From positions 62,001-126,000 of the forward strand of contig JASHNU010000086.1 of assembly GCA_030041475.1 (NCBI GenBank): a stretch of DNA of 64,000 bases, in the 5' to 3' direction. Below are positions 1 through 64,000 of this stretch, piece after piece; position 1 is the first letter of the stretch, and each line of letters begins with the position of its first letter. The notes beneath the pieces are model-generated. The model ran no database searches. It saw nothing but the letters and a program-made list of their open reading frames with translations, and had not been told where the DNA came from. Source of the stretch: Candidatus Sulfotelmatobacter sp. GTDB taxonomy: Bacteria; Acidobacteriota; Terriglobia; Terriglobales; Acidobacteriaceae. The position numbers were made by a program, and so were the translations under genes.

Positions 1-138
1 GTCCTTCATTTTCGTTCCGGCGCTCTCGGATTTCTTCTCTGTACTGCCGGCGGCGGCTGTTCCGGTATTTTGCGCAAGCACAAACGGCGCGCACGCCATC
101 AACGCTCCTACAAGTATTGCCGCAAATTTCGTCTTCAT
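1..138 (-). CDS. Secreted protein, N-terminal fragment (runs off window left edge)
   Basis: Reverse strand reads MKTKFAAILVGALMACAPFVLAQNTGTAAAGSTEKKSESAGTKMKD, a typical signal peptide, preceded by GGAGGA RBS-like sequence. Confidence 0.6.
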   Translation of the reverse strand, partial: MKTKFAAILVGALMACAPFVLAQNTGTAAAGSTEKKSESAGTKMKD

Positions 139-222
139 AGTTCCTCCTCAGGGATTGCTACGTGTGTGATGCGAGTATGCAACATACCTCGCCCCAGCGC
201 AAATCTCTGCCTCACGCTGAAC

Positions 223-759
223 TCAGCTCTCGTTCTCCAGCGCGCCCAGCGTCTCTTCATCCACCTCCCACTTTTTCAGGATCGTCAGGATGGTTTTCGT
301 GCCGAACCCGGCCCGCACCAGCTGACGGAATATGCGCGCCGCCTGCTTCCGATCCTTCGGCTTCTCCAGCCGCTTCCGCCGCAGATATTCTCGCGCCTGC
401 TTCTCCTCATTCACGCCCTGAAAAGCCGCGACCACCGCCTTTTCGATAACCTCGCCGTGCACGCCCTTGGCCTTCAGGTCGGTGATCACCCGCATGCGAC
501 CGTAACGCTGATTGTCGCGCCGCAACGAAGAATAAGCCGCCGCGTACTGCGAATCGTTCAAGTACCCGTGGTCTTTCAGACGACGGATGACCAGTTCCAG
601 AAGCGTCTGCCCATATTCCGACTCAGCATCTTCCACCCGCGCCCGCATCATGCGCTTCAATTCCGCCACCGTTCGCATGCGCCGCGCCAGCGCGTCTACG
701 GCATACTCATACAACTCGTCTTCGGAGTAGGGCTTTTTCTTTGGACGCGAAAACGCCAT
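223..759 (-). CDS. recX: RecX family regulatory protein
   Basis: 178 aa; small basic helical protein with RecX-type repeats (LELVIRRLKDHGYLNDSQYAAAY...RYGRMRVITDLKAKGV). Confidence 0.85.
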   Translation of the reverse strand: MAFSRPKKKPYSEDELYEYAVDALARRMRTVAELKRMMRARVEDAESEYGQTLLELVIRRLKDHGYLNDSQYAAAYSSLRRDNQRYGRMRVITDLKAKGVHGEVIEKAVVAAFQGVNEEKQAREYLRRKRLEKPKDRKQAARIFRQLVRAGFGTKTILTILKKWEVDEETLGALENES

Positions 760-841
760 GCGCTAAAGATAGCGCACAGAAGTCCCGAGTTGCGAGTCCC
801 GAGCGGCGAGGAAATCAAGAACAAGACGGCGACTCACGCCC

Positions 842-872
842 AAAAAAAAGAGGGCGCGCTGCGAGCGCGCCC
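842..872 (-). terminator. Rho-independent terminator downstream of pilT
   Basis: GGGCGCGC-TGCGA-GCGCGCCC perfect 8-bp stem followed on the minus strand by TCTTTTTTTT. Confidence 0.8.
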
Positions 873-951
873 ATTGCAAGGAGGACAACACTTTGAAGGC
901 GAATCTAAACTTTACTGCCGAATCCCGGCCTAGGGCCTTGATCTTTGATCC

Positions 952-2076
952 CTACCGTCCGCCAAAACCGGCCGACTGCATCGACTGCCGCGAAATGTCC
1001 GATGTCGACGCGATACCCTGCATACGCAGCTTGAAGTCGTCGGCGTTCGACGCGTTTTCGAGAGCGGTTTCGTAATTGACCAGGCCGGCCTGGAACAAAT
1101 CCCACAACGACTGGTCGAACGTCTGCATGCCGTATTGCGAAGTGCCGGCCGCAATCGCATCGCGGATCGACCGCGTTTTTTCCGGCACCAGCACGCATTC
1201 GCGGATGTAAGCGGTATTGATCATCACTTCTACAGCTGGCACGCGCCCCTCAGTATCGCAGCGCCGGACTAATCTTTGGCTAATGATGGCTCTCATCACT
1301 GCCGCCAGCTGCATGCGAATCTGCTTCTGTTCCGGCGGAGGGAAAATCGAAATCACGCGGTTGATGGTTTCCACCGCATCCAGCGTATGCAGTGTCGAGA
1401 ACACCATGTGGCCGGTTTCGGCCGCATGCAGTGCCGTCTGAATCGTTTCCAGATCTCGCATTTCGCCCACCAGAATCACGTCCGGATCCTGACGCAGCGA
1501 GGCGCGGAGCGCAGTCGCAAACGAGGGTGTATCCACGCCCACCTCGCGCTGGTTCACGTATCCCTTTTTATCGCGGTGCAGAAATTCGATCGGATCTTCG
1601 ATCGTAATGATGTGTTCGGCGCGCGACGCATTCACGCGGTCCACCATCGCAGCCAGCGTCGTCGACTTGCCGGATCCGGTCACGCCCGTCACCAGCACCA
1701 GCCCGCGCGGCATGTCGCAAATCTGCTCCACCACTTTGGGCAGGAACAATTCGTCGAGCGCGCGAATCTTGGTCGGAATGACGCGCAGCACCAACCCCAC
1801 GTTTCCGCGTTGCTGGAAAATGTTCACACGGAAGCGGCCCAGGCCGGCCACGCCGTACGCCATGTCGATTTCGGTAGTCTCTTTGAATTTCTGCTTCTGC
1901 CGCGCCGACATCATGCTGAACGCCATGTTCAGCATGTCTTCGGCCGAGATGCGCGGTTGGTCGGTCAGCGGCACCAGATCGCCGTCAATGCGCAGGTGCG
2001 GATAGTTCCCCACCTTCAGGTGCAAATCGCTGGCTCGCCGTTCCGTCGCTATCCGAAGCAGATCGTCAATGTTCAT
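952..2076 (-). CDS. pilT: Type IV pilus twitching motility ATPase PilT
   Basis: 374 aa; Walker A GVTGSGKSTT, DPIEFLHRDKKGYVNQREVG, Asp box and HTLDAVETINRV typical of PilT. Confidence 0.95.
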   Translation of the reverse strand: MNIDDLLRIATERRASDLHLKVGNYPHLRIDGDLVPLTDQPRISAEDMLNMAFSMMSARQKQKFKETTEIDMAYGVAGLGRFRVNIFQQRGNVGLVLRVIPTKIRALDELFLPKVVEQICDMPRGLVLVTGVTGSGKSTTLAAMVDRVNASRAEHIITIEDPIEFLHRDKKGYVNQREVGVDTPSFATALRASLRQDPDVILVGEMRDLETIQTALHAAETGHMVFSTLHTLDAVETINRVISIFPPPEQKQIRMQLAAVMRAIISQRLVRRCDTEGRVPAVEVMINTAYIRECVLVPEKTRSIRDAIAAGTSQYGMQTFDQSLWDLFQAGLVNYETALENASNADDFKLRMQGIASTSDISRQSMQSAGFGGR

Positions 2077-2419
2077 TGTCGAGTTTTGTCCCTTGGGAGG
2101 TCTGCCGGACGGTCCGGGAAGGGCATGGCTTTAGCCGTGCCGCTGCCAGCCCTGTTGTTTCGCGGCTTTAGCCGCTGGGACCCGAACCATCTCACAGTCT
2201 TCTTTGATCATCGCCCGAACCGTCACGTTCCCCAAGATGACCTAAGTAACGGCTTCCACCGGCGGCAGGACTACTCCCTGCGTGTGCTCTCTGGGAACCG
2301 CGACCCGGCACGGCGTCATTCCGGGGCCCCCGCGCTTTCATCGAGGAGATTCGCGGAACTCAAATTGAGCCGCCGGCGAACGGCCCCACTCATTGACTTG
2401 CCCTTCGATCTTGCCTACC

Positions 2420-5104
2420 ATGACGTGGCCCATGATCGGCCGCACGATTTCGCACTACCACATCCTCGAAAAGCTCGGCGGCGGAGGTATGGGCATCGTG
2501 TATAAGGCCGAAGACACGCGCCTGCACCGCATCGTCGCTCTGAAATTTCTCCCCGAAGACACGGCTCAGGACGCCGCTGCCCTCGAGCGTTTCCGCCGCG
2601 AAGCCCAGGCCGCGTCCTCGTTGAACCACCCCAACATCTGCACGATTTACGACATCGGCGAAGAGGACGGCTCCGCCTACATCGTCATGGAGTTTATCGA
2701 CGGCCAGACGCTGAAGCACCGCATTATGGGTAAGCCCATGCGACTCGGCGAGCTTCTCGACGTGGCCATCGCCATCGCCGACGCTTTGGCTGCCGCGCAT
2801 GCCCGCGGCATCGTGCATCGCGACATCAAACCCGCGAACATTTTCATCAGCCGCACCGGGCAGACCAAGGTTCTCGATTTCGGCCTCGCTAAATACACCG
2901 CCGAGCAGCATCACGGGCGCGACAATGGCCAGACCAGTTCCATGCCCACCGCCGCCGATCCGCTGGTGCTTACCAGCCCCGGTACCGCAGTCGGCACCGT
3001 CGCCTACATGTCGCCCGAGCAGGCCATGGGCGAAGAACTCGACGGCCGCACCGATCTGTTCTCTCTCGGCATCGTCCTCTACGAAATGGCCACCGGCCGC
3101 ATGCCGTTTTCCGGTAACACCACGGCCGCGGTTTTCGACGCCATTCTGCATCGCACTCCCACGGCCGCGATCAAGCTGAATGGCCAGTTGCCTCCGCGCC
3201 TGGAAACCATCCTCGAAAAAGCTCTCGAAAAGGATCCGAAGCTGCGTTACCAGGCCGCATCCGATTTCCGCGTGGACTTGCAGCGCCTCAAGCGCGAATC
3301 GGACTCACACGCAGCGGCGCAGCCGCTCGAAGCCGAACCGCAAGCCGCGCCTTCCGGCTCCTCCTCTTCGGTCGCTGTTCACGCTGGAACTGCGCCAGCA
3401 ATAGCGCCGCCTTCAACGAAAAAGACCTGGATTCCGCTCGCCGCACTTAGCCTGATTGCCCTGGTCCTCATCGCCGCCGCCTACTTCGCCGGCGAACGCG
3501 AAGGCCTCTCGCACAGCATCACTCCACCCACCTACCGCCAACTCACCTTCCGTGGTGGGACCATCCGCATGGCCCGCTTCGCTCCCGACGGCAAGACCAT
3601 CGTTTACAGCGCTGCCTGGGAAGGCAATCCCGTCGAGCTCTACCTCACCAATCCCCAGAGCCCCGAATCGCGGCCCTACGGGCTGCCCAAGGCCGAAGTG
3701 CTTTCCATCTCCAAAGACGGAGAAATCGCCGTCCTCCTCAACAGCCACAACGTCGATCCCTACATCAACGTCGGCACGCTCGGCCGCGTTCCTCTCGGCG
3801 GCGGCGCGCCCCGCGAAGTCCTCGAAAATGTGGAGTGGGCTGACTGGTCGCCCGATGGCGCCAATTTCGCCGTGGTTCGCCAGCTGGCTGGCCAGAGCCG
3901 CGTGGAATTTCCCATCGGAAAGGTTCTCTACCAGACCGGCGGCTGGATCAGTCATGCGCGCATTTCGCCCGATGGACAAAGGGTCGCCTTCATCGAACAT
4001 CCCGTTCGCCGCGACGATGCCGGCGTTATCGCGGTCGTCGATCTTGCCGGCAATAAGAAAACTCTCTCCACCGGCTGGGAGACTGCCTGGGGCCTCGGTT
4101 GGTCGCCGAAGGGTGACGAGATCTGGTTTTCCAGTACCCGGCTTGGATACGGCCGTTATCTCTCGTCTGTAACTTTGTCGGGCAAAGAACGGCTCCTCGC
4201 CCGCGAGCCCGGCACGCTCACGCTCCAGGATGTCGCTCGCGATGGCCGCCTGCTGGTTACGCGTGACGTCCCCCGCGTCGGCATGGTTGGCGGCACACAA
4301 GGCAGTTCCAAGGAGCGCGATCTGTCCTGGATGGATTGGTCCGCGCCCAAAGATCTGTCCGCCGACGGCAAAACTCTCTTGTTCGGCGAGTCAGGGGAAG
4401 GCGGAGGCGAAAATTACACCGTTTATGTGCGTGAAACGGATGGTTCTCCCGCCATCCGGTTAGGCGAGGGCACAGGCTTGGCGCTCTCTGCCGACAAAAA
4501 ATGGGCGATCTCCGGCCTGCCCAAGCCGCCCATCCAGCTTTTTCTGCTCCCCACCGGGGCGGGAGAATCGCGGACTCTCACCCATGACAATATCAATCAT
4601 GTGTGGGTTCGCTGGTTTCCCGACGGCCAGCGAATTTTGTTCGCCGGCGATGAGCCCGGCAAAGGCACCCGCCTTTATATCCAGGACATCAACGGCGGCG
4701 CGGCCCGGCCCATTAGCAGTGAAGGCGTCAACGCGAGCCTGTTTTCCATTTCGCCCGATGGCAAGCAGGTCGTTATGGTCCCGCCCGATCAGAAACCAGC
4801 TTTGCTCCCCATTGAAGGTGGCGACCCGCGCACCATCCCCGGCCTCGATGTCGGCGACGCTCCCATCTGCTGGTCCGCCGACGGCCGTTCGATTTTCGTC
4901 TACCATCTCGGCGAAGTCCCGGCTCGCGTCTTTAAATTCGACCTCGCCACTGGCCACAAGCAACCGTGGAAGGATCTCCTTCCTCCCGACGTCTCCGGCG
5001 TCACCGACGTCAGCGCCATCTTCATCACTCCCGACGGCCAGAACTACGTCTACGAGTACGGCCGCACACTTTCCGATCTCTATCTCGTCAACGACGTGAA
5101 GTAG
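2420..5104 (+). CDS. Serine/threonine protein kinase with C-terminal TolB/WD40-like beta-propeller
   Basis: ORF opens at 2393, likely start 2420 or 2432; LGGGGMGIVYKAED, IVHRDIKPANIF, VLDFGLAK kinase motifs, single TM (WIPLAALSLIALVLIAAAYFAG), repeated SPDG-type propeller blades. Confidence 0.9.
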   Translation: MTWPMIGRTISHYHILEKLGGGGMGIVYKAEDTRLHRIVALKFLPEDTAQDAAALERFRREAQAASSLNHPNICTIYDIGEEDGSAYIVMEFIDGQTLKHRIMGKPMRLGELLDVAIAIADALAAAHARGIVHRDIKPANIFISRTGQTKVLDFGLAKYTAEQHHGRDNGQTSSMPTAADPLVLTSPGTAVGTVAYMSPEQAMGEELDGRTDLFSLGIVLYEMATGRMPFSGNTTAAVFDAILHRTPTAAIKLNGQLPPRLETILEKALEKDPKLRYQAASDFRVDLQRLKRESDSHAAAQPLEAEPQAAPSGSSSSVAVHAGTAPAIAPPSTKKTWIPLAALSLIALVLIAAAYFAGEREGLSHSITPPTYRQLTFRGGTIRMARFAPDGKTIVYSAAWEGNPVELYLTNPQSPESRPYGLPKAEVLSISKDGEIAVLLNSHNVDPYINVGTLGRVPLGGGAPREVLENVEWADWSPDGANFAVVRQLAGQSRVEFPIGKVLYQTGGWISHARISPDGQRVAFIEHPVRRDDAGVIAVVDLAGNKKTLSTGWETAWGLGWSPKGDEIWFSSTRLGYGRYLSSVTLSGKERLLAREPGTLTLQDVARDGRLLVTRDVPRVGMVGGTQGSSKERDLSWMDWSAPKDLSADGKTLLFGESGEGGGENYTVYVRETDGSPAIRLGEGTGLALSADKKWAISGLPKPPIQLFLLPTGAGESRTLTHDNINHVWVRWFPDGQRILFAGDEPGKGTRLYIQDINGGAARPISSEGVNASLFSISPDGKQVVMVPPDQKPALLPIEGGDPRTIPGLDVGDAPICWSADGRSIFVYHLGEVPARVFKFDLATGHKQPWKDLLPPDVSGVTDVSAIFITPDGQNYVYEYGRTLSDLYLVNDVK

Positions 5105-5162
5105 TGCGACGTGACTTAGGACGGCTCATGCAGGAGCGTCTTACCGCTATAATTGCCCCCGC

Positions 5163-7877
5163 ATGCCCTTAACGTCTGGCACAAAGCTCGGCCCTTACGA
5201 AATCCAGTCCCAACTCGGCGCTGGCGGTATGGGCGAAGTCTACCGCGCCCGCGACACCCGCCTCGAACGCACCGTCGCCATCAAGGTCCTGGCCTCGCAT
5301 CTTTCTTCGTCGCCAGAACTCAGGCAGCGCATGGAACGCGAGGCCCGTTCCATCTCATCGCTGAACCATCCTCATATCTGCCACCTCTACGACATCGGTT
5401 CGCAGAACGGCGCCGACTACCTGGTCATGGAGTTCCTCGAGGGCGAGACGCTTGCCGAGCGCCTGCGCAAAGGCACGCTGCCGATGAACGAAATTCTCAA
5501 GATCGGCATCGCCATCGCCGAAGCGCTGGCTGTAGCTCACCGCCAGGGCATCGTGCACCGCGATCTCAAGCCGGGCAACGTCATGCTGACTCCGGGCGGT
5601 GCCAAGCTGATGGACTTCGGCCTCGCCAAACCGCTGGGCGTCGCCAGCGCAAGTTCCACCTCAGCGCCACCATCGTTCACCGCGGCCGCCACCCTCAGCG
5701 GCCCCAGCCCGCTCAGCCCGCTCACTACCGCCGGCACAATCATTGGCACCATCCAGTACATGGCGCCCGAGCAGATCGAAGGCAAAGAAGCCGACGCCCG
5801 CTCCGACATCTTCGCCTTCGGCGCCGTGCTCTACGAAATGGGAGCCGGCAAGCGTCCCTTCGAAGGCAAGAGCCAGATTTCGCTCGCCTCCTCGATTCTC
5901 GAGAAAGACCCCGAGCCAATCCGCACGCTCAAGCCGCAAACTCCGGCCGCCTTCGAACATGTGGTCACGACCTGCCTCCAGAAGAATCCCGACGACCGCT
6001 ACCTCGCTGCCCACGACATCAAGCTCGAACTGCAATGGATTGCCGCAGAAAAGGTCGCCACAGAAAAGATCGCCGTAGAAAAGCCCTCATCAGACGCGCC
6101 CGCCGACGCCGCTGCATCTCCACTCGCCCCAGCACGCCGCCCGCTCGCATGGATGTTTGCCATCGTCGCCGGCCTTCTGCTCGGCGCCATGGCTGGATTC
6201 CTTCTGCACCGCACTCCCTCGGCGCACTCCATTCGCACCGTCATCGATCCTCCGCCCAACAGCTTGTTTCGCCTCTCAGACGACAATGCCGGACCGCCCG
6301 TTCTTTCTCCTGACGGCACCACCATCGCATTTACAGCCACAGGCTCGGGCGGCAAAGTTCAGATTTGGGTTCGCCCCATGAATTCACTCGAAGCGCACTC
6401 CCTGCCCGGAACCGATGACGCAATCTTTCCGTTCTGGTCGCCCGACAGCCGCGCGCTAGGCTTCTTCGCCGACGCCAAGGTGAAGACCATTGAGTTGAAT
6501 GGGGGCTCGTCCACTGTCGTCTGTGACGCGCCCCTCGGCCGCGGTGGAGCGTGGGGCGCCAATGGGGTCATAGTGTTCTCAGCGGGGCCAATCTCTCCCA
6601 TCCTGCAGGTCAATGCCAGTGGTGGAACTCCAACGGCCGTAACCAGGATTGACCTGGCGCAACATTCTTCCCATCGCTGGCCCTTCTTTCTTCCGGACGG
6701 CAAGCACTTTCTTTACTTGGCCATGAACCACGATGCGGCCAGGTCCGCGAGCGACGCGGTCTACTATGCATCGCTCGACGGCCGCGAGAACCGTCTCCTT
6801 TTACGCACGCAGGCCAATGCCATTTACGCCGACGGGTTCCTGCTCTTTGCTCAGCACGATCAGTTGATGGCCCAGCCCTTCGATCCTTCGAGTGGAAAGC
6901 TGAGTGGAGAACCTCAAAGGGTCGCAGTGGGCGTGATGAACGATCTCACCACCTGGCACATGGACGCTTCCGCATCCGATAACGGATTGCTCGCTTTCGG
7001 CAGTGGAGGACTTGGCGAGTTACAGCTAATCTGGGTGGACCGGACCGGCAGACAGTCCGCCGTTGCCGCCGACAAGCTCACCAATCTGCAATACGCATCG
7101 CTTTCGCCGCAGGGCGACCGAGTTGCGCTCCAGATTGACACCGGGATTAATGACATCTGGGTTCTGGATTTGGCGCGGGGCGTCCGCACCCGCCTGACTT
7201 TCGGACCCGTCACGAACGCCTCGCCCGTTTGGTCGCCCGATGGCAAATGGATCGCCTACTTCTCCTTCCGCGACAGCAAATACAACCTGTACCGTAAACC
7301 CTCCGACGGCAGTGGCGCAGAAGAACTTCTTGTTTCCGATGACAACCAAACCATTTATGCGAACGATTGGTCGCATGATGGCAAGACCCTGATCTACCAG
7401 CGCGGTCTCGCCGGAGAAGGCAACGAGATTTGGGCCTTGCCGCTCGAAGGCGAACGCAAGCCGCGAATGCTGGTATCGAAGGGCAGTGTTGGACGCCTGT
7501 CGCCCGACGGCCGCTGGCTCGCCTATCAGTCGTTGGAATCCGGCGTTCCCGAGATCTTCGTGGTAGCCGCCGACGGGCGGCAAGGCAAGTGGCAAGTTAC
7601 GCCCAATGGTGGGCAATGGCCGCAGTGGAGCCACGACGGCAAAGAGCTTTTGTACTTCGACCTGCCTTCGAATATCGTCTCGGTCCCGGTGAAGGAAATC
7701 GGTGGGGTCCTCCAGTTCGGCGCTCCGCAAATCCTGGTCAATCGCTGGACCATCCTTACCGTGCCCTTCTTCGACATCTCCAACGACGGCCAGAAACTCC
7801 TGCTCGAACGCCTCTCCCAGCAGGTCAGCCAATCGGTCACAGTCGTCACCAACTTTACCGAAGGCCTCCAGAAATAA
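5163..7877 (+). CDS. Serine/threonine protein kinase with C-terminal TolB-like beta-propeller (tandem paralog)
   Basis: 904 aa; LGAGGMGEVYRARD, IVHRDLKPGNVML, LMDFGLAK, TM segment, repeated WSPDGK blades. Confidence 0.92.
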   Translation: MPLTSGTKLGPYEIQSQLGAGGMGEVYRARDTRLERTVAIKVLASHLSSSPELRQRMEREARSISSLNHPHICHLYDIGSQNGADYLVMEFLEGETLAERLRKGTLPMNEILKIGIAIAEALAVAHRQGIVHRDLKPGNVMLTPGGAKLMDFGLAKPLGVASASSTSAPPSFTAAATLSGPSPLSPLTTAGTIIGTIQYMAPEQIEGKEADARSDIFAFGAVLYEMGAGKRPFEGKSQISLASSILEKDPEPIRTLKPQTPAAFEHVVTTCLQKNPDDRYLAAHDIKLELQWIAAEKVATEKIAVEKPSSDAPADAAASPLAPARRPLAWMFAIVAGLLLGAMAGFLLHRTPSAHSIRTVIDPPPNSLFRLSDDNAGPPVLSPDGTTIAFTATGSGGKVQIWVRPMNSLEAHSLPGTDDAIFPFWSPDSRALGFFADAKVKTIELNGGSSTVVCDAPLGRGGAWGANGVIVFSAGPISPILQVNASGGTPTAVTRIDLAQHSSHRWPFFLPDGKHFLYLAMNHDAARSASDAVYYASLDGRENRLLLRTQANAIYADGFLLFAQHDQLMAQPFDPSSGKLSGEPQRVAVGVMNDLTTWHMDASASDNGLLAFGSGGLGELQLIWVDRTGRQSAVAADKLTNLQYASLSPQGDRVALQIDTGINDIWVLDLARGVRTRLTFGPVTNASPVWSPDGKWIAYFSFRDSKYNLYRKPSDGSGAEELLVSDDNQTIYANDWSHDGKTLIYQRGLAGEGNEIWALPLEGERKPRMLVSKGSVGRLSPDGRWLAYQSLESGVPEIFVVAADGRQGKWQVTPNGGQWPQWSHDGKELLYFDLPSNIVSVPVKEIGGVLQFGAPQILVNRWTILTVPFFDISNDGQKLLLERLSQQVSQSVTVVTNFTEGLQK

Positions 7878-8034
7878 ACGGATTTGAAAGGACACCGCTC
7901 TCGGCCGCCGAGTAGCACGAACCACATCCGGTTTGTGTTGCCGGTTGATGAACCTGAGTCCAGTTCTCGGGAATCACCGCCATCATCGGCCGAAATCCTG
8001 AGCTTGTCTAAGGACCCTGTCCCTACCCCGCTCC

Positions 8035-8214
8035 TTATCGGTCCAACTCCTCAATCGCCGTCATAAACTCCTGCTCCGCCTTTCTCATCCGGGCCAGCAG
8101 CCGGCGATGCTGATCCCGGTCAATCGGCTTCGCTTTTTCGATGTACGTCAGCAGTGCCTCCTTGGCCGCATTCATCTTCGCTTCAGCCGATTCGACCTTT
8201 TCCGGGCTGCTCAT
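8035..8214 (-). CDS. Small hypothetical protein (59 aa)
   Basis: MSSPEKVESAEAKMNAAKEALLTYIEKAKPIDRDQHRRLLARMRKAEQEFMTAIEELDR with upstream GGGAG RBS-like sequence; read manually, not in the ORF track because it is below 60 aa. Confidence 0.55.
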   Translation of the reverse strand: MSSPEKVESAEAKMNAAKEALLTYIEKAKPIDRDQHRRLLARMRKAEQEFMTAIEELDR

Positions 8215-8289
8215 GAGACTCCCTCCTCCGTCGTCCCAAAAATGAAAGCCGCCCCGCAGGGCGGCGCTGCCACATCGACGCTCATCAAT

Positions 8290-8826
8290 CTATGCAGCAG
8301 TTTCTTCAACCGCGGGCGGCACGAACGGCTCATCATAGCTGCCGCCGTAGATCGAAGGCACCTTCGATCCCATGGGCCGCAGATACGTTGCCAGCGCGCC
8401 GCGATGATGAATGTTGTGATTGTTGAGAAAGCTGAGATACAGCACCGAAGGGAAGTTGAACAGGCCTACAAAATTGATGGGCGTGAGCAGTTGCTCGGCT
8501 GACATTTTCTCCAGTCGCGCCAGCGCGCGCTGCAGGTTCTGGTCGTACCACGCAACGATGTCCGCGATCGTAGCTGGCATTTCGGGTGACTCGCCTGTCA
8601 TGTCAAACTTCAGATTGGCAACGCTTTCAGCGAAGTGCACGTCGCTGGTGGCAATGTGCCAAGCCAGGTCTTTGGCCGTCCGCGCATTCGGATCCGGACG
8701 GTAATCCGACCTTGCTTCGGGCACAGCCTGCATTACCTTCTTGGTGATTTCCGCTTCGCGCTTGACGCCATCTACCATCATGTCGCGATAGGTGACGACA
8801 AATTCAGGAGTCAGGCCTTGAGACAT
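8290..8826 (-). CDS. DinB family protein
   Basis: 178 aa; KDLAWHIATSDVHFAESV and FLNNHNIHHRGALATYLRPMGSKVPSIYG are typical DinB/YfiT metal-binding helices. Confidence 0.85.
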   Translation of the reverse strand: MSQGLTPEFVVTYRDMMVDGVKREAEITKKVMQAVPEARSDYRPDPNARTAKDLAWHIATSDVHFAESVANLKFDMTGESPEMPATIADIVAWYDQNLQRALARLEKMSAEQLLTPINFVGLFNFPSVLYLSFLNNHNIHHRGALATYLRPMGSKVPSIYGGSYDEPFVPPAVEETAA

Positions 8827-8971
8827 AGTTTTCTCCTTGAGGGTGTTCTGTTTCGTTCAGACAAACCGTGAAAAGGGGAGCTTGGTCGGCCGAAAAGTCC
8901 TGCGCCCAGCGCATAGATGACGTGCGCAACCGAGCCGTCGCAATTATACTGCGCCGCCCCGACGTTGTGGA

Positions 8972-9916
8972 TTACACCGTGACCGGCTGCTTCGCCCGCA
9001 CCGGCACCGGCGTGAGCCAGCCGTGCCGGTCAGCCTTCTCGCCTCGCACCAGCGCGTAGAACTCCTTCTGCAGCGCCTTCGTGACCGGCCCCGTCACACC
9101 CTTGCCGACTTTGATCTTGTCCACGGTGCGAATCGGCGTGACCTCTGCCGCCGTGCCGGTGAAGAATGCTTCGTCGGCCAAATAGAGCATCTCGCGCGGA
9201 ATCATCTGCTCCATGATCGGAATGTTCAGGTCGCGCGCCAGCTGCAAAATCGAGTCGCGTGTGATGCCCGGCAGCACGGAGTTCCCCAGCGGCGCCGTGA
9301 TCAGTTTGCCCTGGTGCACGATGAACAGGTTCTCGCCCGAGCCTTCGCTCACGTATCCGTTCACGTCGAGCGCGATGCCTTCGACGTAGCCGTTGACGAT
9401 GGCCTCCATCTTGATGAGCTGCGAGTTCATGTAGTTCGCGCCCGCCTTCGCCATGGCCGGCAGCGTGTTCGGCGCGAGGCGCGTCCACGACGAGACGCAC
9501 ACGTCGCAGCCTTCCGTTTCGCCGCCCAGGTACTTGCCCCATGGATAGTTGATGATGTAGACCTCAGTCGGCGAGTTGAAGGGGTTCACGCCCGCCTCGC
9601 CGTATCCCCTGAGGATGACCGGGCGCACGTAGCACGGCCACACGCCGTTGTGGCCGACGGTTTCGAGCATGCCGTGGACGATTTCGTCGCGCGTGAAGGG
9701 AACCTCAATGCGATAGACCTTGGCCGAATTGATGAGCCGCTCGATGTGTTCCTGAGCGCGAAAGATGGCCGGGCCGCTGGGAGGCGCGTAGCAGCGGATG
9801 CCTTCGAAGACCGAAGAGCCATAGTGGATGACGTGCGACATCACGTGGATGGTCGCGTCGTCCCAGTTGATGAGCTTGCCGTTGTGCCAGATCTTTTCGG
9901 TCTTCTGGATGGCCAT
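8972..9916 (-). CDS. ilvE: Branched-chain amino acid aminotransferase
   Basis: ORF to 9952, likely start MAIQKTEKIWHNGKLINWDDATIHVMSH at 9916; class IV aminotransferase motifs (FEGIRCY, GSGENLFIV, EVTPIRTVD). Confidence 0.93.
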   Translation of the reverse strand: MAIQKTEKIWHNGKLINWDDATIHVMSHVIHYGSSVFEGIRCYAPPSGPAIFRAQEHIERLINSAKVYRIEVPFTRDEIVHGMLETVGHNGVWPCYVRPVILRGYGEAGVNPFNSPTEVYIINYPWGKYLGGETEGCDVCVSSWTRLAPNTLPAMAKAGANYMNSQLIKMEAIVNGYVEGIALDVNGYVSEGSGENLFIVHQGKLITAPLGNSVLPGITRDSILQLARDLNIPIMEQMIPREMLYLADEAFFTGTAAEVTPIRTVDKIKVGKGVTGPVTKALQKEFYALVRGEKADRHGWLTPVPVRAKQPVTV

Positions 9917-10098
9917 CGAGACTCCTTGTTGGATGCGACGTGCTCCAGACATTATAGCCGAGGCTCATGTGGGGACAGCCGCCCTCGTTAGCCTGCCCTG
10001 AGCGACCCGAGGGACGAGGGGAGTCGAACGGGTCGGGCGGCCCGGCGGTATCGGGCCGCGGGTGGCGGCCGGTAAGTGCTTCAAAATCAATGGCGGCG

Positions 10099-10150
10099 TG
10101 TTCCTGCAGGAACATAAGTGGGGTTTGCGAGGAATGTTCCTTCAGGAACA
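10099..10150. promoter_or_regulatory. Pair of 16-bp palindromes, possible operator sites
   Basis: TGTTCCTGCAGGAACA (10099-10114, perfect) and TGTTCCTTCAGGAACA (10135-10150, 7-bp arms), centres 36 bp apart. Confidence 0.4.
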
Positions 10151-10264
10151 CTCTTACAGACGTGGTTATACATACAATAATGTACATAGACACGTGGATT
10201 GCTGGCTTGCCATGTCGCCGGGCGGGTGGGGACGGAAGATCCGCCGCGTGCACCATGGGCTGGA

Positions 10265-10948
10265 TTATGGTCTGGGTAGTGGCGCTTGTTTATGGCCAAT
10301 CCAAATCTCGAGGACGCCGGGAGCAGTCTTGTCTTGTAATGGCGTCTTGCTGAAGTCCTGAGACTGCACGGCAAAGCCCATGTTCTTCATGACCTGCATG
10401 ACTTTTTCGGCGTGTGGCTGATTGGCAGCCGAAAAGAAACGGACATAAGTATTTTGCGTGCCGGGTTTGACGAGTTCCATCTCGGGCACGTCATAACCAT
10501 CCGCTTGCAGTTTGGTTGTCAGTTCACTCGCGTCGACCCGCTGTTGTTCGTCTGCAATCTCGATGTAAATCGTAGGAGACTGATTGGCCGAAGCCGGAGT
10601 TGGGCTTCCGGAAGAGTTCTGCTTGGCAGCAGCCAGAATGCTTTGCGCTTTCTGGGTTGCTGAATCGCTGGGACGTCCCTCCGAGATGGCTTCCACCACG
10701 GGTAACATCTCTTTGGAAAACTTGCCCTGCTTCTGCAGAATTTCGATCGTTTTGAGTCCCAACCGGCGCTCAGAGTCGTTGGAGCTTGCGGCAAGTTTGA
10801 GGACTTCATTTTCACGTTGAAATTGCTGATTGGCTTCGTCGCTCCTGTCTTTCTGATAGGTAAACAGGGCACCGGCTGCAAAGATCACTATCGGTATCAA
10901 CAGCTTGGAAACGGTATCGACCCAATCTCGGCTCTTGTCGTCTGACAT
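10265..10948 (-). CDS. Membrane-anchored hypothetical protein with SPOR-like C-terminus
   Basis: Start MSDDKSRDWVDTVSKLLIPIVIFAAGALFTY at 10948 with GGGAGGGGCAC RBS; C-terminal region resembles a SPOR-type fold (weak). Confidence 0.6.
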   Translation of the reverse strand: MSDDKSRDWVDTVSKLLIPIVIFAAGALFTYQKDRSDEANQQFQRENEVLKLAASSNDSERRLGLKTIEILQKQGKFSKEMLPVVEAISEGRPSDSATQKAQSILAAAKQNSSGSPTPASANQSPTIYIEIADEQQRVDASELTTKLQADGYDVPEMELVKPGTQNTYVRFFSAANQPHAEKVMQVMKNMGFAVQSQDFSKTPLQDKTAPGVLEIWIGHKQAPLPRP

Positions 10949-10961
10949 GTGCCCCTCCCAA

Positions 10962-10991
10962 AGAAAAAAGGGCCACGGCATGGCCGTGACC
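10962..10991 (-). terminator. Terminator-like hairpin immediately upstream of the 10948 start codon
   Basis: GGTCACGGC-CAT-GCCGTGGCC (one mismatch) followed on the minus strand by CTTTTTTC, about 14 nt before the ATG. Confidence 0.6.
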
Positions 10992-11286
10992 CCCTCACGT
11001 ACGGCGTCCTTTGTACATCCTGGGGTGGGGAAAAGCAAGATTGGGAAGTGTTCGTAGTGGGAACAGCAGGTTCCTCGCCGCCGTGCGGCTGGGAATGACA
11101 AGAACACAGGAAGGCGGCGGACGAGCGGTTTATTGTCCGGGGGAAGAGAGTTGTCATGAGTCTTGACAGCCCGTGGGCGCGAGCCGAAAATACCCTCAAC
11201 TTTCCTTTCCCCAGTAAGTCCCTTGGCTGAGTCCCCAAGCCCAGGCGCTTGCTTTCCGAAAATTTTCACGCGAGGGAGATACGAAC

Positions 11287-11733
11287 ATGCCATTCGATCT
11301 TTTGAACAAGGGAAAGCTGATAGAGGAAAAGCTGACAGAGGGAGCAAACACCCTGGCCAACCTCGGGATTGAAAAAGCGCAGGAAGTTCTGGCCGAAATC
11401 AATCTTCTGCTCGAACTTTTGCAATCGGCCGGCTACGGCGTCAGCAGTCTGGATTTTGAGCTGAGCCTGCCACCGAAAGTCACGATCAAACTCAAGACCG
11501 GTCCACTGGTGAAAGAAGAAAAGCTGAGCGCGATCCTGCATGATTATGCCGAGAAGAAGGTGGTGACGACGATTGTTGCATCGCTGATTCAGGCCAACCG
11601 GCTGCGGAGTTCGGTGACGGTTGAGTCGCTCCAACTGGAAGAAGTGGAGATCCTACTGACCACGACTCCGAACATTACGCTGCAGTGGAAGGATAAGGAT
11701 AAAGAAAAGCAGCGCGCAGGAGTGGCGGCATAG
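11287..11733 (+). CDS. Conserved hypothetical protein (148 aa)
   Basis: MPFDLLNKGKLIEEKLTEGANTLANLGIEKAQEVL...; GGGAGATACGAAC upstream RBS; complete ORF. Confidence 0.65.
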   Translation: MPFDLLNKGKLIEEKLTEGANTLANLGIEKAQEVLAEINLLLELLQSAGYGVSSLDFELSLPPKVTIKLKTGPLVKEEKLSAILHDYAEKKVVTTIVASLIQANRLRSSVTVESLQLEEVEILLTTTPNITLQWKDKDKEKQRAGVAA

Positions 11734-11883
11734 TCCTTCGGCTGCGGTTGGTCTTTGCGCTTGCGCGCAAAAGACCAATCCTCGCTCAGGATGACAAGAT
11801 TGCTCGTGGCGAGAAAAAGCAGGTTCCTCGCCGCCGATGCGGCTCGGATCGTACTGCTGGTTAGCGAGGTGAAAGTCTCGCGC

Positions 11884-12534
11884 TTATTGTCCGGCGGAGC
11901 GGAGTTTGAAGCCGAAGGGCAGCGTCACGATGGTGGCGAGGAAGCACCAGAAGGCGATGCGTCCTTTCCAGATTGGGGCGGCGTAGGCGAGGGAAGGGTC
12001 TCCGGCGAAAAGGATGCTGTCGGCGAAGGTCGGGTTATAGGCGATCTCGAGGCGGTCTCCGGGATGAAAGCGATGGGCCCATTCGAGCATGGGCTCGCGG
12101 TCATTCTGCGTGTAGCCAAGGTCGGCAGCGGCTTTCCATTGGCGCGAGCCTACCGGGTAAGTCACATGGCAGCGCATGCCGAAGACGATCGAGACGTTAT
12201 CAGCCGCGTGGGTTTGCTTGTAATAAGTTTCGCAGAAGTCGACTGTGGCTTCGACGTGCGGCCAGTGGGTGAGGCGGTCGTGGATCTGCCAGGCCTCGAC
12301 GCCGCTCGACAGCCCGAGAGCGAGGACGACCATCGAGGTCATGCCTCCGATAAAGAGCAGGGCCGTGCCGCAGAATCGGCGGTCCATCTGCTGCGGAGGG
12401 CCCGGAGGTTGGGAAGGTTCGGGGGTAGTCAGGCCAGCTTGGCGCTGGGCGTCGAGAAAGGATGAATCGGGGGTCGGCTCGGTGGATGCGGGCGAGTCGA
12501 GAGTGGTCCAGTCGTTGGTGGAGCGGTCGGTCAT
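11884..12534 (-). CDS. DUF3592-like membrane protein
   Basis: Two TM segments flanking a beta-rich domain (WPHVEATVDFCETYY...RFHPGDRLEIAYNPTFADSIL). Confidence 0.65.
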   Translation of the reverse strand: MTDRSTNDWTTLDSPASTEPTPDSSFLDAQRQAGLTTPEPSQPPGPPQQMDRRFCGTALLFIGGMTSMVVLALGLSSGVEAWQIHDRLTHWPHVEATVDFCETYYKQTHAADNVSIVFGMRCHVTYPVGSRQWKAAADLGYTQNDREPMLEWAHRFHPGDRLEIAYNPTFADSILFAGDPSLAYAAPIWKGRIAFWCFLATIVTLPFGFKLRSAGQ

Positions 12535-12701
12535 AGATATCTCACAAACGCGCGGGGACTAAAGCCCCTTCTCTTTCTCGCCCTTGACACGGCGCAAAAG
12601 CGCCGCTCTTCCACGGAGACCTGTCGAACTGTGAACAAAAAGCAGGTTCCTCCTCGCGTCGCTCGTCGGAATGACAAGTTAGAGGTATTGCGCATATTTC
12701 G

Positions 12702-12719
12702 GCACGGCTGAAGCCGTGC
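12702..12719. repeat. Palindromic GGCTGAAGCC-type intergenic hairpin
   Basis: GCACGGCTGAAGCCGTGC; similar hairpins at 2123-2140, 2162-2175 and 55564-55577. Confidence 0.6.
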
Positions 12720-12744
12720 TCTTCCCGTTCGTGCCCCGCCCAAT

Positions 12745-14445
12745 CTACTTCGCCGGCGTCAGCACGGCCTGGATGGTGGCGGTTGACATTTCGTCGCCGC
12801 GGAAGAAGCGGTCTTTCTGCTTCGCGTTCGCTTCCTTCATTTCAGGCATGGCTACGAACGGCTTGGAATAGTCGTTGCCGGCGTTCCAGAACAAGAATCC
12901 GATGCCGCCTTTGTTCTTCGCCGTCTCCACCTGAATCTTGATGTATTCGGGCGAATAGGTTTTCGTCCGCCAGTGGAAGGCCTGCAACCAGGGGCGGATG
13001 ACGACGCCGGAACCTTTCGTGATCAGTTCGAAGCGGTCCATGGATTCGCCGATGAAGTGGGCGGGCTCGTCGCCAGGGTGGGGAATGTTATCCATGCCAA
13101 AGAAGTGCGAGGGATAGATCATTGGGCTGAGCACGTCGCAGTATTTGGCCATTTGCACGATGTCCTGGCCGGTGTGGGAGAGATCGACCTGGCGCTGCCA
13201 GGCCATCACGCCGAAGACGTCGAGTGAGAACAGGACGCCGGTGGGGTGAAGTTCGGCGTAAGTGCGTTTGAGGAAGCCGGCGATGACGTCGGAGCGTTGT
13301 GGGCCGCGGGGCTTGGCGTGTTCGGCGGTATGGATTTCGGCTTTCGGCTTTCGGCTACCGGCTTTCGCGTGAGATTCCGTCGACTGCTGGATCTCTACCG
13401 GCCGTGGTCCGCTCCCTCCGACGCCTTGCGGCGTCGTCAGGATGACGTCGAGTTTGGTTTCGGGTGCTGATGGCTGATCCTTCTGGAAGACGAACTGGGC
13501 ATCTTGCTGGTCGCCTTCAGCTGGGAAGCGGACGTAATCGAACTGGATCTCGTCCACGCCGAGTTGGGCGACGTGCTTGGCGAGGGCGATGTCGTAGTCC
13601 TGAACCCTGGGGTTCGAGGGATCGGTCCAGACCAGCTTGCCGTTCTCGCGCCAGGCGGTGTGGTTGCGGCGCGACTGGACGGCGAGGTCGGGGTGGGCGA
13701 CGACCAGGTGCTCGTCGCGGAAGATGGCGATGCGGGCGATGGCGTGCATGTTTTGCTGATGCAGAAAGTGAACAAACTTGGGCACATCGTGAATGTAGAC
13801 CTTGTGCTCACCGAGCAACGGATGGTCAAAGGGAATGTTGACGCTGCCGTCGGAGTCTTTGATGTCGAAGACGACCGAGTTGCCGCCGACCTCGCGCCAG
13901 TGTTTGATGATGCGGATGCCGTGCTCGCTGGCAGCCATCACCCCGGTCAGGTAAACGGCGCGGACTTCGAAATCCTTAGGAACAGGAATGGTGTGCTCGG
14001 TGATGGGCGAGGCCAAGATGCCGGGAATGACGATGGTTTCGTTGGCTTTGAGAATGTTGGCCGCGTCGGATTTGTGGTTGATGGCACGGATGGCGTCGGC
14101 GAGTTCGGAAGAAGTCAGATATGCGGTGCGTCCGAGATAATGCCGGGCAATTGTCGGGATGGCTTCTCCTCGCTTGGCAGTGTAGAGTTCGGTGCCGGGG
14201 GCGGGGAGCGCGGGATCGGGAATAGTAGCAGCCTTGTTGGTGGTCAGGTTCACGGGTTGCAGTTGCGGCGACTGGGCGGAAGAGGCGACGGCAGGTTTCG
14301 CCGTCTGGGCCGGCGCAGTTTGCGCCTGGGCCGCCTGAGCCTGAGCGGCAAAGTCAGAAGCTGTATGCGGGCCGAGGCGCCAGGCAGCGGCTCCGAAAAG
14401 CAGGCTGGAAACTGCGGTTAAGGCGCGAACAGACGAAAGGCGCAA
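12745..14445 (-). CDS. Putative glycoside hydrolase (DUF4015 type) with N-terminal LysM-like region
   Basis: 566 aa; signal/TM N-terminus, EIQFDYVRFPAEG, FSLDVFGVMAWQ, DVLSPMIYPSHF, RPWLQAFHW motifs. Confidence 0.8.
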   Translation of the reverse strand: MRLSSVRALTAVSSLLFGAAAWRLGPHTASDFAAQAQAAQAQTAPAQTAKPAVASSAQSPQLQPVNLTTNKAATIPDPALPAPGTELYTAKRGEAIPTIARHYLGRTAYLTSSELADAIRAINHKSDAANILKANETIVIPGILASPITEHTIPVPKDFEVRAVYLTGVMAASEHGIRIIKHWREVGGNSVVFDIKDSDGSVNIPFDHPLLGEHKVYIHDVPKFVHFLHQQNMHAIARIAIFRDEHLVVAHPDLAVQSRRNHTAWRENGKLVWTDPSNPRVQDYDIALAKHVAQLGVDEIQFDYVRFPAEGDQQDAQFVFQKDQPSAPETKLDVILTTPQGVGGSGPRPVEIQQSTESHAKAGSRKPKAEIHTAEHAKPRGPQRSDVIAGFLKRTYAELHPTGVLFSLDVFGVMAWQRQVDLSHTGQDIVQMAKYCDVLSPMIYPSHFFGMDNIPHPGDEPAHFIGESMDRFELITKGSGVVIRPWLQAFHWRTKTYSPEYIKIQVETAKNKGGIGFLFWNAGNDYSKPFVAMPEMKEANAKQKDRFFRGDEMSTATIQAVLTPAK

Positions 14446-15067
14446 AGGTTCCTCCCCGCGGATGGCGAAGCTTCCCGCTAGTGGCGATGCTAGCTTTGGC
14501 CTTTGTAGCGAGAAAGTTACGGAGGACTAGACACGGTTGGGGACGAGTACCGAGTGGCCAGTACCGAGTGGCGCCGGACACAGAGAACCCTCGGGGGCTG
14601 GATCCCGTGTTTTACGAAGCCTGGCTTATCGCAGTGCTGAAGCGCTGGTCCACCCAAGAGCGAACTGAGGGCTAAGCCACGGTACTCGCTACTCGGTACG
14701 TGGTACTGGGGTTACAGCGCATGTTGCTTCCGCGATGGTGCAAAGTATTTCTCTTATCTTCCGCCGGGATAGGGGCGGGGCGCATCCCGCTGAGGATAAG
14801 AAGCCTCTAACTATCAGCGGATGCGGGAGTTCCGGAGGGTCGTGCAGGGCACGTTCCGGTGGCGAGTAGCTTGCTTATTCTTGAATGCGAACAAGAGCCC
14901 GAGATTTCTGGGAGCGATCGGGTCAGGAAAGTGATAAATTTGACGCCCCGGAAAGACGGCAAGAAACACGGAAAAAGGCGTAGCAGTCCAGCAGATCCGC
15001 AGACAAGAGCCGTAGAAAACGGCCAGAGGAAAGGAAAAATCCGGATGGGGTTTCCGGGCACGATCCT

Positions 15068-16237
15068 ATGAGAACGAATCTCGCAACAGTGCTGGATCCG
15101 AACCGTCGCAGCAACGATGCTGGAGAGTTTGATGCCGCACTTCGCCGCCGCATTGTAGGGCAGGACCAGGCGATTGAGAAGGTGGTGGAAATCTACCAGA
15201 TGTTTCTGGCCGGGCTGAATCCGCCGGGGCGCCCGGTGGGGAACCTGCTGTTCCTGGGACCGACGGGATCAGGCAAGACCCGCGTAGTCGAGGCCATGGC
15301 CGAAGCGCTGTTTGGCGATTCGCGGGCCTGCATCAAGATTGACTGCGCCGAGTTCCAGCACTCCCATGAGATTGCCAAGCTGATCGGCTCGCCTCCGGGG
15401 TATTTGGGGCACCGCGAGACGCATCCTTTGCTGACGCAGGAAGCGCTGAACCAGTGGTTCACGGAGAAGCTGAAGCTCTCGATTCTCTTGTTCGACGAGA
15501 TCGAGAAGGCATCGGACTCGCTATGGCAGCTGCTGCTGGGAATTCTGGATAAGGCGACTTTGACGCTGGGCGACAACCGGCGCGTGGATCTGTCGCAGTG
15601 CATCATCATCATGACTTCGAACCTGGGCGCGGGCGAAATGACGAGCCTGGTGGATGGCGGGTTTGGGTTCGCTCCGAAAGCGGTGGAGGTCGACGAATCG
15701 TTCGACGACAAGATTCAGCGTACCGCAGTCGAGGCGGCACGGCGCAAGTTCACGCCGGAGTTCATGAACCGCATCGACAAAACGGTGGTGTTCAAGACGC
15801 TGCGCGACGAGCACCTCGAGCAGATTCTCGACATCGAACTCGGCATGGTGCAGCAGCGCGTGCTGATGGCGTCGGGCACGAATCAGTTCGTGTTCAACTG
15901 CACGTCGGCAGTGAAAGAATACTTGCTCAAGGAAGGGACCGATCCGCGCTACGGCGCGCGGCACCTGAAGCGCGCGATTGAACGAAATCTGGTTTTCCCG
16001 CTGGCGAATTTGGTGGCGACCGGACAGGTGAAGCTGGGAGATTTCGTGCGCGTCGACATGGCTTCGGAGAACAAGATGATCTTTGTCAAGGAAGCCGAGA
16101 ACGCAATGGCGCCGGTGCTGCTGGAGCGCTATGGAGCGGCGGCGGCGAACCAGCCGAACGCCCGTGCAGCGCGCACGGCGGTGAACAGCCGCCGGGATTT
16201 TGGGGCTCCGTCGCCGGGTGTGGCGGAGAGCAAATAG
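15068..16237 (+). CDS. AAA+ ATPase, stand-alone ClpB/ClpA D2-like module
   Basis: Walker A GPTGSGKT, Walker B ILLFDEIEKA, IIIMTSNLG, FMNRID, sensor-2 region YGARHLKRAIER; lacks Clp N domain and D1. Confidence 0.85.
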   Translation: MRTNLATVLDPNRRSNDAGEFDAALRRRIVGQDQAIEKVVEIYQMFLAGLNPPGRPVGNLLFLGPTGSGKTRVVEAMAEALFGDSRACIKIDCAEFQHSHEIAKLIGSPPGYLGHRETHPLLTQEALNQWFTEKLKLSILLFDEIEKASDSLWQLLLGILDKATLTLGDNRRVDLSQCIIIMTSNLGAGEMTSLVDGGFGFAPKAVEVDESFDDKIQRTAVEAARRKFTPEFMNRIDKTVVFKTLRDEHLEQILDIELGMVQQRVLMASGTNQFVFNCTSAVKEYLLKEGTDPRYGARHLKRAIERNLVFPLANLVATGQVKLGDFVRVDMASENKMIFVKEAENAMAPVLLERYGAAAANQPNARAARTAVNSRRDFGAPSPGVAESK

Positions 16238-16298
16238 ATTTCAGATTGCAGAGTTTCCTTCTCGCTTGACCGCATCTCGCGAGTCGTATCTCCTTAGT

Positions 16299-16328
16299 GG
16301 CGCCGGTTACCCTTCCGGCGCCTTTTTT
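16299..16328 (+). terminator. Rho-independent terminator after the AAA+ gene
   Basis: GGCGCCGG-TTACCCTT-CCGGCGCC followed by TTTTTT. Confidence 0.9.
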
Positions 16329-17233
16329 CGTCTATAGCCTGGGACGCGCGGTTCGCGGTTGTGAGCGCGACCGGGATTACTGCCGCCTGCTCCCAATCGG
16401 GTTCCGAGCGATAGCGGCTGGGGAGTACGAGATGTGTCAATGAAATGAGACCCCTCGCTGCGAAGCCTCCCAAGACGTCGCGCCAGGTCAGTCGGTCTCT
16501 AAGGCCGCGCTGGGAGTCTTGCATCGCTGGCTGAATTCCGCGAGCTTGCGCTGATGTGACGGCCAGAATCAAGCTGCCCCCCAACTGGATCAGAATTGGG
16601 AGACACGAAACGGTGAATCATTGTGCACTAAACAGCACACGTGCCGAAGTGCCCATCTGTGGATGATGGAGAAATAGTTTGCGAGAGGATTGGTCGAGAC
16701 AAGACGGACACGCGAGGCTGCTTGGCCCAGGCCCACTTGCCGCGTTCTGGCTCTCTTCTTACTGCAGTTCTCCAGGTGCAGACCACGACCTTTCAGGTGC
16801 TCCGTTAGTAACGGCCCAATGACTGCCTCTGGCAGAAGATGTGCTCCTTGCCAAGAGCTGGTAGGCCGGATAAGTCGATTCTTAATCGCATCGGCCATCA
16901 AGCAGAAAAAGCGAGCAGGTTGGGAAAGCGGCGGCGACCGTTCTTGCCAGCCGAATGCCATCGACCAGGAAGGCTGTAAGTACAGTATCGCAACAGCGTT
17001 CACAGCGCATGGCATTGCGCTCCTGTATCCAAAGGCCCGGTCCGGTGGTGCTGCAGCGGACTCATGTGGTGTGGGCATTGGCCGATAAAAGGGGTACGCG
17101 TTTGGTGAGTCAGAATTCAGCCGAGTAGGACTGGCCTTGTCAGGGAGCGCCTCGGCAGCCAACTGCCTTCGTCGCGCGAGGCGTCGGGTGGGAGCGAGTC
17201 GTTGAGACCTCCGAGAACTTATGGTGTTCGTCT

Positions 17234-17842
17234 ATGAGCGATGCAGAGATTGTTAAGGAATTCTTAGTTGAAAGCTACGAGAACCTGGACCGGCTCGACC
17301 AGGATCTGATCGCCCTCGAAAAAGATCCCGGCAGCCGCGACACTCTGGCCAGCATCTTCCGTACGATCCACACCATCAAAGGCACCTCGGGGTTTCTGGC
17401 CTTCAATCAACTGGAGGTTGTAACCCATGTGGGGGAAAGCTTGCTGTCCCGCCTGCGCGATGGGCTGCTCGCGCTCAATCCTGAAATCACGACCGCGTTG
17501 CTGGCCATGGTAGATGCGGTCCGGCAGATGCTGGGAAGCATTGAAGCAACCGGCAGCGAGGGGGAGCGCAAGGACCAGGAACTGATCGCAACCTTAACCC
17601 GGTTGCTTCAGGCAAAGGCGGAAGGCAGCCCGGTTCCTGAGTCTCGGCCCGCCCAAGCCGATGCCGAGCAGAACAAGTTGCCCCAGCCTGGACCTAGCGT
17701 CGTTGGCCTCTTAGTCGAGCGCGCCGCAAAGACAAGTGAAAACCAGGAAGCCGTGCAGCAGCAGAACGCAGCCGATCCGCTGCCGGTCGGCGAACATCTG
17801 GCTAAAGCGGGAATTCCAGGCCGTCCATCACAGGCATATTGA
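17234..17842 (+). pseudogene. Truncated CheA-like protein: HPt domain only
   Basis: VKEFLVESYENLDRLDQDLIALEKDPGSRDTLASIFRTIHTIKGTSGFLAF is a CheA P1 domain with phospho-His; no dimerization, kinase or CheW-like domains; last ~10 residues are antisense of the adjacent receiver gene. Confidence 0.7.
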
Positions 17843-18014
17843 TGTCGCAGAGGACGAGATCCACTTTCCCCTGACGCAAGACACCCAGGGCCTCCTCCCC
17901 ATTCCCTGCCGGGAAAACCTGTTCGATGTTGATCCCCGCCTCTCGCAACGACCGTTCCACGATCTTTCTCATTACTGAGGAATCGTCGACGATGAGAACG
18001 CGTAACTTGTGCAT
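17802..18014 (-). pseudogene. Truncated CheY-like receiver domain
   Basis: MHKLRVLIVDDSSVMRKIVERSLREAGINIEQVFPAGNGEEALGVLRQGKVDLVLCDINMPVMDGLEFPL-stop; ends just after the phospho-Asp loop, missing roughly half of the receiver. Confidence 0.75.
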
Positions 18015-18457
18015 GGCTCCTACCTCGTGTGACACCCTTAGCGGCGTAAAATGAGCCACAGCCGATCGAGCTTTAAACAAAATCATCGGCAGGTTCGGTG
18101 CGCCACTTTAGCTAGCGAAATTCAACGGCCGCATCCGGCAGCCACGCTCCTGCGGGCATGACAAACGCCGAAGCGGAGAGCCCACAGGCGATTGGCAACG
18201 AAGCTCCTTTGCCGTTCTTGCAGATGGCGCTATTGCTGCGGTTCATCTGCTAACCACGCAACTGCCACGACACTACCCTCCTACCCACAATCGAGTTAAA
18301 GTTTTTGGAGGCGCCGCACAGCGGGGTGCGCCGTGAACTTCCCCTTTTCACCCAGAGAGTTGGCAGGCGGTTACGAGGTCGGGCATGGCCTAGGCCAGTG
18401 CGGCATGGACCTCGAGCTTCGAGGTTAAAGCGCTTGGAGAAAAGTCGCGAGCGGCAA

Positions 18458-21148
18458 ATGGGCACCGAATCGAAACCGCAACTGGTTGAGCAAATCAACA
18501 GCTGTCTCGATTCCGGCGACTACTCTCGCGCCCTGGATTGGTTGCGAGGCACAGCCGCCGACTTCCCCAACGATACAGAGCTGGCCGAACTGGAAAAACG
18601 GGCCGAGAATGGAGTCAAGCGCAACGCCGAAGCCGACCGTCTTATCACCAAAAGCCAGGAATTGTTCGCGGAGCGGAAGTCGGCCGAAGCAATTCGGTTG
18701 TTGCGCGAAGCTTACGAACTGGACAAGAACAATGCTCTCGCCCGCTCCATTCTGGCCAATGCCCTGGTGGAGCACGCGCACTCCATCGTAGAAACCGATT
18801 GGCTGGAAGCCGAGAAGCTGGCCAATCAGGCGCTCCAGTTGAATCCCGCGCACCCCACCGCCAAAACGATCCTCAACCTGATCGTAGAGCAGAAAGAAAC
18901 AAGCTCCGTGGAGGACTGGGTTTCACAAGCGGGCAAGCTGCAGTCCTCGGACGATCTATTTGCAGCGCTGGCGTGGGTGGCAGAGGGATTGGCGGTTCAT
19001 CCCCACGACCCCAAGTTGCTGCAGATCCAGGATGCAATCCAACGCGACCAGGACGCCCGGCGGCGCCAGACCCGCCGCGGCGACCTGGAAGACCTGCGGC
19101 GCTTGCAGCACGAGATCGATGCGGCTGCCGACGTTGCTGCGAAACAAGCGTTAGCCGAGCGCATACAAGCGGTGGCAGCGAAGTATTGGACGGATGGCGA
19201 AATCTTATCCATAGCCAACGCCCTGCTCCTCCGCTTGGGACTGGTTCCCCAGGACGGTTCCAGCGCGTTGCCACGGAAAGGCGCGACGGTAATTCTTCAC
19301 GTCCCTCGCTCCAGCGCTCCGAAGACTTCACCTGCCGATACCACCCAGATTCCGCCAAGGGAGATTCCGCCAAGGGAGGTGAGGCCCAGGCCGGTTTTGG
19401 CCGAAAATGTTCCGACCGCCCCGGACTCTCCGAGCAAAGCCTCGCCGAGTAAAGGTCCCCTGACCACAGTTCTGCCAAGCACAGCTGCTCCGAGCACTGT
19501 CACGCCGCGGGAGGTACTGACCCCACCGCCAGCGCCGCCGGTCAAGGTCCCGACCAGTCCGCTAGAGCCGCCCCTCGCCCATTTGCCAGCCAGCACCGTT
19601 TCCACCTCCGAGATTGCCGCACTGGCGGCCAAAGCGACGTCCCTAGCTTCGCGGCAAGCGCAGCGCCCGGGGTCGCACTCCAGCTTGATCCTCGTGTCCG
19701 CAGCCGCGATCATCGCCTGCGCAGCCGTCTTTTTTTTCACGCGAAAACATCCCACTCTGCAGGTAGCAAAGACCGCCACAGCTCCGGCCGTCTCAGCGCC
19801 GGGGGCTTCAGCGCCCCCAGTCGCTGCCCCGATCATCTCAGTGCCGCCCGTGTCTGCACCCGCACCAACAACTTCCGAACCATCTTCGCCTGCTGCAGGC
19901 GTTTCGTCCGACATCAGTGCCGGAAAAGTCCAGCTCGATGATCAACCCACGGCCAGATCCGGCGTGGGCTCGCTCGTAGTCGTTGCCGGTCAAGAGGACG
20001 CAAGAGTTTTTCTCAACGGGAGACTGCAACGACAACTTACTCGGGGCGGCCAGTTGCGCCTACCGAATCTCGAGCCCAACGACTACGTCGTGCAAGTCTC
20101 GAAGAACGGGTTTCAGGATACTCCGCTGCAAAAGATCCGTATTCGCCAGGGCGAACAGACCACGCTCGTTTTCAACCTTCAACCGCAGCCTCCGCCCCAG
20201 CCCCAGCCCCAACCTCGCCTAGCCTCGTTGACCATCCAGGGCGGCACTCCGGGAACCACGGTTTTCGTCGATCAGACTCTCGTCGGTTCGGTTCAGCCCG
20301 ATGGCACGCTCTCCGTCTCCACCGTCAATCCCGGAGACCATACCGTCGAACTGCGCAAAGAGCGATTCAAGCCCCGGCAGTTCAAGGAACGCTTCGTGGC
20401 GGGCGGAAGCATCTCTCTCCCGGCTGCGGATGCCGCGCTGGAAGCGGCTCCCGGCGAGTTGAAAATTACCTTCGCGCCCGCCGATGCCAAGGTGGCAATC
20501 GTGAAGGGCGACCTTCTGACCGTAGTAAGCAGCGGTACCCCGCTCAATCTTGCCCCCGGCACTTATACCCTTACTGCACGAACCGCCGACAAATTCACGC
20601 GCTGGTCCACGCTCGAAGTCGTAGCGGGTGAATCGAAGACTCTGGATTTGTCCCTCGCCCCGGGCGGTATGTCGAAGTGGGATGAACCTGGTGCCTGGAA
20701 GCCTGAGAAAGATTCTTTCATTCGCAAAGGAGGGGACTTCGTTTTGTACGGAGCCGTTCCTGCCGCGGGCACCTTTGTTTTTTCTGCGACGCCGAACAAA
20801 GGTCACCTCTTGCAATGGGTGCTCAACTACACCGATCCCAAAAACTACGTCCTTTTCCAAATGGACGACAAGAACTTCTACCGCACCGTCATTCGCAACG
20901 GGCAGAAAACGGACGAGATCAAAGTTCCCGAGAACGCCGACAAGAAACGCTTCTACGAGCTCCGCATCCGCGTTAACCCCACGGAGCTCATCCACCAGAT
21001 CAAGCACGATGACGGTTGGACCGTCCTAGATCGCTGGACGCAGCCCGGCGCGAATCTCAGCCAGGGTAAGTTTGGCTTTTACATACCCGGCGACGACCAG
21101 GTCGCACTTTCCGGCTTCGCCCACTATGCTGACCTGAACATCCACTAG
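18458..21148 (+). CDS. TPR-like / PEGA-domain membrane protein with C-terminal jellyroll-like domain
   Basis: ORF opens at 18305, likely start MGTESKPQLVEQINSCLDSGDYSRALDWL at 18458; TPR-like N-terminus, Pro-rich linker, TM (SSLILVSAAAIIACAAVFFF), PEGA-like repeats (ARVFLNGRLQRQL, TTVFVDQTLVGSV). Confidence 0.75.
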   Translation: MGTESKPQLVEQINSCLDSGDYSRALDWLRGTAADFPNDTELAELEKRAENGVKRNAEADRLITKSQELFAERKSAEAIRLLREAYELDKNNALARSILANALVEHAHSIVETDWLEAEKLANQALQLNPAHPTAKTILNLIVEQKETSSVEDWVSQAGKLQSSDDLFAALAWVAEGLAVHPHDPKLLQIQDAIQRDQDARRRQTRRGDLEDLRRLQHEIDAAADVAAKQALAERIQAVAAKYWTDGEILSIANALLLRLGLVPQDGSSALPRKGATVILHVPRSSAPKTSPADTTQIPPREIPPREVRPRPVLAENVPTAPDSPSKASPSKGPLTTVLPSTAAPSTVTPREVLTPPPAPPVKVPTSPLEPPLAHLPASTVSTSEIAALAAKATSLASRQAQRPGSHSSLILVSAAAIIACAAVFFFTRKHPTLQVAKTATAPAVSAPGASAPPVAAPIISVPPVSAPAPTTSEPSSPAAGVSSDISAGKVQLDDQPTARSGVGSLVVVAGQEDARVFLNGRLQRQLTRGGQLRLPNLEPNDYVVQVSKNGFQDTPLQKIRIRQGEQTTLVFNLQPQPPPQPQPQPRLASLTIQGGTPGTTVFVDQTLVGSVQPDGTLSVSTVNPGDHTVELRKERFKPRQFKERFVAGGSISLPAADAALEAAPGELKITFAPADAKVAIVKGDLLTVVSSGTPLNLAPGTYTLTARTADKFTRWSTLEVVAGESKTLDLSLAPGGMSKWDEPGAWKPEKDSFIRKGGDFVLYGAVPAAGTFVFSATPNKGHLLQWVLNYTDPKNYVLFQMDDKNFYRTVIRNGQKTDEIKVPENADKKRFYELRIRVNPTELIHQIKHDDGWTVLDRWTQPGANLSQGKFGFYIPGDDQVALSGFAHYADLNIH

Positions 21149-21327
21149 CTTGGTGCCGAAGAAATTCGTGAAGGAAGTGCGTAAGTGATCGAACGCATGA
21201 CCTCAGGAGTTAAAGAAATTTGCTGTCAGGAATGCTCGCAAAGCGTTGCGAGCCCGCGGTCAGGAAACCGGGGCTCGCTGGAGTTACAGAAATAAGTTGA
21301 TAAGGTGGCTGCGAGATTCCGAAGCTG

Positions 21328-24087
21328 TTATTTCCTCTTTCCCAATTTCTTTGAGATTTCCTCAACGATCTTGGGACGCAGATCGGCCAGCACGCTGTCG
21401 ACAATATTGGCGATCTCGCCAGAATCGGATTCCGCGGCTGGCGGAACTTCCTCGGGAGCTTTTTCCGCGCCGGCGGCGACGGCCATGGCAGCCTTGTCCT
21501 GATTCCCAGCTGTAGCGGATTCTTCGCGCTCGAAAGCGGCTTCCTTAGGCGAGAGCTGGCCTTTTGAGCCGTCGGATGGCGGCGTGGCAGGCTTGTCTCC
21601 GACGTCGCGAATGCGGCGCCAGCTTGCCCAGGCGCCCGCGGCGGTCGCTGCGATGTCCGATTCTTTCTTTGCCATGTCGTCTGTACCTCCAGCAATAGGG
21701 TTGTCCGTCGGTTGAATTACAGGCGTTCCTGCTTCCCCTGCTCGCAAACGTGCGATGTACGCTTGTGCTGCCGCCGCCGCTGCGGCCACCGAGTCTGCGA
21801 CAGTGGACTCGGGCACAGGGGAAGCTGCAGTCGGAGCCGGAGCAACCGCCTCCGGCGAAGCTTCGCGCGCCGCAACTTCATCCCTGACTTCTTCGAGTTT
21901 GGCCGACGGTGTGGCTGTGCCTAGATCCTCTGCCGCCGCTGCGGCGTGGATGGGCTCTTCCGCCTTTTCCTGAACCTTCTCGCTTTCAGCGCGGCCTTGT
22001 TCCGGTTGATAGCGTTCTGCTTCGTAGCTCGGCTCGTCTTTGGATTCGTATTTGGCTTCGGCGGAGACCGGGAATTCTGCTGCCGACTTTTCCTGCGTTG
22101 CCGGTTCTGGAGTCCGTTCCTGCTTCGGCGGTTCGATGTCGGTGGCGCTCGCTATCGGAGTTTCTTCTGCCTTGGTTTCGGTGGGGACGGAGGTTTGCGC
22201 ACCGGTCTCCTCAACCACGTTGGGCACAGTGGATACGGGCGGCGGTTCGAACGGAGCAGGCGGGGTATCGATCTGAGCGGCTGAAACTTTCTCGAATCTC
22301 TTTGCCACGGCGTTGACGGCGTCGGTGGCAATGCTGGCCACTTCGGCGATGGCCGCCTGGATCGCGGATACGGGTGACGGCTCGGCAACAGGCGCCGGGA
22401 GCTTGGGCTCGGCTGGTGCGGGCACAGGTGCGATAGCGGATTCGAGTTTCGCAGGCTCGATCTTTTCGGGTTCGATCTTTTCGGGTTCGATCTTTGCGGG
22501 TTCGAAGTTTTCTGGTTCGATCTTTGCTGATTCGATCTTTGCTGATTCGATCGATGCCGACTCGGTCCTTGCTGGCTCGATCTTTTCAGGCTCAGCTGAT
22601 GCAGTTTCGGCCGGGGATGTCGACGCCGCAGCCTGCGCCACCAGAGCTGGCTCTGAAGCCGGCGGCGCAGTTTGCGGTAGGGCGATGGGTTTCGTTTCGA
22701 GGGCTTCAGCGGCGGCGAAGGCTGCGCTGGCCTTCTGCATTTCGTTTTCGAGAGAAAGCTCCGCTTCTTCGGGAGCGAGGGTCACCGCAACGGCGGTCCA
22801 GCGAGACCGCGCCCAGGCGGATTCGGCGCCCGCGGCCACGGCCATGGTCACAGGCTCGTCAGAAGTTTCGCGGGAGCGGAATGCAGAGTCGAGCGCTGAA
22901 GCCGCGGCAGGCATCGACTCGATCGGGGCTTCTTTCGCGGCTGCTGCGGGAGCGGATTCTCCCTGCGCCGGGAGGGCCGGTACAAATGTCGATGCAGGCG
23001 GCTCGGCGGAAAGCAGGGCCCGGGTCGCCGCCTCTGACTTGGCCTCGAATTTTTCGATCCGAGGTTCCGGCTGGGCTTCGGTCTTTACCTCGGTCTGGGC
23101 TTCGCCGTGAGTTTCGATCTTTGTTTCGATCCGGGTTTCGAACTGGGTTTCTGCTTTGGCTGCGGCCGGATGTTCGGTTTTCTTCTCGGCACCGTCGGCG
23201 GTGCTTGCCACTTCCGCTGCCTTGGGCTCCGCGGGCGCGCTCAACACAGGTTCCGGCGCTGCTTCTGAAACTTTGGTCTCGCTGCCTTTAGGCGCGTCAG
23301 TCTTAATCTCGTCAGTTTTAATCTCGTCAGTTTTGGTCTCGGGCGCCGCGCCGGTGACGCGCGCCGCGGCCGCGGCCAGGGCGGCGATCTCTTCGGGCGT
23401 CACGTCTTTGGGCAAGCCCTCGGGAGCGAGCGCGCCAAGGTCCACTTTGCTTTCTTCGGGCTCAGCTTTCGGCTGCGCTCTGTGGGAAGGACGCTCCACT
23501 ACGGTACGCAAGTCTTTGTTCACCGGGTTGTAGATGGCAGCATCGTCGGCGTCTTCGGGTTCGGGCTTCTGCTTCGCTTTTTTCCGGGAGGGGAAGTTAA
23601 TGCGGCTCTTCCAGCCCGAATCTTCGTCGGCCGCGACAGTCTTGTCGTAACGACCCTCTTCGACGGCGGCAATGGCGCGCGCGAATCTTCCCGGCTTGGA
23701 GCCTTCGGTGTGCGGGACAATCTTGTCTTCGAGCTTGGTGAGTGCGCTCAGAAGTTCGCTGGCTTCAAACGGCTTGACGATAAAGCCATCGGCGCGGACG
23801 CGCTTGGCTTCTTCGGGCTTGAACGGTTCCAGTTTGCCGACCGTCAGCAGGATGGGAATGCGCGCCGTCTCGTTGGTTTCCTTGAGGCGCTGGCACACCT
23901 CAAGCCCGCTGTAGCCGGGCATATAAACATCCAGGACGATGAGATCGGGCTTCTGCTCGGAGACCTTCTTCAGGGCGGCGGATCCATTGTTGACCGCGAT
24001 GACCTCGTAGCCGGCATCGGCGAGGATTTTTCGCCCCATATTCTGGGCGGTCACGCTGTCATCGGCGAGCAGTATCTTCCGAGCCAA
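21328..24087 (-). CDS. Response regulator receiver protein with very long low-complexity Ala/Glu/Pro-rich C-terminal region
   Basis: ORF to 24147; probable TTG start at 24087 (ARKILLADDSVTAQNMGRKILADAGYEV...IVLDVYMPGYSGLEVCQRLK...GFIVKPFE). Confidence 0.75.
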   Translation of the reverse strand: MARKILLADDSVTAQNMGRKILADAGYEVIAVNNGSAALKKVSEQKPDLIVLDVYMPGYSGLEVCQRLKETNETARIPILLTVGKLEPFKPEEAKRVRADGFIVKPFEASELLSALTKLEDKIVPHTEGSKPGRFARAIAAVEEGRYDKTVAADEDSGWKSRINFPSRKKAKQKPEPEDADDAAIYNPVNKDLRTVVERPSHRAQPKAEPEESKVDLGALAPEGLPKDVTPEEIAALAAAAARVTGAAPETKTDEIKTDEIKTDAPKGSETKVSEAAPEPVLSAPAEPKAAEVASTADGAEKKTEHPAAAKAETQFETRIETKIETHGEAQTEVKTEAQPEPRIEKFEAKSEAATRALLSAEPPASTFVPALPAQGESAPAAAAKEAPIESMPAAASALDSAFRSRETSDEPVTMAVAAGAESAWARSRWTAVAVTLAPEEAELSLENEMQKASAAFAAAEALETKPIALPQTAPPASEPALVAQAAASTSPAETASAEPEKIEPARTESASIESAKIESAKIEPENFEPAKIEPEKIEPEKIEPAKLESAIAPVPAPAEPKLPAPVAEPSPVSAIQAAIAEVASIATDAVNAVAKRFEKVSAAQIDTPPAPFEPPPVSTVPNVVEETGAQTSVPTETKAEETPIASATDIEPPKQERTPEPATQEKSAAEFPVSAEAKYESKDEPSYEAERYQPEQGRAESEKVQEKAEEPIHAAAAAEDLGTATPSAKLEEVRDEVAAREASPEAVAPAPTAASPVPESTVADSVAAAAAAAQAYIARLRAGEAGTPVIQPTDNPIAGGTDDMAKKESDIAATAAGAWASWRRIRDVGDKPATPPSDGSKGQLSPKEAAFEREESATAGNQDKAAMAVAAGAEKAPEEVPPAAESDSGEIANIVDSVLADLRPKIVEEISKKLGKRK
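22440..22580. repeat. 15-bp degenerate tandem repeat encoding KIEPE/KIESA pentapeptides
   Basis: Repeated GGTTCGATCTTTTCG-type units, in-frame within the receiver protein gene (IESAKIESAKIEPENFEPAKIEPEKIEPEKIEPAKLESA). Confidence 0.85.
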
Positions 24088-24173
24088 AGGTATTCCTCTG
24101 ATGAGGGGAGATATCGCGAAGGTAACCTGCCCTAGAACGTAAGTCAATGTCGCGAAAGGCAGGTAACAGGTTA

Positions 24174-25280
24174 CTAGTGGCCAGCACCTTGTGGGGCTCT
24201 TAATGCAGCCGCCCTAATCCGATTATTGCGTTTGGCAAGGACCAACTGCCAGACCAGCGGCCCGAACTGCCGAAGGCACCAGGCAGCGAAAACGGAAAAA
24301 CAAACCGTCTCAAATATATGCTCCCAACCCGCGAGTGCTTTCGATGCTACTTGCTTCATCTGTTCGATTGCGTCGCATGGAGGGATGCTTTCAGTCTCAC
24401 AGCCGATGGTCAAGTGACCCACCTGGCAGTGGGCAGAGAGCTGTTTCAAAGCCCGGTAAAACAGAACCAGGGCTAGCAAAGAAGCATCCGAGGCAAGTAC
24501 TCCAAACGGACCGTAGGTTTGTGAGCGCGTCAACGATAGCCAAAACGCAAACCATGCGAGGACAATACCGAGGACTGACATCCAGGAGTGGTCCCAGAGA
24601 TTGAGGAAAACTCCGCTCTCGATCTTCCATGGGATGCAGAAATACAAACCTAAGAAGAACAAGACGATTAATGAGAAACGCACTAACGGAGCTATGGGCC
24701 CTATTCTGCCAAACCACCTAAGCAGGACGAGGGCGCCAGCAAGGGCGGCACAGCCCACCCAGACCCATGACCAGGAGGCATCTCCCTTTCCACTCTCCCA
24801 ACACGGAATAACGAAGTACGTGAAGAAGTCCCAAACCAGGTAGGCAACTTGAATCCAGAGCACCCAATATGCGGCGTGCCCCGCCTGACGTGACCACCTT
24901 CCATAGGAACGACCGGCGAGGCGCGCTTCATTGACAACTAACACGAAGGCGAAGTACGTCCCTAATATCCAGAAGTCGACGATAAGGAGTAGCGACGTCG
25001 GGACAATCACCCCTTTCCCGATGTCAATTCCCGGAACATCGCCAAGCAAGAACGCGAGCGTCCAGCCCAGCCAGCTTGTCGCCACGATGAAAGCCGCAAG
25101 AGTTAAGTGGGACCAGACCGGGACGTGCCAGAACCGCGGCTTCGACCTCGAATATTCCGACCAGTGGAGAGACAGGCTTGAGAAGCGTTCCCCGATGCCA
25201 GCTGCGACCCAGGCGTAGAGGAACGAGACGAACACCCAGTAAGGGGTTTCACCCAGTGGTGAGGTGCTTTTGGCAATCAT
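24174..25280 (-). CDS. Hypothetical multi-pass membrane protein
   Basis: 368 aa, about seven hydrophobic segments, no recognised family. Confidence 0.6.
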   Translation of the reverse strand: MIAKSTSPLGETPYWVFVSFLYAWVAAGIGERFSSLSLHWSEYSRSKPRFWHVPVWSHLTLAAFIVATSWLGWTLAFLLGDVPGIDIGKGVIVPTSLLLIVDFWILGTYFAFVLVVNEARLAGRSYGRWSRQAGHAAYWVLWIQVAYLVWDFFTYFVIPCWESGKGDASWSWVWVGCAALAGALVLLRWFGRIGPIAPLVRFSLIVLFFLGLYFCIPWKIESGVFLNLWDHSWMSVLGIVLAWFAFWLSLTRSQTYGPFGVLASDASLLALVLFYRALKQLSAHCQVGHLTIGCETESIPPCDAIEQMKQVASKALAGWEHIFETVCFSVFAAWCLRQFGPLVWQLVLAKRNNRIRAAALRAPQGAGH

Positions 25281-25353
25281 GGGTTCCGGGCCTCCGTAGG
25301 TCGGGGCCGAGATATGGGCAATTTCCGAGGGCGGAAGTATATGAGGCGAGTCG

Positions 25354-26811
25354 CTAGAACGGAACCAGTTTCTTCAGACCCTTCTTTTTCTTCTTCTTGC
25401 TGCTCGAGATGTCCTTGTCGCTGGCCAGGTCGGAATCGGCGGCGGCCTTAGCTGAAGACGAACCCTGCCCCGACTGGATTTCGTTTAATTGCGGCGGAGG
25501 AGGCAACGCCGCTGCACTGTCGATCGGCTTCAGTTCGTTGGGATCTTCCTGCGCAGCGGGTTGAGTTGCACTCGCATTCGGCGTGGCAGGCTGCATGTGA
25601 CTGACGGCAGCCAGAGGATTAGCGGATGCGGTGGTGGTGGCCGGCTGATCCGAACGCGGCGCAGCCTCGTTGGGCGCCGGTTCGCCTGACTTCAGCACTC
25701 CCACCTGCAGGGCTTTCTCGCCGCGAGTGGAATTGATGGCGGCGATGGTATCGTTGCGCAGCACTTCCTGCACGCTCACCGGCGTGGGATCGACCAGAGT
25801 GGGGTCACCAACCTTGGCGGCCTGGGAAACGTCGGGGCCTTTGCGCACCAAGCCCATCAGCTTTTCCGCCGTTGTGGCTTCGCGGCGGCTGGCGTCTTCC
25901 GCCTTGTTCTGCGCCAGTGCAGCCTTGGTCGGCCGCGGGATCGGCTGGTGCAGCGCCTCCAGCCGCTTCTTGGCGTCGTCGGAGCGAACCATGATGGGAT
26001 AGCGAGTCAGGATCAGCGAGTAGGCGTCGGCTGCCTTTTGGGTTTGCTCCTTAATGTAGATCGCCTTGTCGGCTTCGCGGACGCATCCACGAGGCAGGCC
26101 GTGAACGTCGCACGTCGCAGCTTCGCGCAGCCGGGCGATCTGGGCCTCATAATTCTGGCCGAGCAGGTAAAGGGCTTCGTCGGCCTTGCTGTAGAGCGGA
26201 TACCTTTCGATCAGCGATTGCAGGCGCGCCATCGAGGCAAGATACGACTCGCGCAGGTAATAGAAGCGGCCTATATCGAACTCGCGTTCGGCCAGCACTT
26301 CCTGCACTTCGAGCAGGCGCTGCTTCGCCTCTGGCACCAGCTTGCTGTCGGGATACTGCGTGATCATCTTCCGGTATTCTTCTTCGGCGCGCTGGGCGTG
26401 GGTGTAGTCGCGGTCGGCCTTTTCCATCTGCTGGTAGTGGATGTTGGCGATCTTCAGTTGCGCCTCGGCCGCTTCCGGCATGTTGGGGAAGAAGGTTTCG
26501 AAGTCGTCGTATTCCTGCTCGGCCTGGGCCAGCGCAGCGGTGCCGCCCTCGGCGTACCACGAGTCGCCCACCGCCAGCTTGGCGCGCGCGATGAACTCTG
26601 AATCCGGGTAGGTGTTGATCAGGGTCTGCAGGGTCAGGCGGGCCACGTCGAAACGATTGTGGCGCATGGCGTCCATAGCCTTGTCGAACAGGACCTTATC
26701 CGGCTGCTTGGAGCCGACATTGGCCAGCGGGTTCTGCGACTTCTTGTTCGCGCAGGCTGTGGTCAACGCCAACAGGGTTGCAAGCACGACTATTAACGAA
26801 ATTCGACGTGA
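25354..26811 (-). CDS. bamD: Outer membrane protein assembly factor BamD (lipoprotein, TPR)
   Basis: Lipobox LTTACANKK; TPR/YfiO signature (LINTYPDSEFIARAKLAVGDSWYAEGG...FFPNMPEAAEAQLKIANIHYQQM). Confidence 0.85.
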   Translation of the reverse strand, partial: SRRISLIVVLATLLALTTACANKKSQNPLANVGSKQPDKVLFDKAMDAMRHNRFDVARLTLQTLINTYPDSEFIARAKLAVGDSWYAEGGTAALAQAEQEYDDFETFFPNMPEAAEAQLKIANIHYQQMEKADRDYTHAQRAEEEYRKMITQYPDSKLVPEAKQRLLEVQEVLAEREFDIGRFYYLRESYLASMARLQSLIERYPLYSKADEALYLLGQNYEAQIARLREAATCDVHGLPRGCVREADKAIYIKEQTQKAADAYSLILTRYPIMVRSDDAKKRLEALHQPIPRPTKAALAQNKAEDASRREATTAEKLMGLVRKGPDVSQAAKVGDPTLVDPTPVSVQEVLRNDTIAAINSTRGEKALQVGVLKSGEPAPNEAAPRSDQPATTTASANPLAAVSHMQPATPNASATQPAAQEDPNELKPIDSAAALPPPPQLNEIQSGQGSSSAKAAADSDLASDKDISSSKKKKKKGLKKLVPF

Positions 26812-26834
26812 CATAAGACCTCGGGAGAACAACC

Positions 26835-27509
26835 TTAAACCTTCAACAGTGCAGCTTCCGTGGCGGCCTTGAGCAGGGCCTCCGCATTCTGTTTTGGATC
26901 GCCGCTGCCGAACACTGCGTTGCCTGCGACCAGAATTTCCGCTCCGGCGCGGACCACGTCGGCCACCGTGTCGAGCGCCACGCCGCCGTCCACTTCGATG
27001 CGGTAAGCCAAGCCACGTTGGCTGCGAATCATGGCTAACTGCCGCATTTTGTGCAGTGTGGACGCAATGAACCTCTGCCCGCCAAAGCCCGGATTCACCG
27101 ACATGACGAGCACATAATCGACGATATCGAGCACTTCCGTCAGCGTCTCCACCGGAGTCGCCGGATTGATCACCACTCCCGCCAGACAGCCGTGGCTTTT
27201 GATCAAGTGCAGCGTGCGGTTGAGGTGCCTGACCGCCTCCTGATGCACGGAAATCCAGTTCGCGCCGGCGTCGGCAAAGGCCGGAATGTACTCATCCGGA
27301 TTCTCGATCATCAAGTGGCAGTCGAGCGGCAACTCGGTCACTCGGCGCAACGACTTTACCACCGGCGGGCCGATCGTGATGTTGGGTACAAAATGCCCAT
27401 CCATGACGTCCACATGGATGATGGTTGCTCCGCCATCGCGGGCGGAGCGGACGTCCTCGCCCAGCCGGGCAAAATCGGCCGACAGAATCGACGGTGCCAG
27501 TTCGATCAA
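26835..27509 (-). CDS. rpe: Ribulose-phosphate 3-epimerase
   Basis: APSILSADFARLGEDV, HVDVMDGHFVPNITIGP, MSVNPGFGGQRFI, IEVDGGV. Confidence 0.97.
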   Translation of the reverse strand: MIELAPSILSADFARLGEDVRSARDGGATIIHVDVMDGHFVPNITIGPPVVKSLRRVTELPLDCHLMIENPDEYIPAFADAGANWISVHQEAVRHLNRTLHLIKSHGCLAGVVINPATPVETLTEVLDIVDYVLVMSVNPGFGGQRFIASTLHKMRQLAMIRSQRGLAYRIEVDGGVALDTVADVVRAGAEILVAGNAVFGSGDPKQNAEALLKAATEAALLKV

Positions 27510-27675
27510 AATGGGACTCTCAGAACCTGAAAGCCGAAACCTGGACGCTCTTCGCGCTTGCTATGAAGCCGACTGTAGAGATTCTAACACCTGGAAACCC
27601 GGTGCCGAGGACCGAATTTTGGCGCCGAGCTACAGCGAAGAGCAGCTATGGCCCACTATAAGAAAGGTCGCTGAT

Positions 27676-28245
27676 TCAGCGATCGACATTCAGCCGTGCT
27701 TTAGTTCTGCGGCGTCGAGGCTCCGTCGCTGGGCTTGGGGGCGGGCCTTCCAGATCGCGCTTCATTTTGTTTTGCGCTTCGTCCAGATATTTGGAGAGGA
27801 GGGGCAGCGCGGCTTCCATGCCATCCCGCATGACGTCGGGCAACTCCTCGAGAACCTTCTCGCCCACGGGTGACGAATAAAACGCATTCATGGCCGTGAT
27901 GTCGCCCTGGGTAAAGTGCTTCTGATAAGCCGGGATCATAGCCTGCACGAGATCGTCCGTGGGCATGCCATTCAGCATGTCAGTCATGGCTTTCTTGAAG
28001 CGGGCATCGAAATCCGGGGGCACTTTTCCGGTGTCTTTGAGGATCATGTCGTGGAACAACTTCTGCATCGACGCAGATTGTACCTCCATGGTTCTGCGCA
28101 TCATGTCATGGGAGTGCATGGTGCGGAGCAGCAGAATCACGTCGTCTCTGGAGGCCGGGTCGTCGGCGTTTTGCGCGAGCGCGAGAGTGCTGAATGCAAA
28201 AGCGTTAAGGGCCAGACCCGCAAACACGATCAGAACGCGTTTCAT
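27676..28245 (-). CDS. DUF2059-like secreted protein
   Basis: Signal peptide; FTQGDITAMNAFYSSPVGEKVLEELPDVMRDGM is characteristic. Confidence 0.75.
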   Translation of the reverse strand: MKRVLIVFAGLALNAFAFSTLALAQNADDPASRDDVILLLRTMHSHDMMRRTMEVQSASMQKLFHDMILKDTGKVPPDFDARFKKAMTDMLNGMPTDDLVQAMIPAYQKHFTQGDITAMNAFYSSPVGEKVLEELPDVMRDGMEAALPLLSKYLDEAQNKMKRDLEGPPPSPATEPRRRRTKARLNVDR

Positions 28246-28345
28246 GGCAACCTCCAGAGTGGTAATTCAGAGTATCCCAGGCGCAGCGTTTTTTCTATTA
28301 GGAAGGGAATAGCGAATCAGGAATGGAACGCCGTAGATTCTCTAC

Positions 28346-29242
28346 GTGCGCGTGCTAACCTCGTGCTTCGTGCTCTTACTAAGTCCAGTCGTGCCGCATC
28401 AATTTGCGCCCGTGGCTTGCTCGGTGACCGCAGTGTTCCTGTGGGGAGCGGCGGACTTTGCGGGCGGGTACGGCTCGCGCCGTGCCAACGCCTTTGTGCT
28501 GACCGCTTTCTCGCACGTGTGTGCGTTCGCGCTGATGTTTGCCATCGCCTTCGCTCAGGGAGGCCCGCTTCCGAGCAACCCCAGCATGGCATGGGCGTTC
28601 GTCGCCGGCTCCGTGGGAGGGTTTGCGCTGGCAATTTTCTATCGTGCCCTAGCCTCCGGGCAGATGGGTCTGACGGCGCCGATTGCGGCGTTGCTGGGCG
28701 CGGCCATTCCGACGCTAGCCGACATCGCCGTGGAAGGCGCGCCCAACCGCTGGACGATCACCGGCTTTGTACTGGCCATCGTGGCCATCTGGTTGATCAC
28801 ACGGCCGGAGCCAGAGGGGAAGGCTAATGCTGGCCATCCCGCGGGCGTAGGCGCAGCGGCGCTCGCGGGGGTGGGATTCGCGACTTTCTATCTGTGCATT
28901 CACCGGGCGCACGGCTCGCCGGCCTGGATTGCCGTGGCCTCCCGTGTGGGATCGTTCACATCGACGGCGATCGCGGTGATGGTTGTTCGTGCTCCGCTGA
29001 GGCTCGACCGCCCGAGCGCGGGCTTCGGCGTCATTGCCGGATCCTTCGACATCCTGGCCAGCGCCCTGTTCATCTACGCCAATCAGCATGGGCGTCTTGA
29101 TGAAGCCGTGGTGATCACGTCGCTGTATCCGGCGGTGACAGTGTTGCTGGCGCGCGTGGTGCTGAAGGAACATTTCAGCCGCTGGAGGTTCGTGGGCCTG
29201 CTGGCCGCACTGGCCGCCGTGCCGCTGATAGCGGCCGGTTGA
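28346..29242 (+). CDS. EamA family transporter
   Basis: About 10 TM segments, EamA repeats ([52 protein letters not shown]). Confidence 0.85.
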
Positions 29243-29259
29243 TCTGGTAGCATCCGAGC

Positions 29260-30105
29260 GTGGCGCTGATCGAGATTCGCAACTTGATGAAGGTATTTTC
29301 TGCTGGCGTATCTGCGTTCGGCGGAGGCTGGAAGGCCGGTGGCGCGGGAAAAACGAGCGAAGTGCGCGCCGTCAACGATGTCTCGCTTGATATTGACCCG
29401 GGCGAGACACTCGGCCTAGTGGGCGAATCCGGTTCAGGCAAGAGCACGCTGGGCCGGCTTATTCTGCGCCTGATTGAGCCCACGTCAGGCAGCATACGCT
29501 TCGCAGGCCGTGATTTGCCTACGACCAGCCGCGGGGAAATGCGCCGTCTGCGCCGCGATATGCAGATCATTTTTCAGGATCCGTTCGCCTCGCTTGATCC
29601 GCGCTTTCGCGTGGAGGACATCATCGCAGAGCCGCTGATTATTCATGGAGATTCGGGTGGAAACGGCGGTCCCGGCCTATCCGGCCGAGGAAAAATCGAC
29701 ACTCGCGCCCGCGTCGTCGAGCTCCTGTGCGCCGTGGGGCTGGACGAATCGGCCTTGCGGCGTTATCCGCATGAATTCTCCGGCGGGCAGCGGCAGCACA
29801 TCGGCATCGCTCGCGCTCTGGCCCTGCGGCCAAAGTTCATTGTGTGCGACGAGCCGGTTTCGGCGCTCGACGTCAGCGTGGGGGCGCAAATCGTCAACCT
29901 GCTGGCTCAGCTGCAGCGGGAATTTGGCTTGACTTATCTGTTTATTTCCCACTCCATGCCAGTGGTGCGGTATCTTTCAACCCGCATCGCGGTCATGTAC
30001 AAGGGGCAAATTGTCGAACTCGGGGATACCGAACAGATCACCGCGCGCCCGGCCCATCCCTACACCCGCAGCCTGCTGGAAGCCACGCCAGAACTGACGG
30101 CGTAG
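29260..30105 (+). CDS. ABC transporter ATP-binding protein (oligopeptide/OppF type)
   Basis: Walker [10 protein letters not shown], signature [15 protein letters not shown], Walker [16 protein letters not shown]-term [14 protein letters not shown]. Confidence 0.92.
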
Positions 30106-30176
30106 ATGCACCTCGCTCGGACGACGCGCCTCAGCTTGGCGAGCGCAGCATCCAGGACCCATGCCATACTGACCCA

Positions 30177-30818
30177 ATGTCACGCCCTGAGCCAAGCTTG
30201 GCCCGCGATCTGGTGGAGGTAATGGTCGGCTATGGGATCATCATGATCGCGATCTGGACGCCGGAATCGGTGCAGCGCGTTCTTTCCCCGGCTGCCCTGG
30301 TGGTAACGCTTGCAATCGTGGTAATCGACCGCCCGACACGCGAGGGACTTGGCTTCGGCCACCGCGGCTTGAGGGCGTCGCTGTGGATTCTGCCTGCCGC
30401 CGCTGTTCTCGCCACTGTAGGCGTACTTGTGGCCAGGCGATTTGGTACCCTGCACCCTCTGTACCATGCCGACTTCCGGCATGTGACAGGCTACATTCTG
30501 TGGACGATCTACCAGCAGTTCCTGCTGAACGACTACTTTCAGCCGCGGCTGGCGCGCATTCTGGGTGGGGAGACGGCCGCCATGAGCGTGACCGCAGTGC
30601 TGTTCGCGGCGGCCCACCTGCCCAGTCTGTGGCTCGCCTTGGCGACGCTGGCGTGGGGCGCAGTCTCGTGCGCGCTTTTTCGCCGCTATCGCAACATCTA
30701 TGCGCTGGGAGTGGCACAGGGACTGCTGGGGCTTTGCTTCGCCGTGTCGGTCCCGGACCAATTTATCCATCACCTGCGCGTGGGATTGGGATATCTGCGC
30801 TACAACCCGACGCAATAA
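30177..30818 (+). CDS. CPBP family intramembrane metalloprotease-like protein
   Basis: Start MSRPEPSLARDLVEV at 30177; TM-rich; YQQFLLNDYFQPRLARIL and VLFAAAHLPSLWLAL resemble CPBP motifs. Confidence 0.7.
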   Translation: MSRPEPSLARDLVEVMVGYGIIMIAIWTPESVQRVLSPAALVVTLAIVVIDRPTREGLGFGHRGLRASLWILPAAAVLATVGVLVARRFGTLHPLYHADFRHVTGYILWTIYQQFLLNDYFQPRLARILGGETAAMSVTAVLFAAAHLPSLWLALATLAWGAVSCALFRRYRNIYALGVAQGLLGLCFAVSVPDQFIHHLRVGLGYLRYNPTQ

Positions 30819-30830
30819 AGGTCCGAACTC

Positions 30831-31316
30831 ATGGAGAAGGACAAGTTCCTCTATCGGCAAGCTGGCGACGGTGACATTGCGCAGATGGCGGAAATCCGCG
30901 CCGGGGATTGGGGTACGGAACCGTACTGGCAGGAACGCATTCGGCAATATCTGGCGGGCGATCTTCATCCGCGGGAGGCGTTGCCGCCTCGCGTGTCATT
31001 CGTGGGCGTGGAGGGCGATCGCATCGTCGGATTGATTGCGGGACATCTCACACGCCGCTTCGGCTGCGACGGCGAACTGGAGTGGATTTCAGTTCGGCCG
31101 GAGTGCCGCAGGCGCGGAGTTGCGGCCGAGTTGTTCGGCCTTCTCAGGAAGTGGTTTCTGGAGCACGAGGCGCGCCGCATCTGCGTGGACGTTGAGCCCT
31201 CCAATTTGACCGCCCGGCGTTTTTATGGGCGGCACGACGCGAGAGACCTGAAACCGCATTGGATGGTCTGGAAGGACATTGGCCAGACAATTGAAATCAA
31301 ATTAGAAATAGAATAA
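30831..31316 (+). CDS. GNAT family N-acetyltransferase
   Basis: ELEWISVRPECRRRGVAAELFGLLRKWF acetyl-CoA binding motif. Confidence 0.85.
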   Translation: MEKDKFLYRQAGDGDIAQMAEIRAGDWGTEPYWQERIRQYLAGDLHPREALPPRVSFVGVEGDRIVGLIAGHLTRRFGCDGELEWISVRPECRRRGVAAELFGLLRKWFLEHEARRICVDVEPSNLTARRFYGRHDARDLKPHWMVWKDIGQTIEIKLEIE

Positions 31317-31356
31317 GCGGGTTGCGAATCGGAATCGGCGGCAGCAGAATCCCCGG

Positions 31357-32244
31357 CTAGAACCACCACGACCACAACCAGTCCACGCAGGTGTGGGTGA
31401 TCGTGGAGGCTGGAACCCGCCGCCGTTCGCGCCAGGCGCGTCCGTAGAAAATGCCGGCGATCGTGGCCAGGGTCACGTATGACCAATTGATGTGCCTGGC
31501 AAATGGATTTCTCTTGTTGAAATGAGATAGCCCGAACAGAATCGATGCAATGATCAGCGCCGGTCGCCGGCCGACACGGCGTTCCAGAAAATTCTGCAGC
31601 CATCCGCGGAAATAGAGCTCTTCGGGGACTGCGGTGAAAAAAAAGATTGCAATCCAGGTCAGAATCGCCTTCCACCATGCCGGCCCATTCGCGTGGGGAT
31701 GAAGGAAACCGAGCGGGAGTCCTAGCAGCAAAACGATGGGAGCGAAGAAGGACAATTCGCGCAAGCCGCTTTTCCAGTCGGTCCACTTCAGGCAGAAATT
31801 GAAGCCCACGCCGTCGAGTTGCCGCACGGCGAGGAAACCGTAGAGACCCATATCCACCAGCAAAAGTTCGTTGAGCGCGCGCAGGCCCGAGGGCCAAGCG
31901 GATTCGAACCAGCGCAGGTCGACGGACAGACCGAGAATGAGCAGGATCAGAGCGTCGCGCCAATTGCCGCGCTGCGTGGGATCGGCTTGGGCCGCTTGTC
32001 CGAGCAGCCACGCGATCATAACCGGCAGCGCGGCATATAAGCCGAACCACTGCCAACGAAACATATGCTGCGAGGCAGCGATCACAACGTAAGGCACGAC
32101 CAGGACCGCGGGAGCCAGCACCCGCGCCGCTGCCGGCCATCGCTGGATTCGTTGCCCGGTGCGCTCGGCTGCGAAGCCGAAGGCAACGGCGGGAGCAAGC
32201 TCGAGCGCGAGCGTGGCGATGGCGGCGGGCGTGACGTTCTGCAT
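31357..32244 (-). CDS. CPBP family intramembrane metalloprotease
   Basis: FFTAVPEELYFRGWLQNFLERR, ALIIASILFGLSHFN, HTCVDWLW: EExxxR and Hxxx motifs. Confidence 0.88.
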   Translation of the reverse strand: MQNVTPAAIATLALELAPAVAFGFAAERTGQRIQRWPAAARVLAPAVLVVPYVVIAASQHMFRWQWFGLYAALPVMIAWLLGQAAQADPTQRGNWRDALILLILGLSVDLRWFESAWPSGLRALNELLLVDMGLYGFLAVRQLDGVGFNFCLKWTDWKSGLRELSFFAPIVLLLGLPLGFLHPHANGPAWWKAILTWIAIFFFTAVPEELYFRGWLQNFLERRVGRRPALIIASILFGLSHFNKRNPFARHINWSYVTLATIAGIFYGRAWRERRRVPASTITHTCVDWLWSWWF

Positions 32245-32339
32245 CAGGACATATTAACCAAGGTACGCTTGCGCCGCGTCAGGCGTCCGGCTAGAATTTC
32301 CCGGCTAGAATCTCGTGGAATTGCCCGTAGGAGGTACGC

Positions 32340-33101
32340 ATGGCTGCCGCTCCAGTCTTGCCCGCTTCACCCGCTCCCACTCCCGAGCCGGCGCCCCTTT
32401 CCGAAGGCGCGCGCATTCTCGACACATTTATCGCGCCGTCGAAAACCTTCACCGACCTGCGCCGCAACGCCAGCTGGTGGGGACCGTGGCTGGTGATTTC
32501 GATCTTCTCGCTTGTCTTCGTTTATGCAATCAGCCGCCAGATCGGCTTCGACCAAGTCACGCGGAATCAGATCGCGCACTCGTCGCGGGCAGACCAGTTC
32601 GACCGGCTGCCGCCCGATCAACAGGCCCAGCGGATACAGGTGTCCAGCAAGATCGTGAGCTTCCTCTCGTACGGCAGCCCGTTGATGATTCTGTTTTATC
32701 TTCTGGTGGAAACGGTGGTCTTGTGGGCCACGTTCAAAGTGGGCGCGGGCGGGCAAACGTCGTTCAAAACGGCGTATGCCATTTCGATGTATGGCGCCCT
32801 GCCCGGCATTCTGGGCGCGATTCTCGCCGCGGTCGCCTTGTTCGCAGGCGTGAGTCCGGAGGGCTTCGACATCAACAATCCCGTAGGCACGAACCTGGGC
32901 TACTATCTCGACCCGGACACGACAGGCAAGTTTATTCGGGCGATGGCGTCGTCGCTCGATCTGACCAGCATCTGGAGCATTCTGCTCGTTGGCATTGGCT
33001 ACTCCTGCACTGGCAAGGTCAAACGCTCGACCGCGATCGTGATCGTTGCTGGGTGGTATCTGGTGTTCAAGCTGGCGGCCTCGGCGCTGGCGGCCATGTA
33101 A
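32340..33101 (+). CDS. YIP1 family membrane protein
   Basis: FIAPSKTFTDLRRNASWWGPWLV, five TM segments. Confidence 0.8.
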   Translation: MAAAPVLPASPAPTPEPAPLSEGARILDTFIAPSKTFTDLRRNASWWGPWLVISIFSLVFVYAISRQIGFDQVTRNQIAHSSRADQFDRLPPDQQAQRIQVSSKIVSFLSYGSPLMILFYLLVETVVLWATFKVGAGGQTSFKTAYAISMYGALPGILGAILAAVALFAGVSPEGFDINNPVGTNLGYYLDPDTTGKFIRAMASSLDLTSIWSILLVGIGYSCTGKVKRSTAIVIVAGWYLVFKLAASALAAM

Positions 33102-33184
33102 GGCGGCGATGTAAGGAAGTGCTCGATGCGGGGGTTATAAGAAGCCAGGCTGCTTGTCGCCGTGCTGTCGGCTCTATGCTGGCT

Positions 33185-34087
33185 TCATCCTGCGATCGAT
33201 TCGATGGAGCGCACAAATCCCGGCGCCAGCACGAGATTGAAACTGGCCAGGTCCTGCTGCATGTGCTCGGCGTTGGCAGTGCCGGTGAGGGGCACGATTC
33301 CGAGGGCGTGCGCAAAGCAGAACACAACCTGCGCCGGTGTGGCCTCCATGCGCTGGGCGAGCGCGATGAACGGCGGATGATTAACCACCTCGGGATTTGC
33401 CGTCAGGAGCGAAAATCCCTGGTAAACGATGTTGTGCTCGCGGCAGAAGTTCCGCACCTCGCGATCCCAACCGAGGCGTGCGAAACACCGATTCTGTACG
33501 AACGAAGGTAGTTCGTCATGAGCAGCCTGTATCTGCTCGAGATGCTGAAGAGAGACATTGCTCACTCCCAGCATTCGCGTGCGGCCAGCGTTGCGCTCGC
33601 CGCGCATCGCCTCCCAGACTTCGGCATCGGCGTCGCTCCAATGAAGAGCGGCCGGCCCATGCAGCACGTAGCTGTCAACGTGGTCCGTGCCCAGGTGCTC
33701 GAGGGAACTGGCCAGAGATTGAGTAACTTGAAGCGTGAGGCTGGCTGAGGGGTCGTACGGTAGCCGGTGGTCCTGGCCGCGCTGATACGTGAATTTCGTC
33801 TGCAGAAAAACTTTGGAGCGGGTGACCACACCGGTGCGGCAGGAGGCAGCCAGCCCTTCGCCGACTCCGGCTTCAAAATAGTGCCGGCGCTGGTTGGCAG
33901 TGTCGATCGCGCGGAAACCAGAGCGCAGCGCTAGTTCCGTTAGGGCTGCGGTGCGTTCTTCTTTCCAGGCCGTGCCGTAGAAAAAGGCCGGCACAGGCAA
34001 CGATGGCTCGCTTGGCATTGCGGATGATTGTGCCACGGATACGTCTAAGAGATGCTTTCGATTCCGATACCTGTCCGTCTGAGACAT
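33185..34087 (-). CDS. Aldo/keto reductase
   Basis: FRAIDTANQRRHYFEAGVGEGL, FLQTKFTYQ, DSYVLHGP, MLGVSNVSLQHLEQI. Confidence 0.87.
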   Translation of the reverse strand: MSQTDRYRNRKHLLDVSVAQSSAMPSEPSLPVPAFFYGTAWKEERTAALTELALRSGFRAIDTANQRRHYFEAGVGEGLAASCRTGVVTRSKVFLQTKFTYQRGQDHRLPYDPSASLTLQVTQSLASSLEHLGTDHVDSYVLHGPAALHWSDADAEVWEAMRGERNAGRTRMLGVSNVSLQHLEQIQAAHDELPSFVQNRCFARLGWDREVRNFCREHNIVYQGFSLLTANPEVVNHPPFIALAQRMEATPAQVVFCFAHALGIVPLTGTANAEHMQQDLASFNLVLAPGFVRSIESIAG

Positions 34088-34133
34088 AGTGAGCCACTCC
34101 GATTTATGATCGAGGGCTCAGGAGGCACACCCC

Positions 34134-34682
34134 GTGAAAAGCATCCTTCTCGTCGCGGTTATCACGCTCGGCGCCGCCATCAGTTTGGCGCAAGCCCAGT
34201 CATCCACGCCGTCCACGATCAAAGATCCGATAGCGACTTCGCTGCGCGGTATGCTGCCGCGCTCGCAATCCAATACGGTTGGAGCGCTGGAGGCTATGCC
34301 GGCCGACAAATATTCTTACAAGCCGACGCCCGATCAGATGACGTTTGCGCACCTCGCCGCGCATATCGCCGAGGCCAATAATTTTTTCTGTTCCAAAGTG
34401 GCGGACGTTCCCGCGCCGAAAGTGGACGAAGCGAAAGACACCGACTCCAAGGATCAGCTGGTAGCCGCGGTGAAAGCGTCCTACGCCTTCTGCAGTGACG
34501 CCTTGAGCAAAATGGACGACTCGAAGCTGGGCGATAACGTTGAGCTGTTTGGCGGCCAGAAGTTCCCCCGCGGCGGGGCGGCGTTGCGCCTGGCCGGGGC
34601 CTGGGCCGATCACTACGCGGCGGCCGCGATGTATTTGCGCCTGAACGGGATTCTGCCGCCGTCGGCGCAGCAGAAGAAGTAG
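34134..34682 (+). CDS. DinB family protein with signal peptide
   Basis: Signal peptide; DQMTFAHLAAHIAEANNFFCSKVA; ADHYAAAAMYLRLNGILPPSA. Confidence 0.85.
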   Translation: MKSILLVAVITLGAAISLAQAQSSTPSTIKDPIATSLRGMLPRSQSNTVGALEAMPADKYSYKPTPDQMTFAHLAAHIAEANNFFCSKVADVPAPKVDEAKDTDSKDQLVAAVKASYAFCSDALSKMDDSKLGDNVELFGGQKFPRGGAALRLAGAWADHYAAAAMYLRLNGILPPSAQQKK

Positions 34683-34693
34683 CGCAAGTCGGT

Positions 34694-34752
34694 AGTGGGC
34701 TACTTTCGTTTTTTGGGGTCAGTTTTTCGGAACGAAACCAAAGTAGCCCACT
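34694..34752. repeat. Long inverted repeat
   Basis: AGTGGGCTACTTT (34694-34706) / AAAGTAGCCCACT (34740-34752), inner CGTT/AACG, T-rich loop. Confidence 0.85.
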
Positions 34753-34848
34753 GCCGCACAAGTCGGCTCTTATCCCCACCGCGCCCGAAGCGCGTAGAAT
34801 TAGTGCGTACGGAGTGTCTCATCCAAAGCAAGATCGCAGGAGGACACC

Positions 34849-35373
34849 ATGAAACGCGCCTGCGGTATTATCCTTTTCTTTGTTGCATCCGCGGTTCTCG
34901 CCCAGGAAAGAAGTCCGGTCACTTCGGCTGTGAAAGAAATCCTCCCGCATCAGCAGAAAAATCTGGTCGCCGCGGTGGAAGAAATGCCGGCCGAGAAATT
35001 TGGTTTCCATCCCACTGAAAAACAGATGACATTCGGCCACCTTGTGCTGCACATGATCGAATCGAACAATTATTTGTGCTCGAGAGTCGGAGATACGCCA
35101 GAAATCACGGCGGCGGTGCCACTCAAACAATCGGACGGGAAGGAAAAACTGGTGGAGGCGCTGAAGGCCAGTTTTGATTTTTGCACGGCAGCGCTCGGTA
35201 AGATCGATGATTCGAGACTGGCAGATGAAGTCGAGTTGTTCGGCGGCCACACCGGATCACGCGCCTTCGCTCTGATTGCGCTCACCAACGACTGGGCCGA
35301 TCACTACAGCTCGGCGGCAATGTACTTGCGCTTGAACGGATTTCTGCCGCCGACAGCGCAGCCGAAAAGATAG
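34849..35373 (+). CDS. DinB family protein with signal peptide (tandem paralog)
   Basis: QMTFGHLVLHMIESNNYLCSRVG; WADHYSSAAMYLRLNGFLPPTAQPKR. Confidence 0.85.
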   Translation: MKRACGIILFFVASAVLAQERSPVTSAVKEILPHQQKNLVAAVEEMPAEKFGFHPTEKQMTFGHLVLHMIESNNYLCSRVGDTPEITAAVPLKQSDGKEKLVEALKASFDFCTAALGKIDDSRLADEVELFGGHTGSRAFALIALTNDWADHYSSAAMYLRLNGFLPPTAQPKR

Positions 35374-35391
35374 CTGGGCGGAAGAGAACGG

Positions 35392-36426
35392 TCAACGCTC
35401 AGTGATTTGCACGAGCGCGTCGGCGGGAACTGCAGCGGGAACGGGAGGCGCGCTGTGCTGCGGAGCGCGCCAGGAGTCGAAGATGGAGACCTGGTGCACG
35501 CATGAGACAGTGCAGTGCGGAGCGCAGGATTTTTCCGTAACGTATTCGCGGCGCAGGTCGTCGCGCGTGTAGGTGGCGAGCGGCACTCCCGGGTAGCCGC
35601 GCTGCTGCGAGCAGTAATGCACTAATCCGTTCTCGCAGATATAGAGATAGCGGGCGCCGGCGCGGCAGCGCCAGTCGTTGGGCAAACCCTGCGCGATGTT
35701 GTCCTGAAAAGCGTTGACTCGGGTGAAGCTGCCTTTTTCGAGTGCCTGCATCTCGTGATAGATGCGGCGCTCTTCTTCTGTCAGCGGCTGCAACTGGCCG
35801 CTGCCGTCGTGAATAATGCCGACCGTTGAAGTAAAACCGAGTTCCACTGCACGCTTGCCGATCACCAGAGCGTCTTGCGGATGGGTGATGCCGCCACCGA
35901 CCACGGAATTGATGTTCACGTGAAAGTCGGCATGCTCGGCCAGCAGCTGAAGCTTTTTATCGAGAACCTTCAGGCTCTTCTTGGAAACTTCGTCCGGATT
36001 CACGTTGTCGATGGAAATCTGCAGCCACTCCAGTCCAGCGCGATTCAGCCGCTGGATACGCTCGGCCACCAGCAGGTAGCCGTTCGTGATGAGCCCGGCG
36101 ATCATGCCGTTGGCGCGGATGCGGCGGATCACGTCATCGAGTTCGGAGTGCATGAGCGGCTCGCCGCCCGAGATCGTCACCACCGATGTGCCCAGCGCGC
36201 CCAGCTTGTCAATACGGCGGTACATTTCCTCGATCGGGACGGGCTTTGAGAAATCGTCGAATTCGTTGCAGTAGGTGCAGGCCAGGTTGCAGCGCCGCAT
36301 GGGAATGATGTGCGCCAGCAAAGGATGGTCGGTCGAGGCGAGCGCGCGGGCGGCCATCTTTGCCCCGCGCAGGTTGCGGTGCAGGGCCTTGGCCTGGCGG
36401 CGCAGGGATGTAAGAACAGAAGGCAT
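35392..36426 (-). CDS. Radical SAM protein
   Basis: [13 protein letters not shown] 4Fe-4S motif, [11 protein letters not shown]-terminal Cys-rich region (CSQQRGYPG...[12 protein letters not shown]). Confidence 0.88.
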
Positions 36427-36544
36427 GGGGTCCAGTGATTTCTATTACAACACAGATATAGGCGGACGCGCGGCTGGCCCACGTCGGACGGTGCGATTTT
36501 CGGCCTGGGCGGAAGCCGCAGGGCGCCGGCGATATCGGCACAAA

Positions 36545-36976
36545 TTACTTGATCAACTTGCGCCAGGAGTCGTCCTTCGGCCAGAGTTCGTGGCCAGCCT
36601 GCTGCAACGCGTTCAAGGCCGCTCCCGCCCACTCCTCTTGAATCAACACGTAATCCGTGTCAAACGTCGAGATTGCAAAGACCGGAATGTTGTGCGACGA
36701 GAGTGGCTCAATGAACGACAGCAACACGCCAGTCATCGAGAACGGGAACGGGCCTTCGAGCTTCAGGCAGATCCAGCGATGCGACGAGTGCACGCCCGCC
36801 GGAAGGTCCTCCGCCAGAGACACGACGGAGAGTTCGTCGGTTGTGCGAGTGATTGAAGTAAATTCACCTTTTGTAGCCCATGCGGGAACAGCCGCATCCG
36901 GCTGCAGTCGCACGATCGCGTAGGCTCCGTCCAGCCGACGGAACTTGAGCTGCCGGCGAGTACTCATCTCAATCAA
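36545..36976 (-). CDS. ACT domain-containing protein
   Basis: YAIVRLQPDAAVPAW...WICLKLEGPFPFSMTGVLLSFIEPLSSHNIPVFAISTFDTDYVLI; start 36976 or 36967. Confidence 0.85.
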   Translation of the reverse strand: MIEMSTRRQLKFRRLDGAYAIVRLQPDAAVPAWATKGEFTSITRTTDELSVVSLAEDLPAGVHSSHRWICLKLEGPFPFSMTGVLLSFIEPLSSHNIPVFAISTFDTDYVLIQEEWAGAALNALQQAGHELWPKDDSWRKLIK

Positions 36977-37662
36977 CCCTCGATCGCTTTCTTCACCGCG
37001 GCCCTGGCCAGGAGGCGGGTTGAGTCGAGCACGGGGAGCGGAGAAGATTCCGGAGTCACCAGCAGCGGAATCTCCGTGCAGCCGAGCACGACGGCGTCAC
37101 AGCCCTCGTCCTTCAGAGTGCGAATGACCTCAACGTGGTAGGCAAGCGAACCCGACAGAAACTGGGCGTTGACCAATTCGTCGAAAATAATCGAATTGAT
37201 GCGCTCGCGCTGCTCGGGATCAGGAACCCGGCATTCAATGCCCGCAGACTTGAGCGCGTCGCGATAAACCGGGCCCTCCATCAAATAGCGCGTTCCCAGC
37301 ACGGCCAGGCGTTTGAAGCGGCAGCGCTGTGCCTCGGCGGCCACTTCGCGCGCAATGTGCAGCCACGGCCGCGGCGAACGGTGTTCGACCAGATCGAATG
37401 CCTGGTGAATTGTATTGTCAGGGCAGACCAGGAAATCCGCATCCGCCCGAGCCAGTTTTTCCGCGGAAGAGAGCATCAATTTCGCCACGCCTGCCCAATC
37501 CCCCGAGTCGCAGAACTTCATGTACCGTGCCAGCGAGTGGGAGTGCAGCGACACCTCGGGATGGTCGTGGCGACCGAGCTGCCGCGCTCCTTCGAGCGAG
37601 ATGGTGCGATAGCAAAGCGCGGCTCCCTCGGTGCTGCACGCGACGATGCCGATGTGCAACAT
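36973..37662 (-). CDS. Aspartate/glutamate racemase family protein
   Basis: Likely start MLHIGIVACSTEGAALCYRTI at 37662; VLGCTEIPLLV catalytic Cys motif; its stop overlaps the ACT gene start. Confidence 0.87.
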   Translation of the reverse strand: MLHIGIVACSTEGAALCYRTISLEGARQLGRHDHPEVSLHSHSLARYMKFCDSGDWAGVAKLMLSSAEKLARADADFLVCPDNTIHQAFDLVEHRSPRPWLHIAREVAAEAQRCRFKRLAVLGTRYLMEGPVYRDALKSAGIECRVPDPEQRERINSIIFDELVNAQFLSGSLAYHVEVIRTLKDEGCDAVVLGCTEIPLLVTPESSPLPVLDSTRLLARAAVKKAIEG

Positions 37663-37743
37663 AGATGTGCAACAAGGTTCCCAGTGGTTCTGTTCGCCAA
37701 TGGTCAGTTTGCCAGACGCGGGCGCGGCTAGGAAACTCGAAGC

Positions 37744-37776
37744 AAAAAAAACCTCCACCGCCGTCAGCAGTGGAGG
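37744..37776 (-). terminator. Rho-independent terminator of the S53 peptidase gene
   Basis: GTGGAGG/CCTCCAC-type stem followed on the minus strand by TTTTTTTT. Confidence 0.8.
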
Positions 37777-37806
37777 CTGGTCAAGCTGTAAACGTCCCTT
37801 ATTTCT

Positions 37807-39870
37807 TTACGGAGCGAACCAATCGGCGAAGGCTTGGCCATTCGGTGTTCCTACGCCAGTTACGTTGTCCCAGCCAACGGCCGTCTGCAGTGCCGACGAA
37901 CTATTGCACTCGGTGACGACGCCGAAGCCGTAGGCGGTTGTGCAGTCGGTGCCGAAGGAGATCGCCAACACAATGTTGTTGTAATCCGGATAGTTCCACA
38001 GGCCGCTATACAGCGTAGTACCTGCGTACCCACCCATAACTGCATCCGCATCGTAGCTGTCGGTGAGCGTGCTCGACTGTTTGATCGAGGCGATCACGTT
38101 GGTGGTCGAGTTTAACGGAGTCACATCGAAGATCGTGGACGACGGCATAGTGTAAACGTATTGAGAAGCCTGGCCCAGAGGGAAGCCGGCTTCTTCATTG
38201 GCAATCGCCCAGAGACCCGAGATCATCGGGGTCGCGAGGCTGGTGCCACCGTAGGCGAAATAGCTGACGCTTTCTCCCGGTTCGCTGAAGGCAATCACGC
38301 CGCCAGTAAACGGGTCCGCCAGCCAGGAGATATCCGGCAACTCGCGCCAAGACGATCCCAGTCCAGACTGGTACGACGGGGACGCGAAGAAGCCGCTCGC
38401 CCCACCTCCTGAACCAAAGTCGAAGCCAAACGCAAGTGGAGGATCAAAGATCAACCCTTCCTCTGCCAGAAGGGTTTCATTGGTGCCCCAGCCCGATTGC
38501 CAGGAGATGGTGTTGGAGGGAGTTAGCGCTAGGCTGACGCCGCCTACGCCCGTGGCATAGGGGGAATCGGCAGGAGTAGAGACGGTGGGTGGTATCCCGA
38601 AGTCGGTGTAGTCGCCGTAGTCACCGGTGGCAAACTGAGCCGAGATTCCGGTGATCGAGGCAATTTCCGCAATCAGATTCTCGGTATTAAGAATCGAAGA
38701 CGCAACTTCCGATTCCGGCGCACCATAACTGCCAGAGATCGAGTTACCCAGAGCGTAATTCACGGCGTAGAAGAAGCCTTGATCTACGTCCTGGAAGCTG
38801 GCCGAGGGTGGTACGACCAGGTCAATGTTGGCGCCCGGGGCGATGGCATGGGCCCACTGGGTGTCGATGTTGATCTCCGGATCAGGGCCTTCGCAGGAAG
38901 ACGCCGTCGGAGTGTAGATCGTCGTGAAGTTCGAGGAAGTGAACAGCGGCAACCCGAACTTCTTGTTGAAGACGTTGCCATCCGACTCAGCGGTCACCGA
39001 ACCGCACCAGTCGATGATCGCGATGGTCTGACCGGCGCCGTTGTAGCCCTCAGCATACAACCCGTTGAGGTTGTACGCGGTATAAATCTCCGGGGGAGTG
39101 TAGGCGCAGCCCGGGTTGGTGTAGTTGGTGAAATAGTTGTTGCCGGTATACTTGCCCTCGGGCAAGGTGCCACCGGTGCTCGCCTGTTTCTCGGTGGTCG
39201 TGCCGTCGAAGCAGTTGGTGGAGAAGAACCCTCCCGTACTGATTTTCGGAGCGCTCGTTCCGCTGAGAACCGGGCGCTGAGCCAGGGGGTGGGTGTAATG
39301 GCCAGTGTCCAATCCGGCCACGGAGTGCACCAGCGCGGCCGTACCTTCATCGACCGAGGGATCGCGATCGTTGGCGCGGAGGACTTCCCCGCGCAGTTCA
39401 TAGTTGTTGAGCTGTACGTGGAAGGCCGTCTGCACGTCGCCGACGGTTCCGCGCGCTCTCACGAAAAAGTTGTTGGGGCCGACATTGACGACCTTCAGGT
39501 TATGTGACTCGAAGAAATTCTGAACCGTCTTGGCCTCGGCCGCAGTTGGGGCAAAACGGGCTGCAACGTCGCGAGTCTTCAACCACTGACGATAAACGGG
39601 CGACGTCCGGTCATAGAGATCCTTGGCCAACTGATCCATCTCAGCGCGATTATGGGGGTTGAGCCAGATTGTGACGTCCATGGTTGCCGACGCATCCGCT
39701 GCGCCGAGGTTCTTCGCCGAAGTCACATAGGCGGGTGTGTTATGCGCAATCAGCTGCCCGGCGGTAGCCGGCAGTGTCACACCAGCAACCAGCACGACAG
39801 CCACGACAAACAGCCCCACCGTCCGCAACCGGCCGGTGTTGGCGGTTCGATACACTTCTCTCTTATTCAT
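37807..39870 (-). CDS. S53 family (sedolisin/kumamolisin-like) peptidase with activation propeptide
   Basis: Signal peptide; propeptide TVWL-like NPHNRAEMDQLAKDLYDRTSPVYRQWL; GTSLATPMISGLWA catalytic Ser motif. Confidence 0.92.
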   Translation of the reverse strand: MNKREVYRTANTGRLRTVGLFVVAVVLVAGVTLPATAGQLIAHNTPAYVTSAKNLGAADASATMDVTIWLNPHNRAEMDQLAKDLYDRTSPVYRQWLKTRDVAARFAPTAAEAKTVQNFFESHNLKVVNVGPNNFFVRARGTVGDVQTAFHVQLNNYELRGEVLRANDRDPSVDEGTAALVHSVAGLDTGHYTHPLAQRPVLSGTSAPKISTGGFFSTNCFDGTTTEKQASTGGTLPEGKYTGNNYFTNYTNPGCAYTPPEIYTAYNLNGLYAEGYNGAGQTIAIIDWCGSVTAESDGNVFNKKFGLPLFTSSNFTTIYTPTASSCEGPDPEINIDTQWAHAIAPGANIDLVVPPSASFQDVDQGFFYAVNYALGNSISGSYGAPESEVASSILNTENLIAEIASITGISAQFATGDYGDYTDFGIPPTVSTPADSPYATGVGGVSLALTPSNTISWQSGWGTNETLLAEEGLIFDPPLAFGFDFGSGGGASGFFASPSYQSGLGSSWRELPDISWLADPFTGGVIAFSEPGESVSYFAYGGTSLATPMISGLWAIANEEAGFPLGQASQYVYTMPSSTIFDVTPLNSTTNVIASIKQSSTLTDSYDADAVMGGYAGTTLYSGLWNYPDYNNIVLAISFGTDCTTAYGFGVVTECNSSSALQTAVGWDNVTGVGTPNGQAFADWFAP

Positions 39871-40257
39871 TGCTCCTCCTGGTTACCGACGCCTTGGCCA
39901 GAACAGTCGAGACCATTAGGGAGTGGACTTACTGCACCCATAGCCCAGGCATAATTTCATGCAGACATTTAGAAAGGGGAAACCAGATTCATGTTCAGTC
40001 GCCCCCACAGCCCGAGAGAGCGTCGTCGCGGAAAACATCATTCACCCCAACTACGTGCTCGGCCCCATCCGCGAGACCGCGCTATGGTAGCCCCGTTTGG
40101 CAAGGGTTGGCAATGGAGGAGAAAAATAAATTGTCTCTCCTTGGCCAGCAGTTGCAAGAACTTGCATGTCTGCATACAAACTTTTTCATTGCCGAGCCCG
40201 CGGGATCTTCGAATCTATGGAAGGATTAGTTCGAACGGGCTAGATGACTTCTACAGG

Positions 40258-40827
40258 TCACCTTGTGACTGTCGCGGGCGCGGGCGCATAAGGACTCGCC
40301 TGACGATGACGCTTTTCAAATTCCTCCCGCATGCAAATCGTTTTGAGGTCGAGCACACGGTCGATTGCCAGAATGCCGTCGAGATGGTCGATCTCGTGTT
40401 GCAGGAGCTCCGAGAGGTTGCGCTCGTCGCCGGCGCGGAGGTCACGGGTTTCGCCATACAGGTTCTGGTAGCGGACGGTGATCTCGCGGTGACGTTCGAC
40501 TTGCATGAAGATGGAAAGGAAACTCAGGCACGCGTCCCACACGATGATTTTGTTGGGGCTGCACTCGATGATCTCGGGATTGATCAACGGCCAGGGTTCC
40601 ATGTCCGGCAGCTTGAGGAAAATCACCCGCCGCAGCACGCCGAGTTGCGGGGCAGCGATGCCCCGCCCGTAGCCGGTGGTCGAGCGCCAATGGGCCAGCG
40701 TGTCGGCCAAATCGCGGACCAGTTCGCGGATTTCCGGAGATGCCGGTTCTTCTACCGGAGCGCACTTCTCGCGCAACCGCGGGTCGCCGAGTTGAAGAAT
40801 GGGACGGATCGGCATGGGAACCCTCAC
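40258..40827 (-). CDS. def: Peptide deformylase
   Basis: GIAAPQLGVLRRV, DACLSF, LLQHEIDHLDGILAIDRV. Confidence 0.9.
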   Translation of the reverse strand: MRVPMPIRPILQLGDPRLREKCAPVEEPASPEIRELVRDLADTLAHWRSTTGYGRGIAAPQLGVLRRVIFLKLPDMEPWPLINPEIIECSPNKIIVWDACLSFLSIFMQVERHREITVRYQNLYGETRDLRAGDERNLSELLQHEIDHLDGILAIDRVLDLKTICMREEFEKRHRQASPYAPAPATVTR

Positions 40828-41837
40828 CGCGCCGCAGCGGCATCGAACAAGCCGAGAAATTCGACCTTCTTCTCTGCGGGAAGAAAAGACGCCTCGAACG
40901 AATTACGCGCCAACTCGCGCAGATGTTCGTCGGTGAAACCGAACGCGTCCTGGGCCAGTTGGTACTCGCGCGATAGTGTCGTGCCGAACAGCGCCGGATC
41001 GTCGGTGTTCAGTGTGATCATCATCCCCTGGTCAAAATAGCTTTTGGTAGGGTGCTCGGACACCGACTTGCACACACCAGTGCGCAGGTTGCTGGTGATG
41101 CAGAGTTCCATTGGAATCTGGCGTTGACCGAGTTCGTCGATCAGGTCGGGGTCCTGGCCAGCCGTCAGGCCGTGGCCAATGCGCTCGGCGTGCAGGTTGA
41201 GCGCGCCCCAGATGGATTCGGCCGACGCGGTCTCCCCAGCGTGAGCGGTGAGGCGCAAACCGTTGTCTTCGGCGTATCCGTAAACGCTGCGGAAAAGCTC
41301 CGGTGGAGCTTTCTGCTCGTCGCCACCGATGCCGACGCCAACGACGTTGCGGTCCTGATAGCGAACTGCGAGTTCGAATACCTGCTGTGCGGCTTCGACC
41401 CCGAAGTGGCGCGTGGCGTCGAAAATCCAGAGCAGGGAGACACCAAAGTCGCGCGCGCCGCGGGAGCGGCCGCGCTCCAGGCCCTCGAAGATCGCGGCAA
41501 AGTCCTGCTTGCGAAACAGGCTGACGCCGACGGCGACGTAAACTTCAGCGTGCAGCACACTCTCATCTTTCAGGCGCTGCATGAGGCGGTACGTGATGAG
41601 CTCGTAGTCGTCGGGACCGCGCAGGTGCGCGCTGACTTCCTTGAACGCCATCAGGAAGGTCTGAAAATCGGTGTAACGGTAAAGGGATTCTGTCGTGGCG
41701 AGCGTGGCGTGATCGCCGTGGCGCTGCCGAAGTTCGACGAGCGTTGCCGGTTCGACCGTGCCTTCCAGGTGCAAGTGTAGCTCGGCCTTCGGAAGATGCT
41801 GGATGAAGGCGCTGGGCGGACGATCAGGCGCGGACAT
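40824..41837 (-). CDS. add: Adenosine deaminase
   Basis: LPKAELHLHLEGT, LTAHAGE, RIGHGL, ITLNTDDPALFGT. Confidence 0.94.
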   Translation of the reverse strand: MSAPDRPPSAFIQHLPKAELHLHLEGTVEPATLVELRQRHGDHATLATTESLYRYTDFQTFLMAFKEVSAHLRGPDDYELITYRLMQRLKDESVLHAEVYVAVGVSLFRKQDFAAIFEGLERGRSRGARDFGVSLLWIFDATRHFGVEAAQQVFELAVRYQDRNVVGVGIGGDEQKAPPELFRSVYGYAEDNGLRLTAHAGETASAESIWGALNLHAERIGHGLTAGQDPDLIDELGQRQIPMELCITSNLRTGVCKSVSEHPTKSYFDQGMMITLNTDDPALFGTTLSREYQLAQDAFGFTDEHLRELARNSFEASFLPAEKKVEFLGLFDAAAAR

Positions 41838-41898
41838 GATTCAGATTGTAGATTGCGCAAATGAAATTTGCGAGGATGATGGATGCGGCAAGTTTCAG

Positions 41899-43461
41899 CT
41901 ACTTCGCGAACTCGCTCCTGTGACGACTGTAGAAGATGTAAATCATCAAGCCGAGCACGAGCCATACAACGAAGCGCACCCACGTGATGACCGTGAGGCC
42001 CGCCATCAGGCCCACGCAAAGCACGATGGAAATCAGCGGGAACCAAGGCACCAGCGGGACTTTGAAGACGCGTGGGCGATCGGGCTGGGTGCGGCGGAGG
42101 ATAATCACGCCGAGCGAAACGAGCGCGAATGCGAACAATGTGCCGATGTTCGACAAATCGGCAGCGTCGCTGACGGCGAAAATGCCGGAAGGGATGCCGA
42201 CGACAAAGCCGGCAATCCAGGTTGACACGTGCGGCGTTTTGAACCTGGGATGCACCGCAGAAAAGAACTTTGGGAACAACCGATCGCGCGACATCGCATA
42301 CCAGATGCGTGCCTGGCCGTATTGAAAGACCAGCAGCGACGAGATCATTCCAGTCAGCGCGCCCACGACGATGATCGAACGCGACCACCGGCTCGCGCCC
42401 AGCACCTTCAACGCGTAAGCCACCGGAGCCTCGGCGGCTTCTCCCGAGACGAAGGTGGTGTACTTCATCATGCCGAGCAGCACGACAGAAACTCCGACGT
42501 AGAGCAGCGTGCAGATGATGAGCGAAGCGATGATGCCGAAAGGCAAATCGCGCTGCGGATTGCGCGATTCCTCAGCTGCGGTGGAAACGGAATCGAAGCC
42601 GATGTAGGTAAAGAAGACGATCGCGCCGCCCGTGACGATGCCGCCGAAGCCGGAGGGCGCGAACGGCTTCCAGTTGCCGGGACTGACCAGTGCGCCGCCG
42701 ACCATCAGAAAAACGAGAATCGCGCCGATTTTGATCGCGACCATGATGTTGTTGGCTTCGGCCGACTCCTTGATGCCGCGAACCAGCAACACGGTGAGAA
42801 TAAAAATAATGAGGAAGGCCGGAAAATTGAAATACGCGCCCGTCCAGTGGCCGGATTCCCAAACAGGCGTTGACCACTTATCGGGCAAGTTGAGCCCGAA
42901 CGAGGCGAGTTGCGCCTTCGCGTACGCGCTGAAGCCGATCGCGACCACGACGTTGCTGACCACATATTCCAGGATGAGGTCCCAGCCGATGATCCAGGCG
43001 AAGATTTCGCCGAGCGTCGCGTAGGAATAAGTATAGGCACTGCCAGCGATCGGAATCATGGACGCAAGTTCGGCGTAGCACAGGCCGGCGAAACTACAAG
43101 CAACTGCAACCAGAAAAAATGAAATGGCAATGGAAGGCCCGGCCGGAGGCCGGCCATGCATGAGCACCTGTGCCGTACCTCCTCCGCGCAGAAAGTTCAC
43201 GATAATGTCGAGCACCTGCGCGTGCAGGATGGAGGGCGCTTGAAAGTACTCTCCGGCGGCGGCCGTGCCGGTCAGTATGAAGATGCCGGAGCCGATGACG
43301 GCGCCAATCCCAAGGGCGGTCAGCGACCACGGGCCGAGCGACTTCTGCAAGCGCTGGCCGGGCGATTCTGATTCCGCGATGAGCTTGTCGATCGATTTGC
43401 AGCAGAACAGCTGGTTGTCGGAGGTGCGCCTGACCGGCGCCGGTTCGATGGATTGTGACAA
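41899..43461 (-). CDS. APC family amino acid permease
   Basis: GIGAVIGSGIFILTGTAAA, SYATLGEIFAWIIGWDLILEY, about 12 or more TM segments. Confidence 0.93.
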   Translation of the reverse strand: MSQSIEPAPVRRTSDNQLFCCKSIDKLIAESESPGQRLQKSLGPWSLTALGIGAVIGSGIFILTGTAAAGEYFQAPSILHAQVLDIIVNFLRGGGTAQVLMHGRPPAGPSIAISFFLVAVACSFAGLCYAELASMIPIAGSAYTYSYATLGEIFAWIIGWDLILEYVVSNVVVAIGFSAYAKAQLASFGLNLPDKWSTPVWESGHWTGAYFNFPAFLIIFILTVLLVRGIKESAEANNIMVAIKIGAILVFLMVGGALVSPGNWKPFAPSGFGGIVTGGAIVFFTYIGFDSVSTAAEESRNPQRDLPFGIIASLIICTLLYVGVSVVLLGMMKYTTFVSGEAAEAPVAYALKVLGASRWSRSIIVVGALTGMISSLLVFQYGQARIWYAMSRDRLFPKFFSAVHPRFKTPHVSTWIAGFVVGIPSGIFAVSDAADLSNIGTLFAFALVSLGVIILRRTQPDRPRVFKVPLVPWFPLISIVLCVGLMAGLTVITWVRFVVWLVLGLMIYIFYSRHRSEFAK

Positions 43462-43507
43462 GCGGTTGTAGTCTCCTGGACTTCAGCTCTCAGCTTTCAG
43501 TCGGGTG

Positions 43508-43538
43508 CCCCACCCTACGCGGCTTTCGTAGGGTGGGG
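43508..43538. repeat. Perfect 12-bp-stem inverted repeat
   Basis: CCCCACCCTACG-CGGCTTT-CGTAGGGTGGGG. Confidence 0.9.
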
Positions 43539-43570
43539 ATCTCCGTCGCCGAGTTCAATGCGTGGCGCCA

Positions 43571-43732
43571 TTACCGCTTCGCCTGGCCGCGCGCCAATTT
43601 CTTGACCTTGGGCTTCTTCGATCCGCGCGGATAGTCGCGGGGTTTGAGCGGTTTTTCCGCTTTGCGTTTCTTGCGCGCGGCGCGTTTGGCTTGCTTGCGT
43701 TCTTCCCGAGACAGCTTTGATGTATTGGCCAT
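43571..43732 (-). CDS. Small highly basic protein
   Basis: MANTSKLSREERKQAKRAARKKRKAEKPLKPRDYPRGSKKPKVKKLARGQAKR, 53 aa. Confidence 0.6.
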   Translation of the reverse strand: MANTSKLSREERKQAKRAARKKRKAEKPLKPRDYPRGSKKPKVKKLARGQAKR

Positions 43733-43760
43733 GAGTCCTTTTTGATTCAATCGTTGCGCT

Positions 43761-46574
43761 TCACGCCCGTTCCAGCTGGGCATACTTCTCCACCAGCTTC
43801 TTCAGGCCGAAGCGAGGGAATTGTACCGTAATCTTGGCTTCTTCGCCTTCTCCTTCGCGCTGGTAGACCGTGCCCTCGCCGTATTTCGGGTGGCGCACGC
43901 GCTGGCCGGGACGAAATCCGCGTTTGCCGGTAGGTTCTTCGACGGGCGTTTTGGGGACGGTGAACTTGCGCCCGCGGCTTGCGAAGAACTCGGCGATGTT
44001 CTCGATGGAGTTGTAATGCGGCGCCGGAACTGACGGGCTGCGGGGCTTTGCCGCGCCGGAAAGCCCAGGGCGGCTGTCCCCGCGCGATTCGTGCCAGGCC
44101 GCGCTTTGGTCCTCGTCTTCGTAGGAGTAGTGGGCCGATCCGGAGCTGTCCTTTGCGGAGCTTCGTTCCGTCGGGCGGAGGAATGCGTCCGCCGCTACAC
44201 GAGCGGTGCCGCGGTGAGTGCCCAGCTGTTCGATCAGCAATCCCGGCACTTCCTCCAGGAATCGTGACGGTACGCTGGCCTCCGGCAGATCGCTGCCGTA
44301 CCTACGACGGTAGACGGCACGCGTGAGGATAAGCTGGTCCATGGCACGGGTCATGCCGACGTAGCACAGGCGCCGTTCTTCCTCAATGTCGTCGGGGACG
44401 AGCATGGTGCGGGAATGCGGAAAGAGTCCTTCCTCGAGGCCGCTAAGGAAGACCAGCGGAAACTCCAGGCCCTTGGCCGCGTGCAGGCTCATGAGCGTGA
44501 TCTGGGCGCGCTCGTCGTAATCATCGGCGTCGGCGATGAGGGCGGCGTGGTCGAGGAACTGGTCAAGCGTTTCGCCGCGGTCGCGAGAATCCATGGCGGC
44601 ATTGACCAACTCGCGTAGGTTCTCGATGCGCGAATAAGCCTCGGGCGTGTCTTCCTCTTCGAGCAGCTTGATATAGCCGGTGCGGTCGATGAGAAATTTC
44701 AGGATGTCGGCGGTGCTGACGCTGGGGGCGGGGAAGGCGTTTTGCGAATGACCGGTACCGTCCGCGGCGACCGAATCGTCATCCTGAGCGGAGGAGTCGA
44801 GCGACCTTGTGTTTTCGGCAGGGTCTTCGCCCGCAGCGGCACCGAAGTCGAACGTAAAATTTCCGAACTCCGCAGGATCGAACGCGGTCGCGCCGTCGGC
44901 CTCTGTGCCGTCCCTGGCGGGACTTGTTCCATCTTCGCGATCCACCCGGGACTTCCGTCCCGGGCTCTCACATTCCGTCCGGGCGGAACTCTCCGCTTTG
45001 CTAACGCGAGTGTCCGATCCCTCGTCAGCATTTGCGGGCGCTGCGGTCTGATCCAACTGCTCCACAAAAGTTCCCGCCAGCATGGCGCGCGCGTCTTCGA
45101 TGAGCTGCTGAAAGTTCTTGAGAGAAGCTAGCGCGCGCGGAGGCAAGAGTTGCCGTTTGATCGCTTCCCCGATTGCCCCCCAAAGCGACAGGCCAGTTTC
45201 GAGTGCGAGTTGTTCGAGGGTGTCCAGCGTGCCTTTGCCAATGCCGCGCGCCGGCGTGTTGATGACCCGCAAGAGCGAAATCGAGTCGTCGGGATTCTGG
45301 ATGACCTTCAGATACGAGATCATGTCTTTGATCTCGGCCCGCTCGTAGAACGAAAACCCGCCGACCACGTGATATTTCAGGCCATAGCGGCGCATGGCTT
45401 CTTCAAACAGCCGCGACTGCGAGTTCGTGCGGTAGAGCACGGCCGCTCGTGAGTTTTCGCCCCGCTCAACTGCCTCGCGCAGATACTTGGCGATGGTATC
45501 GGCAGCGAACAGCGCTTCGTTCTCGCCGTCGGGGGCTTCGTAGTAGCCGATCTTCGTTCCGCCCTGGCGCGACGTCCAGAGATTCTTGCCTTTGCGGCGG
45601 ACATTATTGGCCACCACCGCCAACGCCGCCTGCAGAATGTTCTGCGTGGAACGGTAGTTCTGTTCGAGGCGGATGATTTTCGCCTCGGGAAAGTCCTGCT
45701 CGAATTCGAGTATGTTGCGGATGTCGGCGCCGCGCCAGGAGTAAATGGATTGGTCTTCGTCACCGACGGCGCAGACGTTGTGCCGGTCGCTGACGAGCAG
45801 GCGCATGAGTTCGTACTGTGGGCGGTTCGTGTCCTGATATTCGTCGATCAGCAGGTACTGGAAACGCCGGTTGTAGTACTCGCGCACCGGCGGGGCCGAC
45901 TTGAGCAGGCGCACGGCCTCGAGCAGCAGATCGTCGAAGTCGAGCGCGTTTGCCTTGCGCAATTCTTTGCGATACTCCTCGTACAGGTGCGCAATTTTTT
46001 CTGTCTTGGGATCAGCCGACTGCAAGTACAGCTCCTGCGGATCGAGCATGTGATTCTTCGCCCACGAAATGCGCGCCAGCACGGTGCGCGGCGTGAGTTG
46101 CTTGTCGTCGAGGCCGAGTCGCTTCATAACGGACTTGACGACCGACTGCTGGTCGGCCTCATCGTAAATGACGAAGTTTTTCGTGTGGCCGATTGGCGGC
46201 TGGCCTGGCACGGTGGATGGGATGCGCAGCGCTTCAATGTCGCGGCGCAGCATGCGCACGCAGAAGGAATGAAACGTGGAGATCACCGGCTTGGCGATGC
46301 TCAGTCCTCCGACCAGCTTTTTCACACGCTCACCCATTTCGGCGGCGGCTTTGTTGGTGAACGTCATCGCCAGGATCGACTCCGGCATAAGGCCCTTGTG
46401 CTCGATCAGGTAAGCGATGCGGTAGGTGATGACGCGCGTCTTGCCGCTGCCCGCGCCGGCAAGGATCAGCACCGGGCCTTCGGTGGTTTCGACGGCCTCG
46501 CGCTGCTGCGGGTTGAGTTGGTCGAGAAAAGACAATGGGTCACCGGGATCGTAATTCGATTTTACAGGGAACAA
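43761..46574 (-). CDS. pcrA: ATP-dependent DNA helicase, UvrD/PcrA family, with long repeat-derived linker
   Basis: LNPQQREAVETTEGPVLILAGAGSGKTRVITYRIAYL, DEYQDTNRPQYEL, GDEDQSIYSWRGA, SLHAAKGLEFPLVFL, C-term RVRHPKYGEGTV. Confidence 0.95.
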   Translation of the reverse strand: MFPVKSNYDPGDPLSFLDQLNPQQREAVETTEGPVLILAGAGSGKTRVITYRIAYLIEHKGLMPESILAMTFTNKAAAEMGERVKKLVGGLSIAKPVISTFHSFCVRMLRRDIEALRIPSTVPGQPPIGHTKNFVIYDEADQQSVVKSVMKRLGLDDKQLTPRTVLARISWAKNHMLDPQELYLQSADPKTEKIAHLYEEYRKELRKANALDFDDLLLEAVRLLKSAPPVREYYNRRFQYLLIDEYQDTNRPQYELMRLLVSDRHNVCAVGDEDQSIYSWRGADIRNILEFEQDFPEAKIIRLEQNYRSTQNILQAALAVVANNVRRKGKNLWTSRQGGTKIGYYEAPDGENEALFAADTIAKYLREAVERGENSRAAVLYRTNSQSRLFEEAMRRYGLKYHVVGGFSFYERAEIKDMISYLKVIQNPDDSISLLRVINTPARGIGKGTLDTLEQLALETGLSLWGAIGEAIKRQLLPPRALASLKNFQQLIEDARAMLAGTFVEQLDQTAAPANADEGSDTRVSKAESSARTECESPGRKSRVDREDGTSPARDGTEADGATAFDPAEFGNFTFDFGAAAGEDPAENTRSLDSSAQDDDSVAADGTGHSQNAFPAPSVSTADILKFLIDRTGYIKLLEEEDTPEAYSRIENLRELVNAAMDSRDRGETLDQFLDHAALIADADDYDERAQITLMSLHAAKGLEFPLVFLSGLEEGLFPHSRTMLVPDDIEEERRLCYVGMTRAMDQLILTRAVYRRRYGSDLPEASVPSRFLEEVPGLLIEQLGTHRGTARVAADAFLRPTERSSAKDSSGSAHYSYEDEDQSAAWHESRGDSRPGLSGAAKPRSPSVPAPHYNSIENIAEFFASRGRKFTVPKTPVEEPTGKRGFRPGQRVRHPKYGEGTVYQREGEGEEAKITVQFPRFGLKKLVEKYAQLERA
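44910..44987. repeat. REP-like hairpin pair inside the pcrA coding sequence
   Basis: GTCCC-TGGC-GGGAC; CCCGGGAC-TTCC-GTCCCGGG then CTCTCACATTCCGTCCGGGCGGA; matches the element at 47240-47285. Confidence 0.75.
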
Positions 46575-46684
46575 GAAACCACAACCGCCGAGGGCCCCGA
46601 GAAGGCCGGCGGATTTTCGCAGTGGGCCGAGCTTTGCAGCCAGCGCCGGATCTTCCGCAGCCGCGGAGCGGCGGAATCGGAAAG

Positions 46685-46739
46685 CCCGGCACGGCAGTGC
46701 CGGGTACGGCCGGGAAAAGGGAGCGAGTCCCGTCGGGAC
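46685..46739. repeat. REP-like hairpins downstream of the transposase gene
   Basis: CCCGGCAC-GGCA-GTGCCGGG (46685-46704) and GTCCC-GTC-GGGAC (46727-46739). Confidence 0.8.
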
Positions 46740-46751
46740 GACACCTTGGCG

Positions 46752-47195
46752 TCACCCAAAGACAAAATCCGGATCGTACGGCACGCCGGATTTCCGCAAT
46801 AACGTAACGAGCTCATCCTCGAACGAATACTTCCGGTGATGCGCGGCCTGGCGGTCGATGTATTCCTTCACGGCGGCGACGTTAGAGGCGCTCACGCTGA
46901 ACGCGCCGTAGCCGTCCTGCCAGGCAAAATCGAATCCGTGCTCGCTGAGCCAGCGGGAGGAGTTGGCCTTGAGAACCTGGATGGCTTTCGCCAAAGGCAC
47001 AGTCGCGGGCAGAGCGATCAGCAGATGAGCGTGATTCGCCGTGCCTCCCGCGCTAAGCACGGGAATGTCGTGACCCCGGCCAATTCCGACGAAGTATCGA
47101 GCCAAGGTTTCGTGCAGGTGTTCGGGAATAATGTCCCGCCGTTCCTTTGTGCTGAATACGCAATGGACGAGGATGTTGGGATACGAATGTGCCAT
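46752..47195 (-). mobile_element. IS200/REP-associated tyrosine transposase-like protein (Y1, COG1943-type)
   Basis: 147 aa; NILVHCVFSTKERRDII, HUH-type motif NHAHLLIALP, catalytic Tyr context VKEYIDRQAAHHRK, C-term RKSGVPYDPDFVFG. Confidence 0.9.
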
Positions 47196-47239
47196 CTCGC
47201 GTCGTCGCTAGGGGACTCGGTCCGCCGTTGTCGGCCTTT

Positions 47240-47285
47240 CCCGGCGCTTCCGCGCCGGGCTTTCACATCCCGCCGCTTGGGCGGC
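47240..47285. repeat. REP-like hairpin pair upstream of the transposase gene
   Basis: CCCGGCGC-TTCC-GCGCCGGG then CTTTCACATCCC and GCCGC-TTGG-GCGGC. Confidence 0.85.
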
Positions 47286-47401
47286 TGGACCTTCGGCGTA
47301 CCGGAAATGTGTCTCCATGGAGGTGTTCCACGTAAGAGCGGTCTTGGTCTGTGACGAACGAACAAGGATTTGCACAAAACGCCGTCTAAAAGAGGAAGGC
47401 C

Positions 47402-47785
47402 CTAACTTCGTGCCGCGTTGCAATCCGGGCAGGGGCAGATTTCGCGGAGGAAGCGCCAGGAGTACAGGCCGAGGTCGTGGTTGTCGTTCCACATAAATTT
47501 GATGGCGTACTTGCCCACGCCCTCGGCCGAAAGCGGCTTGGCGGTCGGCTTGAACATGGGTAGTGCTCCGGGCGCGAGTTTCGGCGGGTCGCCGGGACGG
47601 CGTCCGGCCTTGGCGCGTTCTTCCTCGCACATGGCGCAAGGGCAGGCGTCGCGCAGGTAGACGAAGCTGTAGTGCGAGACGTGGCCGTCCGCCCATTCGA
47701 TGTCCACGCCGGTTCCGCTGGTCAGGTTGACCTTGACTGACTTCGGATCAGTGGCCGCCGTGGGCGATGGCAGCGGGGATTGCAT
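47402..47785 (-). CDS. DUF971 domain-containing protein
   Basis: IEWADGHVSHYSFVYLRDACPCAMCEEE...YAIKFMWNDNHDLGLYSWRFLREICPCPDC; likely start MQSPLPSP at 47785. Confidence 0.88.
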   Translation of the reverse strand: MQSPLPSPTAATDPKSVKVNLTSGTGVDIEWADGHVSHYSFVYLRDACPCAMCEEERAKAGRRPGDPPKLAPGALPMFKPTAKPLSAEGVGKYAIKFMWNDNHDLGLYSWRFLREICPCPDCNAARS

Positions 47786-47962
47786 GAGTTCAGTATCGCA
47801 CACGAAGTGCGGGGCCATTCGGGAAGCAAGAGGGATGGCGGCGCCAATGGAAGCGAGCCCAACGCGCGCTTGGCGGCGCGAAAAACCGCGCCGGGTCGCG
47901 CGGCTCGCCCGGATCCTTCGCTGCGTAAAGAACACTTGCTCAGGATGACAACTAATACAAAA

Positions 47963-48130
47963 TCAGCGGGTCGAAGTGGAAGACGACGAAGAGGACGAAC
48001 TCGAACCCATGTGGCCGGTGATCACACCGACGGCCAGGCCACCCAGCGCGCCGGCAAGAATGCCGATCAGAGCCAGCACGGCGATGCTGTCAAACACCGA
48101 ACCTCCGAAAAGGGAACCTCCGCGGCTCAT
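47963..48130 (-). CDS. Small single-pass membrane protein with poly-Ser tail (55 aa)
   Basis: MSRGGSLFGGSVFDSIAVLALIGILAGALGGLAVGVITGHMGSSSSSSSSSTSTR; GGAGGATCC RBS-like sequence upstream; read manually. Confidence 0.5.
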   Translation of the reverse strand: MSRGGSLFGGSVFDSIAVLALIGILAGALGGLAVGVITGHMGSSSSSSSSSTSTR

Positions 48131-48270
48131 GGATCCTCCTGAAAGCTTGCTTTGCGACTCGCCTCGCTTTCCAACCAGCGAGGGGGCTTCCGCATCGAAC
48201 GGCTCCGGCTAAGCGGCCGCCGGTGCATTGCAGTCATTCTACGCGAGCGGGTGATTCGGCGGAATCAGAT

Positions 48271-48300
48271 TTGGCGGAAACCGGATTTCTCCTGTAGAAT
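48271..48300 (+). promoter_or_regulatory. Candidate sigma70-type promoter for rpmB
   Basis: TTGGCG-18 bp-TAGAAT. Confidence 0.45.
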
Positions 48301-48315
48301 GAACGCTTAGCAAAG

Positions 48316-48413
48316 CATCCTCTAGCAGGCATCGCTTCGCAGTCATCCTCTGGCAATCATCCCTTGGCGGCCACTCTTTGGCAGTCAGCCATTCGGAATC
48401 AGCCGGGAAGGAA
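48316..48413 (+). repeat. 14-bp degenerate tandem repeat (7 units) in rpmB leader
   Basis: CATCCTCTAGCAGG CATCGCTTCGCAGT CATCCTCTGGCAAT CATCCCTTGGCGGC CACTCTTTGGCAGT CAGCCATTCGGAAT CAGCCGGGAAGGAA. Confidence 0.85.
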
Positions 48414-48425
48414 TCTGGAACAGTC

Positions 48426-48614
48426 ATGGCTCAACGATGTGCGATCTGCGGCAAGAAGCCGCAAGCGGGAAACCGTATCAGCCACGCCCACAACGTGACC
48501 AAACGGCGCTGGAACGTCAATTTGCGGCCGGTGCACGCCAAGGTCAACGGACAGGGCAAGCGCATCCGTGTCTGCGCCTCCTGCCTGCGCAGCGGCAAAG
48601 TCGCCAAGGCGTAA
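48426..48614 (+). CDS. rpmB: 50S ribosomal protein L28
   Basis: MAQRCAICGKKPQAGNRISHAHNVTKRRWNVNLRPVHAKVNGQGKRIRVCASCLRSGKVAKA. Confidence 0.96.
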   Translation: MAQRCAICGKKPQAGNRISHAHNVTKRRWNVNLRPVHAKVNGQGKRIRVCASCLRSGKVAKA

Positions 48615-48689
48615 GACACTTACCGCCGAGAACGCAGAGTCCGACACAGGTTTTCCCTGTGAACCTCCGTGCCCTCCCTGGCGCCGCCT

Positions 48690-49130
48690 TTACTTCACCG
48701 CCAGCAGCTGCACGTCAAAAATAAGCGTGGCGTTGGCCGGGATGACTCCGGGATAGCCACGCTCGCCATAGGCGAGGTCGGGCGGAATGCGTAGCTGCCG
48801 CTTGCCACCGACTTTCATCCCGGCGACGCCCTCCTCCCATCCCTTGATGACCTGGCCCTGCCCGATCGTGAAATCGAATGGCTTGCCGGCGTCGACCGAG
48901 CTGTCGAACTTCTTTCCCGATGTCAACCAGCCCGTGTAGTGCACAGTGACCTTGTTGCCTGATTTGGCCTCGGCGCCGGTGCCGACCTTGATGTCCCAAT
49001 ACTGCAGCCCCGACGCGGTCTTGACGCCGTCGCCGGTCACCTTGGTGGGAGCGGAGTTGTCCGCTTTGGTTTGAGCGAAGAGAACTGTCACGGCAAAGAG
49101 AAGAACTGCTGACGCGATCATGTGCTTCAT
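48690..49130 (-). CDS. FKBP-type peptidyl-prolyl cis-trans isomerase
   Basis: Signal peptide; [65 protein letters not shown]. Confidence 0.96.
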
Positions 49131-49215
49131 CCGAAAGATTCCTCCAAAGTTTCTGTTCCAGGAGATTGTACAGAATTTTCAGAGCTCTTATTCCAGAGCT
49201 TCCATTCGAGCGCTT

Positions 49216-49593
49216 CTATTCGAGGGCTACGACGTCGATTTCCACCAGCACGTCTTTGGGCAGGCGCGCGACTTCCACGGTCGAGCGGGCGGGAGGCGCG
49301 CTCGAGAAGTACTTGCCATAGACGGCGTTCATGGCGGAGAAGTCGTTCATATTTTTCAGGAAGACGGTGGCGCGAACCACTTTGCCCAGCCCGCTGCCGG
49401 CGGCTTCGAGAATCTCCGACAGGTTGCGCAGGACGCGGTCAGTCTGCGCGCTGATGTCTCCCGCGATGACGTCCTGTGTGGCGGGATCGATGGCGACCTG
49501 GCCGGAGGTGAAGATCAATCCGTTGGCCTTGATGGCCTGCGAGTACGGCCCAATGGCCTGAGGAGCGTCTTTGGTCGAGATTACAGAGCGCAT
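49216..49593 (-). CDS. RidA family protein
   Basis: Likely start MRSVISTKDAPQAIGPYSQAIKANGLIFTSGQVAIDP at 49593; RSTVEVARLPKDVLVEIDVVALE. Confidence 0.94.
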   Translation of the reverse strand: MRSVISTKDAPQAIGPYSQAIKANGLIFTSGQVAIDPATQDVIAGDISAQTDRVLRNLSEILEAAGSGLGKVVRATVFLKNMNDFSAMNAVYGKYFSSAPPARSTVEVARLPKDVLVEIDVVALE

Positions 49594-49676
49594 AGTCAGT
49601 ACCCAGTTGCCAGCACTTTTAGTAACGGTTCGAACAAAGATTACAGAGGGCACAGGGTATCACAGAGGTCGGTTGA

Positions 49677-49880
49677 CTAGGGTTTCCCCCTATAGCCGTC
49701 AAGCATTTGCTTGGCGCCCCAAAGAAGGAAGACGAGAAATCCCAATATCCCGATTGAACGCCGAACCGTGACTCTGTGCGTTGCGAAAGCAAACACGATC
49801 GCCGCGCTCCACAAACAGAGCAGCAAACACGCCGCGATGAAGCAGAGCAGAAAATACGACCTTGACCAGGACATTCGCAT
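49677..49880 (-). CDS. Small hypothetical membrane protein
   Basis: 67 aa, two hydrophobic segments. Confidence 0.45.
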   Translation of the reverse strand: MRMSWSRSYFLLCFIAACLLLCLWSAAIVFAFATHRVTVRRSIGILGFLVFLLWGAKQMLDGYRGKP

Positions 49881-49898
49881 GTGGAAAGTAGGGAGCGA

Positions 49899-50399
49899 TT
49901 AGCGGAACTTCTTTTCAGCCGCTACAAGTGCTCCGCGGTTCTTGTCCAGCAACTGGAAAACATCAACGGGCTCATCTCTTTCTATTCGTTTGGAGATCAT
50001 CGTAAGCGCGTTGATGTTGATACTCGTATTCTTGAAACGCAGGGTCGGGTCGGTCCCGTACTCATCTGTAATCATCACCCACCGCAGAGGAAGTTCGCTG
50101 GCCAAGACATCACCAAACACTACGCCCAGGGACTGCAAGTCGTAGGTCTGAGACCTCTTGAAGACCTTTTCATCGATCAGCCGCTGTATGATCGGCAAGT
50201 CTCTCTTAGTCCTAGTCAGCGCGTCCGTGCCATATCTCTGTCTGGCGACGGCGGCAACAAGCGCTCTTTGCTGATCCAGTCGTTCTATGTCCTGATGCGA
50301 CAGCTCTGAGAACTTGGGTTCGCGTGCAGAGTCATTGACAGACTGACCAAACAGCAAGCCCGCAACACTCAAGAAGGCGATTGGTACCAGAAGCTTCAT
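49899..50399 (-). CDS. DUF3806-like secreted protein
   Basis: Signal peptide MKLLVPIAFLSVAGLLFGQS; LQSLGVVFGDVLASELPLRWVMITDEYGTDPTLRFKNTSININALTMISKRIE. Confidence 0.65.
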   Translation of the reverse strand: MKLLVPIAFLSVAGLLFGQSVNDSAREPKFSELSHQDIERLDQQRALVAAVARQRYGTDALTRTKRDLPIIQRLIDEKVFKRSQTYDLQSLGVVFGDVLASELPLRWVMITDEYGTDPTLRFKNTSININALTMISKRIERDEPVDVFQLLDKNRGALVAAEKKFR

Positions 50400-50493
50400 C
50401 GCATAGCAGCCTACCACCAACCTGCCGGATGGTGAAAAGACCGATTACTCCCACCGCTTGCTTTGTTGGGTACTAAGTACTGGCCGCTGGGCA

Positions 50494-52716
50494 CTATATC
50501 TTCTGCAGCCTTTGCACTTCGTGCACGCCGGGAATCTTCCGCAAGCCGGCGATGATCGTCTCCAGGTGCTTCAAATCGCTGATATCAAGCACGACTTCTA
50601 CGCTGGCCTGGCTGTTGGCGGTGTGGGCGGCGATGTTGCGGATGTTCGATTGCGCGTCGCCGATGACACCGGTGATCAGCTTCAGCATGCCGAAGCGGTC
50701 ATCGCAATACACCGTGAGCTTAACGGGATAAGCCGTCGGCGTGGAATCGTCGCGAGCCCATTCGACGTCGATTTTGCGTTCGGGCTCGTACATCAGGTTG
50801 GTGACGTTGGGGCAGTTGACGGAGTGCACGGCCACGCCTTTACCGCGCGTGATGTAGCCGACGATCGACTCGCCGCGGATAGGATTGCAACATCGCGCGC
50901 GGTAGACGAGCATGTCTCCCTGGCCGCGCACGGTGATGGCGTTGTGGTCGCCGCCGAAAACGCGCCGCACCACGCTGGCGATGGCGCCGGGCTGCGAGGT
51001 CAGGCCTTCGGACTCGATGTCGCCGGCGATCGAGGGCGTGGCGCCCGCCGGCAGCAGGCGAGCCAGCACCTGCCGGGCGGAATATTTTCCGTAGCCGATG
51101 CCCGACATGAGATCCTCGGCCTTGCCCAGGCCGTAGGCATTGGCGACCTTCAGCAAGTCTTCGTCCTTAATTTCCTTCAGCGCGATGCGGTACTTGCGCG
51201 CTTCCTTCTCGATTAACTTCTTTCCGATTTCAATCGCCCGCTCGCGCTGGTGCACGTTGAGCCAGTGCTTGATCTTGTTTCTTGAGCGCGAGGACTTGAC
51301 CAGGCCGAGCCAGTCGCGGCTGGGCTTGTGGCCGGGTTGGGTGAGGATTTCGACGATGTCGCCGGAATGCAGCTTGTGGCGCAGCGGCACCATGCGTCCG
51401 TTGACCTTGGCGCCCACGCAGGTGTGGCCGACTTCGGTGTGAATCGTGTAGGCGAAGTCGATGGGCGTGGCATCGCGCGGAAGGACGACAACTTTGCCTT
51501 TGGGCGTGAAGGTGTAGACCTCTTCGGGATAGAGATCGACTTTCAGCGTGGAAAGAAACTCGTTCGGGTCGCTGACGTCGCGCTGCCACTCGACGACCTG
51601 CCTCAGCCAGGCGAGGCGCTGCTCGTCCTGCGCCGAAACCGGGCCGTCTTTGTACTTCCAGTGTGCTGCGATGCCTTCCTCTGCCATCTTGTGCATGTCT
51701 TCGGTGCGAATCTGAATTTCGAACGGCGTGCCGTCTTCGGTGATGACCGAGGTGTGCAGCGACTGGTAGAAATTCGGCCGCGGCATGGCGATGAAGTCCT
51801 TGATGCGTCCTGGCACCGGCCGCCAGAGGTTGTGGATGATGCCGAGCACGGCGTAGCAGTCCTGCAGCGAGCGCGTCACGACGCGCATGGCACAGAGATC
51901 GTAGACCTGGTCCACTCCAATGCGCTGGCGCTGCAGTTTCTTGTGAATACTGAACAGCCGCTTGATGCGGCTTTCGACGCGCGCCTGGATACCCGCTTCT
52001 TTCAGCTTGTCGCTGATGATGGCCTGCATCTTGGCGAGGAAGGCTTCCCCCTGCTTGCGCCGCGCATTGACGGATTTTTCGACCTGCTCGTAGCCGAGGG
52101 GATCGAGAAAGCGAAAGCCGAGGTCTTCCAGTTCGCCGCGAATCTTGCCCATGCCCAGCCGGTGCGCGATCGGCGCGTAGATTTCGAGCGTCTCTTCGGC
52201 GATTTTGTGCTGGCGCTCGGGCGGCAGGTGCTCGAGTGTGCGCATGTTATGCAGCCGGTCGGCCAGCTTGATGAGGACGACGCGAATATCATCGACCATG
52301 GCCAGCATCATCTTGCGCAGGTTTTCAGCCTGCTGCTCTTCGCGAGTGGCGAAGTCTATCTTGCTGATCTTGGTAACGCCCTCGACGATGTGTGCAACCT
52401 GCTCGCCGAATTCCTTGCGAATATCGGCGACGGTGACCGAGGTATCTTCGACGGAGTCGTGCAGCAGGCCGGCGGCGATGGCGACCGGGTCCATCTTCAT
52501 TTCGGCGAGAACCAGGGCGACTTCGAGGGGATGGACGAGATAAGGCTCGCCCGAAGCCCGGGTCTGGCCTTCATGATTCTTCAGGGAGTAGTCGTAGGCC
52601 TTCTTGACGATGGTCAGGTCGTCCTGCGGACGATTGGCCTGCATCCGCTTCATCAGGTCGCGGAATTTGGTCAGGGTAAGGGCAGTGGTCGCGATTTGTT
52701 GGCGCAAGCTCGCCAT
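50494..52716 (-). CDS. Bifunctional (p)ppGpp synthetase/hydrolase RelA/SpoT family
   Basis: HD domain (LLHDSVEDTSVT), synthetase (RPNFYQSLHTSVI), TGS (YTFTPKGKVVVLPRDATPIDFAY), ACT C-terminus. Confidence 0.97.
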   Translation of the reverse strand: MASLRQQIATTALTLTKFRDLMKRMQANRPQDDLTIVKKAYDYSLKNHEGQTRASGEPYLVHPLEVALVLAEMKMDPVAIAAGLLHDSVEDTSVTVADIRKEFGEQVAHIVEGVTKISKIDFATREEQQAENLRKMMLAMVDDIRVVLIKLADRLHNMRTLEHLPPERQHKIAEETLEIYAPIAHRLGMGKIRGELEDLGFRFLDPLGYEQVEKSVNARRKQGEAFLAKMQAIISDKLKEAGIQARVESRIKRLFSIHKKLQRQRIGVDQVYDLCAMRVVTRSLQDCYAVLGIIHNLWRPVPGRIKDFIAMPRPNFYQSLHTSVITEDGTPFEIQIRTEDMHKMAEEGIAAHWKYKDGPVSAQDEQRLAWLRQVVEWQRDVSDPNEFLSTLKVDLYPEEVYTFTPKGKVVVLPRDATPIDFAYTIHTEVGHTCVGAKVNGRMVPLRHKLHSGDIVEILTQPGHKPSRDWLGLVKSSRSRNKIKHWLNVHQRERAIEIGKKLIEKEARKYRIALKEIKDEDLLKVANAYGLGKAEDLMSGIGYGKYSARQVLARLLPAGATPSIAGDIESEGLTSQPGAIASVVRRVFGGDHNAITVRGQGDMLVYRARCCNPIRGESIVGYITRGKGVAVHSVNCPNVTNLMYEPERKIDVEWARDDSTPTAYPVKLTVYCDDRFGMLKLITGVIGDAQSNIRNIAAHTANSQASVEVVLDISDLKHLETIIAGLRKIPGVHEVQRLQKI

Positions 52717-52775
52717 GAGGGATTATAGCCCGCGAGGGAGCGCGGGCTTGGACTGAAAGCACCAGGACGCCTCGA

Positions 52776-54242
52776 CTACGCCGACAGCTTGAGAGTTGAT
52801 AAGCGCGCTTCTGGCATTCGTGACGCGCGCCATACCGCCGTCCGCGTGCGGATGTACGCTTTGTAGTCGCTGCTGGTTTTCAGCACTGGCATCCTATGGT
52901 GAGTTCCGCCTCGCGAGTCGGCAATCGGAAGCTCGGACACGAGTTCAGCGTGTACTTCCTGCAAGTGCGAAGGCCGGTCCTGGTCCGGACCCTGTCCTGT
53001 AGCTACAGGAACAGTAACGTCCTGCAGCGGATCGTCGGTGCGCGCTGTTGCGAGAGTCAAGACGTTCCCCACATCAGTGGCAGCGGCATCGCGGGCCGTA
53101 AGAGCCGGCAAGTTCCAACGCACTTCAATCGTCTTCAAAATCGAAGTGTGGTCGAGCGGCATCGTGCCCTGGGGTACTCGGAAAACGGTGCCTGCCGGGA
53201 TCAGCGGCGATACCAGCACAGTCGGAACCCGGGGGCCGAAGCGCGTGAAATCGAACCCATAGTCGCCCACGGAACTATCCGGCGGAACTGCCCCCGAAGG
53301 CGGCGGGACGTGGTCATAGCAGCCTCCGTGCTCGTCATAGGTAATAATCAGCAGCGTTTGGTTCCAGTTGGGACCATTGAACAAAGCATAGTAGACGTCG
53401 TGAATCAGTTGCTCGCCCAACGCAACGTTATAGTTCGGGTGTTGGCTGTTTCCGCTGGCATCCCAGCTCGGCTCCAGGAACGTGTAAGCCGGCAGTGTTC
53501 CGTTTGCCGCGGCCGTCTGGAAATCGGTGAATTGGCCGAAGTGGCTGTCATCGGCCTCGGTTGTATCGGTGAAGTCTAGACGTGTCAGCGGCGGCTCGTC
53601 GTAGCCATAGATACTCCAAGTCACGTTATTCTCGGACAGCAAACCAAAAATGCTTGGGCATGTGTATTTTTTGGTCTTGTCGTTCATGTGGCCTTGCGAT
53701 GTTCCCGCACTCACGAAGGCCCGGTTGGGCAGGGTCTCGGTTGGAACAGAACCAAACCAGTAGTCGCAAACCGCGAACCCGCTCGCCAACCCCGAAAGAA
53801 TCGGCAGCATCGTCGGAGGAAACACGCCCATGATGTTGTTGGCAGTGGTACCGGGAAGAATCGTATATCCACTGTCATTCGCCTCCCATCCCAGGGTGTA
53901 GCTGAAATCGGTGACGAAGCCACTGTTGGTCGCCACCGGTGGCGTAGGAGCGGTGGTGCTGGCGAATAGCTGAGAGTTCGTAGCCGAGTAGCCTTCGCCC
54001 GGATCTGCGCCGGGCATGAAGTAAGCATTCGAATCGGTTGGCACGATGGTGAACACTTGAACCGGTGATCCATCTGTGCCCGAATTCGACTCCTGCCCTG
54101 TCAGTCCTTCGAAAGGCTGACCGGTGGTGGGCGAAACATTGCCGTTCGCGGCATACAGTAGACCCAGCATGTGGTCAAACGACCGGTTTTCCAGCATTAG
54201 AACGACGATGTTGCTGATCGAAGAAAGCTGATTGGTGGCCAT
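52776..54242 (-). CDS. Phosphoesterase / phospholipase C family protein
   Basis: NIVVLMLENRSFDHMLGLL, ITYDEHGGCYDHVPPP, GPRVPTVLVSPLIPAGTV, DHTSILKTIE. Confidence 0.88.
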   Translation of the reverse strand: MATNQLSSISNIVVLMLENRSFDHMLGLLYAANGNVSPTTGQPFEGLTGQESNSGTDGSPVQVFTIVPTDSNAYFMPGADPGEGYSATNSQLFASTTAPTPPVATNSGFVTDFSYTLGWEANDSGYTILPGTTANNIMGVFPPTMLPILSGLASGFAVCDYWFGSVPTETLPNRAFVSAGTSQGHMNDKTKKYTCPSIFGLLSENNVTWSIYGYDEPPLTRLDFTDTTEADDSHFGQFTDFQTAAANGTLPAYTFLEPSWDASGNSQHPNYNVALGEQLIHDVYYALFNGPNWNQTLLIITYDEHGGCYDHVPPPSGAVPPDSSVGDYGFDFTRFGPRVPTVLVSPLIPAGTVFRVPQGTMPLDHTSILKTIEVRWNLPALTARDAAATDVGNVLTLATARTDDPLQDVTVPVATGQGPDQDRPSHLQEVHAELVSELPIADSRGGTHHRMPVLKTSSDYKAYIRTRTAVWRASRMPEARLSTLKLSA

Positions 54243-54503
54243 AAGCAGCTCCGATGCCCCTCTGCTGGTGAATAGTACTACCGACCTAGCACCTTGAGAA
54301 CCACATTCTTCAAGCCGTAATCAACGCCAAGTCTTGGAATGTCCCTGTCGCCTCGTAGGTCGACTTTTAGGAAGTTAGTCTCGACCCGTCGACGCTAGTT
54401 GCAGTTCAAGAATGGGCCAGCGTCACCATGATGACCGCCGTAATTTGCCGCGTGCCTGGATCACGCCTACGCTCACAGGCAGACATGCCTTCGAGGTGAA
54501 ACT

Positions 54504-55451
54504 ATGTCGCGAATCTGGAACCGTGCGCTGCGGCTGGCCGTTCTGATCGCTGCGGCCTGCGCTGCATCTGCCGCGCAGAGCCTTCCGCCGACCACCTCGC
54601 CCCCGCCCCCGGTCACCTCGGGCGAGGACATTCCGGTACCCGGCCGCCCCGTCGCGGCCGATTATGGCCAGCTCTCCGAACACAACATCGAGTGGATGTT
54701 GACCCAGCCAGCGCAGACGCAACTGGAATTCTTGCTTGGGGCGGCCGTCAACCACGACCACGGCGCCACCGACTGGATCAACAAGCTGGTCGACGGTTGG
54801 CACGGGAAAGTAAAGTTCAGCAAGAAATTCGACGACCTCGACATGATCGCGTTCTATTCCAACGATCTGCGCGTGCGGGCGGCTGGCATCGAAACCAACC
54901 TGGCAATTTTCAATCTTTCCAAGACGGAAGACACCGCCGAGGGATTAATGGAACGCGCGCGTAAGTCGCCAGACTGGCGTCCATATGCCACGTGGGAGCT
55001 GGGTATGTTGGCGAACCGCGGCGTCGAGCCGGACAAGATTCACGAGTTCCTGCGCGGCTACCTGCACGATCCGAATGAGAAGACGCGCCACTGGACGGTC
55101 GAGGGCCTGGCACACATCGGGTCGGACGACACGATCCCGGATTTTCTGGACGTTTTCCGCAACGATCCATCGCTCGAGGTGCGCGAGCGCGCGGGCTGCA
55201 GCCTGGCCAAGTCGGGAATGCTGACGCGCGAGCAGCGCATGCTGGCCGTGCCGGGATTGATCGAGCTCGCCTATGATCCTTCGCTCGATCCCACGACGCG
55301 GTCCTGGGTCTACCAGGCGCTGCGCGAGATCACTAACGAGCACATCGGAAACGACCCGGCCGCATGGAAGAACTGGTACAGCACGATGGGCGCGAAGCGG
55401 CGGGAAGAATTCCGCCAGGGGGAGCAGTGGGCTGTGCTGGGAAATAGCTAG
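54504..55451 (+). CDS. HEAT-repeat domain secreted protein
   Basis: Signal peptide; IGSDDTIPDFLDVFRNDPSLEVRERAGCSLAKSGMLT HEAT-like repeat. Confidence 0.7.
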   Translation: MSRIWNRALRLAVLIAAACAASAAQSLPPTTSPPPPVTSGEDIPVPGRPVAADYGQLSEHNIEWMLTQPAQTQLEFLLGAAVNHDHGATDWINKLVDGWHGKVKFSKKFDDLDMIAFYSNDLRVRAAGIETNLAIFNLSKTEDTAEGLMERARKSPDWRPYATWELGMLANRGVEPDKIHEFLRGYLHDPNEKTRHWTVEGLAHIGSDDTIPDFLDVFRNDPSLEVRERAGCSLAKSGMLTREQRMLAVPGLIELAYDPSLDPTTRSWVYQALREITNEHIGNDPAAWKNWYSTMGAKRREEFRQGEQWAVLGNS

Positions 55452-55764
55452 CAACCACGCCTCCGGGAAAAGCAGATTCCTCCCTCCGGTCGGAATGACA
55501 ACCCCAAGAAACTCTTCTCATTCCGCACCACCCAGCCAACTCCGATGAGATTGGTCATTCCGAACGGCTTCAGCCGTGAGGAATCCGCTCTTTGCCTCCA
55601 CGGTCGTCAGAACAACGATTCCGGAATGATGAGTAGGGTGACGCGCCCCTCAGTCTTTCAATCCTTTCGAATCGGTTGAATTCGTTGCGGTTTTGGCTGC
55701 TGGGGAGGCAAGCTGATAGAGTGGCAGTTTGTCTGCCTTGGTTTCATAAAACGGTTTCACAAAG

Positions 55765-56661
55765 ATGATTTCGCGCATTCTTGTCAGTGGAATTTCCGGG
55801 CCGATCGGCTCGGCGCTGCTGCCATCGCTCAAAGCGCGGGAATATGAAGTGACGCGGCTCGTGCGTATGCCTGCTACAGGCGAGCGGCAGATTCCGTGGG
55901 ACCCGGCAAAACCCATATCGCCCGAATCCGTCTCGGGATTCGATGCGGTAATCCATCTCGCCGGCGAGAGCATCGTCGGGCGCTGGACGGAGGCGAAAAA
56001 GAAGGCGATTCGCGACAGTCGCGTCTTGGGCACTCGCAATCTTGCGCTGGCCCTCGCACAGGTAAAGGACAAGCCGCATGTCTTTGTGTCCAGTTCGGCC
56101 ATTGGCTATTACGGCGATCGCGGCAACGAGGTCCTAAACGAGCAAAGCGCTCCCGGCACGGGCTTTCTCGCCGACGTTTGCCGCGAGTGGGAAGCCGCGA
56201 CACGCGCCGCCTCCGATGCCGGCATCCGCACGGTGCAGATTCGCACCGGGGTTGTGCTCAGTCCCAAGGGCGGCGCGCTGGGGAAAATGCTCACGCCGTT
56301 CAAGATGGGCGTGGGCGGCAAGGTGGGCAGCGGTCGCCAGTGGATGAGCTGGATCGACGTTCAGGACATGGTGAGCGCCATCCATCACATCCTGAAGACC
56401 GATCTTGTCCAGGGGCCGGTGAACACGGTCGCTCCCAGGCCGGTCACGAATGCGGAATTCACCCGGACACTGGCACGCGTGCTGTCGCGGCCGGCGATTT
56501 TTCCCATGCCGACATTTGCCGTGAAATTGGCCTTCGGCGAGATGGGAGAAACCGTCCTACTCGGCAGCCAGCGCGTGGAACCGGCACGCCTGGTGGCCAG
56601 CGGATACCCCTTCCGTTTCGTCGATCTGCTGGCTTCGCTGAAGAATGTCCTCAACCGCTAG
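55765..56661 (+). CDS. TIGR01777-like NAD-dependent epimerase/oxidoreductase
   Basis: ILVSGISGPIGSALLPSL, FDAVIHLAGESIVGRWTEAKKKAIRDSRVLGTRNL, SSSAIGYYGDRG, SWIDVQDMVSAIHHIL. Confidence 0.94.
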   Translation: MISRILVSGISGPIGSALLPSLKAREYEVTRLVRMPATGERQIPWDPAKPISPESVSGFDAVIHLAGESIVGRWTEAKKKAIRDSRVLGTRNLALALAQVKDKPHVFVSSSAIGYYGDRGNEVLNEQSAPGTGFLADVCREWEAATRAASDAGIRTVQIRTGVVLSPKGGALGKMLTPFKMGVGGKVGSGRQWMSWIDVQDMVSAIHHILKTDLVQGPVNTVAPRPVTNAEFTRTLARVLSRPAIFPMPTFAVKLAFGEMGETVLLGSQRVEPARLVASGYPFRFVDLLASLKNVLNR

Positions 56662-56703
56662 TCGCACAGCTGCCGTCACGACCTACGCAGCTAGACAGGC
56701 GGG

Positions 56704-57303
56704 CTAGTGCCCGGGCACAGCGTTCGCCGTCCTGACCGGCAGCGCGCAGACCGCGCCTTCGCTGAAGTTTTCTCCCTCAATGCCGAGGGCGTGTGAGAAA
56801 CGCGCGCGGTAGTTCTCCCACGCGATGGCCGAGGTCAGCTCGACGAGTTGGGCTTCGTTGAAGTGCTCGCGCAAGCGAGAGAACAGCGCATCGGGAACTT
56901 CCACCGGAGTCTCGGTCATCGCGTCAGCATATTCGAGCACGAGTTTCTCCAGCTCTGAAAAGCGGAAATCGGTTCTGTAGTGATTCAGATTGGCGATCTG
57001 TTCGGCGGTAACTCCACTTTTTCTGCCCACGGCAGACCCGATGTCGATTCAAAAAGGACAGCCCACCAGCGTGGCCACGCGTAGCTCGGCGAGTCCCTTC
57101 AGTTTGTGACTAACAAGGTGACTGCCCATTTGCGACTGCTCCATCTGCAGATATCCCCAAAAAAGCTTTGGATGGTGTGCCGTGACCTGGATGGGCATGA
57201 TGACCCGGCCGAGCCGCCGCCGCGTCATAGAATAGACCAAGGATTTGAACAATCGAACCAGTGGGCCACCTTGATTGTTGGCCGCTCCGGAAATGCGCGC
57301 CAT
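56704..57303 (-). CDS. Carboxymuconolactone decarboxylase (CMD/AhpD-like) family protein with in-frame TGA: candidate selenoprotein (or nonsense pseudogene)
   Basis: 57049..57303 and 56704..57030 ORFs are in the same frame, interrupted only by TGA at 57049-57051: ELRVATLVGCPF-(TGA)-IDIGSAVGRKSGVTAEQIANL; CMD homologs normally read CPFC here. Confidence 0.75.
57022..57036 (-). promoter_or_regulatory. Candidate bacterial SECIS hairpin downstream of the in-frame TGA
   Basis: UCUGCC-GUG-GGCAGA, apical loop begins 19 nt after the UGA on the minus strand. Confidence 0.45.
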
Positions 57304-57392
57304 GGGGATCTCCTCATCAGTTTGGATTCACTCAATCTGATTCTCGGACGACGCGGCGCGCTTCATTTGTTCGTTGCTTTACTGGAGTCGCT

Positions 57393-59159
57393 TTATTGCG
57401 GTTGCATTCTCTGCTGCGCGATCCATTTTTCGGTCCGCGCCTGCAGCAGATCGAGCGGCAGGGTGCCGCCGTTGAGCATCTCATCGTGGAATTTGCGAAT
57501 GTCGAACTTCGGCCCGAGCTGTTTCTCGGCCATTTCGCGCAGCTCGCGGAACTTGAGCTGGCCAAGCTTGTAGCTGAGCGCCTGGGCCGGCCACGAAATG
57601 TAGCGGTCGGTCTCGGACTGGATCGTCGGCTCGTCCACGGCGCCCGATTTCCGCATGAAGTCCACGACCTGGTCGCGGCTCCATCCCTTGGCGTGAATGC
57701 CGGTGTCGACCACCAGGCGCACCGCCCGGAAAAGTTCTGACGAAAGCCGGCCGTAATCGGAAACCGGATCCTGGTAGAAGCCGACTTCCTTGCCTAACTG
57801 CTCGGCATAGAGCGCCCAGCCTTCAATGTAGGCGTTGAATCCAAGCCCGTGCAGGCGAAACTTGGGCAGGCCCTCCAATTGCTGCTGCACCGAAAGCTGC
57901 ATGTGATGCCCTGGAACACCTTCGTGATAAGCAACTGCCTCGTCATCGATGAGCGTGCGTTGGGCGTAGTTGGATACGGCAACTACCACGCGGCCCGGAC
58001 GTTTGCCATCCGGTGTACCGGTCACGTAGTGAGTTGCGGCTGCCGCCTGGAAATCTGGAATGGCTTCCACAGTGACCGACGACTTGGGCAGCAACCCGAA
58101 AAGTTCGGGCAGTTTGGGCTCCATCTGAGCAATGCAATGGCGGAAGTAGTCGAGAATCTGATCGGCGGAGGTCGGAATGTACTTGGGATTGGTCTTCAGC
58201 GATTCGCGGAACGAAGCAAGATCGGCGAACCCCTCTTTCTTCGCGATCGCAGTCATCTCCGCCTGGATGCGGTCGATTTCGCGCAGGCCGAGCTCGTGGA
58301 TTTCGTCAGCCGTCATGTGGGTCGTAGTGCGGGCGTAGATGTCGTTCTCGTAGCGCTTTTGGCCGTCCGGCAGAGACGTGACGGAGAGCGTGGTGCGGCC
58401 CTGGGGAGCGTACTCCGTGCGAATAAATTCCGCGAATTTCTTGTAAGCAGGCAGCACATCCGTATTGACAGCGTCGGTGATCGCCTGCGTCAGGCGCTTC
58501 TGGTCTGCCTCGGAGATGGAGGACGGATATTTCTTGGTTGGCCGCAGAAACGGGTCGGCAGAAATAATGCCTTCGCACTGCGTGGGAATCTTTTCCGCGA
58601 GAAATTTCACCGGCATGAGCTTGTCTTTCATGCCAGCGCGAAGCACCTCGGCGATCTGATTCAGCGCGCGCGGAATCTGGTGCAGGCGTGCGATGTAGTC
58701 CTCATAGTGCTTCACCGAGTCGAGCGGCACCGCCAGCGGCAGATCGGCAAGGCCGGTGTGGATGCCGCCCTGCTGATTGATCGGCATCTCGTATTCCTTG
58801 AGTTCGAAGTCGGCCATGCGCTGCTCGAGCACGCGAATCAGCAGATCGTGCGAGAGCTGATCCTGGTCGGGGAAATCGGCAGCCTTGATGTCACGCAGGC
58901 GGCTTAGAAAAGCCTCGTCCGACTGGTGATGCCGCATGATGGCGTCGAGCGAGTAGTCGTTGAGCTGGTCGTTGTAGCGATAATCGCCGAAGGCAGTCGC
59001 GCGCTCGGGGAAAAGCCGCAGCTCGGTCTCGTAATACTCGTCGAAAAGCGCATTCTGCGCGGCCAGGCGTTCGGCCATTGGCTTTTCTTGTGGTTTGGCG
59101 TCTTGCGCGAACGAGGAAACGGCAACAGCAAGCAGGAGGAAGCCCAGGTGGAGTCGCAT
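57393..59159 (-). CDS. DUF885 domain-containing (M32-like/carboxypeptidase-type) secreted protein
   Basis: Likely start MRLHLGFLLLAVAVSSFAQ at 59159; AYHEGVPGHHMQLSVQQQLEGLPKFR and YIEGWALYAEQLGKEVGFYQDP. Confidence 0.92.
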   Translation of the reverse strand: MRLHLGFLLLAVAVSSFAQDAKPQEKPMAERLAAQNALFDEYYETELRLFPERATAFGDYRYNDQLNDYSLDAIMRHHQSDEAFLSRLRDIKAADFPDQDQLSHDLLIRVLEQRMADFELKEYEMPINQQGGIHTGLADLPLAVPLDSVKHYEDYIARLHQIPRALNQIAEVLRAGMKDKLMPVKFLAEKIPTQCEGIISADPFLRPTKKYPSSISEADQKRLTQAITDAVNTDVLPAYKKFAEFIRTEYAPQGRTTLSVTSLPDGQKRYENDIYARTTTHMTADEIHELGLREIDRIQAEMTAIAKKEGFADLASFRESLKTNPKYIPTSADQILDYFRHCIAQMEPKLPELFGLLPKSSVTVEAIPDFQAAAATHYVTGTPDGKRPGRVVVAVSNYAQRTLIDDEAVAYHEGVPGHHMQLSVQQQLEGLPKFRLHGLGFNAYIEGWALYAEQLGKEVGFYQDPVSDYGRLSSELFRAVRLVVDTGIHAKGWSRDQVVDFMRKSGAVDEPTIQSETDRYISWPAQALSYKLGQLKFRELREMAEKQLGPKFDIRKFHDEMLNGGTLPLDLLQARTEKWIAQQRMQPQ

Positions 59160-59218
59160 AGGTATGTAAGCGTACCAGAGGAAGGGATGACGAGTGCAAA
59201 CGCCGCGGACCGCGCCTG

Positions 59219-60286
59219 CTATTTCTTTGGCGCCAGATATGTGTGCGTGATGCGGTCGTGCCACGAGAGAACGTCCTCATCGAGAAACGCCCAGGCATAT
59301 CCCATGCCGAGTGAAGCTGCCGAAAGATAAGAGGCCAGCACGCGCCAGCGCCGCAGCGAACGAGGCGTTGCTGTGCCGTCGAAGCGAACGAGTTCGAGTC
59401 CCACCGCCCGCAGCCCGGGGGTCGCACCCGAGTAAACCATCAGCAGATACTGGTACGCCGACCAAAGCAGGCACTGGAGGCCCACAGCGAGGCCGACTAA
59501 CTGAATCAGAGGTGGGCGAACTCCCGTGATCTTCCAGAAAATAGCTCCAAACAAGACCGAGGCAGCCGCAACGATCAGGCTGTCGATTATGACGGCGAGC
59601 AATCGCCGTGCCAAAGAGGCGCCCTGCAACGGAATGTCGATGCCCGGCCGCTTTTCGGCTTCCGGCGGGCGAGCCGCTTCAATGGTGATCCCACCCAAAG
59701 CCGGCGGGGGCGGCTCGACTTCGGGGACTTCGAGAATGCGCGGAAGCGCGGTAATTGGGTCGGCCAGCTGGTCGGGCGGTGGCAGGGGCGGAGCCCATGC
59801 GGAGCGGGGAAATTCGATGATCTTTGCGCTGGTAGAACTGGTGCTGGTGGAACTGGCTCCCGAAAGACCGCCTCCTGCGAGGCTGGTGCCTGAAGAGTCA
59901 GATTCGCTGTCCAACTCATAGGAGTCCGCAATTGCAGTTGGCAGCATGTCTGCTCCTGCCTCGATTTCCGCAGGCCCTGCCAGCTGCACGCTATCCAGCG
60001 CCAAAGCATGGTTCGAGACCGCCCCAAAAAGGGGAGGCGGCGAACCCACCACTGCGCGCCCCGTGCCGGTGGATTCGAAGGAATCAAACTGCAGGCGAAG
60101 CGATGGGTACCGCGGCGGGCGCGCCTTGCGTCGGGCCCGGTAGCGGTTCAGCCGCGCGGAAAGCTCATCCCGCCACGCGGCGGACTCCGCTGCGCCGCAC
60201 GCGTTCTGATCGGGCTCCTGCGGCAGGGCAAGAGGAGGGGGCTCCGAATGGCAACGGCAAATTTCTCCACACTGCGGACAATTCAT
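59219..60286 (-). CDS. RDD family membrane protein with N-terminal Cys-rich zinc-ribbon-like segment
   Basis: MNCPQCGEICRCHSEPPP; SLARRLLAVIIDSLIVAAASVLFGAIF RDD signature; C-terminal TMs. Confidence 0.85.
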   Translation of the reverse strand: MNCPQCGEICRCHSEPPPLALPQEPDQNACGAAESAAWRDELSARLNRYRARRKARPPRYPSLRLQFDSFESTGTGRAVVGSPPPLFGAVSNHALALDSVQLAGPAEIEAGADMLPTAIADSYELDSESDSSGTSLAGGGLSGASSTSTSSTSAKIIEFPRSAWAPPLPPPDQLADPITALPRILEVPEVEPPPPALGGITIEAARPPEAEKRPGIDIPLQGASLARRLLAVIIDSLIVAAASVLFGAIFWKITGVRPPLIQLVGLAVGLQCLLWSAYQYLLMVYSGATPGLRAVGLELVRFDGTATPRSLRRWRVLASYLSAASLGMGYAWAFLDEDVLSWHDRITHTYLAPKK

Positions 60287-60304
60287 GAAAACCAGTCTTT
60301 AAGA

Positions 60305-60360
60305 GTCGCGACCCGGGAACCCGCAACCCTGGAAGTCGCGACCCAGGAAAATCGTGGCCC
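60305..60360. repeat. 15-bp degenerate tandem repeat, about 3.7 units
   Basis: GTCGCGACCCGGGAA CCCGCAACCCTGGAA GTCGCGACCCAGGAA AATCGTGGCCC. Confidence 0.7.
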
Positions 60361-60532
60361 GCTCCTCGCAGCGGACAACCGGCACATGGGCGGCCGGAAT
60401 CCTAGCCTTGTTCGCCACTTTGCCGGGCCACCGGCGCCGTGCTAAGTTCACGATGCCGCGAGAAAGTTGCCGAAGAGCGCAGGTACGCAAACGATGATCC
60501 GCTGACGCCGGGCGCTTTTCTTATTTCAGCCG

Positions 60533-63118
60533 ATGACGCTTCGCACTAGATTCCTTATCACGGCGATCTTCCTTTGTCATCAGCTTCTCACCCCTGCGCT
60601 AGTAACCAGTCAGTTGCTGTCGCAAAATTCCGGACCGAAAACGCAATCATCCCCTTCTTCCGCGCCGAAAAGTGCAGGCGCAGCCGCCAACACGCCTTGC
60701 GCCCAGCAAGCGGCGACTGAGGAAGCCGGCGAGACCACCATCTGCGCCCTGCAGCAGGAAAAAGTCGGCGACATCTACAAGCTACACGGCAATGCCGAAA
60801 TTCACTACCGCACTTACATCATTCGCGCGGATGAAGTCACTTACGATTCGGACACCGGCGAAGCGACCGGCTCCGGACACTTCACGCTCGACGGCGGCCC
60901 CAACGACGACCACATCAAGGCCAGCCACGGAACCTACAATCTGACCACAGAAACCGGCCGTTTCTACGACGCCAGCGGAACCACCGGCCTGCGCTTGCAG
61001 GGCAACCGGGTCATACTGACCTCGACCTCGCCGTTTGCCTTCACAGGGAAGATGCTCCAGAAAAGAAGTCCCGACAACTACTACGTGTATGAAGGCACGA
61101 TCACCACCTGCGAGCTTCCCCATCCCAAGTGGGAGTTCGACGCGCACAAGATTGTGGTCGAAGCAGGCGGCAATGCGCAGATTTATCACAGCTCGTTCTG
61201 GCTGCGAGGCATACCCGTCTTTTATTTTCCCTACGCCACGTACCCCGTCGACCGCGAGGCGAGAGAGACGGGATTTCTGGCGCCGACGGTCGGCAAGTCC
61301 TCCAGCAACGGCTACGAAGTCGGGGATGGCTTTTACTGGGCGATCGATCGCACCAAGGATCTTCTCCTGGGCGCAGAGTACTTCTCGAAACGCGGCTGGT
61401 CGCAACGTGGAGAATTTCGCGCGCGGCCGACCGATGCCTCCTATGTGGACCTGAACTATTCCGGCATGATCGACCGCGGTATCATTATCGACAACGATGC
61501 CGGCCAGCCCGTCCTGCTGCGCGAAGGCGGCGAAGAAGCCCGGCTGTTGGCCGAAGGCAACCTGTACGGTTTCCGCGCCGTCTCGAATATCGACTATCTG
61601 AGTTCCTTCATCTTCCGCCTGGCCTTCAACGAAATTTTCACCCAGGCCATCAACTCCGAGGTCAAGTCGCAGGTTTTCGTGGCGAAGAATGTGGGCGGGT
61701 TTTCTCTGAGTGGGATGGTCGAGCGTTATCAGGATTTCTTCCAGACCTTCAGTTCCAGCAACACGACTCCGCCCGTCCTGACGCTATCCAATCCACCGGT
61801 TTTCAATAACGTCCAGATCTGGCACGATCCCAGCCTCGATGCTTCCAGCGTCGATCGACCGCTGGGGCAGACTCCGTTCCATTGGTCGTTCGACGGATCG
61901 TTCGGGGGGCTGGCGCGCAGCGAACCGGGTTTTCAAACCAGCAGCCTGCTCGGCCGTCTCGATGTAACTCCGGAACTCTCGTTGCCCCTGCAGTTTCATG
62001 GATGGTCCTTGCGCCCGGCCTTTGCGCTCCATGACACCTACTACACGCAGCGGTTCGTGGAAAGCCGCGTCGTAAGCGATCCCACCAACCGCCAGGCCTT
62101 GGACGCTTCCGTCGAGCTTCGCCCGCCGGTGCTCGAGAAGGTTTTCGACCACGAGTTTCTGGGCAAGAAGTGGAAACACGTCATCGAACCGCGGGCGGTT
62201 TATAGACTGGTAACTGGTGTTAACGATTTTGCAAATGTCCTGCACTTCGACGAGCGCGACATCCTGAGCAATACGCATGAGGTGGAATACGGCGTGGTGA
62301 CGCGCCTCTACGCCAAGCGCAAGACGTTGCCAAACGAGACTTGCCCAACTCCTCCCATGGCCGGCCTGGCAGTCGGCGCGGCTGCGCCGGAGCAAAATGT
62401 GCCCTGGCAACGGACCAACGTGCTTGAAAACCTGCCATGCATGCCGGAGCCCGAAATTCGCGAAGTTGTGACCTGGGAGCTGGCACAGAAATATTTTCTC
62501 GATCCCACGTTCGGCGGTGCGCTGGTTTCGGGGCAGCGCAACGTCTTCACCAGCTCCGAGGAACTGACCGGCATTGCCTTCCTAACCGAACCACGCCATC
62601 TTTCGCCGTTGGTGTCGCGCCTGCGTGCCGCCACCAGCAGCCGCATCGACACCGAATGGGATCTCGACTACGACTTTCAGCTCGGCCGCATCAATGCCAG
62701 CACGCTGCTGGTGAACTACAACCTCGGGCCGTTCACCGTGGGAGGCGGCGACGCATTTCTGCAGATTCCTCAAACCACCACCACGTCGTCGACTTCCGGC
62801 CAGGGCACCTGCGGCTCCACCACAACCACCGTCCAGGCAACCTGCAAGTTTCAGCAATTTCGCGTAGGGCTCGGATATGGCGGCCTGAACCGCCGCGGCT
62901 TCAGCGCCGCCACCAGCTTCGGCTTTGACGCTGAACTCAAGCAACTGCAGTTCGCCACAGCGCAGACCACCTACAACTGGGACTGCTGCGGCATGACGAT
63001 CGAATACCGCCGCTACGCCATCGCCAACGTGCGCAACGAGAATCTGTTCCGCTTCACCTTTACCCTGGCCAACATTGGATCCCTCGGAAACCTGAAGCGA
63101 CAGGAACGGCTGTACTAG
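60533..63118 (+). CDS. lptD: LPS-assembly protein LptD
   Basis: OstA N-domain (VGDIYKLHGNAEIHYRTYIIRADEVTYDSDTGEATGSGHFTLDGGPNDDHIKASHGTYNLTTETGRFYDASGT); PVFYFPYATYPVDREARETGFLAPTVG; beta-barrel C-terminus. Confidence 0.93.
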   Translation: MTLRTRFLITAIFLCHQLLTPALVTSQLLSQNSGPKTQSSPSSAPKSAGAAANTPCAQQAATEEAGETTICALQQEKVGDIYKLHGNAEIHYRTYIIRADEVTYDSDTGEATGSGHFTLDGGPNDDHIKASHGTYNLTTETGRFYDASGTTGLRLQGNRVILTSTSPFAFTGKMLQKRSPDNYYVYEGTITTCELPHPKWEFDAHKIVVEAGGNAQIYHSSFWLRGIPVFYFPYATYPVDREARETGFLAPTVGKSSSNGYEVGDGFYWAIDRTKDLLLGAEYFSKRGWSQRGEFRARPTDASYVDLNYSGMIDRGIIIDNDAGQPVLLREGGEEARLLAEGNLYGFRAVSNIDYLSSFIFRLAFNEIFTQAINSEVKSQVFVAKNVGGFSLSGMVERYQDFFQTFSSSNTTPPVLTLSNPPVFNNVQIWHDPSLDASSVDRPLGQTPFHWSFDGSFGGLARSEPGFQTSSLLGRLDVTPELSLPLQFHGWSLRPAFALHDTYYTQRFVESRVVSDPTNRQALDASVELRPPVLEKVFDHEFLGKKWKHVIEPRAVYRLVTGVNDFANVLHFDERDILSNTHEVEYGVVTRLYAKRKTLPNETCPTPPMAGLAVGAAAPEQNVPWQRTNVLENLPCMPEPEIREVVTWELAQKYFLDPTFGGALVSGQRNVFTSSEELTGIAFLTEPRHLSPLVSRLRAATSSRIDTEWDLDYDFQLGRINASTLLVNYNLGPFTVGGGDAFLQIPQTTTTSSTSGQGTCGSTTTTVQATCKFQQFRVGLGYGGLNRRGFSAATSFGFDAELKQLQFATAQTTYNWDCCGMTIEYRRYAIANVRNENLFRFTFTLANIGSLGNLKRQERLY

Positions 63119-63149
63119 GGCAAGCGTCAGGGCTGCTACCATATGCCCA

Positions 63150-63992
63150 ATGCCTCCAGCTCGTGATATCGCGTCCAAAGAATCGGACTTGCAGGAGCGC
63201 CTGGGCGGACTCGGCCGTCTGCTGGTCGCTTACTCCGGTGGCGTCGATTCCGCGTATCTCTCCTGGGCTGCCCACCGCGTGCTCGGCAGCAATATGCTGG
63301 CAGTCATCGCCGACTCGCCCAGTCTGGCCCGAACTCATCTTGCCGACGCGCTAGCGTTTGCCGGCGAGCGCGGCATCCCGGTCGAAGTTGTTATTACGTC
63401 GGAACTCGATCGTTCCGACTACGCTCGGAACGACGGCCAGCGCTGTTTTCACTGCAAAGATGAACTGTTCACGGTCATGGAGCAACTCCGGGCCGCCCGC
63501 AGCTTCGACACCATCGCCTACGGCGTGAATCTCGACGATCAGGGCGATTTTCGTCCGGGGCGACGCGCAGCCGAGCAGCATCACATAGCCGCACCGCTGC
63601 TCGAAGCGGGCCTCACCAAGAATGAAATCCGCCAACTGGCGCGCCAGGCCGGCTTGCGCGTTTGGGACAAGCCCGCCTCCCCCTGCCTCTCGTCGCGGAT
63701 CGAGTACGGGCGTCCGGTCACGCGCGAAGCCCTCGACGTGGTCGAGCGCGGCGAAGACGCCCTGCGCACTCTCGGCTTCCGCCAATTCCGTGTGCGGCAT
63801 CATGGAGAGATTGTCCGTCTCGAGATCGCCCGCGAGGAACTCGAGCGCGCTCTCAATCCTGCTATGGCCGCCGAGTTCGCGAGAATCTTTAAGGCTCTAG
63901 GCTTCAAATTTGTTACTCTGGATCTCGAGGGATTCCGCTCGGGATCGCTCAACGCACTGGTGCCGGCTGAGCAAATCGGCCGGCGCGCGTAA
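63150..63992 (+). CDS. larE: ATP-dependent sacrificial sulfur transferase LarE
   Basis: LLVAYSGGVDSAYLSWAA PP-loop; NDGQRCFHCKDELF; YGVNLDDQGDFRPGRRAAEQHHIAAPLLEAGLTKNEIRQLAR; WDKPASPCLSSRIEYG. Confidence 0.95.
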   Translation: MPPARDIASKESDLQERLGGLGRLLVAYSGGVDSAYLSWAAHRVLGSNMLAVIADSPSLARTHLADALAFAGERGIPVEVVITSELDRSDYARNDGQRCFHCKDELFTVMEQLRAARSFDTIAYGVNLDDQGDFRPGRRAAEQHHIAAPLLEAGLTKNEIRQLARQAGLRVWDKPASPCLSSRIEYGRPVTREALDVVERGEDALRTLGFRQFRVRHHGEIVRLEIAREELERALNPAMAAEFARIFKALGFKFVTLDLEGFRSGSLNALVPAEQIGRRA

Positions 63993-64000
63993 CATCTGTG

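Follow-up and report, generated by a model that had tools for sequence, protein, structure and literature searches.

In the window analysed here, which is the whole stretch of 64,000 nucleotides from the genome of a soil Acidobacteriota bacterium, Candidatus Sulfotelmatobacter (contig JASHNU010000086.1), the UGA at codon 85 of a minus-strand gene is almost certainly decoded as selenocysteine (Sec). This reading is as well established as sequence alone allows, because it is supported jointly by the conservation of the TGA, the Sec machinery of the genome, a hairpin conforming to the published model, the covariation within that hairpin, codons that are confined to the Sec forms, and an Ala at position +6. 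The best explanation overall, and a very probable one, is that the product of this gene is a small redox protein, all-helical and CMD/AhpD-like, with Sec at residue 85 (Sec85). Since standard gene calling cuts this CMD/AhpD-like gene in two, many soil bacteria are likely to harbour a conserved redox enzyme that is overlooked or wrongly annotated.

Reading frame and selenocysteine machinery

An earlier note on this DNA had described two minus-strand ORFs as one frame broken only by the TGA at 57049-57051, and both the coordinates and the sequence are as it stated. When this TGA, the sole internal stop, is read as a residue, a single frame of 199 residues runs from an ATG to a TAG stop, with the context LRVATLVGCPF-U-IDIGSAVGRKSGV (Table 1). 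The TGA occupies the second redox position of C82-P-F-U85, turning CxxC into CxxU inside a CMD/AhpD-like domain, and Pfam CMD (PF02627) covers residues 45-126 including the TGA position (32.3 bits against a cut-off of 23). The GTG at 57030, from which the downstream 'ORF' was called, is the Val codon forming the loop of the SECIS hairpin, and this 'ORF' is without independent basis. Purine-rich motifs similar to the one ahead of the ATG are found 5' of the ATG in most orthologues.

Table 1. Features of the candidate selenoprotein gene, in window coordinates
Feature	Position	Strand	Evidence or detail
Putative CMD/AhpD-like CxxU selenoprotein gene, 199 residues	56704..57303	-	ATG at 57303, TAG at 56706-56704; Pfam CMD; AlphaFold2
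In-frame TGA, residue 85, predicted to be read as selenocysteine	57049..57051	-	TGA in 68/80 relatives, Cys codon in 11, TAA/TAG in none
TGT, Cys82, putative resolving partner in CxxU	57058..57060	-	Invariant in alignment A2 and in all 79 Sec/Cys forms
Bacterial SECIS-like hairpin	57022..57036	-	Stem TCTGCC 57036-57031 and GGCAGA 57027-57022; loop GTG 57030-57028
GAGGAG, likely ribosome-binding site	57310..57315	-	Purine-rich motif before ATG

The source assembly of the window (4.63 Mb, 99.6% complete) contains all the components that the earlier note had proposed to seek, namely a tRNA-Sec with anticodon TCA (66.5 bits), SelB (350 bits), SelA (561 bits) and SelD (above its cut-off). The selD gene of the same genome (G000, contig 112, 40124-41092; L021, around 2085-2100) is itself split by an in-frame TGA, whose context A-A-G-U-A-S-K was read directly from the DNA; it is a selenoprotein candidate of a well-known kind, and brings the candidate selenoprotein genes of the genome to at least two. 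Moreover, SelA is present in the genomes with a TGA-bearing homologue, with one exception found in a genome that is 54% complete; correspondingly, SelA has no match in 16 related genomes, of which a single one (54% complete) has a TGA-bearing homologue among the matches listed.

Conservation of the TGA and of the hairpin behind it

The first homologue search covered 151 related genomes. As to the conservation in close relatives that had been called for, all 12 of 12 same-genus orthologues (68-83% identity) have TGA at the same column, and nearly all further homologues at 34-60% identity have it as well; a distant and paralogue-like homologue (L055) has TGC. In a second, independent search of named genomes, only the protein half after the TGA served as the query, and the search was therefore blind to the Sec codon. 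Its 80 loci have 68 TGA, 10 TGC, 1 TGT and 1 TCG at the Sec column, which is the alternation between TGA and Cys codons that was being sought, and among these 80 relatives neither TAA nor TAG occurs there; the locus with TCG (L142), which reads CPCS, seems to have suffered damage to its frame at this place. By record labels, the Sec forms spread over about 10 phyla, namely Acidobacteriota, Myxococcota, Planctomycetota, Chloroflexota, Actinomycetota, Gemmatimonadota, Rokuibacteriota, Binatota, Fidelibacterota and Pseudomonadota, and the tree of Sec and Cys forms requires three changes between the two. Among named genomes, the nearest relatives are MAGs of Acidobacteriota, and several of these bear the title Candidatus Sulfotelmatobacter. 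Because the TGA is kept across so many independently assembled genomes, the alternative of a single base error, that is, of a misread TGC, is ruled out. Residues 3' of the TGA are strongly conserved too.

Two further loci deserve description. In a same-genus genome (G006), a decayed gene copy (L047) is broken across the CxxU site by two TAGs together with a frame shift, so gene loss is possible within the genus. A groundwater Planctomycetota MAG (L133) carries two tandem CMD-U gene copies, at 2090-2644 and 2758-3315.

Behind the TGA come 12 nt and then the hairpin TCTGCC-GTG-GGCAGA (57036-57022). The bacterial SECIS (bSECIS) model of PMC13188914 has a loop of 3-9 nt with a G within its first two positions, a stem of 4-16 bp, a UGA-to-loop spacing of 16-37 nt and an MFE of -7.5 or lower. 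The hairpin agrees with this model in its 3-nt loop with G first, its 6-bp stem and its 18 nt from TGA to loop, and its MFE is -10.9 kcal/mol for the 42-nt region and -7.4 for the bare 15-nt hairpin. A lone bSECIS-like hairpin is weak evidence, because one of -7.4 kcal/mol or better is found with 7.7% of all TGAs in the window; single sequences also give weak folding z-scores, and the window hairpin by itself was thus rejected as evidence. Further selenoproteins in the window were likewise rejected, since none of the 14 other TGA sites passing a loose frame-plus-hairpin filter was judged protein-like.

It is the comparative signal that strongly carries the case for a putative SECIS element. 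In an alignment of 60 distinct sequences, 93% of the cells pair, 27 cells are altered on both sides in a compensatory manner as compared with 6.9 in shuffles (0 of 500 shuffles reach as high), and sliding the partner strand abolishes the pairing. Moreover, all five core pairs stand at the fixed position in 67 of the 68 Sec forms and in no Cys form.

The codons after the TGA are constrained in the same region. While TCT makes up 5% of the Ser codons and AGA and AGG 2% each of the Arg codons in neighbouring genes, Ser +5 is coded by TCT in 64/68 Sec forms and position +9 by AGA or AGG in 64/68, as against 0/11 Cys forms in both cases (Fisher test, P ~1.5e-10 each, with the kinship of the sequences ignored). 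The Cys forms still keep Ser +5 (10/11) and Arg +9 (9/11) with other codons, so that nature itself supplies a clean control for the function of the SECIS, with the same residues written differently in the two forms. In the three Sec forms where +5 is TCG (L146, L153, L160), CGA or CGG at +9 compensates for it. In addition, no other testable stretch of five codons in the gene is as strongly conserved at synonymous positions as codons +4 to +8. As for Ala +6, it is present in all 68 Sec forms versus 1 of the 11 Cys forms; the hairpin needs GC at this codon, and therefore the protein conservation after Sec is partly imposed by the RNA. The SECIS apparently forces this Ala, a case of RNA structure dictating protein sequence.

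Considering these results, two other readings of the TGA have to be weighed. It might be a true stop, leaving a pseudogene or an N-terminal product of 84 residues, perhaps accompanied by a separate protein from GTG 57030, as the two genes from standard gene calling and the decayed same-genus copy with its two TAGs and frame shift, by which loss is seen to occur, would suggest. We hold this to be very improbable, for TGA persists at one column in most relatives with Cys as the sole established alternative and no other stop codon, the residues beyond it are strongly conserved, the proposed second start is the codon of the SECIS loop, and the read-through product forms a single confident domain in the AlphaFold2 model. 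Alternatively, the UGA might be read through by a suppressor tRNA (Trp or Cys) or by leaky termination, which alone would account for the conserved downstream half; yet such a reading has hardly any chance against the full Sec machinery in the genome, the occurrence of Cys and never Trp in each of the 11 forms that lack TGA and have an intact site, the confinement of the SECIS codons to TGA forms, and the use of TGA as a normal terminator in relatives as well.

We thus retain selenocysteine decoding. The earlier note had proposed that the TGA is recoded as Sec within CxxU and is no random nonsense mutation, and had suggested looking for a bacterial SECIS after it; the proposal is upheld by the conserved column, the machinery, and a 6-bp SECIS-like hairpin that fits the published model (PMC13188914) with both covariation and synonymous constraint. 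By what is known of selenoprotein synthesis, this hairpin would be recognised by SelB carrying Sec-tRNA(Sec), and the complex there would cause Sec to be inserted in place of termination.

Fold, active site and probable chemistry

For the read-through product, AlphaFold2 run on the alignment predicts an all-helical domain with a mean pLDDT of 89.9 and a pTM of 0.85. The PDB folds nearest to this model are the debrominase Bmp8, PA0269, other peroxidase-related proteins and Atu0492, and the best PDB matches by sequence are the AhpD-like proteins 2gmy and 2ijc. The proton relay of AhpD-like proteins is made up of Glu, Cys, X, Cys and His (PMC3141380). In the alignment, the canonical relay Glu and His are absent from the window protein, with Gly70 and Gly89 at their positions. 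Accordingly, the label 'CMD/AhpD' given by the earlier note stands for the CMD domain, the AhpD-like fold and the CxxU motif, and fails for the canonical relay residues, and therefore 'CMD/AhpD-like CxxU selenoprotein' is a safer name than 'AhpD'. The position of the relay His is Gly also in 10/11 Cys forms of the subfamily, so its loss is independent of Sec, and an explanation by the lower pKa of Sec was rejected on this ground. The missing Glu and His weaken a direct AhpD-type peroxidase mechanism and put the chemistry of the CxxU subfamily in question. Among the other residues, Asp +2 from Sec (Asp87) does not vary in any of the 79 Sec/Cys forms tallied, and neither Glu119 nor Glu163 varies in alignment A2. 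In a separate observation, a more distant AhpD-like homologue (L054, 1663-1665) has CEYU with a relay-type His kept (CEYULSSH); Sec is thus also found in a canonical-looking branch, where L055 has Cys.

By analogy with the superfamily, the protein is probably a peroxidase or a thiol-disulfide oxidoreductase. The substrate, either oxidised or electrophilic, would be attacked by the selenolate of Sec85, the best candidates being hydroperoxides and disulfides. Cys82 would then resolve Sec85 by forming a selenenylsulfide with it, after which a thiol reductant of the cell would recycle the Sec85/Cys82 pair. It seems unlikely to us that the protein is instead a reductive dehalogenase dependent on selenium or some other specialised enzyme outside the peroxidases and disulfide oxidoreductases. 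In favour of this reading, Bmp8 (6ohi) is the closest PDB fold by E-value (E 1e-6, TM ~0.75), the A2 profile finds Bmp8 by sequence (6e-14), and the AhpD relay residues are missing with the invariant Asp87 near their positions; however, the fold is common to many AhpD-like proteins with similar scores, the sequence identity to Bmp8 is low, 2gmy and 2ijc are better matched by sequence, and the presence in about 10 phyla suggests a general role. It is likewise doubtful, though conceivable, that GCPFU-xD forms a distinct Sec-dominant family across these phyla, which would have lost the relay, use Asp87 instead and perform non-peroxide chemistry, for example a deiodinase-like reductive dehalogenation resembling that of Bmp8, with selenium as the difference.

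Regarding the gene neighbourhood, no conserved operon partner was found nearby beyond the genus. Synteny with RelA, an SDR-like epimerase, DUF885 and RDD is limited to the genus, where at least two relatives carry a gene for an amino-acid permease between DUF885 and the CMD/AhpD-like gene. Elsewhere in the window, two Acido-Lenti-1 RNA matches (RF01687) exceed the gathering score, at 46659-46704 (-) and 47240-47286 (+), on opposite strands and about 540 bases apart.

Relation to known proteins and family models

Among proteins of known structure, PA0269 (2ijc, 2o4d, 7xw1) and Atu0492 (2gmy) agree with the window protein in their helical fold, with TM scores of 0.82-0.91 by target length, and in the position of CxxC, but they have Cys where the window protein has Sec; moreover, PA0269 has the relay residues Glu36 and His55 (PMC3141380), whereas the window protein has Gly at both positions. 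The debrominase Bmp8 (6ohi) shares the fold and the CxxC position as well, at 17% identity and with Cys for Sec, and dehalogenation by the window protein is putative.

As for the family models, the nearest curated one is NCBIfam NF053654 (GroundWater_YciW, YciW-related (seleno)protein), which matches residues 1-176 with E 4e-38. The window protein reaches 131 bits and the six relatives tested reach 95-132 bits, all below the cut-off of 310, and the subfamily, as judged by the members tested, therefore falls outside the model as curated. Against TIGR01926 (peroxidase-related enzymes) the score is 30.5 bits, below the cut-off of 81.8. In short, a Sec-dominant subfamily is, for the members tested, not reached by the present NCBI models at their cut-offs.

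With the AhpD-like (COG2128/YciW) CxxU proteins of the Sargasso Sea and later surveys, the window protein shares the superfamily, the CxxU motif and a bacterial SECIS directly downstream; in the survey passages describing them no placement in Acidobacteriota was noticed, and the GCPFU subfamily is compared with them by description. The CMD domain-containing CxxU selenoprotein (PF02627; PMC1088965) has the same Pfam domain and the same motif, and is represented by only four metagenomic sequences in that survey, with which the comparison is again by description. As the earlier note had stated, such proteins are known from surveys: AhpD-like (COG2128/YciW) and CMD-domain CxxU selenoproteins have been published since 2005 (PMC1088965, PMC1794560, PMC9312934, PMC13188914). 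The CxxU kind is already known, and to it the window gene adds a member of a Sec-dominant subfamily.
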